From: Tetradesmus obliquus
Taxonomy: Eukaryota; Chlorophyta; Chlorophyceae; Sphaeropleales; Scenedesmaceae
Assembly (NCBI GenBank): GCA_030272155.1
Contig: CP126192.1
Location: 6,978,501-7,042,500 of the forward strand
DNA length: 64,000 nucleotides
Direction of reading: 5' to 3'
Below are positions 1 through 64,000 of this stretch, in pieces. Within the stretch, counting starts at the first letter, position 1, and every line of letters begins with the position of its first letter. The position numbers and the translations under genes are program-made. The notes under the pieces are model-generated. The model made no database searches. It was not told where the DNA came from and saw only the letters and a list, made by a program, of their open reading frames with translations.

Positions 1-2710
1 AATACAAGCAATCTCCTGCAGGCGGAGATGCAGCAGCAGCAGCAGGGCCGGGCGGCTTCAGGCGGCTGGTGGGGTTAGTGACAGGGTCTGGCAAGAACAA
101 GCTGCGCGGCTCAAGCATTGATGAGTCTTTGGGCGGCCAGGCTGCAGCAGCCACAGCAGCTGTTGGGGGGCAGGGCGCTGCAGCTGGCACTGCTGGTGTA
201 AATGATGATGGTGCGTGCCGCTGCTGCTGTTCGACCGCTGCTGCGACAGCCACTGCATGCCTAAAAGCACTGCAGGAAAGCTGATCATAATGCTACGCCT
301 GGGAGCACAGCACAACTTGCGTTGAGCACTGCAGCGTGTCGGCGCTGATCAGCTTGATTCAATGTGACGACTGTCTCTCTGCACACCTGTATACAGCTTC
401 CTTGCTGCTGATCGACTGCTGCACAAGTTGAAGCACATGGTTTGACTTATATGCATTGTAACACACGTGCTACTTCCCTGTCTCCTGCAGGCCCCCCGCT
501 GGTTGTCACGCATCCGCTGGACCTGCTCTGCAGCCGTGCCACTGAGCCGCATGCCGCCAAGTGCCTCAGCCGCAGCAGCATGTCTTCCCAGGACACTGTC
601 ACCACAGGCAGCGGAATACTGATCAACCTAGACAGGAGCCATGGCCACAGCTGCAGCAGCCCACTGACAGCAGCAGCAGCAGCTGAGCAGCAGCATGCAG
701 ACAGCGCAATTAGCGTCGCTGCTGCTGCCGGATGTGACGATGGCAGGGCGCACACTGGCGGCAGTATTGAGCGGTTGATGGATGTCCATGCAGCTGGCGG
801 GGCAGCAAGCAAGGCAGCGTTTGGCACAGCTAGCAGCCTGCCAGGCAGCAGCAACAGCAGCTGGCAGCTTGCATCTGGCGCTGATGCCAGGGCTGCAGTC
901 GGTGCAGCACCAACGTCCTGCAAGGACACCGCCCTGCTGCTGCCAGATCTGCAGCAGCTGCTGACACATCCGCTGGGAGCAGCAGCAGCGCAGCAGCTGC
1001 TGCTGCCGCAGCACCATATGATCCAGGTGAACTATGCGCTACAGGACCCTGCACAGGCATACCTGCTGGAGCATGCACCAACGCCTGCTGTGTCAAGCTT
1101 TGAGCTCGTGCGTGAACCAGCAGCACGTGAAGCCAAGTCAGTGCAGCAGCTGCAGGGCCTGCTGCCATCTGTCGGTGCCAGCCAAGCAGCCGTCACAGCA
1201 GGAGCAGCAGCAGACGCAGCGGCAGCCAAGAACATCGAACACGGCAGCAGTGCCAGCAGCAGCGCCGAGAGGATCCCTTCTGGCAGGGGTGGGAGGCTGG
1301 GGCGGCCGCTGCTGCTGCTGCGCCAGCTGCGGGCGGCTGGCAGGCGCTTGCGGGGCAAGCAGGGGGCTGCGGCCAAGGCAGGCAGCCAGCAAAGCGAGCA
1401 CCTGCTGGGCTTCTCAGGTGCGTGCAGCTGCACCTGCAGTAGCGTTCAGTTTTCTGCCCTATTTCAGCGTCCTTGCTGGCATTGGCTTCGGATGTCTATG
1501 CCATGTTGTGATAGCAGGTGTATTGGTTTAGCTGTCACGTGCAGATGAGATTCCAGCCATCTCTTGCATTCCTTGTCTCTGCACAGCCTGGGTCTCGCCA
1601 CTCTCTCCAGTCAGTGCAGTATCACGTGCCGTATCCTGCGCGTGCAGCTGCAGTCAAGTGCAGCTACACACAAATGCAGGTTGCGCTGCCTGCGACTGTT
1701 GTACATGTTCACTCTGTGCCGCTGCTTACATGTACCTCTGCTGTGACGTGTTTGCAGGCAGCGGGCCTCCCGGCCGCACGCTCATCCGCACGCGCGTGGA
1801 GCCCAAGACCTTCTTTGCCAACGAGCGCACCTTCCTCGCCTGGCTGCAGGTGTGGTGCGGGGCACTGCCAGTGAGATACGGTATCTACTGTGTCACTGTG
1901 TCACAAGTTGTGTTGTATTGTTGAAAAGATTGTGCATGCACGGCAGTGGCCGCAACTTCTGCAGGGATGCTGATCCAACTTTGCCACCTGTTGCGGCCAG
2001 CCCGTTCTGCGCTGATGCTGTTTGTGAATGATTGGGGTCTGTAGTGGCTGATGCTCAATAATAAAACACCGCTGCTGTTTTGTGTTGCAGATCGCGGTGC
2101 TGGTGATGATGACCGGCCTGGGCCTGCTGTCAGGCAGCAGCATCATGGCCCCAGGCAAATCTGTTGGTGGTGCACCTCTCACCTGCATGGACAGCCTGGT
2201 CTGCTCCGCTGCTCGGGTAGGTCCATGACTCCTGAATTAGGTGGAGCGTTCGAAGCACGCTAGGAGTATGAATGTTGCTGTGCTGCTGCATGCCTTGGCG
2301 TCGAGAGCAGCTCGATATGTGGTGCAAAACACGCATCTGTGTGTGCAGCATGGTCCACCTGCTCATGCTGCTAGTTGTCAGCAGCTGTTCTCGTCCTGCT
2401 CCATTGCTTCATCTGCGACTCATCTCGCTTCTCCACAACGTAACCCATACATGGCTTTGTCGTGTGCTGTGTCTGTGCTGTTTCTCTCTGCTTTTGTCCC
2501 CTGCAGATTTCCGGCGCCGTCATCGCGCCCACCAGTGTGCTGTTCATGCTGTACGCGCTGTACCTCTTCAAGCGGCGCACACACCAGATAATAAACCGCA
2601 GCACGCTGCGCTACGATGACCAGTGGGGGCCAGTGGCGCTCACGCTGCTGCTGCTGGGTGTGACGCTGCTGTCGCTGGTGCTGACCATCCAGAGCTGGAA
2701 CACGCACTGA
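1..2710 (+). CDS. VTC-type DUF202 membrane protein, 3' part (gene starts before the window)
   Basis: Proposed exons are 1 (or 22)-210, 491-1417, 1758-1849, 2091-2216 and 2507-2710; donors and acceptors are GT/AG and all junctions agree in phase. Exons 1-2 encode a long Ala/Gln/Ser-rich linker with no recognisable fold. Exons 3-5 encode the recognised part: the signature VEPKTFFANERTFLAWL, then three hydrophobic membrane segments and a C-terminus ending QSWNTH. This signature and three-helix layout are those of the DUF202/VTC1 module of the vacuolar transporter chaperone complex, which makes and translocates polyphosphate into acidocalcisomes or vacuoles. In algae and yeast the module is often fused behind SPX and VTC catalytic domains; these, if present, lie upstream and are not visible, so the protein may be a VTC4-like fusion or another DUF202 protein. 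The DUF202 assignment is strong; the full architecture is inference. Confidence 0.8.
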
Positions 2711-2734
2711 AGCTGTGCGTGTTGGCAGTGGCAG

Positions 2735-2739
2735 TGTAA
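2735..2739 (+). terminator. possible TGTAA polyadenylation signal
   Basis: TGTAA, the usual green-algal polyadenylation motif, lies 25 bases after the stop codon of the DUF202 gene. The motif is short and common, and this one would give a very short 3' UTR, so a later copy may be the one used. Confidence 0.25.
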
Positions 2740-3613
2740 GGCTGGCTGAGCTAAGATGCCGCCAGTCTGCGTAGGTGTTGTGTGCAGCTGCGACGACACA
2801 ATGAGGAATGTGGTGTTGGCTGCATCAGGGATTGTGAAAGCATGGATATGTCACCAGCATGCAGGGACGCAAGCACGTGCTACACCTTGGTGCTTGCTGG
2901 CACGTGCTGGTTGCAGTTGTGTGTACTGGCTGACTGGTTGCTGGAGAATCATTTATTGTGCCTGATGTTGCGTGCAGCCGACAAATACAGCTGGCACACA
3001 ATGCATCGAGTCCGCATGTGCTGGATGCATGCCGTCCGATGGGATGCACAAGGTGGGCAGAGGTTTTGCAGGAGCTTGCTAATGTGCTGTGTACAGAACT
3101 CCACTTTGGCTTTCCTGCAAGCCCTGGATGCATCGGTTTTGGAGTGTGTGTGCGATGCGTAACATACTAGCAGCATGCCTTGTGTGTGGCTGTCCTTCAG
3201 CAGAGTTGCTGGATCATTGCTGCACATGGCCTTGTCCCTCAGCTGTGCTGGGGGCAGCTGAATCTGGCAGCTGCTCATTCTCAGCAGAAACACATAAAGG
3301 GAGCAGCTCAGTCTGTCTCCCGCATTCTGGAGATTGCTGCTTTGTGCGTGCAAGTTGTTTTGCTGATGCTTACCAGCATCGCTGAGCTCACTCTACGCGC
3401 AGTGAAGACGCCAGCGGTGACATACACAGCCACCGCATAAAGCTGCAGCGTGCCAAAGCATAGTAGCTGCATGCATATTTTGGCCAGCCTGCAGGCATTT
3501 GCCTGGCACAATGGTCGCACCCTGACACTTCTTGGCATGAATGACGCAATTGAACAGGGTATGCTACTGGTGCGCTGCAGCACAGCTGTTGCATTTGTAT
3601 ACATGTGCCTCAC

Positions 3614-3629
3614 CGTACTACGTAGTACG
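3614..3629. other. Perfect 16-base palindrome
   Basis: CGTACTACGTAGTACG equals its own reverse complement. It could form a small cruciform or be a dimeric protein-binding site, but nothing nearby indicates a function. Confidence 0.6.
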
Positions 3630-5396
3630 TGTCAATGTGAAGGCAGTTTGTATGGTTGACAAAAGGAAATGAAGCTTTTGTGGTGTTATGATGGGTGTAT
3701 TTCTCTGTGTGCGTGTGGTGTGTAGTATAGCACTAGATGCTGGCTGCAACTCACCTTACATGCCATGGAATTCGGCACCACTGAAGCAGTGCAGCAGGGC
3801 CTGGTTGGGTGCATAAAATCAGGCACTGCACTGTGGCAGAAGACATGCAGACAGTAGGCAAAACTGTGTTGAAATTTGCAGGGGAACCCAACGTCAGCAC
3901 AGCTGCAAGGCAATGCTGTGTTGGGCCCTGCGCAGGGGCATGAGTACTGACGTTATCGTGCGTGGGTCAGCCGACCAACCAAGTGCGGCATGCCGCCTGT
4001 GCAGGCCTGCGTTTATCTAGCTTAGTTGCAGAGTTACGGCGACCGCTTAGTGTGACGGGCGCTTGGTTTGCTGTAGCAAATGTCTGTACAGGTGGCTGCT
4101 GTCAGCTGCGGTGTGTTGCTTCCGTAAGCAGCGCACTCACCCTTCCTGTGAAGGTGGCATTGCTTGGTGTCATGGTCCTTGTGGTGTGTTTTGGGCTGCT
4201 GGTTTGTCTCTGTGGCAGCTGCTCAGCGCCAGCTGGGGATGCAGTCGACCCATGTAGCACTTGAGCAAGCGGTCGCACCAATGTTGGTGCGGCAGCTGCA
4301 TTCAGCCCAAAAAATCATGCGCCTGCAGGAACATGCTTGTCGGGTGTAGTAGCCAGCACTTGTTAGGCTGCACGTGCTATTGCAGCTGGCGCTGCCATTA
4401 GCAGCACGACTCAGAGAGGGACCCCTATGTATGGAGAATTTGTGCATATGATATCACGTATCGACGCGTGCAGCGCTCGAAGTGCTATGCTGTAGCATGG
4501 CATGGCAAGCAGCTGTACTGCTGTGTCGTTGCGCCCGGCGTTGTTGAGTGTTTAGTGTGTAAGTTTCACCTCAGGCAGCGGCCACTGGTCCTGCCCGGGT
4601 GCTTCGGTGTGCATCAGCGTGGATTGCTGTTGTGTCAGCTCAGCGCTGCTTTGCTGCTGCAGCTGTGCCAGGCCGCCTGCAAGTTTGCATTCGAGCTTTT
4701 GGAGTGCAGCAGCAGTAGGAATTGCCATACTAGAATCTTCATGGGTGGCTAGGCATACAGGTGGCAGCGATGCCACAGTACGGCACTGTTGTGCTGTTGC
4801 TCTTCGTGGCTTCTGTCCAGTGCAACTGCAGCGGGCCTACTCGGCTTGCACATCAGTTCCAAGGCTGTGCCACGTATAGCAACGTGCTCCTTTAAATCTC
4901 ATGTCGTGTGTATGCTTTGTTGCCTCTTATGGAATCATATGCACCCAGTGTAGGTGTGCTCTGCCAGTCCTGAAACTGGAGGAGCAGGCTGGACTAGCCA
5001 CTGCAAGGTGGCATCAGCTAGCTTGCTCTAACGATGATCTGTACATAGGATTACGATGAAGTCTTCTGCCATGGTTGGCAATGTAAACCCATGACTACTT
5101 GACGTTCCATGTTGTCGTTTAGGGCTTGGCGCTTTCCAACGACAGGTAGCAGCAAAACACCACGGACGCTTCCGATCTGCCCTTCTATGTTGAAGATATA
5201 AGCAGATTGGAAATATTCATACAAGGATACATTCCAACAAGCGCATAACTCAGCTGTTCCTATCAAGTACTGCACACGCCCAAAGCAACCCGCACTCGTC
5301 GTTTCACTGGTGCTGGTTGAGTGTCCCGTCTGCAAATTCTTGGCACGCCGGACAGGGCTAAGGCCTCAGTCAGCAGGCAGGGGGAAGTAGCACAGC

Positions 5397-7278
5397 ATGG
5401 CTTCTGCTCCAGTGCTAGTGGTGCAGCCAGACTTGGAAGCAGCCCAGCCGCTGCTGGAGCCATCAGGTAACTCAAGCGGCAAAGGAAGTACTTAAAGTTA
5501 CTGCTTGGCACTGCTGGCAGCGGCTGCATCCTGCGCAACCATGTGCAGAGTGCCGGAACTAAAGAAGAGCAGCAACTGCTGCCTGCAGAGCCCAGGCGTG
5601 ACTGGAAACGCAGCTGCGCCACATCAGCGTATGCCTGGCTGTCACACACAGCAACCTGCATACTGCTGGGCCTGATATCTGCTGTAGCACTCAAGGTAAG
5701 CAGCATGTGCAGAGGAAGCCAGCTCCCTGTGTTGTGCAGCGCTTGTCCTGCAAAGCTATAATTGCAGCACAAGAACGTGGCATATAGACCTGCAGGACAA
5801 GGGCATATGCTGGCGTTTCTGTTGCGTCATTGCTCAGCATTAGGGAGTAGAGGCGTGCGGTTCTGCTTTATGTGAGCCTTCTGTCTACACCTCGCCAATC
5901 CACATGCTGTGCGCACATATGTTATTGACACGTGCCTCCCGTGTTGTCTGCAGTTGTTCGGCCCACCCATAGCGACAGCCGCGGTGTTGCTGTCTGTATT
6001 AGTGCTGGTGAGAAGCTGTTCTTTGCGGCTTCAATTGTGCACCGCAATCATGATTGCCTAAGGCAGCAGCAGCAGCAGCAGGGGCGATAAAGCACACTCG
6101 TTGCCGCATCCAGTTGAGAACTTGAGCTCAAAATGCCAGCCATGCCACCCTGCACAGCAGATGTTGGTGGGCTGCCGAGAATTGCAGGCGCATGCGCAGC
6201 AGCTGGCAGCTGACAGCTGTGTTGCAGCGCCACGTGCGTGTACGCACATGTTGATTGCTGCTCAAATGCCTGCTACGGCTCCAGCGGGCTTGCGCACACA
6301 CTAGCCGCTGAAAAAGGGACACGTGCATGCATGTGATGCACACCTCTTCATGACTCAGTCAGCGCATGATGTTGCTGTAATGGTTTGGGACCTCTTGCAA
6401 CAGGTGCTGGCGTACTACGGCTATGTGAACCTCAACTGGAAGACAGTGACCACAGCCTTCCTGTGGGGCCTGGATGCAGACAATGACGGGTGAGCAGCGG
6501 AGCAGCAGCAGCTATAGCAGCTGTAGCAGTTGCGCCTCATTATAGACAATGCAGATGAGCACTCGGCATAAGCTGCAATGCTGTTACCTACCTTTGTGAG
6601 ACTTGACTGCAGTCATTCTTCAGCAAGCGCGGCAATGCATTTGCTGAAGCTCTGCCAGAAGGAGCAGCAGCGGCACGTATGGAGTCAGCAGGGAAGTGCT
6701 GCAGCAAGTACCGGCAGCTGCCAGCTTAACTACAGCAGTAACCAGCATCAAATTTTGGGGCTCCTACTGCTTTGCTGTAAGTGCACAGTTGTGCCACTGC
6801 ATAGACGGCTGCAGCCCTTTGTGGGAAGCTGCAGTGTCTCAACTTATTAAACCAGAGTGCATGTGCAACTGCCACTGCCGCCGCTTCATCTTATGGCTGC
6901 AGGAGGGTGAACTTGTCAGACTTCAAGATTTGGGCCAACCGCATGTACAGATTCGTCATCGGCTTTGTGAGTGCAGCAGTTCACCATGTGGCTTGCACAC
7001 AAGCCAGCAACAGATGCTACCCACCAGCTGGTCTGCAGCTCAGCCACAACAGCAGCAGCAAGCAAGCCCAGCACGATGCCCATGTGTCGGCGCTGTATGC
7101 GATCGATAGCAGCAACGAGCCATGTATACTTGCTTCAGCTGTCTTGTGCAAGCCGGTTGTTTACGCTCGCGGTCATACTGCGCTGTGCGTTGTGCCGTGC
7201 TGTGCCCTGTGCCTGCAGGGGTTGTCATCTTTGGGCGGCTACCTGCTGGGCTTCTGGATGGGGCTCAAGCTGCTGTGA
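5397..7278 (+). CDS. FUN14 domain-containing protein
   Basis: Six exons: 5397-5466, 5589-5695, 5954-6007, 6404-6489, 6903-6966 and 7219-7278, all GT/AG and phase-consistent, giving 146 residues. The start is the ATG opening MASAPVLVVQPDLEAAQ. A hydrophobic stretch at about 41-77 is followed by AYYGYVNLNWKTV, then DADNDGRVNLSD (101-112), which has the Asp spacing of an EF-hand calcium loop, and a Gly-rich C-terminal helix GGYLLGFWMGLKLL. This order is typical of the small FUN14 family of mitochondrial or plastid outer-membrane proteins, of which animal FUNDC1 is a mitophagy receptor. No LC3/ATG8-interacting motif is obvious at the N-terminus, so a mitophagy role is not claimed. The length fits the family. 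An alternative acceptor at 5521 would put the first junction out of frame. Confidence 0.85.
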
Positions 7279-8743
7279 GGTGCCTGCTGACGTGCTGGAA
7301 CAGGTGTGTGGAGAAATGGGCAGTGCACTGATGCAGATTAGGAGCAATTTGTTATGGCAGTGTCTCGGATGGCAATGCCAGGCTGAGCATGCACAGCACT
7401 GGCAGGCACTTGAAAGAGGCGGCCTAGGACAGGGTCATATGCTGCGCTTGGCGCTGCTGCTGCTGCAGTTGTCTTAAAGATGTCTCCGACACGCGTGTGC
7501 GCAGGCAGAGTATGTATCGGACTGTGCAGTTGCATGGCAGCAAAGCAATTGTGCAGACGTGTCCAAGCAAGTGTCACCCTGGTATCAACTTTGAGATCTG
7601 GATGGTTACCATGCTTGCGCGCGCCAGCTGTGGCATCAACATATGACACAGTTGTGCCAGTCTGAGTCAGTCATGGTTGGCAGGCATGCTGCGTGCTGTG
7701 TATACCGCATGAATACATATAGTCATGAAAAGCATGGCACATGCATAGCATCTGCCTGGAAACATTGATGTGGTCAGCTGTCATTGCATGCAAAGCACAT
7801 GCCTGGTCTAAACATGATGCTGCATGCCATGGCAAGTGTGAACCAGCGCGCGGCATGCAGCTGAAACATCAGTGCGCACGGTATGCACAGTATGTATGTG
7901 CACAGCTTCCCGTTGTTGAAGCACATGCTCCCATCCAGTGCGCCGCCAGCATTGATTGACATACTTGCTTGACAATTGCAATCCTCAAATGATTGCAATT
8001 GGGCTGCTGGCACGTGTTTCAGTGGCAGCAGCATGGCGTGCACATGCACCATTGTGAGGTCAAAGCACACACAAACTAGTCCACAATGTAACGAGTCCGC
8101 ACAGGCACGGCTGGGTTGCTGGTGTAACATCCATGTTCCAAAATCTATGCCTACGTGTCACCCCAAGCCATGTATATTTTGTCACACACACATACATCAC
8201 TTGCTGGCATTGCCAACGCAAAAGGCAGGTATCAGATATGTTGAGGCCAATGGCATGGCATGTTTTAACACATGATCCACTACAGAGAAGACCACATGCT
8301 GCTGATCACTACGAGCACGCCCCGCCTCCTTGGTGAGAAGAAGCACGACACAAGTCAGTGCTGCCAACATGCCGTGTGAGTCCACAGGCAGTGCCACATG
8401 CATGCCAGCAACACGCTGTCATGACTGGCAGACAGCACGAGACTCGCAGCACAAACCACATCCATGGTTGCGTCTTTTACATGGCCGGCGAAACGGCAGC
8501 AGCACAGCAAGCTGGCGCTGCTCACTTGCAAGCTGCTCACTTGCAAGCAGCGCCTGTGGCAAAACACACAACAGGAGGCACATGCCTGTGCTTGTGCAGC
8601 GTCAACACAATGCACACATTGACCAGCAGCTGGCATGCTAGCTGCGCAGCATGCCAACTGGCCTCACGATCAGACACACCACAATTGCGCACCCTGCACC
8701 CTGAACCCAAACTACGCTACCCATGTTGTAATGACTACCTATG
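7279..8743. other. Intergenic stretch between convergent genes
   Basis: This separates the 3' ends of the FUN14 gene and the minus-strand SERINC gene. No exon-like open frame with protein-like composition was seen. It is rich in CATG/TGCATG words and presumably holds both 3' UTRs; a TTACA (minus-strand TGTAA) lies near 8476. Confidence 0.45.
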
Positions 8744-10520
8744 CTATGAGAAGTCGCGCGCCCAGCACACCACGGGCGCTATTACTGTCCACAGGTACAG
8801 CACCTCGCAGAACCACTTGGACCCAATCTTCACCCACATGCTCACCCAGCCTCTATCAATGTGCCACATGTCCGACGGGTTCGTGCTGAGCTGCCAGTTG
8901 GTGAACAGCATGGCCATGTACATACTGGCCAGCGCAAAGATGAGGTGGAACATGTCTGGCCGGTATGGCAGCTCCTGCTTGTCTTCGTCACCCGTGCCGA
9001 AGATGTGGCTGGTGCCCAGTGTGAGTGTGCTGTAGGCCACAGCTGCGATGGCCAAGAAGAAGCCCACTACCTGCAGCGGCGCACAGCGGAAGGCAGCAGG
9101 GGAACAGAGGTTCTTTGTCAGCAGAGGCTCTTTGTCAGCAGTATCATTGATTGCATGGATTACATCCTCAGCCTTGTCTAGTGATGCTTGCAGGCATGCG
9201 CAGCTGGCGCTTTCCTGTCCAACAGCTGCCGCACCATGCCGACTCTGGCTAGCCACACGGCACCCGGCGCCGCCGCCTCCTCCTCCTGCTGCTGCTAACT
9301 TGATCCCTGCCTGCAGGCATGTACTGCTGCCACTGCGAGGTGCTGCAGCTGCCACACCATGCCGACCCTGGCTAGTTCTACTGCATACGCAGCCACCTGC
9401 TGCTGCTGCTGCTGACTCAATCCTTGCCCGCAGGCAGGTTCTGCTGCCGCTGCAAGGTGCTGCAGCTGCCGCGCCATGCCAGCGCAATTTAGCTGCTGCT
9501 ATGCTGCTGCTGCAATCCTCGCCCACCTACATCCACAGCTGCGTCGTGCCCGTGCCCCGCAGGCATGTTCTGCTGCCATTGCGACATGCTGCAGCTGCCG
9601 GCCCTGGCTAGTCCCACGGCATACACGGCCCATCTGCTGCTGTTGCTGCTATTCCTGCAAGAGCTTCCTGCACGCACCTGCATCCACAGCTGTGTCATGC
9701 CTGTGTCCCTCACGCAGCCGTTGATGGGCTGGCTGCTGAGCCCTGACACCAGCAGGTAGCTGCAGTACAGGAACACCACGCCGCTGGTCAGCAGCCCCGC
9801 CACCTCCAGCCGGTTCGGCACAAACAGCACGGCCACCATTGCCAGGCCGATGACGAGGCTCCAGGTGATGAAGAACAGGTTGAGGCTGCAGGACGGTGAT
9901 GTGGCGTAGTAGTAGTATGCTGCGCCGATGCAGGCAAGGCCTCCGCCAAAGCACAGCAGCGAGCCGGCGACTAGCGCTGTCCAGGACCACCAGGTATCTC
10001 TGCTGACCAGGGCTTCGTTGATGTCGTAGACCCAGGTGACCATCTCAATCATGACAAACACCAGGAAGAGGCCTGCGCCGAAACGCGCGATGTTGGCATA
10101 GTAGAAGATGGCTTCTCCAGGGATGAAGAGGAAGCCGACTAGGCCACCAGCCCACAGCAGGCACTTCCAGAACCACAGGCTGGTGTGCAGTCCCACACGT
10201 ACGTCACGCTCCTTCTTGCACCAGAACAGCAGCACGAAGTGTAGCAGGAAGAAGCAGCAGGTCGCGAAGCTGAAGCGTAGTGCCACCTGCTGCCCTGAGC
10301 ACAGCGCGCTGCTGCTGAGCACTGCGTTTCCTGCAGCTGCGGGGTTGCTGCAGTAGTACGCGAAGATGCGGTTCTGCTTGAAGGCTGGCTCGCCAAAGCT
10401 GCGTAGTAGCCATGTGACGATGGTCACGATGGTGAACAGTATGCAGTAGGCCCACTTGGCGATTGTCAGCTCCCGCCGCACATCTGCTCCAGAGCTGAAG
10501 CAGCAGAAGGGCCCCAGCAT
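8744..10520 (-). CDS. Serine incorporator (SERINC / TMS1 / TDE1 family)
   Basis: Two exons on the minus strand, 10520-9678 (281 codons) and 9070-8744 (108 codons plus stop), separated by a repeat-filled intron and joined in phase 0, give 389 residues, close to the family's usual ~400. The sequence shows about ten hydrophobic segments and family motifs: RFSFATCCFFLLHFVLL, the FWKCLLWAG...FIPGEAIFYY block, ARFGAGLFLVF, and in exon 2 FHLIFALASMYMAMLFTNW with the C-terminal pattern SMWVKIGSKW...LYLWTVIAP ending ARDFS. SERINC proteins are endomembrane or plasma-membrane proteins linked to serine-derived lipids and lipid scrambling. The ATG at 10520 is the first in frame; the N-terminus lacks the longer Cys-cluster leader of many homologues. 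The intron contains a partial copy of the end of exon 1. Confidence 0.93.
9181..9680 (-). repeat. Intronic minisatellite with a copy of the SERINC exon-1 end
   Basis: About four degenerate units of roughly 95-140 bases, each with a TGCAGGCATG...GCAGCTGCC...CTGGCTAG core and a CTG tract, fill the 3' side of the SERINC intron. The unit at about 9516-9652 also contains a diverged copy (about 9534-9560) of the last bases of exon 1 and its donor; in that copy a TAG stop precedes the donor-like GTGGGC. Confidence 0.75.
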
Positions 10521-11597
10521 GTTGCCCTGCTGCTGCTTGCTGCGCGTGTCAAAGTTCCTAGAGCTGCTATTCTAGCTTTTTCTATCTGTTGGAGCCTCGA
10601 GCTAAACTACCAATCTGCTGCGAGGCCAGCTGCAGGCAGCTGCTGCTGCAGCAGCAACACCAGCAGCTGCAGCTAGCTGGGGCTGATGGCTATAACCGAA
10701 CTGCATGCAGCGCGAAGTATAACGTGTATGTGCAACCTTGCGAAGCCATGCAAGCGACGCGTGGCCGTTCAATTGCGATCGCTTCAGTTGACTGTTTGTA
10801 AATTACTTCCGGGTGGTGTGATGTGCTGCACTAGTTAAAAGCGCATCGCAGTATATCTGACAACAACAATTATGTATTCACCCTCCCGCATCTTCGAGCA
10901 AATGTTGGACGGGCCGATTGTCAGTTAGGGAGCAGCACACAGCCAGCCACTGCTCTCACTCAGCTGGCTGTTACTGACTGACAAGCAGTCGTGGTTTTGG
11001 CACAGATGATGAATTAAATCAAATAATGACGTAGTGTGTGTGGTTGACGATTTGCAAGCAGCTTCCTGTCTTCCTGTGGAAAAAGAGTGGCGTCTCTCAG
11101 CAGCTGCTCTGCTGCGTGGGTGGCTGTCAAAGGCATGGCACCAGAGTATTGGATGGCAAGCTGTATATGACTGTTGCCTGTTTCTTTTTCATCCAGATCC
11201 TCAACACGAATGTAATGCAGTACCGCCCTGTTGCACAGCCAAGCGCAGTGCAACACTCTAGCCAGAGCCAGAGTTGTTGGTGATCACCTGCGTGCCTGGC
11301 AGGCTGGACAAAATGCGCCAGCTGCATACACTCAGCAGGGAATCCATGGATCAGCCGTGTACAGCAGCATGATGCAAGGGTTTTAACCTAGGACAAACAA
11401 CCTGCTCTGTGCGTGAGAGTCACCCAACCCGTTGGACAGAGAAAGGACGTGTGAGCTGACTTTGGCACCAAGCGACAGTATAAAGGCTTGGATCTTGTCA
11501 TTGCCATCTGAACAAGCAGAGGAGCAAGACGCCCGCGCGCTAAGCACACAGTGAGGATACCAATTAAACGTGTTCACCAAACCCTCTTCACACGCCA
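10521..11597. other. Divergent intergenic region
   Basis: This lies between the start of the minus-strand SERINC gene and the start of the plus-strand module gene, so it should hold both promoters. A TATAAA is present at 11479-11484. No protein-coding exon is supported; the 75-80 residue frames at 11014-11283 have no protein-like features. Confidence 0.5.
11479..11484 (+). promoter_or_regulatory. TATA box candidate for the module gene
   Basis: TATAAA lies 114 bases upstream of the first ATG of the module gene at 11598, a reasonable spacing for a TATA box plus a short 5' leader. Confidence 0.4.
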
Positions 11598-11842
11598 ATG
11601 AGCGCACGGCAACACCCTATGGCAGACATTCATGAAGGAGCTGCGTCACATCGCCGGCTTGCCAGCCAAATGCAGCAACAGCAAGTCCCCAAAGCAGCAG
11701 CAGCAGCAGTTGCAGCAGCACATGTAGAGCTTCCTGATGTGATTGTGATCAGTGATGATGAGCCAGAGGTAGAAGAGGAGTCCACTGCACGTGGCAGACC
11801 GCCAGCCAGGGCAGCAGCAAGAGCTTCCAGCGCTGCTGCTGC

Positions 11843-11875
<33 letters not shown>

Positions 11876-12738
11876 GGCTAGGGCCAACGCTGCTGCACCA
11901 CCAGCTGCTTTCCCTGCACCTGCAGCCAGACGCTCCAGCAGCGGGCAGCAGCAGCAGCGGCAGCAGCAGCAGCAGCAGCGGCAGTCAGCAACACAGCAGC
12001 CAGCGGGGTGGCATCACTGCAGATGACTTGCTGCAGCTGATGCAGGCATCAAACAGCAGGCCACACCTCATTCAGCCAGCACGCACAGCCCTTACCACCC
12101 TAGTCACCCTGCTAGACCCAGCAGCAGGCAACACCACAGCATCACTAGCCACAAATGCAGCAGGGCTGCTGCGTTACGCACCCCAGCTGCTGTTGCCATA
12201 CCTTCTGGAGGCTGTGGCAAAGGAGCAGTATGTGCCCAGGACAGCGATAAGCATTCTGCAGGCTGCATCATACATGCTGCAGATGCTTGGCAACAGCAGC
12301 GACAGGTCCTTGAGCAGTGAGCAGCTGCAGCAGCTGCAGCAGCAGCTGGAGGCAGGGCATCAGGTGCTGCTGGTGCTAGAGAGGGCAGCAGCTGAGGCGT
12401 GACAGCGCTGCGGCTGAGTCGGCAGCAGGCGGGCAGCAGCTGCGGGTGCGAATCATGACCAGGCGGCAGCTACACCAGCAGCAGCAGCGGCAGCAGCAAC
12501 AACACGAACAAGAACACCAGGAGCAACAGGAGCAGCAGCAGGAGCAGCAGCAAGAGCAGCAGCATGAGCCATGCCAGGGACAGCCGCGGCAAGCAGAGGA
12601 CACAGCTGCCGCTGCAGCAGCAGCAGCAGCTAGGGAGCTCATTGCTGCAGCACCAGTGCAGCAGCAAAGATCAGTTGCCGGTGCTGCTGCTGGTCCTGCC
12701 TCAACTGCAGAGGCGACTGCTCAACAGCCGCCACTAGG

Positions 12739-12806
<68 letters not shown>

Positions 12807-13814
12807 TTGAAGGTGGCAGGCGGATGGATCTGAAGCAGCTGCAACAGCTGCTGCTGCAAGAGCTGGGTGCAGCAATTGCAAGCAACCACTTTGGCGCCTT
12901 CACATGCTGGAGCAGGGCAGCCGGCAGCAATGAGGTAGTTGGATTCTGCACAACTTTGATGCTTTCGTGCAACGGCTGAAGGGTGCAGGTGCAGCAGGCA
13001 GTGCTGCGCTGTCGCCAATCACAGCTGTAGAGTACCTCAGGCTAGTGAAGAAAGTGGTTCAGCTGCCTGCAGTGAAGGCACTGCAGAGTGCTACAGAGCT
13101 GGAGGCGCTGCTAGGCAGCATTGATGCAGCACGCAGAGAGTTTGCTCTGGCAGGCAAAGCTGCGAAGACAGCAGCAGCAGCAGCAGCAGCAGCAGGCCAG
13201 CAGGATCTTGCAGCAGCAGATGCTGCGGGTGAGCAGGTGGCAGCAGGGCTCGGCATTGCTGCTGCTGTTGTCCCTGCGCAGGGTGCTGCTGGCACGTCTG
13301 CTGCTGCTGGAGCTGCTGGCACATCTGCTGCTGCTGCTGCTGATGATGATGCCTTCAAGGCGGGCCAGAAGCGGCCAGCGGAGGAGCAGGTGGGCGGGCT
13401 AATTTCGTAGCAGGCACGCAGGGGAAGAAGTAGCACAGATTCTAAATATGAAACAGCAGGCGAGGCAAGCAGCAGAGTGCCGGCTATAGCATGGATGCTT
13501 GTGGCTAGCATGTGCGCTTTGAGCTTCAGCTGCGCCCCGTGCATGCCTTCCATTGTTAATTTGAATACACCTGCCACCCCTGTGTTGCCAACGAAGGTGA
13601 TGAACTGCAATTTCAGCACAAAACAAGTTCGAGACGCGCATGGCGGCGGTGTGCTGAGCAGGTACAGTGCAGGGCGCATGTTGCTGGACCTAGACTGTTA
13701 CTGACCACTCATTGTCTGCACCGTGCTCCACTATTTGAACATGTAGCAGCAACCCAGCAGCGAGCAGCAAACAGCAAAGAAGCAACACACCAGCACCAAG
13801 CCTGAGGACCTCCT

Positions 13815-13873
<59 letters not shown>

Positions 13874-16550
13874 GCAACGCAGGCAGCAGCAGTGCATCAC
13901 TGTCACTGCCGGAGCTCAAGCGGCTGCTGCAGCAGCAGCTGAGCGCCACAAGCTTCAGCAACTACAGCACCACGCTCAACCACTGGAGCAGGGCCTGCAG
14001 CAGCACTGATGTCAAGACGATGCTGCTCAATGTGGATGCACTCGTGCAGCATGTAACAGCTGTAGGTGCAGCAGGCAAGCCTGCTCTCAGCGCCAACACA
14101 GCAGGCATGTACCTGTGGTGTGCGTCAGCACTGCTGAAGGTGCCTGAGGTGCAGCAGCTGCTGGATACTGCAGGCATTTCACAGCTGAGGGCGCGCCTGA
14201 GGGAGGCGCAGGCAGGGCTGCAGGCGCATGCAGCAGCAGGTGCTAGCGCGGCTGGCACTGCGGCAGCAGACTCAGCAGCTGCAGCGCCAGCGCAGCAGCA
14301 GCAGCAGCAGCAGCTGCATGAGGGTGACACCGTTCCTGGTAGCCCGCAGCAGGGCACGGCCACAACAGCAACAGCAACAGCAGCAGCAGCAGCAGCAGCA
14401 GCATCTCTACCCGCTGCAGGGTTAGGCAGCAAGCGCCCAGCTGAGCACCAGGTGGGTCATGTTTTGAGGCAGTGCTGGGATTAGCGGCTGAGCAAGGCAC
14501 AACCCACTGCCACAATTCACAGCATGCTATTTGCAATCTGCCTGTCAACAACAGACGCCTGCTCGCTTGAACAGAATGAATGAATGAATGAATGAATGAG
14601 CTACGCGTGGTGTGTTCAAAATTAATACCCGCTTAAGTTAAGGAAGGGGGCGTGTGTGGCGATGAGGATACCTCATGCGCCTCCACGCCTCCTACCATTG
14701 CTTGAACAGTGACACAGTTCAGGGGTCCGAGGTCATGCACCGGCACTTTTGGGGTGCTTGTGCCGTTTTGCACCAAAACGTACCGTCACTGACACTGTGG
14801 GAGCCATTCTCATGTGACTTGAACACTGCAGCGGATGGCAAGGGGAGCGGCAAAGCCACAGCAGCATTCACCTGTACAACCGCATGACGCACCAACTGTT
14901 GCCTTGATTGCACCGCAGGATGGGCAGGCACCATCTCCTGTCACCGCTGCAGGCTTAGGAGCAGAGCCGCAGCTGCAGCATCAGCCAGCCCTAAAGAAGC
15001 CCTGCTTGGCAGCCGCTATGCAACCGGAGCAGCAGCTGCTGCCCCAACAGCCTCAGCAGCAGCAGCAGCAGCAGGAGCAAGCAGCATTCGCGCAAGGCGG
15101 GCAGCAGCAGCAGCCCATGAGCATACGGCAGCTGCAGCAGCACCTGCTGGAGTTGTCGCGGCAGCAGCAGCAGCAGCAGCAGCAGCAGCTGGTCACTGCT
15201 TCCAAGGTCCATGGTATCATGATTGCGATAAGGGCATGGGGAAGGGCAGCTAACACGGACGATGTAGGGGTGCTGCTGCGGGGGGGCGACATTGCAGCCT
15301 TCAGAGAGCTGCTCTGCAGCAGGGATGCATCTGGCAAGTCCCACTATGCATCTAACACTGCTTCTAACACTAACTACCTCAGCAGCGTTGTGGTGCTGCT
15401 GCAGCTGCCAACAGCACAGCAGCTAATGGGGGGAGCAGCAGCTGCTGCCGCGCTGGCTGAGAGAGTAAAGCAGGCGCGGCAAGAGCTCAACCAGGGGCTC
15501 AAAGCAGGAGGGGCAGCAGCAGCAGCAGGTGCATCTAGTGCTGCATTGCCAGCAGCAGCTGGTGCTGGTGCTTTCAACGCATTTGCAACTCACCCAGATG
15601 CTGCCGCCGCAGCTGCAGCACAACAGGAGCAGAAGCCTGCGGCGGCAGCAGCGGCAGCAGCAGCAACGAATGCAGCACCTGATGGCGCTGCTGCTGGGCA
15701 GTCAGCAGCTGATGTGCAGCGGGACATAGAGCTGTCCCTGCTGCTGCTCCTTGAGCAGTTGGAGCCAGAGCATGTGACGGATTACATGGCATGCAATGAC
15801 TACCTCAGCAGTGCTGTGCTGGCAGTTTCAGATACTGCTAGCTTGGTGCAGCTGCAGGCGCTGCAGCAGGTGCTGGCCTGGCTGCTGCAGCTGCCGGCAG
15901 GGCAGGGCAGAGGCAGATCGCTTGATGTGCTGCGGCAGGCTGACGGCTGGCTGCAGCAGCTGCTGCGGTGCTGGGCTGCAGAGGTGCAGCAGACGGGGTG
16001 TAGTGTGCAGCAGGCAGCAGCAGCGGCAGCTGAGCGGTATGCAGCAGCCTTTGGTGGTGGTGGGGTTGCAGCGGCCGCGTCTGCTGTTGTCAGTAGTGGC
16101 CCAAGCACATCAGCAGCAGCAGCAGCAGCATCTGGCAGCAGCAGGGCCATAGGTGGCTACCTGGCTGGGCTGTGCCAGCTGCTGCTGCAGCTGCTGGGGA
16201 CCTGCTGCAGCCAGCAGAGCGTAAACAGCAGTTCCGACCAGACTCCGTCCGCTTTTGGCAGTGGAGCAACAGGCGAGCAGCAGCAGCAGCAGCAACAAGT
16301 TGATGTTCAGCAGCTCGCCTCTCAGCTGCTGGCAGGCACAGCAGCGCTGCTGCTGCACTGGCCGGCTGATAAGTCGCAGCAGGAGCGCTGCACGCTTGCT
16401 GGGCTGTGGCGGCATTGCCTGCGGGTGAATGCGCAGGCGTGTGGTGGCCATGGTGTGGGAAGCAGTAGGGCAGGCCTGCAGGCGGCAGTGCAGCAGCTGC
16501 TGGCGCGCATGCCTGCAGGCGCTGCTGGCGCCAGCAATGCTGCTGCCTGA
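11598..16550 (+). CDS. Unrecognised gene with four tandem ~100-residue helical modules and a SIM-like motif
   Basis: I do not recognise this family. Three coding blocks are visible: 11598-13389, 13747-14451 and 14832-16550. Donors at 13390 and 14452 and acceptors before 13747 and 14832 all fall in phase 0. The N-terminus has PDVIVISDDEPEVEEE, a hydrophobic core followed by acids as in SUMO-interaction motifs. A module of about 100 residues then recurs four times (coding at about 12010-12380, 12820-13160, 13900-14210 and 15120-15510): an L-rich helix, a W[SG]RA motif in modules 2-4, an acidic turn, a Y/L-rich helix and LPxVQ[QA]L. Poly-Gln/Ala linkers separate them, and two blocks end KRPAE[EH]Q at the splice donor. 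The C-terminal part (15710-16550) is Leu/Cys-rich and recurs elsewhere in the window. The frame changes at about 11770-12010, 12380-12463 and 12940; the last looks like a one-base loss inside a module, so the gene may be decaying or the assembly may carry indels. Confidence 0.6.
14574..14599 (+). repeat. (GAAT)n microsatellite in an intron
   Basis: About six GAAT units in tandem, inside the second intron (14452-14831) of the module gene. Confidence 0.9.
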
Positions 16551-17525
16551 AACACCGTGTGACAGACCGTGTGACAGTTTTGTGTTCGCACATAACGTAT
16601 TCTATTGCGTACAGGAAGAAAGCCTGCAAGCTGTCGTCGTTTTGTGTTCTTGGCAGACGGTGGGCATTGTGAGGTGATGCGATGCACGCGGGCCTGCCTT
16701 CTGGGTATCGCAGCTTGGGCTGGTGGGTCCACAGCTGTTGGCAGGTATTGATAACTACTATGCCAGTACACAGAAGCCAATCACGCAACACTATGGAGTT
16801 GAAGTGCCTAGCAGGCCAGTATCAAGTCATTCAGCAGCAGCACCTGCAGATCAGCCTTGCATCACACCAGCTAGAACATCAGGAAGTGCGTGCTGGCATG
16901 TCAGCTGGCTGAGCACCGGCAAATTGATGCCGGCACATCGGGGTTCGAGTTGGCTAAAAAGCTAGGGTTGGCTGTGCAACTCGCGATCGGGTCACCAGGA
17001 ACCTTGTTACGTTCTGGCCCCGGTGACACCACTAAATTCAACTTCCGCCGCAGCGGCAATTTGCATACATTATTGACTCGAAGTGTCTTGTGTGCGTGTT
17101 TGTATGCGGCTGCGCGTTGTAGATTTATCTTTCGCCTTGGTTGCCCGCAGTGAACCTGGGAGGCACTGATCTAGTGAATCAAATGAGGATTATATAAAAT
17201 TGGGGAAAATGAAGAAATATACACCGATAGGTTTTTCTGGTGAGCAGCAAATGCAGCAGCCTGAGTCCATCACTGCTGCAGGCAGCTCTTTGCGACGAGC
17301 CAGCTTCTGCTGCCTCACAGAATACCGATGCCTTCATGTGTGAAAAAGCAAACATGTCACCTGATCCTGCAAAGTGCCGAGTATAGCATGCACAGCAGTG
17401 TCACCTGGCAGCTGCCTGCAACTGCTTTCTGGTTATCCTGCAGCTTGCAGGAATGCACGGGTGACAATGGCACCAGACCTCTAACCCTACTGTGTTGTGT
17501 GTTTCTTGTTGTGTGAGCAGTGGCC
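16551..17525. other. Intergenic region and promoter of the first PAN-type gene
   Basis: No coding exon is supported. A TATATAAAA lies at 17191-17199. A donor-like TCTG|GTGAGC at 17239/17240 and an acceptor-like GTGAGCAG ending at 17520, six bases before the next gene's ATG, suggest a 5' UTR intron of about 281 bases. Confidence 0.45.
17191..17199 (+). promoter_or_regulatory. TATA box candidate for the first PAN-type gene
   Basis: TATATAAAA in a locally AT-rich stretch, about 335 bases before the ATG at 17526. The distance is explained if the leader is interrupted by the proposed 5' UTR intron 17240-17520. Confidence 0.4.
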
Positions 17526-20037
17526 ATGCTGCTGCTGCTGCTGCAGCTGGTCAGCGCAGCCCCTGATCAAGCAGTATGGCCAGGGTTCACGCCTGTGCCA
17601 GCAGCAGCAGCAGCACCCCGGCCAGCGGCCAAGCCAGCAGCACCTGCTGCCCAACGAACTGCAGCACCAGCGAAGCCAGCTGCTGCACCTGCACCTGCAC
17701 CTGGAAAACCGGCAGCAGCGCCTGCACGGCCGGCAGCAGCGCCGGCAAAGCCAGCAGCTGCACCTGCAAAGCCGGCAAATGCGCCAACCAAGCCGGCAGC
17801 TGCGCCTGCACGGCCAGCAGCAGCGCCGGCAAAGCCGACAAATGCGCCGGCTAGGCCAGCAGCTGCACCTGCCAAGCCAGCAGCAGCGCGGCCTGCAGGC
17901 AGGCCCGCAGCACCAGCAAAGCCTGCGCCAGCCAAAACAGCAGCAGCAGCAGCAGCAGCAGCAAAGCCTGCCGCGCCTGCAGCACCCCCTGGTGCTGCCC
18001 CTGCATGGTCTGGCTTGACGGACCTAGGCGGCAAGTCGTACCCGCTGACTGTGAAGATCGATGCCAAGCGCGTCAATGACGCAGCAACTGGCACTGTCAC
18101 CATACGCAACCCCTCAAAGCAGGGAGTGATGGTGGGTTTAGGGCGGCAGTCAGTTGGAAGCAACTGGGCTTGTCTGCGCTTGTATGCTTGCGCGTATGTT
18201 GCATGTCAGCAATGTCCAACGGCCTAGCAGCCCCACAGGGGATGCCAACCACATTTATTTTTGTGGGTAGCGTCTGCACCACTCTGGTTTGCAACCCCCA
18301 TAAGCCCGGTGTTGTGCTTCACTATCTTGTGCTTTGCTGCATTTGTGCTGTGCAGGTGGCTCGTGTGCTGGCAGACTTCCAGTTCTTTGACACAGCAGCA
18401 GACTACCCCAAGGACGACCTGCGCCAGAAGCTGAGCATCCCCAGCTGCGGGGGCCAGAAGCTGCCGCTGACACTGCAGCCCGGCGGCAGCCTCATTTGGT
18501 GCATTGGCTGGGGTCGCTTTGGCAGGATGATTGGCAGCAGCAGCAGCAGCAGCAGCAGTGGCATGTAGCAGGGCACGGTCAGCAGCAGCTCTGGCATGCA
18601 GCAGGCACACTGCGCATCACCTCGCACACGCTGCACCTGGCGCTGCAAACTGTGGGCAGCCTTGCTGGATGAGTGCACAGACTGGCAGTACTGGACTCTG
18701 TCAGAGATAGCTGCAGGTTGCCAAAAGCAGTGAATGTAATGCCAGCATGCTGAGCAGGCACGCTATTCAAGTTGCAGCCACAGCGCCCAGCTGCTTCAGC
18801 TGGCAGATCAGCAGTCGCATGTTTGCCAACATGCACTTGACGTTCCTCAGCATCGATTCATGAGACACTCACACCCTTGCCTGCCGCTGCTGCTGCTGCT
18901 GCCGCCGTGCAGCGCGTTCACGTCCAACAAGAACAGCGCTGGCGGCCCCATCACCATGTCTGCGGGCCCCCTCAAGCCAGGCAACAGCGACGGCAGCGGA
19001 TTCTTCCTGGGCTTTGATGCTGTGGAGCAGGTGGGCTCCTGCAAGCATATCGGTACAATTAAGCAGCGTTGTCCTGCACGCAAATGCACCGGCACATTCT
19101 TAGCTGCATACACAAATAGCAGCGTGCACGGCCAAGCTTGGTGGTGCGGTGGATTTTGCATCGGCTGTGATGCTGTGGAGCAGTGAGCTCCAGCAAGCAG
19201 GATGACAGGCGCCGTTGCATTTGATTGGACAGACGAGCAGCGTTGTCCTGCAAGCAACACAACCTCCAGGCACCTTTGCAGTTAAAAATGTGGACAGCAG
19301 TGTGCACGGCCAAGCTTGTACTTGATGCAAAAGTGCTGTGCAAGCGATTTCCGAGCTACAGAGGGAAGAGGGCGGCTGCTCCTCCTCACCTACTACACCA
19401 TGTGCTCATGCGCTGCCTACTTGGTCGGTTCATCACTCAAACTGGTTTGACTGCTGCTGCTGCCGCTGCTGTTTGGCAGGTGCTTCCGTACACCAAGCAC
19501 AACTTCATTAGGTTTGAGGAGACCAACATCCCAGGTGCGACCAGACCCTGGCAGGCTAGCCAAAGCAGCAGACAGCAGCAGCAACAGCCCTTGTCTGATG
19601 TAAACGGCTTGACAGCTGCTCAAGCACATACTGCTTTCAGCAGTCACTTTACGCCAGCCGCTTTGCCGTCTCTTCCGATTGCTTGGTCGCTTCCGATTGC
19701 TTGGTCGCTCCAGCTGGTTTCATGATGTGCTGACGGCAGATACCTCATGTCAAACTTCAACAGCCCCCCCCCTCCCTCCTCAAGCAAACAAAGCTGCTTC
19801 ACTGCTGCTGGATTTCCTGCTGCAGGCGGAGACATTGCCTGTGGCCAGAAGGATACGAATGGCGCTGTGCTACAGAACTGCCGCGTGTGCGGAGGCAGGG
19901 CTGCTGTGCTGTCGACGTGCGATGCCAACCCAAGCTGTGCTGCCTTTGTCATGGATGGCAGCTCTTGCGGGTACCTGAAGGGGACAAAGGGGCCTCAGCA
20001 GCCAGGTGCCTATTTCTGGACATTTGTCAAGCACTGA
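17526..20037 (+). CDS. Secreted Pro/Ala/Lys-rich protein with C-terminal PAN/apple-like domain (paralogue 1)
   Basis: Five exons: 17526-18131, 18356-18498, 18913-19030, 19480-19534 and 19826-20037, phase-consistent, giving 377 residues. The N-terminus MLLLLLQLVSAAPDQ is a signal peptide. Residues ~19-158 are a Pro/Ala/Lys repeat (PAK, PARP, APAKP units), the composition of hydroxyproline-rich wall glycoproteins. Next comes a domain of alternating hydrophobic residues (YPLTVKIDAKRV...TGTVTIRNPSK, then VARVLADFQFFD), possibly a beta sandwich, which I do not recognise. The last exon has six or more Cys in a PAN/apple-like pattern (DIACGQK, NCRVCGG, CDANPSCAAF, SCGYLKG), a fold used for protein or carbohydrate binding outside the cell. 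A wall or matrix role is inference. A paralogue follows 1.5 kb downstream. Confidence 0.75.
19010..19330 (+). repeat. Intronic tandem copies of an exon-3 edge
   Basis: The end of exon 3 (GATGCTGTGGAGCAG, then GTGGGCTCC) recurs about 150 bases later as GATGCTGTGGAGCAG followed by TGAGCTCC. Flanking words such as CAGCGTTGTCCTGCA and AGCAGTGTGCACGGCCAAGC also occur twice, so a ~160-base unit is present twice in the intron. The second copy has lost the donor. Confidence 0.75.
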
Positions 20038-21538
20038 CCTCTGGGCGTGTGCCGAAGGACCTGCACACACATCAACACATGGACTGTGATGTGATGCTGC
20101 AGCTGCCAGTGTTTGGATTGGTTCATACACAGTGCTGGCGCTGGAAGGCGCCTTTAGACTAGGGGCAGCATTTTATCAGTGATATGGCTGTTTGTGGTGG
20201 GCTAGGTGATGGAAGCTGCCACGTTTGTGTGCCACTGCACGCACTTCATTCTGTGAATACGCTAACTAATGCATCATCGTACAGTGCGCTGTATATAACT
20301 GCTACAGAGGATGTTGATGTTTGGCTGCCTGCAGGAGAGCTTGCAAGTTGATGAAGTAGGCCAGAGGTACTCGGGTTGAAACGTGGTGGGTGTTAAGGGA
20401 TACCCGAGTGGGGAGCATGTACGCATGCCCTGGCTGTGTTGTTGTGATGCCAGTGCCGATGTGGGTTGACTCTGGCATGCACAGCACAGGCGCTTGCTTG
20501 GGCCAGTTGCCAACTGCAGCCAGTGGTAGCATCTGTGGAGCTGCACGCTCACCTGGGCCTGGATCGCATGCCCCACGGCTCACCGATGTGTTGCATTGGG
20601 TATAAGAAGCATCAGTTGTCAGCTGCTCGCTGTTCAACGTAAGGCCAATCATCCTTGTGTAGCAGACAGTCAACTACACTGAAATTTGTAAGCCTTCATA
20701 GATCTTGCAAGGGTATTCTGCATGAAGACCTTTCCTGCGAATCTTCATACATGAAGGCCTACAGCATGTGCTTCGTGCTCAGGCTAAGCGATGATTTGCG
20801 TGCATCTTGGAGGTGGCGTGCATCAAGACAGCCCATCATGGCATGACACAATCAGTCATTTGCGTCAACAGTCGGCGCGCAGCCTGTCATACATGTACAG
20901 ATGTTGTGTCATAATTGATTACCTTCATTAATAACACTCAGCGTTGGGCGCTGGCGTGCTTCAGGGAGCGCTGGAGCTGCCGGACAGCACCGGGAGAGCT
21001 GAGGGTTTGAAGGGTCCCGGCTCAGGATGATCACGTGTAATGACAACAGTAAGTAGCACAGTCCTTAAGTGTTCCAGCAACTAGATGAGACTGTGGGACC
21101 TCGTGCCGACGTCTAGCTAACGTTTGACTTGAATTATTCGGGCGACCACATAGGCGTGCTTTGCTTCTGAGCTGCGAAACCAGCTACAATTCCTGATTAA
21201 CCGCTGTTTCCGTGATTCTGGGCAACATGGTTCGCTCAGGTGGGCACCACACTGCAACATTGGCAGGCACTGATGGGTAGCTGTCGAAAATGCTCAGATT
21301 GTAACCGAAGAGCCTGCTCATCGCCAGCTGAAACAATATAGGTTCTCATGAAGCAGGCATAAAGCGTTTAAGAGCCTGCAACTGACAACAGAGTCGCCAA
21401 GCAGCAGCAGGCTGACAGTGCTGCTGGCCGGGCGCAACAGCAACAGTTGCATACCTTGATGTGCCTTCTCCTGCCAGGCTTCATCCTGATCGGCAAATCG
21501 TGTTGTGCTCTTATGAACCTCCAGCGCTGTCATGCTGC
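20038..21538. other. Intergenic region between the PAN-type paralogues
   Basis: No supported gene. A CCTTCAT...ATGAAGG inverted repeat lies near 20693-20760. The part from about 20850 to 21300 is less CAG-rich than the surroundings and presumably includes the promoter of the second paralogue, though no clear TATA box was found. Confidence 0.4.
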
Positions 21539-23535
21539 ATGTTTTGTGCTGCTGCAGTGCTCCTGTTGCTGCTGGTTGCTGTGTGCGTGACTGTTCCTGC
21601 AAGCGGCCAGCTGCCGCAGATATGGCCACTGGATGTGACGCTCACAGCCGAACGAATTGGCGACAAAGCAGCTGGGGCTGTGACTGTCATCAACCCCACC
21701 AAAGACCAGTTGAGGTGAGCAGGCACACTGAGGTGCCAAGAAACAGCATCACTGCACCAAGCCTGGGAATGCCGCGCGTGGCCCTACACGTTGTCAGCAC
21801 ATGCCGTTCCTGCAAGCAGCATGATGCTGCGCGAGCTTCTGCCACAGCAAGGGTGCCAAAATGCTGGCTTCTCAGATGTCTGCTTTGTAGCCGCACCAAT
21901 GGCAGATGACAGCTGCTGTGATTGATGTGTCCTGCAAAGTTCATGCTGCCCTGTTTGTGCTGGCGTGGTGTATGCTGTGCTGTTTGCCGAGCCTGCATCT
22001 GCCTGCACTGCTACAGCGTTGTGAATTTGCCTGCGTGTTTGCCTGATTTTGCTGCCCGCTAGGTTGGCAAGGTCATATTCAAGGTTCTTTTCTTTGATGA
22101 ACAACGAGTGCAGAAGGATGACATCAGGCAGAACTTGGTGGTGCACGAGTGTGGAGCCACCAAGCTGCCTGCCACGCTCGCACAAGGCGATGAATTCGTG
22201 TGGTAAGCACATGTGGTGCAGGTTAACGAGCCTAACCTGGCAGCTAGCACCGTTTTAATTGACATACTTCGGATAGGTGCCGCATGGCGCAGCAGCGCAG
22301 CTGATGACTGCTGCTGTCATGCATGCCAACATGAGTGCCTAGCTTCGGCAGCAGGGGTTGAATATCTGCTGAACAGGATGCAAACATTGCACAATGTCTG
22401 GTAATCAGCAGCTGCAGATGCTGTTTGGGCTGCCATGCTGCACAGCTGGTCAAGTTGGGGTGTCAGCAACCAGAGGCATGGCTGCTTACGCATCAATCTT
22501 ACAGCAAGCAGCAGGTGCACCTCCACTTTGGGTGCAACTCAACATGCCTGCACAGCTGCATCTGCGTCTCGTGCTTTGCTTTTTATAGAGTGTCTGTTGC
22601 TCAACACTTTGTGTGTCAACATGCCTGCCTACCTGCCCGCTGACCTGTCTTTCCCTCTCCTGCAGCCCGTTCACAACCGCTGACAACGTCTATCATGGGG
22701 CCATCCAGATCACTGCTGGCGCTGTGCGCGAAACTGACCCAGATGACAGCTTCAGTGGCGATGTTCTGGGGATGGACATGATCGACTGGCTCACTCCTGC
22801 AGGAAGCAGTGATGTCGGAGGCACCGCCACTATTGCTAGCAGCACCAACACTGGCGGCGCTGGCAGCAGCAGTGATGCAGCGCCTGGCTTCACTGCAGTT
22901 GCGGAATCCAACATCCCAGGTGCGACTGCCCGTCCGATTTAATGCGGATATTTTGCAGGGAATGGCAGGTGCACCAAAGTGAAGAGACAGCTGTTGTGGT
23001 GGCTGCAGAATACACCTCGTGTGCATGTGTGCACCCCAACTGCCTGCTGCAGGCCCTAGTGCATGGACATGCCTCAGATCACAACAGCAGTACGCACTCA
23101 TGTGCTGGGCAATGCTTGTTGTTTGAAACCTCCACATGCACACACCGAGTTCGCCGCAATAGCTGCACCTCCTGCACATGAATTCATGTATGTTCAGCAC
23201 TCACCACGCACCTGCTCTGCCACATGCTGCTCCTGCAGACCACGACATCGCCTGCGGTCAAGTTGACTTTCAAGGCCAGCCGACGGCGTTCTGCCGCATC
23301 TGCAACGGCATCGCTGCCGTGTATAACGCCTGCAACCAGCAGCCTGACTGTGTTGCATTCGACATGGAGGGCACTGACTGCGGCTACCTGAAGTCATCTG
23401 CGGGCCCCTTCAAGCAGCCCGCGCCAGGCTTCACCAGCTACGTGAGGGCATCACCTGCAGGAGGCGCGCATGCCGGCGGTAGCAGCAGTGATGCTGCACC
23501 TGGCGTCACGGCAAACGCAGAGTCCAACATCCCAG
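21539..23535 (+). CDS. Secreted PAN/apple-like protein (paralogue 2), with a phase conflict at its first junction
   Basis: Exons seen are 21539-21714, 22063-22202, 22666-22919 and 23239-23535. The start MFCAAAVLLLLLVAVCV is a signal peptide. Blocks match paralogue 1 in order: a WPLDVTLTAERI...VINPTK segment, KVIFKVLFFDEQ, an exon starting PFTT after a TG|C split codon, and a Cys-rich exon (DIACGQVD, FCRICNG, CNQQPDCVAF, DCGYLKS). The Pro/Ala/Lys region is absent. The motif AESNIPG sits at two exon ends, each followed by a GTGCGA donor. The best donor after exon 1 (GAG|GTGAGC) leaves phase 2, whereas the acceptor before exon 2 needs phase 0, so the gene is either broken by one base or uses an unusual donor. 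The 3' end is unresolved: a phase-compatible last exon could run 24417-24691, or a very short one begin at 23979. Confidence 0.6.
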
Positions 23536-24695
23536 GTGCGAGCGCCTGTCTGATTCCATGCATGTTTTACGGCAGTCGCTGCTAGCCAAGCAGCATGTAC
23601 CTTCATGATGAAGGGAACTTATTGTAGAGGGAATTATTCATTGTGGCTGTAGTGGCTTGTTGCCGTGGCTGTAGAGCACACCCCGTGCACATGCACGTGT
23701 ACATGCGTCCTAACTGCATATGGCAGGCAGTGCTCATGCACATGTGACTCAACCAGCCACAAACGTCCAGACACATGCTGCTGCGCACTGCTCATCGAGA
23801 GTGCAGCAAGTGAAGTGCACGCTGGTTGAGGTGCGTTGAAGTCATGGGAATGGTTTTGTGATGGTGTGCACGGTGCACATGTGCAGACTTGTGCACCTTG
23901 GGCTTGGCTTGCGCTCCAACCAAGCAGCATTTTGTGAGCAGGGCAGGCATATCAAGACAAATCACATACAATTCACAGAGACAGACCCGAAGTGGTGATC
24001 TCCTGCGATCATCAGCAGCTTCGAGTGTTCTCTCCGATTGTCACTCAAGCTGGTGACACCTCCTTACGCGCATCTTCTTGCCACGGGGGCCATGCGTACA
24101 ACCAAAAACGAGGTACAAATGGTTTATTCTATAAATATGTTGCGATTTGGGACGAGCATCTGCCGCTCTTGCTTGAACGCACACGAAGGCAGTCTGCGTT
24201 CGTTGTGAGGCGACCCCAGCAGGGCTGTGGTGCTTCCAACCGACGAATACAATATTTAGATACTTCAAAAGGCCCGGTCGTAGAAGCAATTGCCAGGCAG
24301 GACCACAAAGGTGCGTACCTTGCCAGTCCGTGCGCCACGACTATTTGAGCAGTGGCGTGCACCTCAGCATGTGCCTTTCTGAGTATCATCTTGACGTGTC
24401 ATGTGATGTTGTTTAGGAAACCGGCAAAAGCCACAGCCACACCAAAGTATCAAGTTCACCAGCAGGGGCAGCAGCAGCAGCAGCAGCGGCAGCAGCAGCA
24501 GCGGCAGCAGCACTGCTTTCCAGATTCAAGTGAAGCTTGGCGCCCAAGCATGCTGCCATGTAAAAACAAGTAAAGCAGCACCTGGCACCTGCATTTTAGT
24601 AGCTTGCATGTTGTCAGGCATGTACAACACGCCCTGGGCATGTTCAACTGGACGGGCTGCTGCTGAAGCCTGCAGGTGGGCTCTCGTGTGATCAC
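23536..24695. other. Unresolved 3' end of PAN paralogue 2 and promoter region of the hydrolase
   Basis: This contains a TATAAATA at 24130-24137, a donor-like CACAAAG|GTGCGT at 24310/24311 and an acceptor-like GTTTAG before 24417 followed by an 85-codon Ser-rich open frame. Whether that frame ends the PAN paralogue or is non-coding leader cannot be told from sequence alone. Confidence 0.4.
24130..24137 (+). promoter_or_regulatory. TATA box candidate for the hydrolase gene
   Basis: TATAAATA in an AT-rich stretch. With a 5' UTR exon ending at the donor 24310 and an acceptor at 24835/24836, translation could begin at the ATG at 24846 rather than at 24696. Confidence 0.35.
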
Positions 24696-27550
24696 ATGGC
24701 AGTTCGGAGTGCTACTGCAGCAGCCACAGTAACTGTAACTGCACCGTCCGGAGCAGCCCTCAGCAGGATGCTAGCTCTCTCTTGCTCTTCACGTTGCTGT
24801 CGCCTCATCCTGTGCTCACAACATCTGCTCACAGGCACCGGCTCCATGGCTGTTCCTCACATGAATGGCCTGCCTGTGGGCGGCGACATGCTGCCTTACA
24901 ACCTGAGCACCATGGAGACATGCGCCACCTCCCAGCCCTCCCTGCTGATAGATGGCTCCGGCTGGCACGAGCAGCAGGTGTTCTATGCAACGGAGCGTGA
25001 CTACTGCGCCAAGAAGAAGAGCTACGGCATGCAGCAGATGCAGCAGCTGCGCTACGGCAGCGCGCTCGTGCGCATCCCAAAGGTATGCAGCAGCTTCCTG
25101 CATGCTTTAAGTTGAAGGGTTTGTTCAGAGGGCAGGGCGCGCGTAGTGAAAGTTGTGGTGCTAGTGTGCGGCACTGGGGGTGGTAGTGCGCAGCACTTGC
25201 CAAGTTGTGGTACAAGCCGCTGGAGTTCGTCCAGCTGCTGTCCTGCAAGCAGACACAGCACCTTGCTTGTCTTGTCGTTCGCGTACCCGCTGCTGCAAGC
25301 AGCTAGGCCGCTGAACCGCAGGCGTGCATGTGAGCTGCTGCTCTGGCTTTGTATGCCTGCCTGTGCAGCAGTGCAGCAGCTGACGCAAACTTGCCCAAAC
25401 CCCAAAATTGTGCTGCTGCTGCTGTGACTACTCTCTGCCTGCAGCTGCACGAGCCAGGCCAGGAGGCGCTGTACAGCGCCTTACTGAATCCTGTTTGCCG
25501 CTTCGCCCAAATCATTCAGCTCCTGCTGCTGCTGTACACCCTGCTTTTTGCACCCTGCAGCTGCGTGAGCCTGGGCAGGAGGCAGCGTACCGCATCCCGT
25601 TTGCGGTGCGGCGCAAGAAGCACATCCAGAAGAACGGACGCTACTTCATCACGCTGTATGACCACCACACGGGGCGGCCCCTTAAGCTGGAGGACTTTGA
25701 GGCGCAGGTGTGTTACTGCAGTCCTGCAGGCTGTTATAACGTCAATTGTGGTCTGTTACGCTATACATGTATGATTTGTGAAGTCACCACACTGGGATGT
25801 CCCTGAAGCTGGAGGCGCAGGTGTGTTACTGCAGATTTGCAACCTGCTGATTACTTGTGGCGTCACATTTGACGTGTTGTGATTGTAGATGTAGTGAGGG
25901 CGAGGACGGGAGGAAACGCCTACCAGCACCTGCGCTGCACTGCATTCGCTCACCATGTGTCACCAGCACAGGGCTCGGTTGCACTTCTGGCGGCAGCTGC
26001 GCTGCTTGCTCTGCTTGCTCTGCTGCAGCAACATCTATGTGTCATCCCCGCACTAAACTGGTCCGTCCAGGAGTAGGATTTCGGCCTCAAAGCATCTCCG
26101 CTGCTTTTGGCTGCTGCAGGTGAAGGACAAGGCCATCCAGCGCGGCAAGGCAGACAGCCACAGGAACATCACCTCACACGTGCCTGACGTGTTCCGCTGC
26201 TGCTGCGGCGTGCCCAACCAGGAGGGGCGCTGCAGGGAGCCGCACGGTGAGTCCATCCTTGAAAGTGATTTTCAAACTATTGTCTGTCACACAGGGGGCG
26301 TCCGGCTGCGCAGTGAGCACGGCACGCCTGCAGAGCACGGCAGCACAGCATGAGTGCATTTGCAGCAGGGGCAGCAGCAAACAGCATCTGCCTGTGGCTG
26401 TCGTTTTGTGCTCGCAATGTGAATCTTTTGGCAAACAGCATCCTGCAAGCAGCCGCAGCTGCCCTGATGCCATTCCACCAAGTGCAGCTCAAGCCACCAG
26501 CACAGCAACTCAAAGGACATCGCCAACACTGCTACTTGCTGCCATCCGCCATGTTGCTGCTGCTGCTGCTGCTGTAGAGCCGAGTGAGGCGCGGCTGCGC
26601 TTCCTGGCCGAGGTGAAGGCTGCGGTGCGGGCCAGTGCGCGGCGCGAGCTGGTGGTGTTTGTGCACGGCTACAACGTCAACTTTGAGGCCTGCATCAAGA
26701 GCGCGGCACAGGTGGGTGCAGGTGCTTGTGCTGTGTTTGTAGTGCTGAGGCTGTTGCACCCGATGCTGGAAGCACTTGCCTGCGAGTTGTGGCCATGATG
26801 CATACGTGGCAGCTCTGATGTCATGGCGACTGGTGCTGTAATAACTTCTTGCTTTGCACAGCAGTTACCCTTGCATGCACGCATGGTTGGACCATGCTGC
26901 AGCAGCCAAGCTGTTTCTGCTCACAACTCTCTGTTGCTGCGGCTGCCGCTCCCCCCCTGCAGCTGACGTTTGACACAGCGCAGGACTACAGCCTGATCGA
27001 CCTACCTGGCCGTTTTGAGTACAAGGCCCAGCAGCGTGTGGCTGTGGCATTCGACTGGGCCAGCCACTCGCGCCTGATGGCGTACGGCTTTGTGCCATGC
27101 GTGCAGGTGGGCAGCTGTGTGTTTGGTTTTGAGCAGCGCTTGGTGGGATGACATGCATTTGCAACCCCAGCGTGCAGGGAGATGGCGTGGCTGCGTGCCA
27201 CGCGTGCAGGTGGGCAGCGGCAAACAAGGTGCTGGCAATACGGCCGGCAACACATGTGTGCATGACATGCCATGTTTTGCCTGAATGTACGCGCCAGGCA
27301 GGGCCTGAATATGCTGGAAGCATGTGCTGCGGCAGTATACGCTGCTTGCGTCTGCGCGCATGCATTTTGCAGCATACTTCACAGGCACCGCGTGCTGTAT
27401 CCTATTTCATGTCAGCCTGCTGGCAGCTGCTGCTGCTCTGCTGCTGCTGTTCAAGATACAAGGCAGAGGGCAGGTGAGGGTGTTGCAGCGAGACACATGT
27501 CAACACCTTCTGCGCTTGCAAAGGCACTGCTCTCCGCTGGCTGTGCCACC

Positions 27551-27600
<50 letters not shown>

Positions 27601-30600
27601 GCCTGCTGCAGGATGACAGGGAGAGGGCAGCTGAAGCAGGGCCCAAGCTGGCGCACCTGCTGCTGGACCTGGCGGCCAAGGTGACGCGCTGATTGCTGAC
27701 TGCTGACTGCGCAGGCATGCTGGTGCTGTTGACCATGTGAAGCTTGCTTATGATTGGGTGTTTGCTGCACAGCGCATGCGTAGGCTGTTTATGATCGTGT
27801 TGTGGCATTTGACTATCACCAGCAGCTTCTAGTATGGTGTCACCTGCTGACACCGGCAGCTGCGAGGCTGCTGACGTGCAGGTGGCGCGCCCCCACAGCA
27901 GCAGCTGTTTTGCCGCTGCTCGCAGCTCACGTTGTATTCTGCACATGCTGCCCTGTTCCTGCCTTGCTGCTGCGCACCAGATGAAGGAGCTTGAGCTTGA
28001 GGGTGCCCCCTGCAACGGCATCCACCTGGTGGCACACAGCATGGGCAACTACGTCACACACTACGCCAGTGAGTGCAAGTTACATTGGTTTGCACAGCAT
28101 CATATGCAGCTGCTAGCACAGCATGGGCAGCTGCATCACACACTGGCGCCAGTGAGAGCAGTTGAATGTGCATTGACAACCAATGCAGACGACCTCACTG
28201 TGTGCAGCATTGCCGCATGAGCCATGCACTGCCAACTGAAGAGCTGGTTTGCAATCTGTGTGTGGATGACCACCCCTCAAATGCCATCTCCTCACATGTG
28301 CGCTGCATCTCCTGTGTGCAGAAACATGCAAGGCAGGCAGTTATATTGGAGATGTCTAAGGCACCACGGTCCTTGTAACTTTGCCATGTGGTGCACCACT
28401 CTTGCTGTCTAATATGGTATGCTTGTGTTGTGCCGCGCAGTTGAGCACCTTGGTAACAAGCCAGACTGTGCAGACAACCCCAACACAGCAGCAGCGGCAG
28501 CAGCAGCAGCAGCAGCAGCAAGGAGGGCACCAGACATGGTGACAGAGCTTAGCCTATCGCCGACATCCTCAGCAGCAGCAGGCGGCTGCTACACAAGCCC
28601 TGAGCTGCTGCCACCTCTGGCAACTGTCAGGGAAGAATCAGGATCGCTCAGCAGTAGCATGAAAGAGGCAGCGTCTGCTGCAGATGCAGCGGCACCTCCA
28701 GCTATACCAGAGGAGCCAGACGCAGCAGATACCTCTGCAGGAAACCAGGCTTGCATCTCGCAGTTTGATGACTCAGCAGGGGAGCTGCAGCCCTGCTCTG
28801 ACCGCCCCCACTCATTCATTGCGAGCCCCTTTGCACACCCGCACCACAACTGCAGCTCCCTGCTCCACACACCAGCAGCGTCACCACCACCACCATCGCC
28901 CGCAGCTGCAGCTGGCAGCAGCAGCAGCAGCAGCAGCAGCAATGTACCAAACGCACCAAAGGCTGGCGTGCTGCTCGTGCCGCACCAGCAGTTCCGCAGC
29001 TTTGCAGTGGCTGAGTCTGAGCCGAGTGATGGAGCCAAGCGGCTGGCGCTGTATGACAGTAGCCAGGTGGTGCTGGTGCACACGCAGTGCCTCATGCGTA
29101 GCAGGGAGGCGCAGCACCTGGTGAGACAGCAGGCGGGCAGGACGACAACTGCTTTTTTTGTATATGCATGCTGCAGCAGGAGATCTGCTTGGTGCATGAT
29201 GTGGTTCATTTTGCTGCTGGCACTGGCGCAACCGCAAGGCGCAACAGTGCTGACCAGACCTGTTGCCGCTGGCATCAGCACAGCGACGAGACGCACTAGT
29301 GCAGACTGGTGTGATGGGTGCATGAGCGGCAGATGCCCTCAGGACAGGGTGGTGGTATGTAAGCCACCCATCATTGCTGCAGGCAGCTGCTACCTACGAC
29401 ATGCAGGAGGCAGTTAGAAACCAGCCAGCACAATACCAGCTCTCCAGCTGCTGGTGTGGCTTGAACCTCTTCCATGCTACTGCCCCTGCTGGTGTTTGGC
29501 TGCTGCAGATGCAGCTGACCAAGACGATCATCCTGGCGGCTGCTGACGTGTCGCGCCACGACCTGGTCAAGACGGTGCGCCAGGTCAAGGTGGGAGCAGC
29601 CATGCACGGCACGGCCATGCCGCACATCACGCTCTACTGCAGCAGGCGCGACCAGGCGCTGGCGGTCAGCAGCGTGCTGCGGCTGCTGGGGCTCAAGGTG
29701 AGGGCTTGATGAGGTGTTATAACATGACAAATTGTCACATGGCATGGCTTTGACTGACTGCTTGACCAGCTGCTACAGTCAGTAGAGTGCTGCGGCTGCT
29801 GGGGCTCAAGGTGAGGGCTGTGTGACGTGTTACAACACAACGCAATATACAAATGATATCAACTCACTGCTTGACCAGCTGCTACAGTCAGCAGCGTGCT
29901 GCGGCTGCTGGGGCTCAAGGTGAGGGCTGCCTAAAGTATTATATCAAGAAGTAACAGTAACATAACATAACATGCAGTTGGTTTCAGTGCAGTACACTGT
30001 AGGGTGTGGGGCGCGGCTTCAGGCTGCAGTGCCTTTTGGATGTGGACGGTACTTGCTGGTGATATCTTCATGTTGTCACGTACACCGTTGCTACTGCTGC
30101 TGCCGCCGCCGCCGCCGCTGCCGCTGCTTCTGCTGCTGCTGCAGCGCACTGACGGGCGCGCGGGCTTCTTCCTGCGCAAGCCTCGCTGGTGTGAGGGCCA
30201 CCTGTTCCACCCCTTCCTCTTCAACAATGTCACCAGCGTGGACTGCACAGGTGAGGGTCATGCCAGGCTCGTACTCATGTAGCCACTGCACTGCTGCATG
30301 ATTTCTTCTGTTTCAATGACGTCACCAGCGTGGACTGCACCAGTGAGTCCACCTTGGAGACGAGTTTATCCTGCATGGTGCTCGTTGACGACTGTGTCTC
30401 TACTGTACTTGCTGCTGTGGCGGCTGCCTTTTGTGCTGGCTTCGCCGCTGTTATGACGTCACCAGCGTGGACTGCATCGGTGAGGAGCATGCCATGCATC
30501 AAATCATGTTCGCCACTGCAGAGCTGCACAGCTGCACTCCGGCGGCGGCTGCACTGCTGCGGCGGCCGCCGTGCTGCAGCGCACATATATACTGTTTGCT

Positions 30601-31272
30601 TCAGCGCCGTGCTACTGTAGGGCACACCAGCCGCCGAACTTTTCCTGCAAGCCGTTTCCTGCAAACAACTTCCTGCAAAAACGTTGCCTGCAGGCTTCTC
30701 CGCGGACTGGCTAGGCCATGGCTGCTTCCAGGAGCACCGCCAGGTGCTCACTTCTTCCTGCAAACACTTTCCTGCAAATGTGGTTTCCTGCAGGCTACTC
30801 CGTGGACTGGCTAAGCCATGGCTACTTCCCGGAGCACCGCCAGGTGCTCACCTCTTCCTGCAAACACTTTCCTGCAAACGGGTTTCCTGCAGGCTTCTCC
30901 GCGGACTGGCTGGGCCACGGCTACTTCCGGGAGCACCGCCAGGTGCTCACAGACATGAGCCAGGCCTTTGCAGGCATCACCAGCACCAAGCTGCGCACAG
31001 CAATCAAGGCCGCAAAAGACGGCGAGCATTGGAAGTGCATGGCCTGCAATGATGTTGTGATCCAAAACAAGAACATCGAGTTATACACGGTCATGAGTGT
31101 GGAGGAGCAGCACGCGCAGCAGCTGCAGCAGCTGCGGCGGCAGATGCTCGCGCAGCGCGAGACGCTGCAGCAGCTGGCGGGGTGTGAGAGCCTGGCGCAG
31201 TGGCAGGCGCGGCAGGTGGCGGTGGCGGCGATGCAGCAGCTGGTCAGTCCTAGCCAGCGCATGCCGCTGTGA
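24696..31272 (+). CDS. DUF900-type alpha/beta hydrolase with a long low-complexity insert
   Basis: Eleven exons: 24696-25082, 25561-25707, 26120-26246, 26578-26711, 26963-27106, 27612-27680, 27981-28068, 28441-29120, 29509-29697, 30145-30250 and 30893-31272. All junctions agree in phase and give 816 residues. The N-terminal block VFYATERDY...RYGSALVRIPK, the oxyanion/strand motif VVFVHGYNVNFE (~247), the nucleophile elbow LVAHSMGNY (Ser ~356), ILAAADVSRHD (Asp ~605) and WLGHGYFREH (His ~699) are in the order of the bacterial DUF900 esterase-like family, usually about 350 residues. Exon 8 inserts 226 Ala/Ser/Pro-rich residues between nucleophile and acid. The C-terminus adds a Gln-rich helix after WKCMACND. 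Substrate unknown. The first 50 residues are uncertain (alternative ATG at 24846). Exon edges of exons 2, 9, 10 and 11 are duplicated in the introns and 3' flank. Confidence 0.88.
25440..25830 (+). repeat. Duplicated edges of hydrolase exon 2 on both sides
   Basis: Upstream, CTGCAG|CTGCACGAGCCAGGCCA at about 25440 copies the acceptor and first bases of exon 2 (CTGCAG|CTGCGTGAGCCTGGGC at 25555), then diverges. Downstream, CTGAAGCTGGAGGCGCAG|GT at about 25804 copies the end of exon 2 and its donor (25689-25710) with nine coding bases missing. Confidence 0.8.
29665..29935 (+). repeat. Three tandem copies of the end of hydrolase exon 9 with donor
   Basis: GTGCTGCGGCTGCTGGGGCTCAAG|GTGAGGGCT occurs at the true exon end (29697/29698) and again ending near 29811 and 29919. 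The two extra copies are preceded by GACCAGCTGCTACAGTCAG, which resembles an acceptor. Spacing is about 110 bases. Confidence 0.9.
30210..30490 (+). repeat. Three copies of the end of hydrolase exon 10 with donor
   Basis: GTCACCAGCGTGGACTGCA recurs at 30228, about 30324 and about 30460. The first and third copies are followed by an intact GTGAGG donor, the second by a shifted TGAGTCC. Adjacent intron words (CATGCCA, CGCCACTGCA) are copied as well. Confidence 0.88.
30680..30960 (+). repeat. Three tandem copies of the start of hydrolase exon 11 (catalytic-His segment)
   Basis: Acceptor TTGCCTGCAG or TTTCCTGCAG followed by about 55 coding bases begins at 30694, 30794 and 30893, periods 100 and 99. 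The peptides are ADWLGHGCFQEHRQVL, VDWLSHGYFPEHRQVL and ADWLGHGYFREHRQVL. Copies 2 and 3 share one open frame; copy 1 is out of frame with copy 2. Only copy 3 continues into the rest of the exon. Confidence 0.92.
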
Positions 31273-31690
31273 TGTTGGCAGCAGCAGCAGCAGCAGAGGG
31301 GGAAGCAGCAGCAGCAGCAGCAAGCGGCATCCACAGCAGCAGCAGCAGCAACAGCAGCAGCAGGCGATGGTCAGCCCCAGCCAACGCATGCCTCTGTGAA
31401 ATGTGGCAGCAGCGGCGGTGGCAGCAGCAGTGCCAGCAGCGGCAGGCAGCGGTGGCGGCGATGCAGCAGCTGGTCAGCCCCAGCCAGCGCATGCCTCTGT
31501 GAAATGTGGCAGCAGCGGTGGCGGCAGCAGCAGTGCCAGCAGCGGCAGGCGGCGGTGGGGGCGATGCAGCAGCTAGCTAGCCCCAGCCAGCGCATGCTGC
31601 TGTGAGGTTGGCAGCAGCGGCGGCGGAAGCAGCAGGCAATGATCAGCCCAACCAGTACATGCCGCTGTCGGGACGATGATGCTGAATGGT
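31225..31690 (+). repeat. Four to five copies of the hydrolase C-terminal codons and stop
   Basis: The coding end AMQQLVSPSQRMPL-stop (31231-31272) recurs downstream near 31366, 31458, 31560 and, more diverged, 31640, within CAG/GGC-rich spacers of about 100 bases. The later copies keep the stop codon; some have QLASPSQRMLL. Confidence 0.88.
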
Positions 31691-33263
31691 GCAGCACCGG
31701 CTGCCGCTGGAGGCTGGGAGAACCTGGGTGTTTGTCCATGGCTGACGCGTCAAGTCTGTGCAGATGTATATGAAGCCGTTTGTATCATGCAGGTGTTATA
31801 AAGCCATCAGCTTTGGGTTGTCATCATCAGCAGTGGAACCAGGTGATCAACAATGCATGTTGCTGCCATTGGTTTGACGTCAACTGGATGGGAAGTTCTG
31901 TGAGGGCATGGCGTGGGTTTGCTGCAGCGGCGTATTGGATTGTCAGGCAACGGCATTGGCGTTTGATTACATGCAGAGAGACTGTTGTGCATTGCACCTG
32001 ACGCATGAGCTCTTTCAGTTGATGACGTGCTCATTGCTTTGACGTGCGCTGGTTGTGTGTACCTTCTTCTTTGTATGCTCAAGCATGCAGGTACGTACCG
32101 CATGTCTTTTTGTGCTCACTTGCACTGCGGGTATACAAGATTCAGCAACCAGACACATGCTGTGTCCTGCAACACCTTCGACGCTGCATTTAATCTGCAT
32201 CTCAGCACTAGTGCCAGCATGCTAAGTGCGCACTTACTGTACAGCATCAGTGGCTCATGCTTGAAGGTGATGACTGCCTACAACAGATGCATTGAAGAGC
32301 ACATTGTTTTTTGGGGATTGTCGACAGTACTGTGGCCACGCACCATGTTGACTAAGGGATAACAGTTTGAAACACAGCGGCTGTTTTGAGTGTGTGTGGG
32401 GACCTTCCACTGCGTTTCGGACGTCCGGTGTCAAGCATCATTGTTGCCCGTCAGCTCCCACCTTATTCCCTGTATACGTACGTATGCTAGGCTACACGGT
32501 CAAGAGTTGTTGGTCTTGCTGGCAGGCGTTGAACTGTGCAAGCTTGTATTACATGTTGCAGCATATGTTGTGTCATAGCGTATAAAGGAAGTTGCCGATT
32601 GCATACAGTACAAGCATTTAAGCACAATGCAACATCATGCATACTCACATAGTTAGACGGCGCCCCCAGGCCATCATGGCTGCTTCAACTGCCCCTGTGT
32701 TGTGTGCTACTGCAGCATGCGAGCTGTTGATGCGACGTGGCGGCCGAGTGAAGAGTGTCATCAAATGCAGTGCCCCATGTGTATACAACGTTACTTCGAC
32801 GGTGCTGCCGCAACCAACCGTTGCTGCCACCCGCCTGGCATGACAGCATAATGGTGAGATTGGCAATGAGGTTGGCGTAGCACAAGTGGATGACAAGCAC
32901 AGGGCAAATAAATACTGCGGTGGCTATGAATTGACTTCAAGTCACTTGTTAAAATGTTAAACGTTGATGGTGATGATGACGCCACCGCAGGAGGCCACAA
33001 CCCACAGCTGCAACAGATGCTGCATAGACATCCCGCAAATGGAAAGTCGAGAAAGGCCGCAGTACAATAATAAACAACGATATTGTACTTCCAACCAGCT
33101 GCTGGCAATGACCAACCACGACATGATGCTGGACGGCACGTTGCTGCAGTGTGCGTAACCAAGCACAGATAAACGTCCACTGACAGCTCTCACTGCAGCG
33201 CAAGATCTCAAGCGCATCCCCAGCTGCAAGGTAACATACCACGCCGCCGTCAGTGACCCCCGC
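31691..33263. other. Intergenic region between convergent genes
   Basis: This separates the hydrolase and the minus-strand RING gene. No exon-like frame is supported. The stretch 31780-33240 has little CAG repeat and is richer in A/T than the genes. Confidence 0.5.
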
Positions 33264-33470
33264 CTACTCCAGCGACACCAGCTGCTCCACGGGCTGCCTG
33301 CACGCCGCGCAGCCGCGCCCCTGCCAGTTGTAGCGCGCCGCGCAGGCCCCGCACATGCACAGGTGGCCCGCATTGCCGTGCACAAACATCACAGTGCTCG
33401 GCGCCTCCAGGCACACAATGCACAGCTGCTCCTCGTCATCATGCTCTGCCTCTTCTTTGCTAGCACAGGG

Positions 33471-33511
<41 letters not shown>

Positions 33512-34174
33512 ACGGTGGCAGCTGCTGCTGCTGCTTGCCCCAGCTCATCACTGCTGCCTGGCACGGCTGTGTCAACACTGCTGGGACAACAGAGGCTGCT
33601 GCTGCTGCTGCGGAGGTGGCGGCCATGCTGATACTTGTATATCCAGATGCAAAGTCAGAAACTGCTGCAGTGCCGCTGCTTTCTGCATTGCTTGCACTTG
33701 GGATCTGATGCTGCTGTTGGTGGTGGGTTCCTGTCAGTGGCTGTTCAGCAGCTGCCTGCACTGTTGCTGCTGTTGCTGCTGCTGGTTGCATCCTAAGGCT
33801 TGAAGGTACCTCCTCTGCTGCTGCTGGTGGGGTAACTGGCCTGATAACAGGCAGTAGATCAGGCCCTGCAGTGGGCCGTAGCAAAGCACCGCATGCAGGC
33901 AGCAGCAGTGATGCATGACAAATTCCAGCGGCAGGAATAGACACCTGTGAGTGCATAAATGAGAGACAACACTGGCTGTCAAGGGCGCAGCAATGACACC
34001 ATGCTGCTGCACAGCTGCATGCAAACATGTTGTGCAGCTCTACTGCTGATGTGCAGTAACAGACGACGAGAATGTGTCCGTCCACACTACTGCTGCAGCT
34101 GTGCTCTACAGATCAGCCCCTCAGGCCAGCGCATACCTGTTGCTGGGGCCTCTGCCCTGATCATGCTTGGTGCC

Positions 34175-34221
<47 letters not shown>

Positions 34222-35611
34222 TTTTTCGGTACGTGCTGCCTTTCCCGTTGACCTGCCGTCGCCCCCTGCCGCCGTCACAGCAGGACCATTGCTGGTGGCT
34301 GCAGCAGCTTCCACATTGCTGGTGGCGATCCCGATGCTGCTGCTGCTGCTGCTGCTGCTGTGCCGGTGAAGCGGTGATTCAGGCTCAGGTGGCACTGCCG
34401 CTGCTTGCACCACATGCGCTGTCTCACTGCTGTGTTGCACATCAACTGTCTGCCGAAGCACACTGCCACCGCTGCTGCTGCTGCCGCTGCTGCTGGTCCT
34501 GCTGAGGGATCCAGTGCTGTGTGTGCCTTTGGCCTTGCTCTTCTACTTGCTTCTGCCACGCGCTGCTGCTGCTGCTGCTGGTGCCGCTGGCTGCTGCTGC
34601 TGCTGCTGCTGCTGCTTCAGGCTCCCGGTTGCAGAGGTAGCTTGTACTGCTGTACTGCCCAGCTTGACCTGCACTGCCAAGCAGACGTCACTGAACAGCC
34701 GTGCCACAATCAAAGCAACAAAGGCAACTGTCTCAGCAACGGGCATCAACTCGTCCACTATCCATGGAAAGAACACAAAGTTGACAAATGCAGCCATGTT
34801 TGGCTGATGCACCATGTTTTCATAACGCCAGCTAATCACCGGCACCCATTGCAACCAGTTCAAGCCAGCAAACTGTACTGCAGCATAGCACAGGCACCCC
34901 AGAACCTTGCAAGCTAGCCATATCCATGGAACGTCGGAACACAAACGAGCCACACAACGCCTAATGCGCCGCACACTAGAGCGTAGCCAACTAGACAAGG
35001 ATCCAATTGAAACACCACTGCCTTGTTGGTGCAACGCTGGTGCCGGCCGCCGCCTACCTCGCTTGCTGCTGCTGCTGCTAAGATGTTGCCGCACAGCTAG
35101 CACGCTTGGGCCCGCCAACAGCAGCACAACCAGTGCTAGCCAAGGCTAGCGGCATCTGAATGGAAGTCAAAGGCCAGCAGACCAGGGATACTGTACGACC
35201 TTACCACCTCCTCAAACATAGGGGTGAAGAAAGCATCAATATACCTCAAGTCTGCTGGGGATAACAGCACGTGATGCTGCTTGAAGTCTCCAGCCCTCAC
35301 AGAATCATAACCCAAACCCCACAGCTGCAACACATCAGGCTGCGGAAGGCAGGATTGCAGCAACATGCTTGCCATATGATGGTGCACAGTGGCACGGTAC
35401 AGTGCCACACCATCATCATCATGTGCACTACTGCTAGTGCTGCTTAGGCAGCGCCTGCAGGTGCAGCTTGGCCTGTTCCGTTGGCAGCAGCCGGCAACAT
35501 GCGGTCATCCCCACACGGGTGCTGCTGCTGCGACAGCCAATCCAAGCAGAGGCTGCAGCTGGCAGCAAGCGCCTCAGTCTCATGCATCTTAGCCACAAGA
35601 CCGTCCAGATG

Positions 35612-35655
<44 letters not shown>

Positions 35656-36745
35656 GCGCGACAAGGCGGCCAAAAGCAGCTGCAGCCGCCGCAAACACAT
35701 GCCTCCTCCAGTCGCTGAACCTGCTGCTGCTGCAGCCGCCCCCTAGCCTCTCTTTGCAGAATGCTGCTGCCACCTTGCTGCGCAGCAGCTGCTGCGTGTC
35801 CTCGAGTGTATCGGCTGCTGCCATGCAAGTGTAGCAGCTGGGCAAGGTCCTTGCAACTGGCAGCGTCCATGAGCGCAGCCGTGAATTCAGCTCCACCAAG
35901 CAACCCCGGCACCCATGAGAGGTAGCTGCTGAGGCTGCCAGCTCATACCGCACGCCGCCGCCGCTGCTGCTGCTGCTGCTGCTGTATGCTGGCTGCTGCT
36001 GTTGCTGCACTGCACTCTGTGCTGTGGGGTTCAGGATGATGTCTGCAAGCGCTGCAAAGAAGTTTTGCCTGGCGGCTGCTACCGTGGCAGGGTTCAAGTG
36101 GTGTGTATCCTCTGTGCTTGCGCAAGTGTAACACGCCTGCAGGCCTGCCGTGCTTGCGTCTGGCTAGTACTTGCGCGGCTGTAGCTTTGTGTGGGTGTCA
36201 GTCCAAATCTCACAAGCTTCAATTGAACATGGCACATGTGGGTCTGGGCTGCTGCTGTGGACTCTCCTGCTGGCTGTGCTGAGGTCAGCGTTGGTGTACC
36301 AAGGCAGGCCATAATAGTAGGTTGGAGATTGTGCAGCTGCAAATTCTGCTGCCTGCCTGTCCTCGATTAAGCTGCGGGACGAGGTCCTGCAGCGGTAGCA
36401 GCTGCGCAGCGTCTGTGACAGCCAGTGGTCGCTGGCACCAGGCTGCAGCTGCTGCAAGGCGGATTTGCAGCGGTTGCAGTCTGCCATGTCATTCCAGAAC
36501 CCTGCTGCAGCAAGCCTTGTGAAGCTGATTGACAACGGAGTGGCTTTTGCAGATCCTGGCGTGTCACTCGCGAAGCTGCTGCTGGTTTGGGCACGGGTGT
36601 GACTGCTGCTGCTGCTGCCGCTGGTGACATGGCTGTAGCTGATGTCAGAGCTGCCTTTGTGGCTTAAGGATTTGACAGACGAGAATAAAGGGGACACGGC
36701 TAAGACAGCCAGCAGCAGGGAAGGTGCACCCGCTAGCCGAATCAT
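33264..36745 (-). CDS. Membrane protein with MDM2-type C-terminal RING (putative E3 ubiquitin ligase)
   Basis: Six proposed minus-strand exons: 36745-36214, 36078-35517, 35454-35205, 35145-34547, 34498-34110 and 33865-33264. All phases match, giving 977 residues; introns 2-4 are only 62, 59 and 48 bases. The N-terminus (MIRLAGAPSLLLAVLAV) is a signal peptide. Residues ~30-365 contain several CxxC pairs (CNRCK, CYRCR, CRGC, CYTC, CSLC) in an unrecognised luminal or extracellular region. Hydrophobic segments start at about 449, 520 and 555. A Ser/Ala-rich part leads to the RING in the last 52 residues: CIVC...VHGNAGHLCMC...CAACRQPVEQLV, whose spacing and VHGxxGHL/CRQP words match the C2H2C4 RING of MDM2/MDMX. 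An E3 ligase role is inferred from the RING. Because the short introns are unusual, it could also be two genes or a damaged one. Confidence 0.7.
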
Positions 36746-37780
36746 TTTGCTACTCTACATGCGATGCACCGGCATAGTACAGGAGCAGAGCCAGATATGA
36801 AGCTGTTGACATGAGACTTCCATTCAGCTCCAACAATAGGGGGATAACACGCCTGTCACTGCCGATACGTGATTCGTTCTATTTCAATTATGGCGGGACC
36901 AGAGCTGACGGGACTCTGGCTCTTGCTGCTGGTCCCACGCACCTTTATAGCAAAACAAAACTTTGCTAGGTTGTACTATTGATAATCCAGTAGAGCAGCA
37001 AACTCGGCTCGGCAACACCAGGTCCAACACCTGCCGCAGGATTAGGATCTGCAGAGGCACCATGACCTATGGACTCCAGCACACCAGCAGTAACTGCCGC
37101 TGCAGCTCGACTGGCTAACGTAATGCATCAGTGAATCGCCGACAAGAAGCATTCGAGCGTCATGTATTAAGTTGGGCAGCAGGTGTTATACAAGTGCATT
37201 TACGAGTGAGTGCAGCCGCGGCTGACACTGCTCCTCAGGGCCTGCCGCCTGAAGAGATCCCGGATCTATAGCTAGCTGGAGTCGAAATCAAGAAGGTTGC
37301 CGGTTGCATTCAGAACAAGCACAAGCACAGTGCAACATGATGAGTACTCACATGCCCGTGGCAGTGTTCTCGCCTCTTCACTCCAGCCACACACTGAGTG
37401 CGCATGCTCCACACTGTGCCCATGTGACATGGGCTGATGTAAAGGGGCGAAGTTGTTGCGGCAAAACAGCCGCTAGCGCCTGACAACAAAGCAGCAGGTG
37501 CTTCAACTGTACTCACCAATCACCCCTCGAAAAGCAACCACTGGGCTGCTAAGCACCTTGCTGCAAGTACAACACCACTGCCGCCATTGCCTTCCCCAGG
37601 CTGCTGCCGCCGCCCGTGCCTTCACAGCCACACTCCAAAGCCGAAACACCACTCAACATGTAGAAAGGTCGACTGCAACGCATGAGGGCCCCTCCAAATA
37701 TCGTGCCGCAGCGCGCTGGCAGCCCCGCTACCAGTTGCTAACTTTGTGGCTTGAAGCCCTGGCAGCAACACCTCCACCGC
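36746..37780. other. Upstream region of the RING gene
   Basis: No supported gene. The part 36780-37460 is free of CAG tracts and has a different composition from its neighbours; it should include the RING gene promoter. Confidence 0.45.
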
Positions 37781-38630
37781 AAATGCGCTGTTGCTGCTGC
37801 TGCCATCGCAGCCACCACGCCGCCGCAGCTGCTGCCGCTGCTGCTACGCCAACACAGCCGCACAACAAACGCAACCACTGCCATTTTAGCAGTTATTGGC
37901 ATTGCCAACTGCATTCACAGTGCAGGCATTCACAGCAGGAGCGACTTGGGGGCGTAGATGCTGCGCAGCATGCCCGGCAGCAGCAAACCGTCACCAACCC
38001 TACACCAGTCAAACAGCTGTCAAACACCTCAATGCAGGCCCAGCTGCTCTCCTGCTGCTGCACCACTGCCACTGCCATCACCGCCGCCTCCGCTGCTGCC
38101 GCCGCTGCTGTGCCATCACTCCGTCACTACTGCACTTCAAGAATGAACCATTCCATCATTCACAGCAGTGGCGACTTGGAGGCATATATGCCGCGCAGGA
38201 TGTCGTAAGCAGCACCAGGGCACCACCCCCACACCAGTCACCCAGCAAGCAAGCCAGCAAGCACCCTTGAAAAACCAGATATCAAGCCGTTCAGGACATT
38301 CTCAGCAGTGGCGACTTGGAGGCGTAGATGCCGCGCAGGATGTCATGCAATAGCGCGCAGGCACCACCCTACAACAATAACAAGGCATTTGATAGCGCGC
38401 AGGCACCACCCCACAACAAGAACATCTTCACCGCAAGTGCGTCCATGCTGCTGCTGCCACCGCAGCCTCATATCTGCTGCTGCCGCTGCTGCACAATCAC
38501 AGCCTCCCTCCCAGCAACCACATATGGCGCAGCCACTGCACACAGCCATCACACCTGCTTCTACAGGATCTCAAATTCATCACAGCAGGGGCGACTTGGA
38601 GGCGTAGATGCCGCGCAGGATGTCGTGGCG
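37781..38630 (-). repeat. Four copies of the terminal coding end of the CBS gene
   Basis: The 3' end of the CBS gene (CAGCAGGGGCGACTTGGAGG and onward on the plus strand, 38580-38630) recurs at about 38301-38347, 38161-38205 and 37931-37975, all on the 3' side of the gene. A wider block with CACCGCAAATGCGC/CACCGCAAGTGCG and CTG tracts is also shared between about 37780 and 38430. Confidence 0.88.
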
Positions 38631-39056
38631 CGTGACGATGCCCACCACCTTGGAGCCAGCCTCCACCACAGGCAGCAGGTTCACCTGCAGACAGCAGCAG
38701 CAGTAGCAGCAGCGGCAGCAGAGGACGATCAGGCATCACGCAGGCTACATACACTGGTGGCGGGTGAAGCAGCGCTGCTAGCGTGATAGCCAACACACCA
38801 TAACGCAGGTAGTAGGTGCACGCAGTAGGGCTGCAGTAACAATGCAGCTGCCAAGAAGCTGCTTTTGTTTGGCATAACAAACAAAAGCTTTGATATGCCA
38901 AAAAGCTGCTTTTGTTTGCTATGCCAAGACACTGCTTGCACGAGTGATAGCTATCACCGCTCACGTCGTGGTGCAGCATGAGTTGTGCCGCCTCTGACAT
39001 GGCTGTTGAGGGTGCCACTGAGATGACCTTGTCCTTGCCAGACATGGCCTCAGCCA

Positions 39057-39098
<42 letters not shown>

Positions 39099-39163
39099 GA
39101 CAGACATGGCTGTGGAAGGGCCCACTGGGATGACCTTGTCCTTGCCCGACATGGCCTCAGCCA

Positions 39164-39231
<68 letters not shown>

Positions 39232-39327
39232 TGTCGGACATGGCAGTGGAGGGTGCCACTGAGGTGACCTTGTCCTTGCCCGACATGGCCTCAGCCACCT
39301 GGCGGCAGCAGCAGCAGCAGCAGCACC

Positions 39328-39359
<32 letters not shown>

Positions 39360-39705
39360 TGTCGGACATGGCAGTGGAGGGTGCCACTGAGGTGACCTTG
39401 TCCTTGCCCGACATGGCCTTAGCCACCTGGCAGCAGCAGCAGCAGCACCGGCAGCAGCAGCAGCAGCAGCAATGTCGGACATGGCAGTGGAGGGTGCCAC
39501 TGAGGTGACCTTGTCCTTGCCCGACATGGCCTCAGCCACCTGGCAGCAGCAGCAGCAGCAGCACCGGCAGCAGCAGCAGCAGCAGCAATGTCGGACATGG
39601 CAGTGGAGGGTGCCACTGAGGTGACCTTGTCCTTGCCAGACATGGCCTCAGCCACCTGGCAGCAGCAGCAGTAGCAGCAGCACCGGCAGCAGCAGCAGCA
39701 GCACC

Positions 39706-39746
<41 letters not shown>

Positions 39747-39961
39747 TGTCGGACATGGCAGTGGAGGGTGCCACTGAGGTGACCTTGTCCTTGCCCGACA
39801 TGGCCTCAGCCACCTGGCGGCAGCAGCAGCAGCAGCAGCACCGGCAGCAGCAGCAGCAGCAGCAGCAATGTCGGACATGGCAGTGGAGGGTGCCACTGAG
39901 GTGACCTTGTCCTTGCCCGACATGGCCTCAGCCACCTGGCAGCAGCAGCAGCAGCAGCACC

Positions 39962-39996
<35 letters not shown>

Positions 39997-40134
39997 TGTC
40001 GGACATGGCAGTGGAGGGTGCCACTGAGGTGACCTTGTCCTTGCCCGACATGGCCTCAGCCACCTGGCAGCAGCAGCAGTAGCAGCAGCACCGGCAGCAG
40101 CAGCAGCAGCACCGGCAGCAGCAGCAGCAGCACC

Positions 40135-40190
<56 letters not shown>

Positions 40191-40307
40191 TGTCGGACAT
40201 GGCAGTGGAGGGTGCCACTGAGGTGACCTTGTCCTTGCCCGACATGGCCTCAGCCACCTGGCAGCAGCAGCAGTAGCAGCAGCACCGGCAGCAGCAGCAG
40301 CAGCACC

Positions 40308-40348
<41 letters not shown>

Positions 40349-40783
40349 TGTCGGACATGGCAGTGGAGGGTGCCACTGAGGTGACCTTGTCCTTGCCCGA
40401 CATGGCCTCAGCCACCTGGCGGCAGCAGCAGCAGCAGCAGCACCGGCAGCAGCAGCAGCAGCAGCAGCAGCAATGTCAGACATGGCAGTGGAGGGTGCCA
40501 CTGAGGTGACCTTGTCCTTGCCCGACATGGCCTTAGCCACCTGGCAGCAGCAGCAGCAGCACCGGCAGCAGCAGCAGCAGCAGCAGCAGCAATGTCGGAC
40601 ATGGCAGTGGAGGGTGCCACTGAGGTGACCTTGTCCTTGCCCGACATGGCCTTAGCCACCTGGCAGCAGCAGCAGCAGCACCGGCAGCAGCAGCAGCAGC
40701 AGCAGCAGCAATGTCGGACATGGCAGTGGAGGGTGCCACTGAGGTGACCTTGTCCTTGCCCGACATGGCCTTAGCCACCTGGC

Positions 40784-40829
<46 letters not shown>

Positions 40830-41576
40830 TCAAGCCATGTGCGCCCTATGCTCAACTCAACCGTGCATTGTGCCACACGCTGCGCTGTGCTGCACTGCAG
40901 TGTGCCTGCAAGGGCACATTGCCCCTAGTGCGCCTGTCCGTGCGCGCCAGGATCTTCTGCACCCCCTCCTCATCACAGCAACAGCACTAGCGAGCTACGT
41001 ACTGCGCTGCGTTGCCGCTAAACACAGCATATGTTGAGACCAGCTTAGGTCCACTGCCTACATGTACAATCAAACGCATGTAAACTCGCAGTCAACAGCT
41101 ACTTGGGCAGTCAGCAGCTCACCGTGCGCGCCAGGATCGTGTGCACCTCCTCCTCATCACGGCAACAGCACCTGAGGCTGTGGATCACGCTGCTTTGCCG
41201 CCCACCACAGCTACTTAGATACTGCTCACCGTGCGCGCCAGGATCTTGTGCACCTCCTCGTCGAAGCGCTTGTTGTCGCGCAGGTACACGTACGCGTCAG
41301 CAAAGCCGATGAACACGGGAGGGATGATGTAGTGGTCCTCAGGGGCGCCCGCACCCTGACGCAGCAGCAGCAGCAATAATTGGTGTTTACTATCATGTTG
41401 CGCACTGTGCACGCATCATGTGTTGCGATGAGTGTTGATGGGTGCGGCATGGGACGCTGCTGTGACAGACGTGTGATATGCTGGTGCGGTTAGCAGAGGC
41501 CGTGTGAGGAAACGAAATGCAGCGGCTGTGCAAGCGCAATGTGCTGCTACGGCCTCCTTATCGCCATGCTCGACTG

Positions 41577-41615
<39 letters not shown>

Positions 41616-41826
41616 TGCATCCTCATCTGGCAGAAGCCCCTTGCTGTTGCAACTGATTGAACGACATGTGTCAGCATATATGCTCAGTTGTTCTTGTTGC
41701 TGCTGCTGTTGCCGCACCTTCCAGATGACGTCCGCCTCTGTGAGCACTCCCACCAGGCACCCCTGGCCGTCCACCACTGGGGCCCCAGACACGTTGGCGT
41801 CAAGCATCTTGTGCACAGCGTCTCTG

Positions 41827-41867
<41 letters not shown>

Positions 41868-42504
41868 GCGGCGACAGCAGCAACATGTTGGGGTGACAGG
41901 CTGATAGAGCGCGGTGCTGCTGCAATCAGCAAGGCAGCAGGACATGAACACTGTGCATGCTGGCAAGGGCATGCATGGGTGATTTCCTGTCGTGCGCCAC
42001 ACTGCAGATCAACTGCAGCTGAACGTGCTGCTGAAGGTGAAAATGCATGAAGCCTTGACTAAGCAGCTGCGCAGGTTCAGCTCACTTGATGGGCATGCTG
42101 TCCTGCAGGATGACGGGGTGTGGGTTCATCACCTCCTCAACTGACACCTCTTGTGTTGCAGTGGGGCTTGCTGTGCGGCATCAGACATGTACATGGTATA
42201 CGTTGAACGGCAGGAACGAGCAGAGGTAGGCACGAGATGGAAACAACGGCAGGTAAGCCACTACAGCAGTTGCAGCAACAGCAGCAGATCACTGCCTGTC
42301 CAACCACTCACCATCTGCTGCACCGGCGACCGTGCGTCGTTGTGGCTGCCGACTAAAGTTGCATGCTGCATTGAGGGACCGCTGTGCGGGGCTGCTTGCG
42401 GTACGTGGGCCACGGCACTGGCCTCTCGAAACGGTCAGCACTTGCGTCCGTGATCTATCTGCGAACACCGCGCTGCAGCTGCCTGTCCTGCAAAGTAGAG
42501 CCAT
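38580..42504 (-). CDS. Two-CBS-domain protein with plastid-type leader
   Basis: Six minus-strand exons: 42504-42312, 42149-42086, 41823-41718, 41355-41230, 39057-38965 and 38684-38580; all junctions agree in phase, giving 228 residues. Residues 1-64 are rich in Ser/Arg/Ala with few acids, like a chloroplast transit peptide. CBS 1 (~66-121) reads VEEVMNPHPVILQD...SGAPVVDGQGCLVGVLTEADV; CBS 2 (~164-222) reads VAEAMSGKDKV...NLLPVVEAG...VGIVTRHDILRG. The insert between them (PPVFIGFADAYVYL, then a basic/acidic helix) resembles that of bacterial and cyanobacterial stand-alone CBS pairs, so a plastid origin is plausible. CBS pairs bind adenine nucleotides; plant plastid CBSX proteins regulate thioredoxins. 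The intron between exons 4 and 5 (about 2.2 kb) is filled with copies of exon edges. Confidence 0.88.
38861..38888. other. Hairpin in the last CBS intron
   Basis: GCTTTTGTTTG and CAAACAAAAGC form a perfect 11-base-pair stem with a 6-base loop. A second direct copy of AAGCTGCTTTTGTTTG follows at about 38905-38920, so the element is partly duplicated. Confidence 0.65.
38990..40828 (-). repeat. Array of 14 tandem copies of the CBS exon-5 start with CTG-tract acceptor
   Basis: The first ~66 coding bases of exon 5 (peptide VAEAMSGKDKVxSVAPSTAMS) preceded by CCAG and a CTG tract start at 39057 (true exon), 39164, 39298, 39426, 39539, 39655, 39813, 39935, 40063, 40257, 40415, 40540, 40659 and 40778. 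The twelve distal copies are nearly identical; the true exon and the 39164 copy are more diverged. Unit length is 107-194, varying through the CAG/CTG tracts, which carry a secondary CACCGG(CAG)n pattern. No copy contains a donor. Confidence 0.97.
40935..41270 (-). repeat. Three copies of the end of CBS exon 4 with donor
   Basis: The plus-strand sequence GTGCGCGCCAGGATCTTGTG (true exon end at 41230-41250) recurs near 41123 and 40940. The 41123 copy keeps the adjacent CTCACC (donor GGTGAG on the minus strand); the 40940 copy has lost it. Confidence 0.88.
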
Positions 42505-42941
42505 ATTGATGTCGTGAAACTGCTATGCTGCTGCCTGCAATGAGAGGGAATCGGAACACACGGAACGAAACAAGAGACAGCTTCACGGAAGGAGCACCGC
42601 TTGCTGTGTTGACAAAGCTAACGTAAACTGCACTTTTGGCTCAACTGCTTCTGCTTGGTGCCTATGTCCGTGCTTCACATGTGCGCGTGATCGTGCCACG
42701 TCATTGACAACTTCCCCAACCCTAATCACCCACAGCAGCTGACCCGGGGCGTGCCGCGTCTCACCAACCCCTCATTGGCTGCATGTGACACCCGCTGATG
42801 ACAACAAAGCGTCTCATGTTACCCAAACAGCCATGCGCACTTGCTGCCACCAGTGCCTGCAAGCCCCATGCCAGCTGGCAGACTACCGTACTGCTGCTGC
42901 AGCCGCACTGCAGCACTCAAGCCGCACCCCACCCTCACACA
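42505..42941. other. Short intergenic region between CBS start and OSCA end
   Basis: This contains the CBS gene promoter and the OSCA 3' flank, 437 bases in all. No TATA box or gene is evident. Confidence 0.45.
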
Positions 42942-45774
42942 TCACAACGATGGATCCATGTATGCCGGCACTCCCCATCGCACCCAGGCCTTCCCCATCT
43001 CAAAGTACCACCCCTGTGCATGCGGCTGCAGGCATGTCGGTGTGTACACAAGCGGGTCAATTTCAGTGCGTGGCGCCTCATGTGCCAGCCAGAGCGGCGG
43101 GTGCTCCACCCTGCTGCTGTACGTGTAGCGGCACCAGCGCGCAAACATGTACTGCAGCGGCAGCAGCGGCAGCAGCAGGACGCCCTGCACAGGCAGCCAA
43201 CAGCAGCAGTGCCAGTGAGGCAAGCAGTCAACATGTGGGTTATGCCTGGGCCTCTAGCAACACCATGCACAGCCTGGTGGGGTTTCATAACTACTTTAGA
43301 ACACAAGGGTGATGCACCAGTATGAGAAGACCAGCAGCAGCAGCAGCAGCAGCGTCACCAAACTCCAGGCCCACCTGTACATTCGCGCCCTTGAAGATGA
43401 AGATGCAGCTGGTGAACACCACGAACAGCCCTGCAGGAGGCACCAAAATCAGCACAGGCAGCATGCCAGCAGGAGTGGGGAGGCAGCAGCCAGCAAGAGC
43501 AGCATTACGCCATCTACAGCTGCTTGCATGCGCTGCTCAGGTGCTGCAGCCTCACACATGCAAACTGCCACAGCTGCGTTTTTTTTCTAGTGCTGGCTTG
43601 CTCAGGGTGCTGAAGACCACAGCAATTGCAGAGCACAATACATCAAAACACCACATGGCTTGCTGTCCATATGCGCCACCTTCCTGCAGCCGATGCACTT
43701 CATGTGAACCAAGCTTACCTAGGATCCACAGAATGATGCCATAATAGATCGGCCACATGCGCCCGCCGCTCTCATACGCGCGCACACAAACATAGATCAT
43801 CTGGTAGCGCCACACCAGGTACGCTGTAGCCATGTATGCCAGCACAAAAGGCGTCATAAGCGGCGCCGCAACGCTGTACGCCACTCCCATCAGCAGCACC
43901 AGCAGGATGAGGCCGGGCTCCCTGCCATATCTGATGCTTGCTGGGTAGATGATGAAGGCGCGGTAGCGCTCTGTTGAGGCGTGCTTGAAGGACGCAAAGC
44001 CGGTGAAGAGCATCTGCCCGATCCAGCGCCACATGCCACCATCTGCAGGGCAATGTCAAATGCAGACCGCATGATGTGGGCAGCAGAGATGGCATAGAGT
44101 GACTTGGTGCATGCTGTTTATGGCAGTTTTAGCCAGGCAGCAGTGCCGCCCCACAGCCTACTGCTGCTGTGCTGGCACCAAGATGCCGAATCAGCTGGTA
44201 CAATTACAACTACTCAGAGTGTATGGGGCCAAACCCTGCAGCTGGTTGCTACAAATACAGGAAGTGCCCACATGCTGCCTGAATGCCAGCAGGGCAGCGG
44301 CTGCTCAAAATACACTGCTGCGCTGTGTTGCTCACGTGGCATGATCAGCCTGAAGAGGTTCATCATGAAGGCGCGGGCAATCACGTAGTTCTGCACAGTG
44401 ACACAAGCATGCATTGATTGTTGGGAGAGCAGGTGAGTCTATGGAACGGGTCAGTGAGCAAGCGACAGCAGCGGGATCACCCAGGACTGCTGCAGCAACA
44501 AACACAAGGTAGCATCTGCCGAGCTCACCAGGAAGAAGTTTGACGAGTTGGGGAAAGCAGCCCCCAGCAGCAGTGCCCACTGGTCAGGGTTGTCAGCCAG
44601 CATCTTGATCTGGCTGCAAGCGCGAACACGGCAGCAGCGTTTGCAGCCAGCATTCGTTACAGTCGCATCGCTATTAGCGGCAAGATCCAGTCATTTCCAG
44701 GGAGCACGCTTGCACTGCAACAACCGCAAGTCCTGCAGCGGATTCTGTGAAATGTACACAAACAAAGCACAGCAGCTCTGCATGTGCAGCGCAGCGCACC
44801 TGACCAGTGACGCGCTCAGCACTCCTCCCAGGAACAGGTTGACCAGCTCCCAGCCCACGTAGATGAGCAGGATGTTGGCCTCCATGCCAGACAGGCTGAC
44901 TGCAGCCCCACGCCGCAGCTCCAGCCTGCTCATGTGCGGCAGATGCAGCGGGGTTATGATTACATTGCAATACATGCTCCACTCAAACAAGCAGTGGGGA
45001 CCCCATTCAGCCGCCAACGAGGCTGCAGTTGCAAGGCGTGGCTGCAGCATACCTCTCTCTGCCGTACTGCCTACGATTGCTCAAAAACACAGCACACTTC
45101 CGCAGAATCTTCACATACCCAGCTACGGGCACGCAGCTAAAAACATGTGCCATGTGCTGCTTGGAAGCTGGCGGTACTATGATGCTTGCTGACGGCTCTG
45201 CAACAAGCATTCCATCATGCTAGGCACCTTCTGCTACACACTGCCACGGATGTGCATGTGTGTTGCGCAACGTAATGCAACGCATCGCTCACTTGTACAG
45301 GTTGGCAGGTATGACCGCGTTCTGCCACAGCATCAGCAGCACTATGGGCAGGATGATGGTGAACAAGAACTGCAGGAACTTGGTGTGGCAGAACCAGGCC
45401 ATGCTGGGGCCTGTGGCGGAGCTGTTGCACAGCCCGTAGCTGATGCTGTTCAGCGCTGCAGTGAAGATACCTGCAGGGGCACACAGGCAGGTTGTATGTA
45501 TTACATGTGGACATGAACTGTCAGAGGCTTCTTGTCATTGCATCATTGGATCTATCAGCCGCCCCTGTTGTTGCATGCCAAGCACGATCATATCAGGCTG
45601 TGCGCTGCGCTGCATGCACACTGCGTGTCGACTATCGTAATGTGTACCCTGTAACACAAATCGCAGGCTGTGCTCACCTGTGGGCACCAGGTACAGCAGC
45701 GCATACCAGAACAGGCAGCGCAGCGACTCGTCACGCCTCACAGGTGGTGGCTTCCACAGCGTCTGCAAACCAGT

Positions 45775-45809
<35 letters not shown>

Positions 45810-48800
45810 CAACAGCAGCCAGCGTTGTGCCGCATTTGTCCCCAGTTTACCGCCCGGTCACTGCACGCCTTCATGCCGTGCTGTCAGCCACGGCAGCTGG
45901 CATACCTCACCACCGCCCGCATGTTTGCAGAGGCATTCACCTGGTTGAACTTCATGCAAGTTGCACTGCCACAGCAGACATTGGCTGAACAATGTCGTAG
46001 TGTATGCACAACACAGCAGCTGCCGCACACCTGCCACAGCATATCCTCAGGGCTGGGTGCCGGCTGCACCTTGAAGGCCTCCAGGCTGTTGCTGCTCTGA
46101 GGGAATACGCTGCTGCGCGCCGCCAGTGTTGCTGCTGCAGGCGTCTTGAACAGCACGATGAAGGAGCCAGTGTCTGGGCCAGACAGCACCTGGCACCACA
46201 GCCACAGCAGACAAGTTTGCAAAAAATGCGTATGTGGACCGGCTTACAAAGATTAACACTAAAGCAGAATCTGGCATAGCAGTGTACACACTGGGGCCCA
46301 CCAGCACAAGTAAAATCAAATAGAACTGCATATATGTGGTCAAGCAAACCAGCAGCAGACTGTGCAGCACACGCCGCAAGCCAGCCAACACACCTCCTTC
46401 TGTGCTTCCAGTATGGATGCCTCCAGGTCCACCAGCGCCTGCCGCTGCACCTCCAGCCGCTCCGCAACACACCCCACGCCATCCCGCGCTGCCCCCTCCT
46501 CCTCCTCGGCACCCGGCCCACCAAACAGAGCACCAGCTAAGCCCGCACAGCAGCGGCCCATGGCTGTGCTGCCTTCCTCATCGTCTTTAGACACTAGCCG
46601 AGGCTTCAGGCCCTTTGAGATCTCATCAGGCAGCACAGGGCGAGGCTTCAGCGGAGCCAGCCGTGGCGTCCTGCAGCAGGGCTCGCCTGCTGCTACATCT
46701 GCAGCAGCAGCAGCTGGGGTGTCTGCTGCGGCAGCGCTGCTGCTGCCTGCAGCAGACAGGGATGCAGCGCTGCGCGGCTCACAGCTGCTGCCGCCTTCGC
46801 TTACTGAAGAGGTGCGCACACGCAAAGCATGTGCTGCAGCTGGCCGCCGCTGGGGAATGCTGCTGCCACTGATGCTGCTGGCCAGTGCTGCCTGAGGCAG
46901 ATGGCCCACTTCCAGATCTGCCCCTGAATTCGGCGGCTGCTCCTGCTGCTGATGCTGAATGTGTAGGTCACCAGATGCACCGCTGCTGCGCGTGCTGGTG
47001 CTGATGCAGCAGCCACCACCACAACCAGCACTGGCAGCAGCAGCAGCAGACCTAGCAGCCCGTTCCAGCCTCAGCTGCAGCAGCGCCCTGCCCTGTATGT
47101 AGGCCTGCAGATCTGCATTCCATTGCCGCAGCAGCTCATCCACAGCCTGGAAGTTCCTGACAGGAATCACAGCGTGAAGATCATCCTTGAACAGCTGCTT
47201 GAAGGTCTGCTCAACCAAGCGCTGCCTGTTGCTGATTTTTGCTAGCCTATTGGGGTGCAGCGGCGAGCCACGACCAGCCGCCTGCTGCTGCTGCTGCTGC
47301 TGCTGCCGGCCTGGCATGTGCAGCTGCTCCGCAGGCTGCAATGAGGCGCTTTGCTGCTGCTGCTGTTCTGCCGTCTCCTGCTGCTGGTGCTGCTGTATGA
47401 GCTGTCGCATGCTGTCGCTGAAGAGCATGCTCTTGCTGCTGCCCCCTTGCTGGTTGCTGTGCAGCGTCCTGAAGCTCTGCCTGTTCCATGAAGAGGCCCA
47501 GCCTAGGTCAGTGAGGTCTGCTTGGCGCAGCAGGCAGGGCCAGCTCCAGCTGCATGCACAAGCAGGCAAAAAGGCACATCCAGCAATTTGCATCAATCAT
47601 GTGCGTACACATGCTGTGTGCGAGCAGACGGTTGAGTACATGGCGCAGCCGTAGATACAATAAGCTTGCCAAGATGACAAATTGCTTCATGGCATGTCAT
47701 GCAAGAAAACACATCCAGCAGCTCAAATCACATATGTGCATACACATGCTGTGTGCACGTACACAGTGAAGTACATGGTGCAGCTCTAGTGCATTGTGCT
47801 TGCCAGGACGATGCAATGCTTCATGGTATGCATCACCCTCATTGTTCGCGCTAGCACAGCTGACTGCCTGTCAGGCACGGACTGGAGGTGTCACAGCCTG
47901 CACAACAAGCAACATGGCTTCAAATAGGGATGGTTGGGCAGCCATGACTGCTTCTCAATGCACTCACACGGCTGCTTGCAGCATACGCATCAGGATGGAG
48001 GGCCGTTGACGCCGGCTGACTTCTTCTTCGTCCTCTTCCTCCTCTGCCTCCTCACCTTCTCCTGGCACGTCTGTCACCAGCACTGCATAGTTGCTCACAT
48101 GCAGCGGCAAGATGCTGCCATGTGCATCCTGCACGTGGACTGCAGCCCACAGCAGACAGGGCAGCAGGTAAGCATTGCAGTACTGCAGTCGTGCCGCTCT
48201 GCTGGAAGATCAGCCCCAATCCACACCAATTGCTGCGCCAGAAACTGTGCAAGCAGTACTTGCATATGGCGTGCATAAGTAAGGCCCTAATGTGCATGTG
48301 GAATTTGTGCAAACATTATCAGGCACACAGCGGCAGGCGGGAACTGTCTACCGGCGTTTGATGCCTGCCGTTGTGCTCATTCTACTCACCTGTGTTGCGG
48401 AAGCGCACAGAGGGCTTGCGCGCCCTCAAGCTGCGGCGGTCAAACAGCAGCGACGTGCCAGGCACTGCTGTGATGTTCGATAGCTGCTCAAGGTCAGCAG
48501 TGCTCCTGGTGCGCCTGGTGCCGCAGTGCAGCTCACTGAGAGCCACAGCCACGCCAGCAGCCTGAGGATCACTGCTGCTGTTGCTGCTGCTGACTGTTGC
48601 TGCAGCAGCTGTCTCTGCAAGTGCGGCAGCTGCTGCTGTTGCTGCTGCTACTGCGACTGGATCGCTGCTGTCAGCGGCGTCTGGTGGTGCAAGCTCCCAC
48701 CACCGCTGCAGCCGCTTGCAGTCGTCGCCTGAACAGCAGCAGCACATGTGCGTCGCTGTCCGCAGCAGCAACAAACCCCATGCAACAGCCGTACTGCACT

Positions 48801-51029
48801 ACAGTGGAGGCAAGCATTGGCGCAGTCACTTCAAAACCACACGTGGCTAGCAGCGAGCGTGCACAGCTGCCTCACAAAACAGTGCTTATCCTTGAAATGC
48901 TCAATCCAACAAACGTTTGCAGCCACCCGCACAGCCCACCTGCAGCACCAGCCCATGCCAGGTCACCAGCCACATCCACATGCACCACATGCCGATCAAG
49001 CAGCGGGTCCCCTGTCCTAAAAGCCCACCAGTCCACATCAGCGCCAAGCTTCTCAGCAGCAGCCGCTGCAGCTGCAGCCTCTGCTGCCGCCTGCTGCCTC
49101 CGCTGCAGCTGCTGCTGCTGCCACTCTCGCTGCAGATGTGCTTGCTGCTCAGCAGAGCCAATATCGCTGTCGGAGCCCTGCCGGCCTAGCCGCTGCCAGC
49201 CTCTGCTGTTCCAGCGGCGAAGGAAGCTGCCACTGCCAATGCTGTCCCGGGTGCTGCGGCCACTGGAAGCTCCTGCAACCACAGCCTCATCACTATCTGG
49301 CTGCTCATATGTTGCAAATGTAACATCTGCGTGCCCCGGGCGGCTGCGCCTTGCAGGCTTGTGGAGCCCTGCTGCTGCCTTATCTGCTGCTGCTGCTGGC
49401 TGTGCCTCCTCTGTTGCTCGCCTGCTCCGTGATGTGAGCAAGCCAAAGCTGCAAGGCACAGCAGCTGCTGCTGCTGCTCTATGTGCAGGTGGCTTGCCTG
49501 CATCGCCTATCACTGCTGTCATCTCCACTGAAGCACTGCCTGCGCCAGCAGCGGTGCTGTGCATGTGCTGGCTGCTGCTGCGCTGCATGCCACCACTTGG
49601 CAGCAGAGCCCGTGCTGAGGACTGCCTTGATGTAAGGCGGCTCTCAGCAGGGCTGGTGGTAGCTGTGTCTGCACAATGTTCCTGCAAGCTGCCTGGTGCA
49701 CCAGCTGCAGCAGCAGAACTGAGCACTGCCAGCTCAGTTGCCCTGCCGTGTAGCTGCTCCTGCGGGGCTTGTTCATTTGCGAAAGGTGTGCTGTTCTGAT
49801 GGCCTGTCTGCGCTTGCTGCTGCTGCTGCTGCTCCCTGACATTGCGCTGGCACTGGCTGGATGGCACCCCAATTACAGCTGATGCAATGCTTCCTGCTGC
49901 AGCTGGAGGTGTGATACCTGCTGCTTCTGCAGCTGGTGGCACGGCGCCCTCGCCTGCCGCTGCAGGCCCAGAGTCTGTTGGCCTGCAGCGTGCAAAACCC
50001 CAGTTAGGGTTCAGCAGCAACTGCCTCGTAGGCGAGTTGTCTGCTGTCACTGACCCATGCTTCAGGCCTGTGCAGCGCTGTTGTGGTGTGTGCCCCAGCC
50101 AAGTGCTGATGGAGTCACCCCTGGTCATGTACTGCTGCCTCAGCAGCACATACCACTGCAGGAAAGGCAAAGGAAGGCAGCAGGGCTGGAAAGAGTCAAG
50201 CATACAGACCTACCTAACACGAAGATCGTTGAATTGAAAGCACTCTTTGGAGTGGGCCAGGTTGTGCTTATGTGTAGCACAGCAGCAACAAGGTGCCTGC
50301 GGACTGTTGCAGCACTCCCACACCTGGTAGTGACGGTCCAGCAGCCACATGGCATAGAGGCAGTAAAGCCACACCAGCCCAAAATGCACCCTGCACAGCA
50401 GCAGCCAAGCAGCGCCAGCAGCCGCGTGATGCCGCCAAGCAAGGGATTGAAAGGCATGCATCAGCTGTTTCACAATCAAAGGCAAGACAACCGACACTAC
50501 GCTTGCAGGAAGGGCGGTCATCACCAACACAGTAGCAAGAAGCATTGCATGCACAGCGGCAGCTGCCAGTCCCTGCAGGAAAGTATCAAACGGAGGCGGG
50601 TGCAGCTCACCAGAGCACGTGGCTGCCTGGCTGCATGTTGCTCATGGTCAGCCCCATCAGGTTGCTTCGCTGGAACTGCTGTACAGACCTGGACAGGTAC
50701 TTGCTGCTGGCATGGATGGGGATCACTGCAGTGCAGGGCGCAGCAGCAGGACGTAAGCGCAAAGCGTTGCTTGCACGCGACCATAGCAATCCCGCGTTAT
50801 GGGTGCAGCGCAGCAAATCTAACTGCTGTACGTGCATGGGTGCAGCATGCACACAACTTACGCAGCTTGCATGTCACTTGCTGCTGCTGCTGTTGCTGCC
50901 GCTGCTAAGCCCAGCAGCGATCCTATGCATGCCGCATAGATGTTCAGCTGCTCACATGCACTGCAGGAGACCACTGTCAGCGGCGCCATCAGCTGCAGCC
51001 CAAACACAATCAAGCGCTCGAACATCTGC

Positions 51030-51067
<38 letters not shown>

Positions 51068-52227
51068 TGTCACTACAGGCAGGTACAGCCCGCGTAGTGC
51101 AAGTACCACGCAGCTGCCTTCACAATCGGGCAGAACCACCGCCCGCTGCTGCTGCTCCTGATGCCTCGCTGTGGCTGCTGCTGCTGATGAAGTGAGCGCT
51201 GCCATGTTGGCCATCACACGACCCAGGTTGCTGTGGTTGCTGTGCTATGACCGCCTACTGCGCTGCCTCACCAGTGCATCCATGCCTGCAGTTGCCAGCA
51301 GCTCCTTCTCCTTCATGGACACCGTAGCCCACGCCCAGTAACTGTTTGGTTGCAGGATGGCAAGCAGCAGAAGGACAGTAGTTAGCGCTGCAAGCAAACA
51401 CGCTTAGCAGTTGCAGGCCAGCATGGCTAGTAGCACTTCTACTCTGGCAGGCTGCAATGCCAGCTAGGCGTCTGCATAGTTGTATGCCTTAGCTGCTGTT
51501 GCTGCTTTGACAGATGCAATTGCACAAAGAGCGTGCTGCTTAGGCAGATGCAGATGCACTAGGGAGGGCGCTGAGCGCAGATGCCGATGCCTCAGCTGCT
51601 GTTGGCTTTGCTGCTTAGGCAGAGGCACGTAGCTGGCTGAGGGTAGCTGCTGCTGCTGTTGATGTCCTGCAATGGACTCACAAGTACTTGGCAATGCCGT
51701 TGCCAGTGTAAACAGGAGGCTTGATGGCCACTTGTGGGGATAGCTGCAGCAGAAAATTGTTTGTCAGCAACTGCAACTCAGGCAAGCTGCGTCACAGGGC
51801 GTTCTACCAGCTACTGTTGCTGCCAGTAGATGCACTTCACGCGACATGCGCCTACCCCTGCAAAGATGCTGTTTTCCAGCCTGCAGGGTGATATGCTCAC
51901 CAGCCGGCCTCTGTATACACTGATGAAGGTCTGCAGGAAGCAAAAAGCTGCCAAGCAAAATACTCCTGCCACGCCACTGGTGATCATCCTGCAGCAGTTG
52001 CAACAAAGACACATGCTTGCACAACTGTTCATGCATGCTGCCAAGCATCTGATATAGCACACTACAGCTCTGTTCAGGGGTGATCAGGTGAGTATCACTC
52101 ACGTGGCGAAGATTTGGGAGTCCACCTTGTAGGTGTTGATGCATCCCAAATCCACCTTGTCCCAAGTGCCGGACGAGCACTGCACTCCTGCACCACCTGT
52201 GCTGTTGCCTCCCACCAGCTCATTCAT
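42942..52227 (-). CDS. OSCA/CSC1 (DUF221) stress-gated cation channel, large algal form
   Basis: 21 minus-strand exons: 52227-52103, 51988-51901, 51743-51682, 51341-51272, 51025-50956, 50725-50611, 50390-50324, 50155-48940, 48728-48390, 48139-47968, 47549-46394, 46189-46031, 45940-45911, 45762-45678, 45470-45293, 44925-44800, 44613-44529, 44390-44336, 44042-43719, 43430-43375 and 43151-42942. All 20 junctions agree in phase and total 1,595 residues. Family features in order: first helix GVAGVFCLAAFCFLQTF, KPPVYTGNGIAKY, YWAWATVSM, RLIVFGLQLMAPLTV, LTMSNMQPGSHVLW, YAVLVTDVP, QPAPSPEDMLW, then the channel core (LYLVPTG, LFTIILPIVLLMLW, GWELVNLFLGGVL, ADNPDQWALLLGAAFP, PLMTPFVLAYMATAYL, YQMIYVCVRAYESGG). 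Typical members have 700-850 residues; the surplus is low-complexity insert, chiefly exon 8 (405 codons) and exon 11 (385), both facing the cytosol by family topology. OSCA channels are Ca-permeable, opened by osmotic or mechanical stress. Confidence 0.93.
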
Positions 52228-53471
52228 GGCTGCTTGTTTGCGAAACCCAGCTTCTCTATATGCTATCCATGCGGTTGCATTCGCGCCACGAGTTGCAGAG
52301 GTGACGGCAGTTGCCTTTCCATGTGCTCACATGCTGCTGATGCACATGCGCTTTGTCAGCACTGCCACCAGCTCATCCGCTGAGGCATAATGAACTATCA
52401 CTGGGCTCGTGCGTTTGTATGTGCACGGAATGTCGGTGACGTGCGCTTTGTGATGCTAATGTGGCGATCCCGGAGCACGCGATCGCAAGCGTAGGAAACA
52501 CGACTACTTCAGAATCAGAATGCTTCTGTGATCAGCAAAAGGCATGGAGTTGTCAAGGATGGGCGTGCATCCGCCTTGGCTCTGTCATTTTTCACAACGT
52601 TCAACAGTGTTACGTTTGACTGGAACATCATTGACCATCCACCAGGTCAACTCAAATATGCAACAGCTAGAGCTTGCCAAGGTCGCTATGCAATTGCTAC
52701 ATATGCTGAATCCACCTTTCAAGAAGCCCTTTGCAATACAGGCACAGCAGGCCTGGTAAATCAAGAGACTTGCACAGATTTCACACAGCAATACAATGTC
52801 ATGGTGGTGATTACACCGCATGGCAGACTTGCCCAGTGAAAGCTGGCCAATCAGAATGATTACCAAAGAAGACTGCCAATACATCCACACCTCCCTGCAC
52901 AGAAGGCAGGACGCTGGCAGGCGCATGCCGGTGCCGACTCTGGCATGTGTGACACATTGCAACAGCAACAGCCTGTACCACAGGCTTGCTACAGAATAGC
53001 CAGTGAGCAAGCAAGCAAGGCTTGCAGCATCGATACAGATTCAAAAAATCATATACAAACCACCACCTACATGTTGTCTGCAGATGCTGTCGCTCGCTGC
53101 AGTTGCTGCTCTAGCTCTGAGGCACGCGCTTCCCTTGCAGCAACGCTCTGCATGCACGCATCAAACAGCGCCAGCTGCTGCACTGCTGCTCTGCACGGTA
53201 TGTGCGTTTCTGCTGCGTCTTGGCAAGCCTGCTGCACTGCCAGCTGCGCCTGATGCAGCTCGCCCCTGACCTGCTGCACACCTGCCTCTGCTGCTGCCAG
53301 CGCACCCTCCAGAACTGCAGCATCGCCAGGAGGCCGCTGCTGCAGCAGCTGCATGAGCGCGGGCTTCCGTGGCATCAAAGCCATCTGCCCAGCCCTGTAG
53401 CTTCCTGCAATGCTGCAGGACTGGCAGATCAGCCATCAAAGCTGTGCGTGCACTGCATGAATCTCTGCATC
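52228..53471. other. Region between OSCA start and armadillo-gene end
   Basis: The part 52440-52900 is less CAG-rich and relatively AT-rich, with a 103-codon plus-strand frame at 52528-52839 and an overlapping 141-codon minus frame at 52585-53010; neither is recognised. A coiled-coil-like minus-strand frame lies at 53067-53384. The OSCA promoter must be here. Confidence 0.4.
53067..53384 (-). CDS. Possible small coiled-coil open frame, or 3' UTR of the armadillo gene
   Basis: A 105-codon minus-strand frame opening MALMPRKPALMQLLQQ and continuing with heptad-like Ala/Leu/Gln/Glu helices (LEGALAAAEAGVQQV, ARASELEQQLQRA). It begins 87 bases after the stop of the armadillo gene on the same strand. 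No donor that would join it to that gene was found. It may be a separate small gene, an unspliced extra exon or chance; helix-like composition is its only support. Confidence 0.25.
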   Translation of the reverse strand: MALMPRKPALMQLLQQRPPGDAAVLEGALAAAEAGVQQVRGELHQAQLAVQQACQDAAETHIPCRAAVQQLALFDACMQSVAAREARASELEQQLQRATASADNM

Positions 53472-55578
53472 CTAAGGCTCTGCTGTCTCCAGGTCGTCGT
53501 CCTGCAAGCGCTTGAGCTCAACCAAGAGGTGCTGCAGGCAGGGCGGCTCCTCGCCAGCTGCTGCTGCAGCCCGTGCTGCGGCAAGCAGGTTGTTTGTGGC
53601 AGGGTAGCTGCGTAAGTAGGCAGCTGCAGCCTGGTCGTTGAAGTCATCGTCATCCTGCATTTCATTGTCATCGTCAGCGACGGTATACCGAACTTCAAAC
53701 CAGAGTGCATCCACCACATGCCCCCAAGTGCCTTTAGCGGCAGCAACTGCCTGCCTGCCGATTGCTGAGCTTGCGAGGACGCCCACTGCTCTCATGGCTG
53801 CTACTGCTGTTGCCTCCTCCATGTCGTACACCGGTTCAGAGGTCAGAACAGCAGCAGTGCCAGCGGCCACAGTGGCACAGGGTGTGGTTGGCTGCTGCCC
53901 AGGGCTGGCTCCTGCACCTGCAGTTGTACTGCAGGGCAGCTGCAGCTGCTCTGCTGCCCTCCACAGCCAAGCCAGCACTCCGCACCATTCGCAGGCCAGC
54001 GCATTCATGCCATCTTCAAGCAGGCGCTGTGCCAGATCGAGCATGCTGGATGCACGCGGCAGCAGCTGCTGCAAGCAGCCAGCATCCGCTGTCTGCAGCA
54101 TGCGTGCCAATGCCAGCACTGCCAAGCTTGCCCGCCGCACGACTGAAGGGTAGCCCTGATCATTGAGCAGATGTTCTGTGAGCTGTATGCTGCAATCTAA
54201 TAGCTGGCCTGCCTGCAACCCTAGTGCACTGTACATCTGCCGCAGCTGCAGGGGCACTGCTTCCAACCCAGCTGCCACACCCAGCAGCACTGCCACCACA
54301 GCCGCTTCGCTGTTGCAGCCAGGCACATAGACCGGCTTTTCATCATTATCGCTACTGACATCACTGTCCCATGGCGCCTCATCATACCAAGAAGCGTCCT
54401 GTGAGGCAGCCATATGTTGCTGCAGCTGCACTAGCACTTGCTGCAGGCAGCCAGGATCTGCCTGCAGCAGCATCTGCCTGCCAGCTTCAGACTGCACAAG
54501 GCTACACAGCGCAGTTGCTGCAGCCTCTGGATCAAGGAACACCTTTTGCTGCCAATGCTGGCTCTGCACTGGCACCTGAAGCAGAAACTGATCCAAAACA
54601 ACCTGCAGAACCTGCTGTGCAGCATCAACTGCTGCTGCATTCGCCCCTGCTAGCTTGCACACCCCAAATGCCATGAGCACTGCCAGCTCATCAACTGCAG
54701 ATGAGTCAGCACGTGCCTGATGCCTTTGTACTGCTACTGCTGCCAGCTTTGCTGCGAACGGCAGCAGCAGCAGTTCACCCTGCTGTGCATTCACCGCTGC
54801 TATCAATATCCAGGCAACTGCTGAGGCCAGAGCTGCCGAGCTGCCTTGCTGCTGCAGCAGCTGCACTAGGACCCCTATGCTGTGCCGCTGCAACGCCTTT
54901 GCCACTGCCTGCCGCCCTTGAGCGCTGTGTCCAAGGTTTGCTGCTGCTGTAGCTGCTGCTTCACGCACATTTAGTGGTGCTTGCTGCTTATACACAACAT
55001 CCAGCAGCAGCTCAACAGAGCCCAGCAGCTGCTGCTGCACCTCTGGAGCTTGGGAAATGCGGAACAGCAGCTGAGCGGCGCAGCTGTTGTGACGCAGCAG
55101 GGCCTGCAGCAGCAGCTGCAACCGCTCCGCTGTTGCCAGGGCTGCCACGATCCTGTCGCGCTGGCGACATGTGGCAGCTGCCACTGCTTGCAGGACTAAC
55201 AGTGCCAGCATAGGCATGTAGGCACTGTCGCTGCTGCTGCTGCTGCTGCCCCCAGCGCCGGCACTGTCACTGCAGAGGATCTGCAGCACAGCCTGCAGGC
55301 ACTGAGGGTAGCGCAGCAGCTGGTTGCTGACTATGACTGGGCAGCAGCAGGCGACCTCTGCAAGCGCCTCCAGTGCCACTCCAAGCGCTGTGCTGCGTGC
55401 TGCACTCACAGCTGCGTCGCATGCTTGAACTGCGCGCCTGCTCTGCTCTTGCACTGGGTAGCTGCCGTTGTAAAACAGGCTGACAAAGTTTGCCTGGCTG
55501 CTGAACGCCTGCGCTCCACCAACAGCTGTTTCTTCCGAAGGTGCTGCTCCTGCTCTTGCTCCTGCTCCTGCTGCTCCA

Positions 55579-55609
<31 letters not shown>

Positions 55610-56093
55610 CTGCGGCTGCCAGCGCTGCTGTTCCATGCTGCGCCACAACCATCTGCAGCAGCTGCCCAACCAGCTCTTCACTTGGTGCAGCAGCTGCCAT
55701 CCTTGACAGCAGCACTGCAGCTGTGCGGCTGCATGACTGGCTGTGCATCACTGCATCAGCCAGCAGCTCTACGTGCTCACTTAGCAGCTCAAGCAGCTGC
55801 CCTGCTGCGCTGCAGCCGCTGCTGCGGCATGGCGCTGCTTTTGCTGCCGTTGCATGCGTCTCTGCTAACAAGGCTGATGCTGCTGCACCTGCTTGTGCAG
55901 CAGATGCCGCTGCCGGTGTTCCTGCAAGCTGGGGGTGTTCTGCTGTCAGCAGCAGCAGCACCTCTGCTGCTGCTGCCGTTGTAAAGCTGGTAGGAGAGCA
56001 GCAGAACGCAGCACCAAGCAGCTGCGGTAGGATTTGGGGCTGCTGCATTACAGCAGCAGCAACAGCGCATGGCTGCGCTTGCAATGTCTGCAG

Positions 56094-56143
<50 letters not shown>

Positions 56144-56342
56144 TGCCCAAGGACTGGGCGCATGCAGCTGCCTCCAGGTCTGCTGCCGCTCCTGCTGCGG
56201 CCGGATCATCACATGCGCGCAGAGCAGCTGCCAGTTCCAAGAGAAGGCTTTGATCGACAGCACCGCAAACATGATTTTGAAGACCCAGCCCAAGCAGCGT
56301 CCACGACTTGAAGACACGAACAAGCCCCACCAACGTCGCCAT
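53472..56342 (-). CDS. Armadillo/HEAT-like helical repeat protein, intronless
   Basis: One uninterrupted 956-codon frame, long for this intron-rich region. The start MATLVGLVRVFKSW is the first ATG and is followed by Ala/Leu-rich helices throughout. Around residue 455-480 the pattern VREAAATAAANLGHSAQGRQAV, followed by IGVLVQLLQQQ, is a typical armadillo repeat; similar helices occur before and after. Residues ~660-690 and ~905-930 are acidic (DSDVSSDNDEK, DDDNEMQDDDDFND). Proteins of this type are scaffolds for protein binding. No further domain such as U-box or F-box is visible, so the partner and location are unknown. A poly-Ala run near residue 67 comes from a CAG tract. Lack of introns could reflect origin from a retrocopy. 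Confidence 0.75.
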
Positions 56343-56930
56343 ACTGGCTCAAAGAAGTCAATACAACTGTGTAGAGGAATGGAGCTGTGAGCAGATACAG
56401 GCCGAGACACGGAGTATGCGCCACTAAACCGCACTGTTCGAACGTTGGACGTTGTCATTTGCAGATATGACACGGTTTAAATGAGCGGTATCAGATCACA
56501 GGGTTCGCCATTGCAAATGCACTTCTACAGACGAGTTGATGGGGTGCAGCAGGTCTGTCAATGGCCGTGCTGCTGCGGCTGCTGCAGCTGCAGCACAACT
56601 GCGGCAGCGACACTGCTGAGGCAGCGTTGTGGGTGTGTTTTGCGGTTGGTGTGGTGGCGGCAGCTGATGGGGTGCTGGTGCTGGCTCAGCAGTAGGCTCA
56701 GCAGCAGGCCGAAGCCTAGCTGGGCCACAATTGTTGTGTGCTAGCAGAGCCAAGCTGCTGTTGCAGGAGGCTGCTGGTAGTGACTGTAGCCTGAGTGTGG
56801 CTGGGCTGGTGCAGCAAACACCACATCGTGCAGAATGCTGCGATTGGCGTGCTGGGCGTTGAGTTGTTGGGATTGTCAATCCTGCCTGCAAAGCAAAAGC
56901 AATGGCTGCGGCCATGCTTGTGCAGCACAA
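56343..56930. other. Upstream region of the armadillo gene
   Basis: No supported exon. The open frames on both strands are fragments with chance-like composition. It should hold the promoter of the minus-strand armadillo gene. Confidence 0.4.
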
Positions 56931-56939
56931 GTTGCGCTT

Positions 56940-57300
56940 ATGACCCCGCAGCGGCCGCAGCTGCAGCTGCAGCAGCGCAGCAGCAGCTTCAAGGCACAGA
57001 GGGCAGCACTTGCCGCGCCGCAGCAGCGCGGCAGCTGGCAGGTGACCCTCTTGTAGGCACAGCCACGCTGCTCCTGCAGCAGGCGGGGCCAGATGAGCGG
57101 CTGCAACAGGAGCACTGCACTGCTGCACGGCTGTGGCGGGACTGCCTGCAGTACAGTACAACCTGCGGCGCTGCATGACTAGTGGTGATGGCCTGGACGC
57201 TGTGGCAGGCCACGTGCGACAGCGAATGCAGCGGCTCGCAGCGCTACAGCGTAGTTGATAGGCACTGCAACTGGCAGTTGAACATGAGCCGCCCAGCTGA
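56940..57300 (+). pseudogene. Degenerate copy of the module gene's C-terminal domain (copy B)
   Basis: The plus strand encodes a GSTCRAAAARQLAGDPLVGT...LLLQQAGPDE...CTAARLWRDCLQYS stretch, then, after a stop and frame change, GDGLDAVAGHVRQRMQRLAA. This matches LASQLLAGTAALLLHW...RCTLAGLWRHC in the module gene (16310-16420) and the copy at 61790-62186. No start or donor supports an active gene. Confidence 0.55.
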
Positions 57301-57309
57301 AGGGCAAGC

Positions 57310-57372
57310 ATTGCAACAGCAGCAGGAGCAAAAGGAGCAGCAGCAGGAGCAAAAGGAGCAGCAGCAGGAGCA
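57310..57372 (+). repeat. 18-base tandem repeat
   Basis: About three copies of GAGCAAAAGGAGCAGCAGCA in tandem, immediately after copy B. Confidence 0.8.
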
Positions 57373-57539
57373 TTCAACACCGCTTGTTGGATGTGCGCTC
57401 CAGTATGATGTTTCGTGTGAGCTGTGATACGTGGGATGCCATGGTCTGGCCCAGTAGTGACAGAACTTCTGTGCAGCCGCATGGGCCATGTGATTCTACT
57501 CAAAAAATCAAAGTTGACCAATGTCCGTGCTGAGCGCAA

Positions 57540-58310
57540 AAAATGAAATTCTATTGCATTAGAAAACCCCTGAAAAGACTAAGATGCCAAAGCATCAGTC
57601 ACCTGGGCACAGCGCACGGTCTGCTGTTATTTACGGCGTCCAGGTTTGACCAAGTTTGACCAGCTAAAACGCTAATAACTTACGCGCTGCAAACAATCTA
57701 GACAAACCAAGATTGTACAGAGGTTTTAATAATAATTCATAATATCTATTTTCATATAGTACATATGCAAAACCACATCTTACCCGAAAAAGTGCTGGAG
57801 CAGGGTGGGGGTTGAACCCGGGACCTCAGGCACAACAAGTGACAACAGTGGTTTCCTGACCATAGCTGGCTGGGATTTCACCCTACAACCCTCTGAACAA
57901 AAGAAACAACCCCTCTCACCACATACTTGGCCTTGGTGGCAGCCTAGGCCCGCCCTGGCAGCTGCTGCACTACTACTGCTTGGGCTGTAGGGGCCAACCA
58001 GTGCACTCGCGTGCCTTGCTGACTGCCTGCTTGGCTGCCTTGCTGCACACCCAATCCTCCTTAAACCAAACTGTTGGACCTGGAATGGGTGGGAGTTGAA
58101 CCCACCACCAGCACCATAGCACGCTGCAGGGCTTGTGCAAGCCCTGCAGTAGCCATCAGGGTTGGCGCGCCTGCCATTCCTGTTGGTTACTGCCGACAAT
58201 AGGCTTGCACTGTAGCGGTACCACAAATTGCTGTTACCTGGAAGATTGATGACCGTACCCCTGTGATCTTGCTGCTGTGCTTGAATGGCATGCTCCTCGC
58301 CAGTTTGCTG
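57540..58310 (-). mobile_element. Possible tRNA-derived (SINE-like) insertions
   Basis: On the minus strand GGTCCCGGGTTCAACCCCCA (57807-57826) and GTGGGTTCAACTCCCACCCA (58087-58106) both look like a tRNA T-arm and internal B box, each with complementary flanks. The first is followed by an AT-rich tail of about 230 bases (57540-57780) unlike the GC-rich surroundings. This is the layout of tRNA-derived short interspersed elements. No complete cloverleaf with acceptor stem could be built by eye, so these are not called tRNA genes; target-site duplications were not found. Confidence 0.35.
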
Positions 58311-58368
58311 CACTTGCTGGGTCAGCTGCTGCTCCAGAGCTGTGGGCTGCTAGCCTGTAACGCTGCTG

Positions 58369-59876
58369 ATGAACGCCGCAACAACTGCTGCAAGGGGACC
58401 TGGCAGTGGTCTGCCATCTCTCCTGCACAGCTGCAGGAGAGATCTGCAGGGTGCTCTGCCGGCAGCTGGCAGGCAAGAATGGCAGCAGGAGAAGCAGCAG
58501 CCGCAGCAACTGCTGCAGCAGCTGGTGCAGTTGGAGCCGGAGCTAGTGGAGTCGCGGGGTGCCCGGCCAGTGGCTGAGGGGCCTGAACGGCAGCAGCAGC
58601 AGCAGCAGCAGCAGCACTGCCCTGGACCCCAACTGGCAGCTGAACAGCAGCAGGTGCAGTTGGAGCAGGAGCTAGTGGAGCTGCAGGGTGCGCTGCTGAC
58701 AAACGAGGGACCTGACCGGCAGCAGCAAGAGGAGGAGCAGCAGCAGCCGCAGCAGCAGCAGGGGATGTTGCCAGCCACAACAGCCGCCGCCGCAGCAGCA
58801 GCAGCAGCAACAGACAATGACAACCACGGTGGTGATGGTAACATCGTTGATGACAGTGGTGGTGCAAGGACAGCAGGAGAGGCAAAGGGTGCAGACGTTA
58901 CAGCTGCAACAGCCGTATTTGATGCCATGGCGGACGTTGTTGAGGACGCACCCGCTGCTGCTGTACATGCAGCAGCTGCTGCTGCTGCTGCTTCTAGTGC
59001 TGATGAGCTTGATGGAGTTGATGGCAGTCATGCTTCTGCCCCTGGTGGCAGCATGCGGGTTGGCAGTGGTGCTGCCACTGCTGAAGCTGCTCCTGCAGCT
59101 ACATCGCCAGGAGGCCAGGGGAGAAAGCGGCTGGCACAGCAGCAGGTGCGTTGCGCACTGCCGCTGCAGTTGTCAAGTTCTGCTTGACTCGTGTTGTGTC
59201 AACCCTGCTACTGGGACATTTTGTTATGGACTATGTTACAGTAGGCTGTTTGTAACATGACCAGCGTCCTTTGGGATCCTGGCTTTGTCTAGAATTTGTC
59301 ATTTTACAGCACCCCAGTGGCAGCCAAGGGGCCACCTTGCTTGAAACATCACCTTGTTGCGCATGCGCAATATCACCAGGCCGAATGCTGCGCATGGACC
59401 CGGTAAATAAGTTGAATTCATCAAGTGCAGAGGCTGCATGCACCATGTGCACTGCTGTGCCCTTCAACCATTTCTTGCTCAGGCTGCTCACAATGATCCT
59501 TTCTAGGGCAATGATTGAATGGCATGTGCCCAGCAGAGCTCGAGGAAGAGGCTGCTGTCTTTGACCACTCATAGCTGCGTATGGTGGCACCTGCTGCCAC
59601 TCTTGCAGCAACAGACATGCAGCACCTGCTAGTCACAGGTGTCTAAGCTGTGTAGCACATTTGCGGGTTAGGCACTGCTGGCCTCAAGAGCCGCCTCTCT
59701 TGCTCTAAAAACTCTACACTGCGCATGCTCAGTGTGCATATTTCATGTCTTCCTACTGGTCTTGCCACGCCGTACCTCCTGCATTTGCAGCCCATCGCTA
59801 CAGCTGACGGCCAGGACCAGGAGGAGCCCTCTGACCCTGAGACAGCAGGCGAGGACAAGATCAGCAGCAGCGGCCC

Positions 59877-59910
<34 letters not shown>

Positions 59911-60637
59911 GATGAGCCCTCTGGCCCTGAGGCAGCAGGCGAGGACAAAATCACCAGCAGCGGCCCACAGCAGCAGCAGCAGCAGCAGCAACAGCAAGAT
60001 CAGCTCGCAGGCACCACAACAGCTGCTGCCGCTGCTCAGCTTGCGCAAGGCCATGGCACCACAACAGCAGCAGCAGGCCTGGCAGGGCAAGATGCTGCTG
60101 CACGCCACCCCCACACAGCAGACACAGGCAGTCCCACAGGTCAAACCGGCAATTGGTTTGCACCCTACCGCTCGGCTGGTGGCAGTGCAGCGGCAGCTGG
60201 CGCACCACACATGGCGTCTGTAGCAGCACAGGGGCTGGTTGGCCTGCTGCATGCTGGTGCTGCTGCTGCTGACAGCCGGCAGCAGTGCAGCCAAGTGGCA
60301 TCATGGCAGCAGCAGCAGCAGCAGGACGGTGGTGCGTTTGGCGCTGCTGCCGCAGGCATTGTTAGCGCTGATGCTGCTGGCGCTGAGCAGCAGCAGCAGG
60401 GCGCTACTGCTGAAGTGATGCAGGGTGCTGGCAGCATACTGGTCGAGCAGCAAACAGCTGCTGTTGACACTGTTGATGGCGCAGCACACAGTGATTCGGA
60501 TATGCCGGACGCAGTTGACGCCACAGCACAGAGTGAATCAGACAGGCCAGACACTGTGGCTGCTGCAGCGCACAGCGACCCAGAGCTGCTGCCGACAGCG
60601 GACTTGAAACGTGAGCAAACATCACAACTTGAGCTGC

Positions 60638-60677
<40 letters not shown>

Positions 60678-60963
60678 AGATGCAGCTGCGGGGCACCAGC
60701 AGCAGCATGGGCTTGCTGCTGTTGTGGCAGGCACAGGGGAGATGGATATTGACAGTGCCAGCAAGGTATTCAGCTGTGCCAGACTGCTGATGCAGCTGCT
60801 AGAAGAGCAGGCCTGGGAGGGTGATGGGCCATTGGCGTTGCCTGAGGAGGACATGTTGCTGCTAGTGAACGCCACTGCACGCATGCAGCAGCAGCAGCAG
60901 GATGAGGGGTTCAGTGCTGCAGATTTTGACAAGGCGCTGCAGATCTGCAGGGCGCAGTACTGA
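58369..60963 (+). CDS. Unrecognised Gln/Ala-rich protein related in layout to the module gene
   Basis: Two exons, 58369-59145 and 59791-60963, join in phase 0 and give 649 residues. The first ends GRKRLAQQQ at a CAG|GTGCGT donor, like the KRPAE[EH]Q exon ends of the module gene at 11598-16550, so the two probably share ancestry. Inside are short repeats: LVQLEPELVES/VQLEQELVELQ; EPSDPETAGEDKI/EPSGPEAAGEDKI; and AHSDSDMPDAV/AQSESDRPDTV. The C-terminal domain is CARLLMQLLEEQAWEG, LPEEDMLLLVNA, then FDKALQICRAQY at the stop. Long poly-Gln runs follow CAG tracts. No known domain is recognised; acidic SD/ED clusters hint at a nuclear or regulatory protein, which is inference. The start is the first ATG of the open frame and is uncertain. 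Confidence 0.6.
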
Positions 60964-61025
60964 GCGCAACGGCAGCATTGCAGTTGTTGCAATCGGGCTG
61001 TGTCATGAGTCCTTGGGAATGAGCG

Positions 61026-61421
61026 GCTGTGCCAATTGGCATTGCAATGCAGCTGCAGGAGGAGCAGGTCTGGAGGGGGCATAGGTTGCTGGCATTGCCT
61101 GAGGAGGACATGCTGCTGCTGGTGAACGCTGCTGCTGTCATGCAGCAGCAGCAGCAGCAGCTGCTGCCGGGGACCCTTTCTGCAGCTCACAGGCAAGAGG
61201 TGCAGCATGGCCAGCAGCTGTACGTACCTGTGGAAGAGCAGCCAGCCACAGAAGGTACCGCGGCTGTGGCAGCTGCTGCTGCTGCTGCTGTAGCAGCTGA
61301 GACACCACCACCACCACCACCACCATCAGCAGCAGCAGTGGCAGCAGTGGATGGCGACTGTGATCAGTTCAGAAGGGGTGTGGAGACAGCGGTGTTGGAC
61401 GTCAGGGATCAGCTGGTTTAG
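61026..61421 (+). pseudogene. Duplicate of the C-terminal coding block of the 58369-60963 gene
   Basis: The frame beginning near 61029 repeats QEEQVWRG...LLALPEEDMLLLVNAAAVMQQQQ, a copy of 60800-60900, then continues with His-coded and Pro-coded triplet runs and a new C-terminus ending VLDVRDQLV. No start or acceptor is convincing. It could be an alternative last exon but is more likely a tandem duplication of the gene's end. Confidence 0.4.
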
Positions 61422-61499
61422 CAGGCTGGACTGTGTTACTGCACAAGTTAAGGTATGAGCTTTTGAGACCAATTGCACAAAGCAGCATGCACCAGTTTG

Positions 61500-62190
61500 G
61501 ATGTGATAAAGTTGCAGGCGCTGCAGCAGCTGCTGACCTGGCTGCAGTCAGGCAGCATGGCTGGCTGCAGCAGCTGCTGCAGTGCTGGGCTGCAGAGGTG
61601 CAGCTGAGAGACTGTGAGATGCAGCAGGCAGCAGCAGCGGCAGACCCTGATGGTGCGGCAGCAGCAGCGGGTGGCAGCAGCAGGGCCATAGGCGGCCACC
61701 TGACTGGATGGATGACGGATCAAGTGGTTGCCCAATGAGCCTGTCATTGGCTCGAAAACGGGCTGTGTTCCCGTTGTGTAACACACAAGTCGTGACTGGG
61801 CTGTGCCAGCTGCTGCTGCAGCTACTGGGCGCCTGCTGCAGCCAGCTGCAGCCTGCTAGTGCTGATGCTGACCCAGCAGCAGCAGCAGCAGCGCAGCAGC
61901 AGAATCACCAAGGCACGGCAGGCAATACGTGCCGCACCGCACTGCTGCAGCAGCTTGCAGGAGACTTGCTTGCAGGCACAGCAGCACTGCTGCTGCACTC
62001 CATGCAGGGGACGGGGCCAGACAAGCAGCAAGAGCGCTGCAATGCTGCACGGGTGTGGTGTGGCTGCTTGCAGTACAACTTGCGGTGCTGCAGGATGGTT
62101 TGGCTGGTGTGGATGCAGTGGCAGGCCGCGTCAACATGGCCAAGCAGCGAGTGCAGCAGATTGTGGCACGCCTGCCTGGTGTTTGACCAC
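61500..62190 (+). pseudogene. Degenerate copy of the module gene's C-terminal domain (copy C)
   Basis: QALQQLLTWL (61518), then in another frame GWLQQLLQCWAAEVQ and GSSRAIGGHLTG (to 61702), then GLCQLLLQLLGACCSQ...LAGDLLAGTAALLLH...ARVWCGCLQYN, and in yet another frame DGLAGVDAVAGRV...QQIVARLPGV-stop (62186) correspond in order to 15850-16550 of the module gene. Several frame changes and an insertion at 61708-61795 mark it as non-functional unless heavily spliced. Confidence 0.55.
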
Positions 62191-62783
62191 GAGAGAGGTC
62201 TGTTACAGGGGTGGGCAAGCTATCGCCCTAGAGCGAGTCACTTGCCCCTCTTTCAGCTCACATATCATGAGAACCCGATAGCAAGCCACAAGATGCAACC
62301 AAAGTGAAACTCCAGAGGCATCTTGCAGCCCCTACCTCCCCATAAACCAACAAGTACATGCAGCGCACTTGACCACGTTGCCATCATTTCCTGTGTTAGT
62401 AGTTAGGTTGGTGTTGCATTCTGGTTGTTGAATTGGCATGTTGTCCCAGTCTTTGGTCTATTGACACAAAATGTCCACAGTGTGCCGCTGAAGAGTTCAT
62501 GCTCCTGATGCTGCGCATGTTTAGGTCTGCCGGAGCTTGCGACCGCCGAAAGCTTGATGACTGTTTCAGCCTTTTGTTCAACTGCTGTAATTGCCAGTCA
62601 GACACTTGTTGGTGGACAGCCAATTCAAAAGCACCTAGGGTTCTGGCACATGTCGTCAGCACATCCTGCCGGTAAGTGCTGTGGTGATGACTTTTTGATA
62701 CACGGTAATTGTTTGTGAGAAAGTGTTTCACTGTATCGCGTGATACGAGTCAAAGACAGTGTCCGACACACAGGACCGGCCCT
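62191..62783. other. Intergenic region with atypical composition
   Basis: No supported exon. From 62320 to 62700 the sequence lacks CAG tracts and is richer in T than its surroundings, suggesting inserted or older intergenic DNA. It should hold the promoter of the next gene. Confidence 0.4.
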
Positions 62784-64000
62784 ATGCCCAGCAGCACCCC
62801 TCATCAGCCAGTGATCGGAGTTGCTCCCGTTGCCGCAGTCAGCCTTGGAGCAAATGAAAGCAATGTGTTGTTAGAAGGCGTCCTGCAGGGGGCGTCTGGA
62901 TGCCTCAACCTGCAACCGGCAGCACTGCAGCTGCAGTGCAAGGTACAGCGTCTGCTGCTGCTACCAATGACAGCCTTGCACCCACAAGGGGCACTGGCTA
63001 TGAGGAAAGACTGAGCAAAAACCAATGGCCTGTTACAATGCAGGGTTTGCAGTGGCTGACATGCCCCAAGTTGCTGAAGCACAGCATACCCCAGCACAGG
63101 TGATGAATGCATCACGGGCAACACACTTGTGCTATTTCCGCACTGCACACCCACCTTGCAAAGCACGTGGCTGCTTTACGTATACCTGATGCATGTGGGT
63201 GCAATGCCCTGTCAGTTATCCAGCGAGCTGGGCCTGCATGCACACCTGCATATCATGCACTCCTGCAACCCCAGCGCTGCTGGTCCCATTTGTTGCTGTG
63301 ACACTGCCTGCAGGGTGCAAGTGCTGGGTTTATTACCAGCACACAGCAGCAACCAGCAACCCAGCCGGCCACAGCTGTACACTGCGGCCGTACTGCAGCA
63401 TGCAGCGCTACTGCTCCTGCTGCTTGTCAGTGACGGGCTGCTGCTGCTGGTCCCCTCAGCAAGCGTTCCTGCAAGTGTCCTGCAAGCACTGCATGTGCTG
63501 GCACGCGTGAAGCAGCAGCTGCAGCAGCAGCTCATCATCCTGCAAAGGCTGGAGAGGCTGCAGCAGAAATCAGCCCAAAAGCAGGACAGCAGGGACAGGC
63601 AGCAAGGACAAGCAGTTGGCAGCTTGGGGAGTGAAGGCCACGGTGCTGGTGTGCAGCAGTATGAGCGGCTGCTGCAGCTGCTGCAGCAGAAGCCGCCCAC
63701 ACAGCTGCATGTGGTGCTGCAGGTAATCAAGCACAATGCACTGCAAGGAACCTGCATTCGGTCCAGCAAATGTCTTGCTGTAATTTCACAGCGCCTGTCG
63801 TCTCACGTGCACTGCAACGTCCGTTCTGCATGCATGAGTTGTCCTGTCCGCATGATGCAGCACTCATCGAACTGCAGCGCTTGTGTCACACCAGTTGTGC
63901 GGTGGTGCAACATAACTTGTGGCCGTGCTTCCACCTGTTGGAATGCAGGTGCAGCCTGCTGATGCTGCAGGGCAGCCAGCAGCAGCAGCAGCAGCAGCGC
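62784..64000 (+). CDS. 5' part of an unrecognised gene running past the window end
   Basis: Proposed exons 62784-62942, 63044-63099, 63314-63722 and 63949-beyond 64000 have matching phases (0, 2, 0). The predicted protein starts MPSSTPHQPVIGVAPVAAVS, passes a Leu-rich hydrophobic stretch (HAALLLLLLVSDGLLLLV) that could be a membrane segment, and continues with a Gln/Leu coiled-coil-like helix (VKQQLQQQLIILQRLERLQ) and YERLLQLLQQKPPTQLHVVLQ. No family is recognised. The upstream end is uncertain: the first exon's frame is open further 5'. The last visible exon enters another CAG tract at the window edge. Confidence 0.5.

Follow-up and report, generated by a model that had tools for sequence, protein, structure and literature searches.

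A CBSX-like gene with one long intron

Why does the fourth intron of a CBS-domain gene of Tetradesmus obliquus carry thirteen extra copies of the start of the following exon, and what do they imply for the splicing of this gene? The gene lies on the - strand of the window, i.e. the whole stretch of 64,000 nucleotides analysed here, at 38580..42504 (coordinates are those of the window unless stated otherwise). Its six coding exons (42504-42312, 42170-42086, 41823-41718, 41355-41230, 39057-38965 and 38684-38580) form an open joined frame and are separated by GT-AG introns, the splice sites being predicted from the sequence. Intron 4 (39058..41229, - strand) is 2172 nt long, against 141-362 nt for the remaining introns.

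The joined exons encode a predicted protein of 235 aa in which Pfam recognises two CBS stretches. Its best PDB match is the archaeal protein MJ1225 (E=4.4e-21), and archaeal CBS proteins outscore the Arabidopsis relatives CBSX2 (E=9.9e-13) and CBSX1 (E=4e-12). The small size, the pair of CBS domains and the similarity to CBSX1/2, which are not the top PDB matches, identify a CBSX-like protein. The label “CBS” of the initial annotation thus stands for CBS-domain protein and not for cystathionine beta-synthase. When the genome was searched with this protein, the eight matches listed all fell inside its own gene.

Anatomy of the intron 4 array

The extra copies, numbered 2 to 14, occupy 39058..40828 on the - strand; copy 1 is the intact exon 5 (38965..39057), the sole copy that has a good donor (GAC|GTGAGC) behind it. 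Each unit consists of a CTG tract, a CAG acceptor and the first ~62 nt of exon 5. With the real exon-5 start included, the - strand contains 14 matches to CAG|GTGGCT[A/G]AGGCCATGTC, and CAG|GTGGCT is intact at every one of them. The first exon-like base lies at 40778, 40659, 40540, 40415, 40257, 40063 and 39935 in the distal seven matches and at 39813, 39655, 39539, 39426, 39298, 39164 and 39057 in the proximal seven, so that the copies and positions initially annotated are recovered. Tandem Repeats Finder rows cover 38996-40828. A whole-genome DNA search with the unit gave at least 14 matches, and all those listed were within the array. With 14 head-to-tail units spaced by 107-194 nt, i.e. 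by tens to hundreds of bases, the array has the structure of a minisatellite and may be a VNTR.

The spacings between copies (107, 134, 128, 113, 116, 158, 122, 128, 194, 158, 125, 119 and 119) are exactly those first reported, and all 13 equal 2 modulo 3. The 62-nt cores contain zero indels. Length differs by a number divisible by 3 in all 13 cases, and always within the CTG spacer, in agreement with the CTG-triplet origin that had been proposed for them. Since the array changes length only by triplets, its spacing is constant modulo 3; we therefore rejected this constancy as a signal, as it is a mere consequence of triplet change. In other exon-edge series tabulated from the genome the residues are mixed in six of eight cases and constant in two.

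Any two of copies 3-14 have at most 2 mismatches over the 62 positions, and each has 3-5 against the real exon 5, which bears out the near-identity noted earlier for the distal copies. Copy 2 shows 6-7 differences in the core from every other copy. The 13 spacers represent 11 distinct sequences, one being common to units 14 and 13 and another to units 11 and 7, as would be expected after unequal exchange or conversion. The joints of the units resemble, from a common CATG onward, the native intron preceding the outermost tract. This CATG may be a microhomology breakpoint, for which it is weak evidence because much of the alignment consists of CTG tract.

Exon 5 is not the only exon of the gene with duplicated edges. 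Two partial copies of the 3' edge of exon 4 lie within intron 4 (40939..41160, - strand), their first intron-like base being at 41122, where GT is kept, and at 40938, where it is lost. Downstream of the gene (37927..38347, - strand; series region 37927-38627), sequence and alignments show that the terminal exon has its end repeated in part three times, and the TGA is still present in two of the three copies. A separate feature, spotted by eye, is a near-perfect inverted repeat in intron 5 (38870-38940) around CAAACAAAAGC / GCTTTTGTTTG, which could form a hairpin.

Modelled outcome of upstream acceptor use

To each of the 14 acceptors corresponds a modelled transcript, and only acceptor 1 (39057) gives the native protein. 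Entry at any of the 13 upstream acceptors shifts the frame and leads to a stop 67-119 codons past exon 4: in the array for 11 of them, in exon 5 for acceptor 3 and at the start of exon 6 for acceptor 2. The frame change and early stop put forward in the initial annotation are thus found in all the modelled transcripts. The “truncated” protein that it deduced is not: the mis-spliced products would have 237-289 aa, i.e. not fewer than the native 235 aa. What they lack is the latter half of the second CBS domain in its native form.

Exon-edge copies across the genome

To place the array among other loci, exons were anchored on conserved domains. The first set comprised the best 30 matches of each of Pkinase and DEAD (60 anchors), and local copies were searched for at each locus in flanks of 1500 nt after masking CAG-type tracts. 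Exon-edge copies were present at 14 of these 60 anchors. This count leaves out a fifteenth locus with a match (L073; 64% identity, 1157 nt away) and keeps the seven anchors of the 60 that have stops inside the match. Its least certain positives are L066 and L074, the latter sitting in an open frame of 837 aa. A second set of 21 Ras and AAA anchors gave 6 positives, corrected to 5 of 20 because the second anchor of L081 is itself a decoy copy and was dropped. Both sets pooled, 19 of 80 anchored exons have local partial copies of their edges (Wilson interval 16-34%, taking the anchors as independent, while several belong to one gene, as L061 and L071 do, and other loci overlap). In controls, similar copies appeared in 2 of 300 cross-family mispairs and in 1 of 60 loci compared with their own inverted sequence. 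The cross-family mispairs were substituted for same-family ones (43/300), which were set aside on account of the homology within families and of the overlap between some loci. The initial annotation had missed this wider pattern as well as the two donor-edge copies of exon 4 and the three terminal-exon copies.

In the first set, by hand count, 50 of 52 matches have the order 5'-half upstream or 3'-half downstream; L052 and L073 contain one exception each. Tandem duplication across a splice junction places 5' edges upstream and 3' edges downstream automatically. The intron-4 array is the largest series seen; the next largest, original included and within the 1500-nt flanks, have 9 copies (L061) and 8 copies (L074). 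L061 is a DEAD-box exon (contig C15 of genome G000, 738715-738903) whose 5' edge has eight copies upstream and whose 3' edge has three downstream; AG is kept in 6 of the 8 acceptor copies and GT in all 3 donor copies.

We also considered a duplication hotspot at exon edges. Duplicated coverage is 0.09-0.18 near the match ends, HMM match ends being only approximate exon ends, and 0.11-0.24 in flanks 100-600 nt away. Coverage at the edges is thus no higher than in the neighbouring introns, which speaks against an edge-specific process, and the hotspot is not supported. Altogether 73 repeat families occur across 33 of the 60 loci, and 15 of them touch the anchored match.

The window itself holds three more exon-edge series on the + strand (29650-29968, 30182-30528 and 30656-30950), the repeated part being an exon end and donor in two of them and an acceptor and exon start in the third. 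Two other similarities were noted in passing. The segments 22862-22954 and 23478-23568 are ~80% alike, 616 nt apart, and each ends at AACATCCCAG|GTGCGA; this is possibly a real exon duplication. At 47549-47830 two tandem copies ~135 nt apart are 73% alike, without an obvious open frame.

Retention of splice dinucleotides in the copies

Among the copies with a clear site, AG or GT is retained in 60 of 67, for 53.2 expected from the identity of the adjoining exon part. Donor copies are close to expectation (GT in 27/32, expected 25.5) and acceptor copies slightly above the neutral expectation (AG in 33/35, expected 27.7); with the intron-4 array removed, retention is 47/54 (expected 41.7). These counts leave out L066 and the 5' edge of L022, where the exact splice site is ambiguous, and the Ras/AAA positives L080, L081, L082, L083 and L086. 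We leave the small excess uninterpreted because the copies share descent. Edge-copy decoys are thus neither purged nor clearly preserved.

How the intact exon may be selected

A duplicated 5' edge provides an acceptor without a good donor, so only the intact exon is recognisable across the exon. Leaving aside the junction with the next copy, the top-scoring GT of the 13 decoy units reaches 1.7-4.1 as a donor; that junction (CAG|GTGGCT) scores 5.8. The exon-5 donor scores 9.3; it is one of the 18 training donors, which range from 6.0 to 13.3. Exon 5 would presumably be chosen because it is the sole copy with a good donor.

Two other features were examined. An RNA structure hiding the decoys was rejected, since the unpaired probability is 0.27-0.40 at the decoys and 0.35 at the real site, i.e. 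no different. The decoys may have lost their branch points: a YTNAY motif after the last upstream AG is absent in 11 of 13 of them; it is also absent, in the last 80 nt, from 3 of 11 acceptors taken as real, that of exon 5 included.

In the accessible text of PMC4378016, intron definition is argued for Volvox and Chlamydomonas. Under intron definition the nearer decoys should win, and the edge-copy pattern of the alga is hard to square with it. Both intron retention and exon skipping are described for one gene of Scenedesmus acutus in the available part of PMC12899622, which suggests that both modes of recognition may operate in the family.

Origin of the array

We consider it fairly probable that the array is a tandem repeat derived from an exon edge and under little or no selection, tolerated through an exon-definition-like choice of the intact exon. 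A local duplication across the junction of intron 4 and exon 5 would have founded it, slippage or unequal exchange through the CTG tracts would have added further copies, and the distal units would later have been homogenised. The same type of duplication would cross splice junctions throughout the genome. Exon-wide recognition, or a rule with the same effect, would then select the exon in which an acceptor and a good donor occur together, making copy 1 the acceptor that is probably used. That an exon edge had seeded a neutral satellite was one of the options of the initial annotation: the edge copies in the same gene and at 19 of 80 sampled exons favour it, and its neutrality is what we infer from them. 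Several observations count against this explanation. The next-copy junction scores only just below the weakest training donor (5.8 vs 6.0), and whole-unit cryptic exons are possible; to these are added the membership of the exon-5 donor in the training set, the intron definition argued for Volvox and Chlamydomonas and the AG retention (33/35 vs 27.7 expected).

The other option raised initially was an array of splice decoys, in which upstream acceptors would be used at a regulated fraction, with a frame shift and less CBSX as the result. CAG|GT is indeed kept at all 13 upstream acceptors, and each of the 13 modelled transcripts has a stop ahead of the normal one. But an early stop is the expected outcome of a unit length of 2 modulo 3, and similar arrays stand beside many unrelated exons, which makes such a function rather unlikely.

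We give still less credence to recursive splicing, in which each CAG|GT would serve as acceptor and then as donor, the long intron being removed stepwise. The juxtaposition of AG and GT in 14 of 14 copies, and also in the series of L074, is what this would need. Yet CAG|GTGGCT scores just under all 18 training donors, and in other arrays, such as those of L061, L056 and L071, the AG is not followed by GT, so the process would not be general. Equally small is the chance that the array is an assembly artefact, or that its copy number is inflated: CTG-rich arrays are hard to assemble, but 13 spacers with 11 distinct sequences and the diverged exon-edge copies of many other genes argue for a real structure. 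Finally, it is scarcely credible that a longer isoform uses the units as coding exons: in translation their cores match the beginning of exon 5, but the spacing of 2 modulo 3 breaks the frame at every unit and a stop is met from all 13 entries.

Relation to known duplicated splice sites

Duplicated exon-intron junctions are already known in single genes (PMC2630376, PMC2812944, PMC4974935). In human CBS, the 844ins68 variant is a tandem duplicate of an intron tail and exon start; according to the accessible text of PMC2630376, splicing strongly favours the more distal site, so that the upstream copy is removed and a normal mRNA results. The sites are called “donor” there, while the title of the cited Romano et al. 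2002 has 3' splice site. The algal array has the same organisation, with intron tail, acceptor and exon start repeated in direct tandem beside the intact exon 5. But 844ins68 is one extra copy, a human polymorphism tested at the RNA level, whereas the algal array has 13 extra copies with CTG tracts and is known from sequence. The proteins also differ, the two genes having the name CBS alone in common, and many other algal genes are affected.

A 31-bp VNTR of human CBS was reported by Lievers et al. in 2001. Located at exon 13/intron 13, this VNTR shares with the algal array many tandem copies at an exon-intron boundary, and differs by its short unit and its position on the donor side.

Internal tandem repeats at exon-intron boundaries of human segmental duplications can change splicing, as reported in the available part of PMC2812944. 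They are, like the algal array, tandem repeats at such boundaries; their units average 30 bp in ~4 copies, with transcript support, in recently duplicated primate genes. In potato, a case of intron gain by a duplicated exon-intron junction is described in the accessible part of PMC4974935. Both it and the array are local tandem duplications carrying splice signals, and AGGT occurs at each algal unit; but the potato case is a gain, whereas in the alga an existing intron is lengthened. Intron gain at AGGT after the model of Rogers was rejected for the array, the copies sitting in an existing intron and beginning at its acceptor. Within the open-licence literature, including the accessible portions of PMC12571836, PMC7590803 and PMC7955037, we found no description of exon-edge arrays occurring throughout the genome in T. 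obliquus or its relatives.

The intron-4 array is thus an extreme case of a widespread trait of this genome, most likely neutral tandem duplication. Artificially duplicated sites are often used to study how splice sites are chosen; if the sampled share of 19 in 80 is representative, the genome holds very many natural experiments of this kind, among which the 14-copy array of intron 4 is extreme. With them, ordinary RNA sequencing could test whether green algae rely on exon or intron definition. Gene models and short-read mapping may err at exon edges of the T. obliquus genome. Rather tentatively, we suggest that many exons may be flanked by copies of their own edges with intact sites, near-identical decoys that the spliceosome would have to ignore routinely. 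If this is true, it would point to a genome-wide reservoir of latent splice variants and to recognition of the exon-definition type in this lineage of green algae, although intron definition is assumed for its better-studied relatives.
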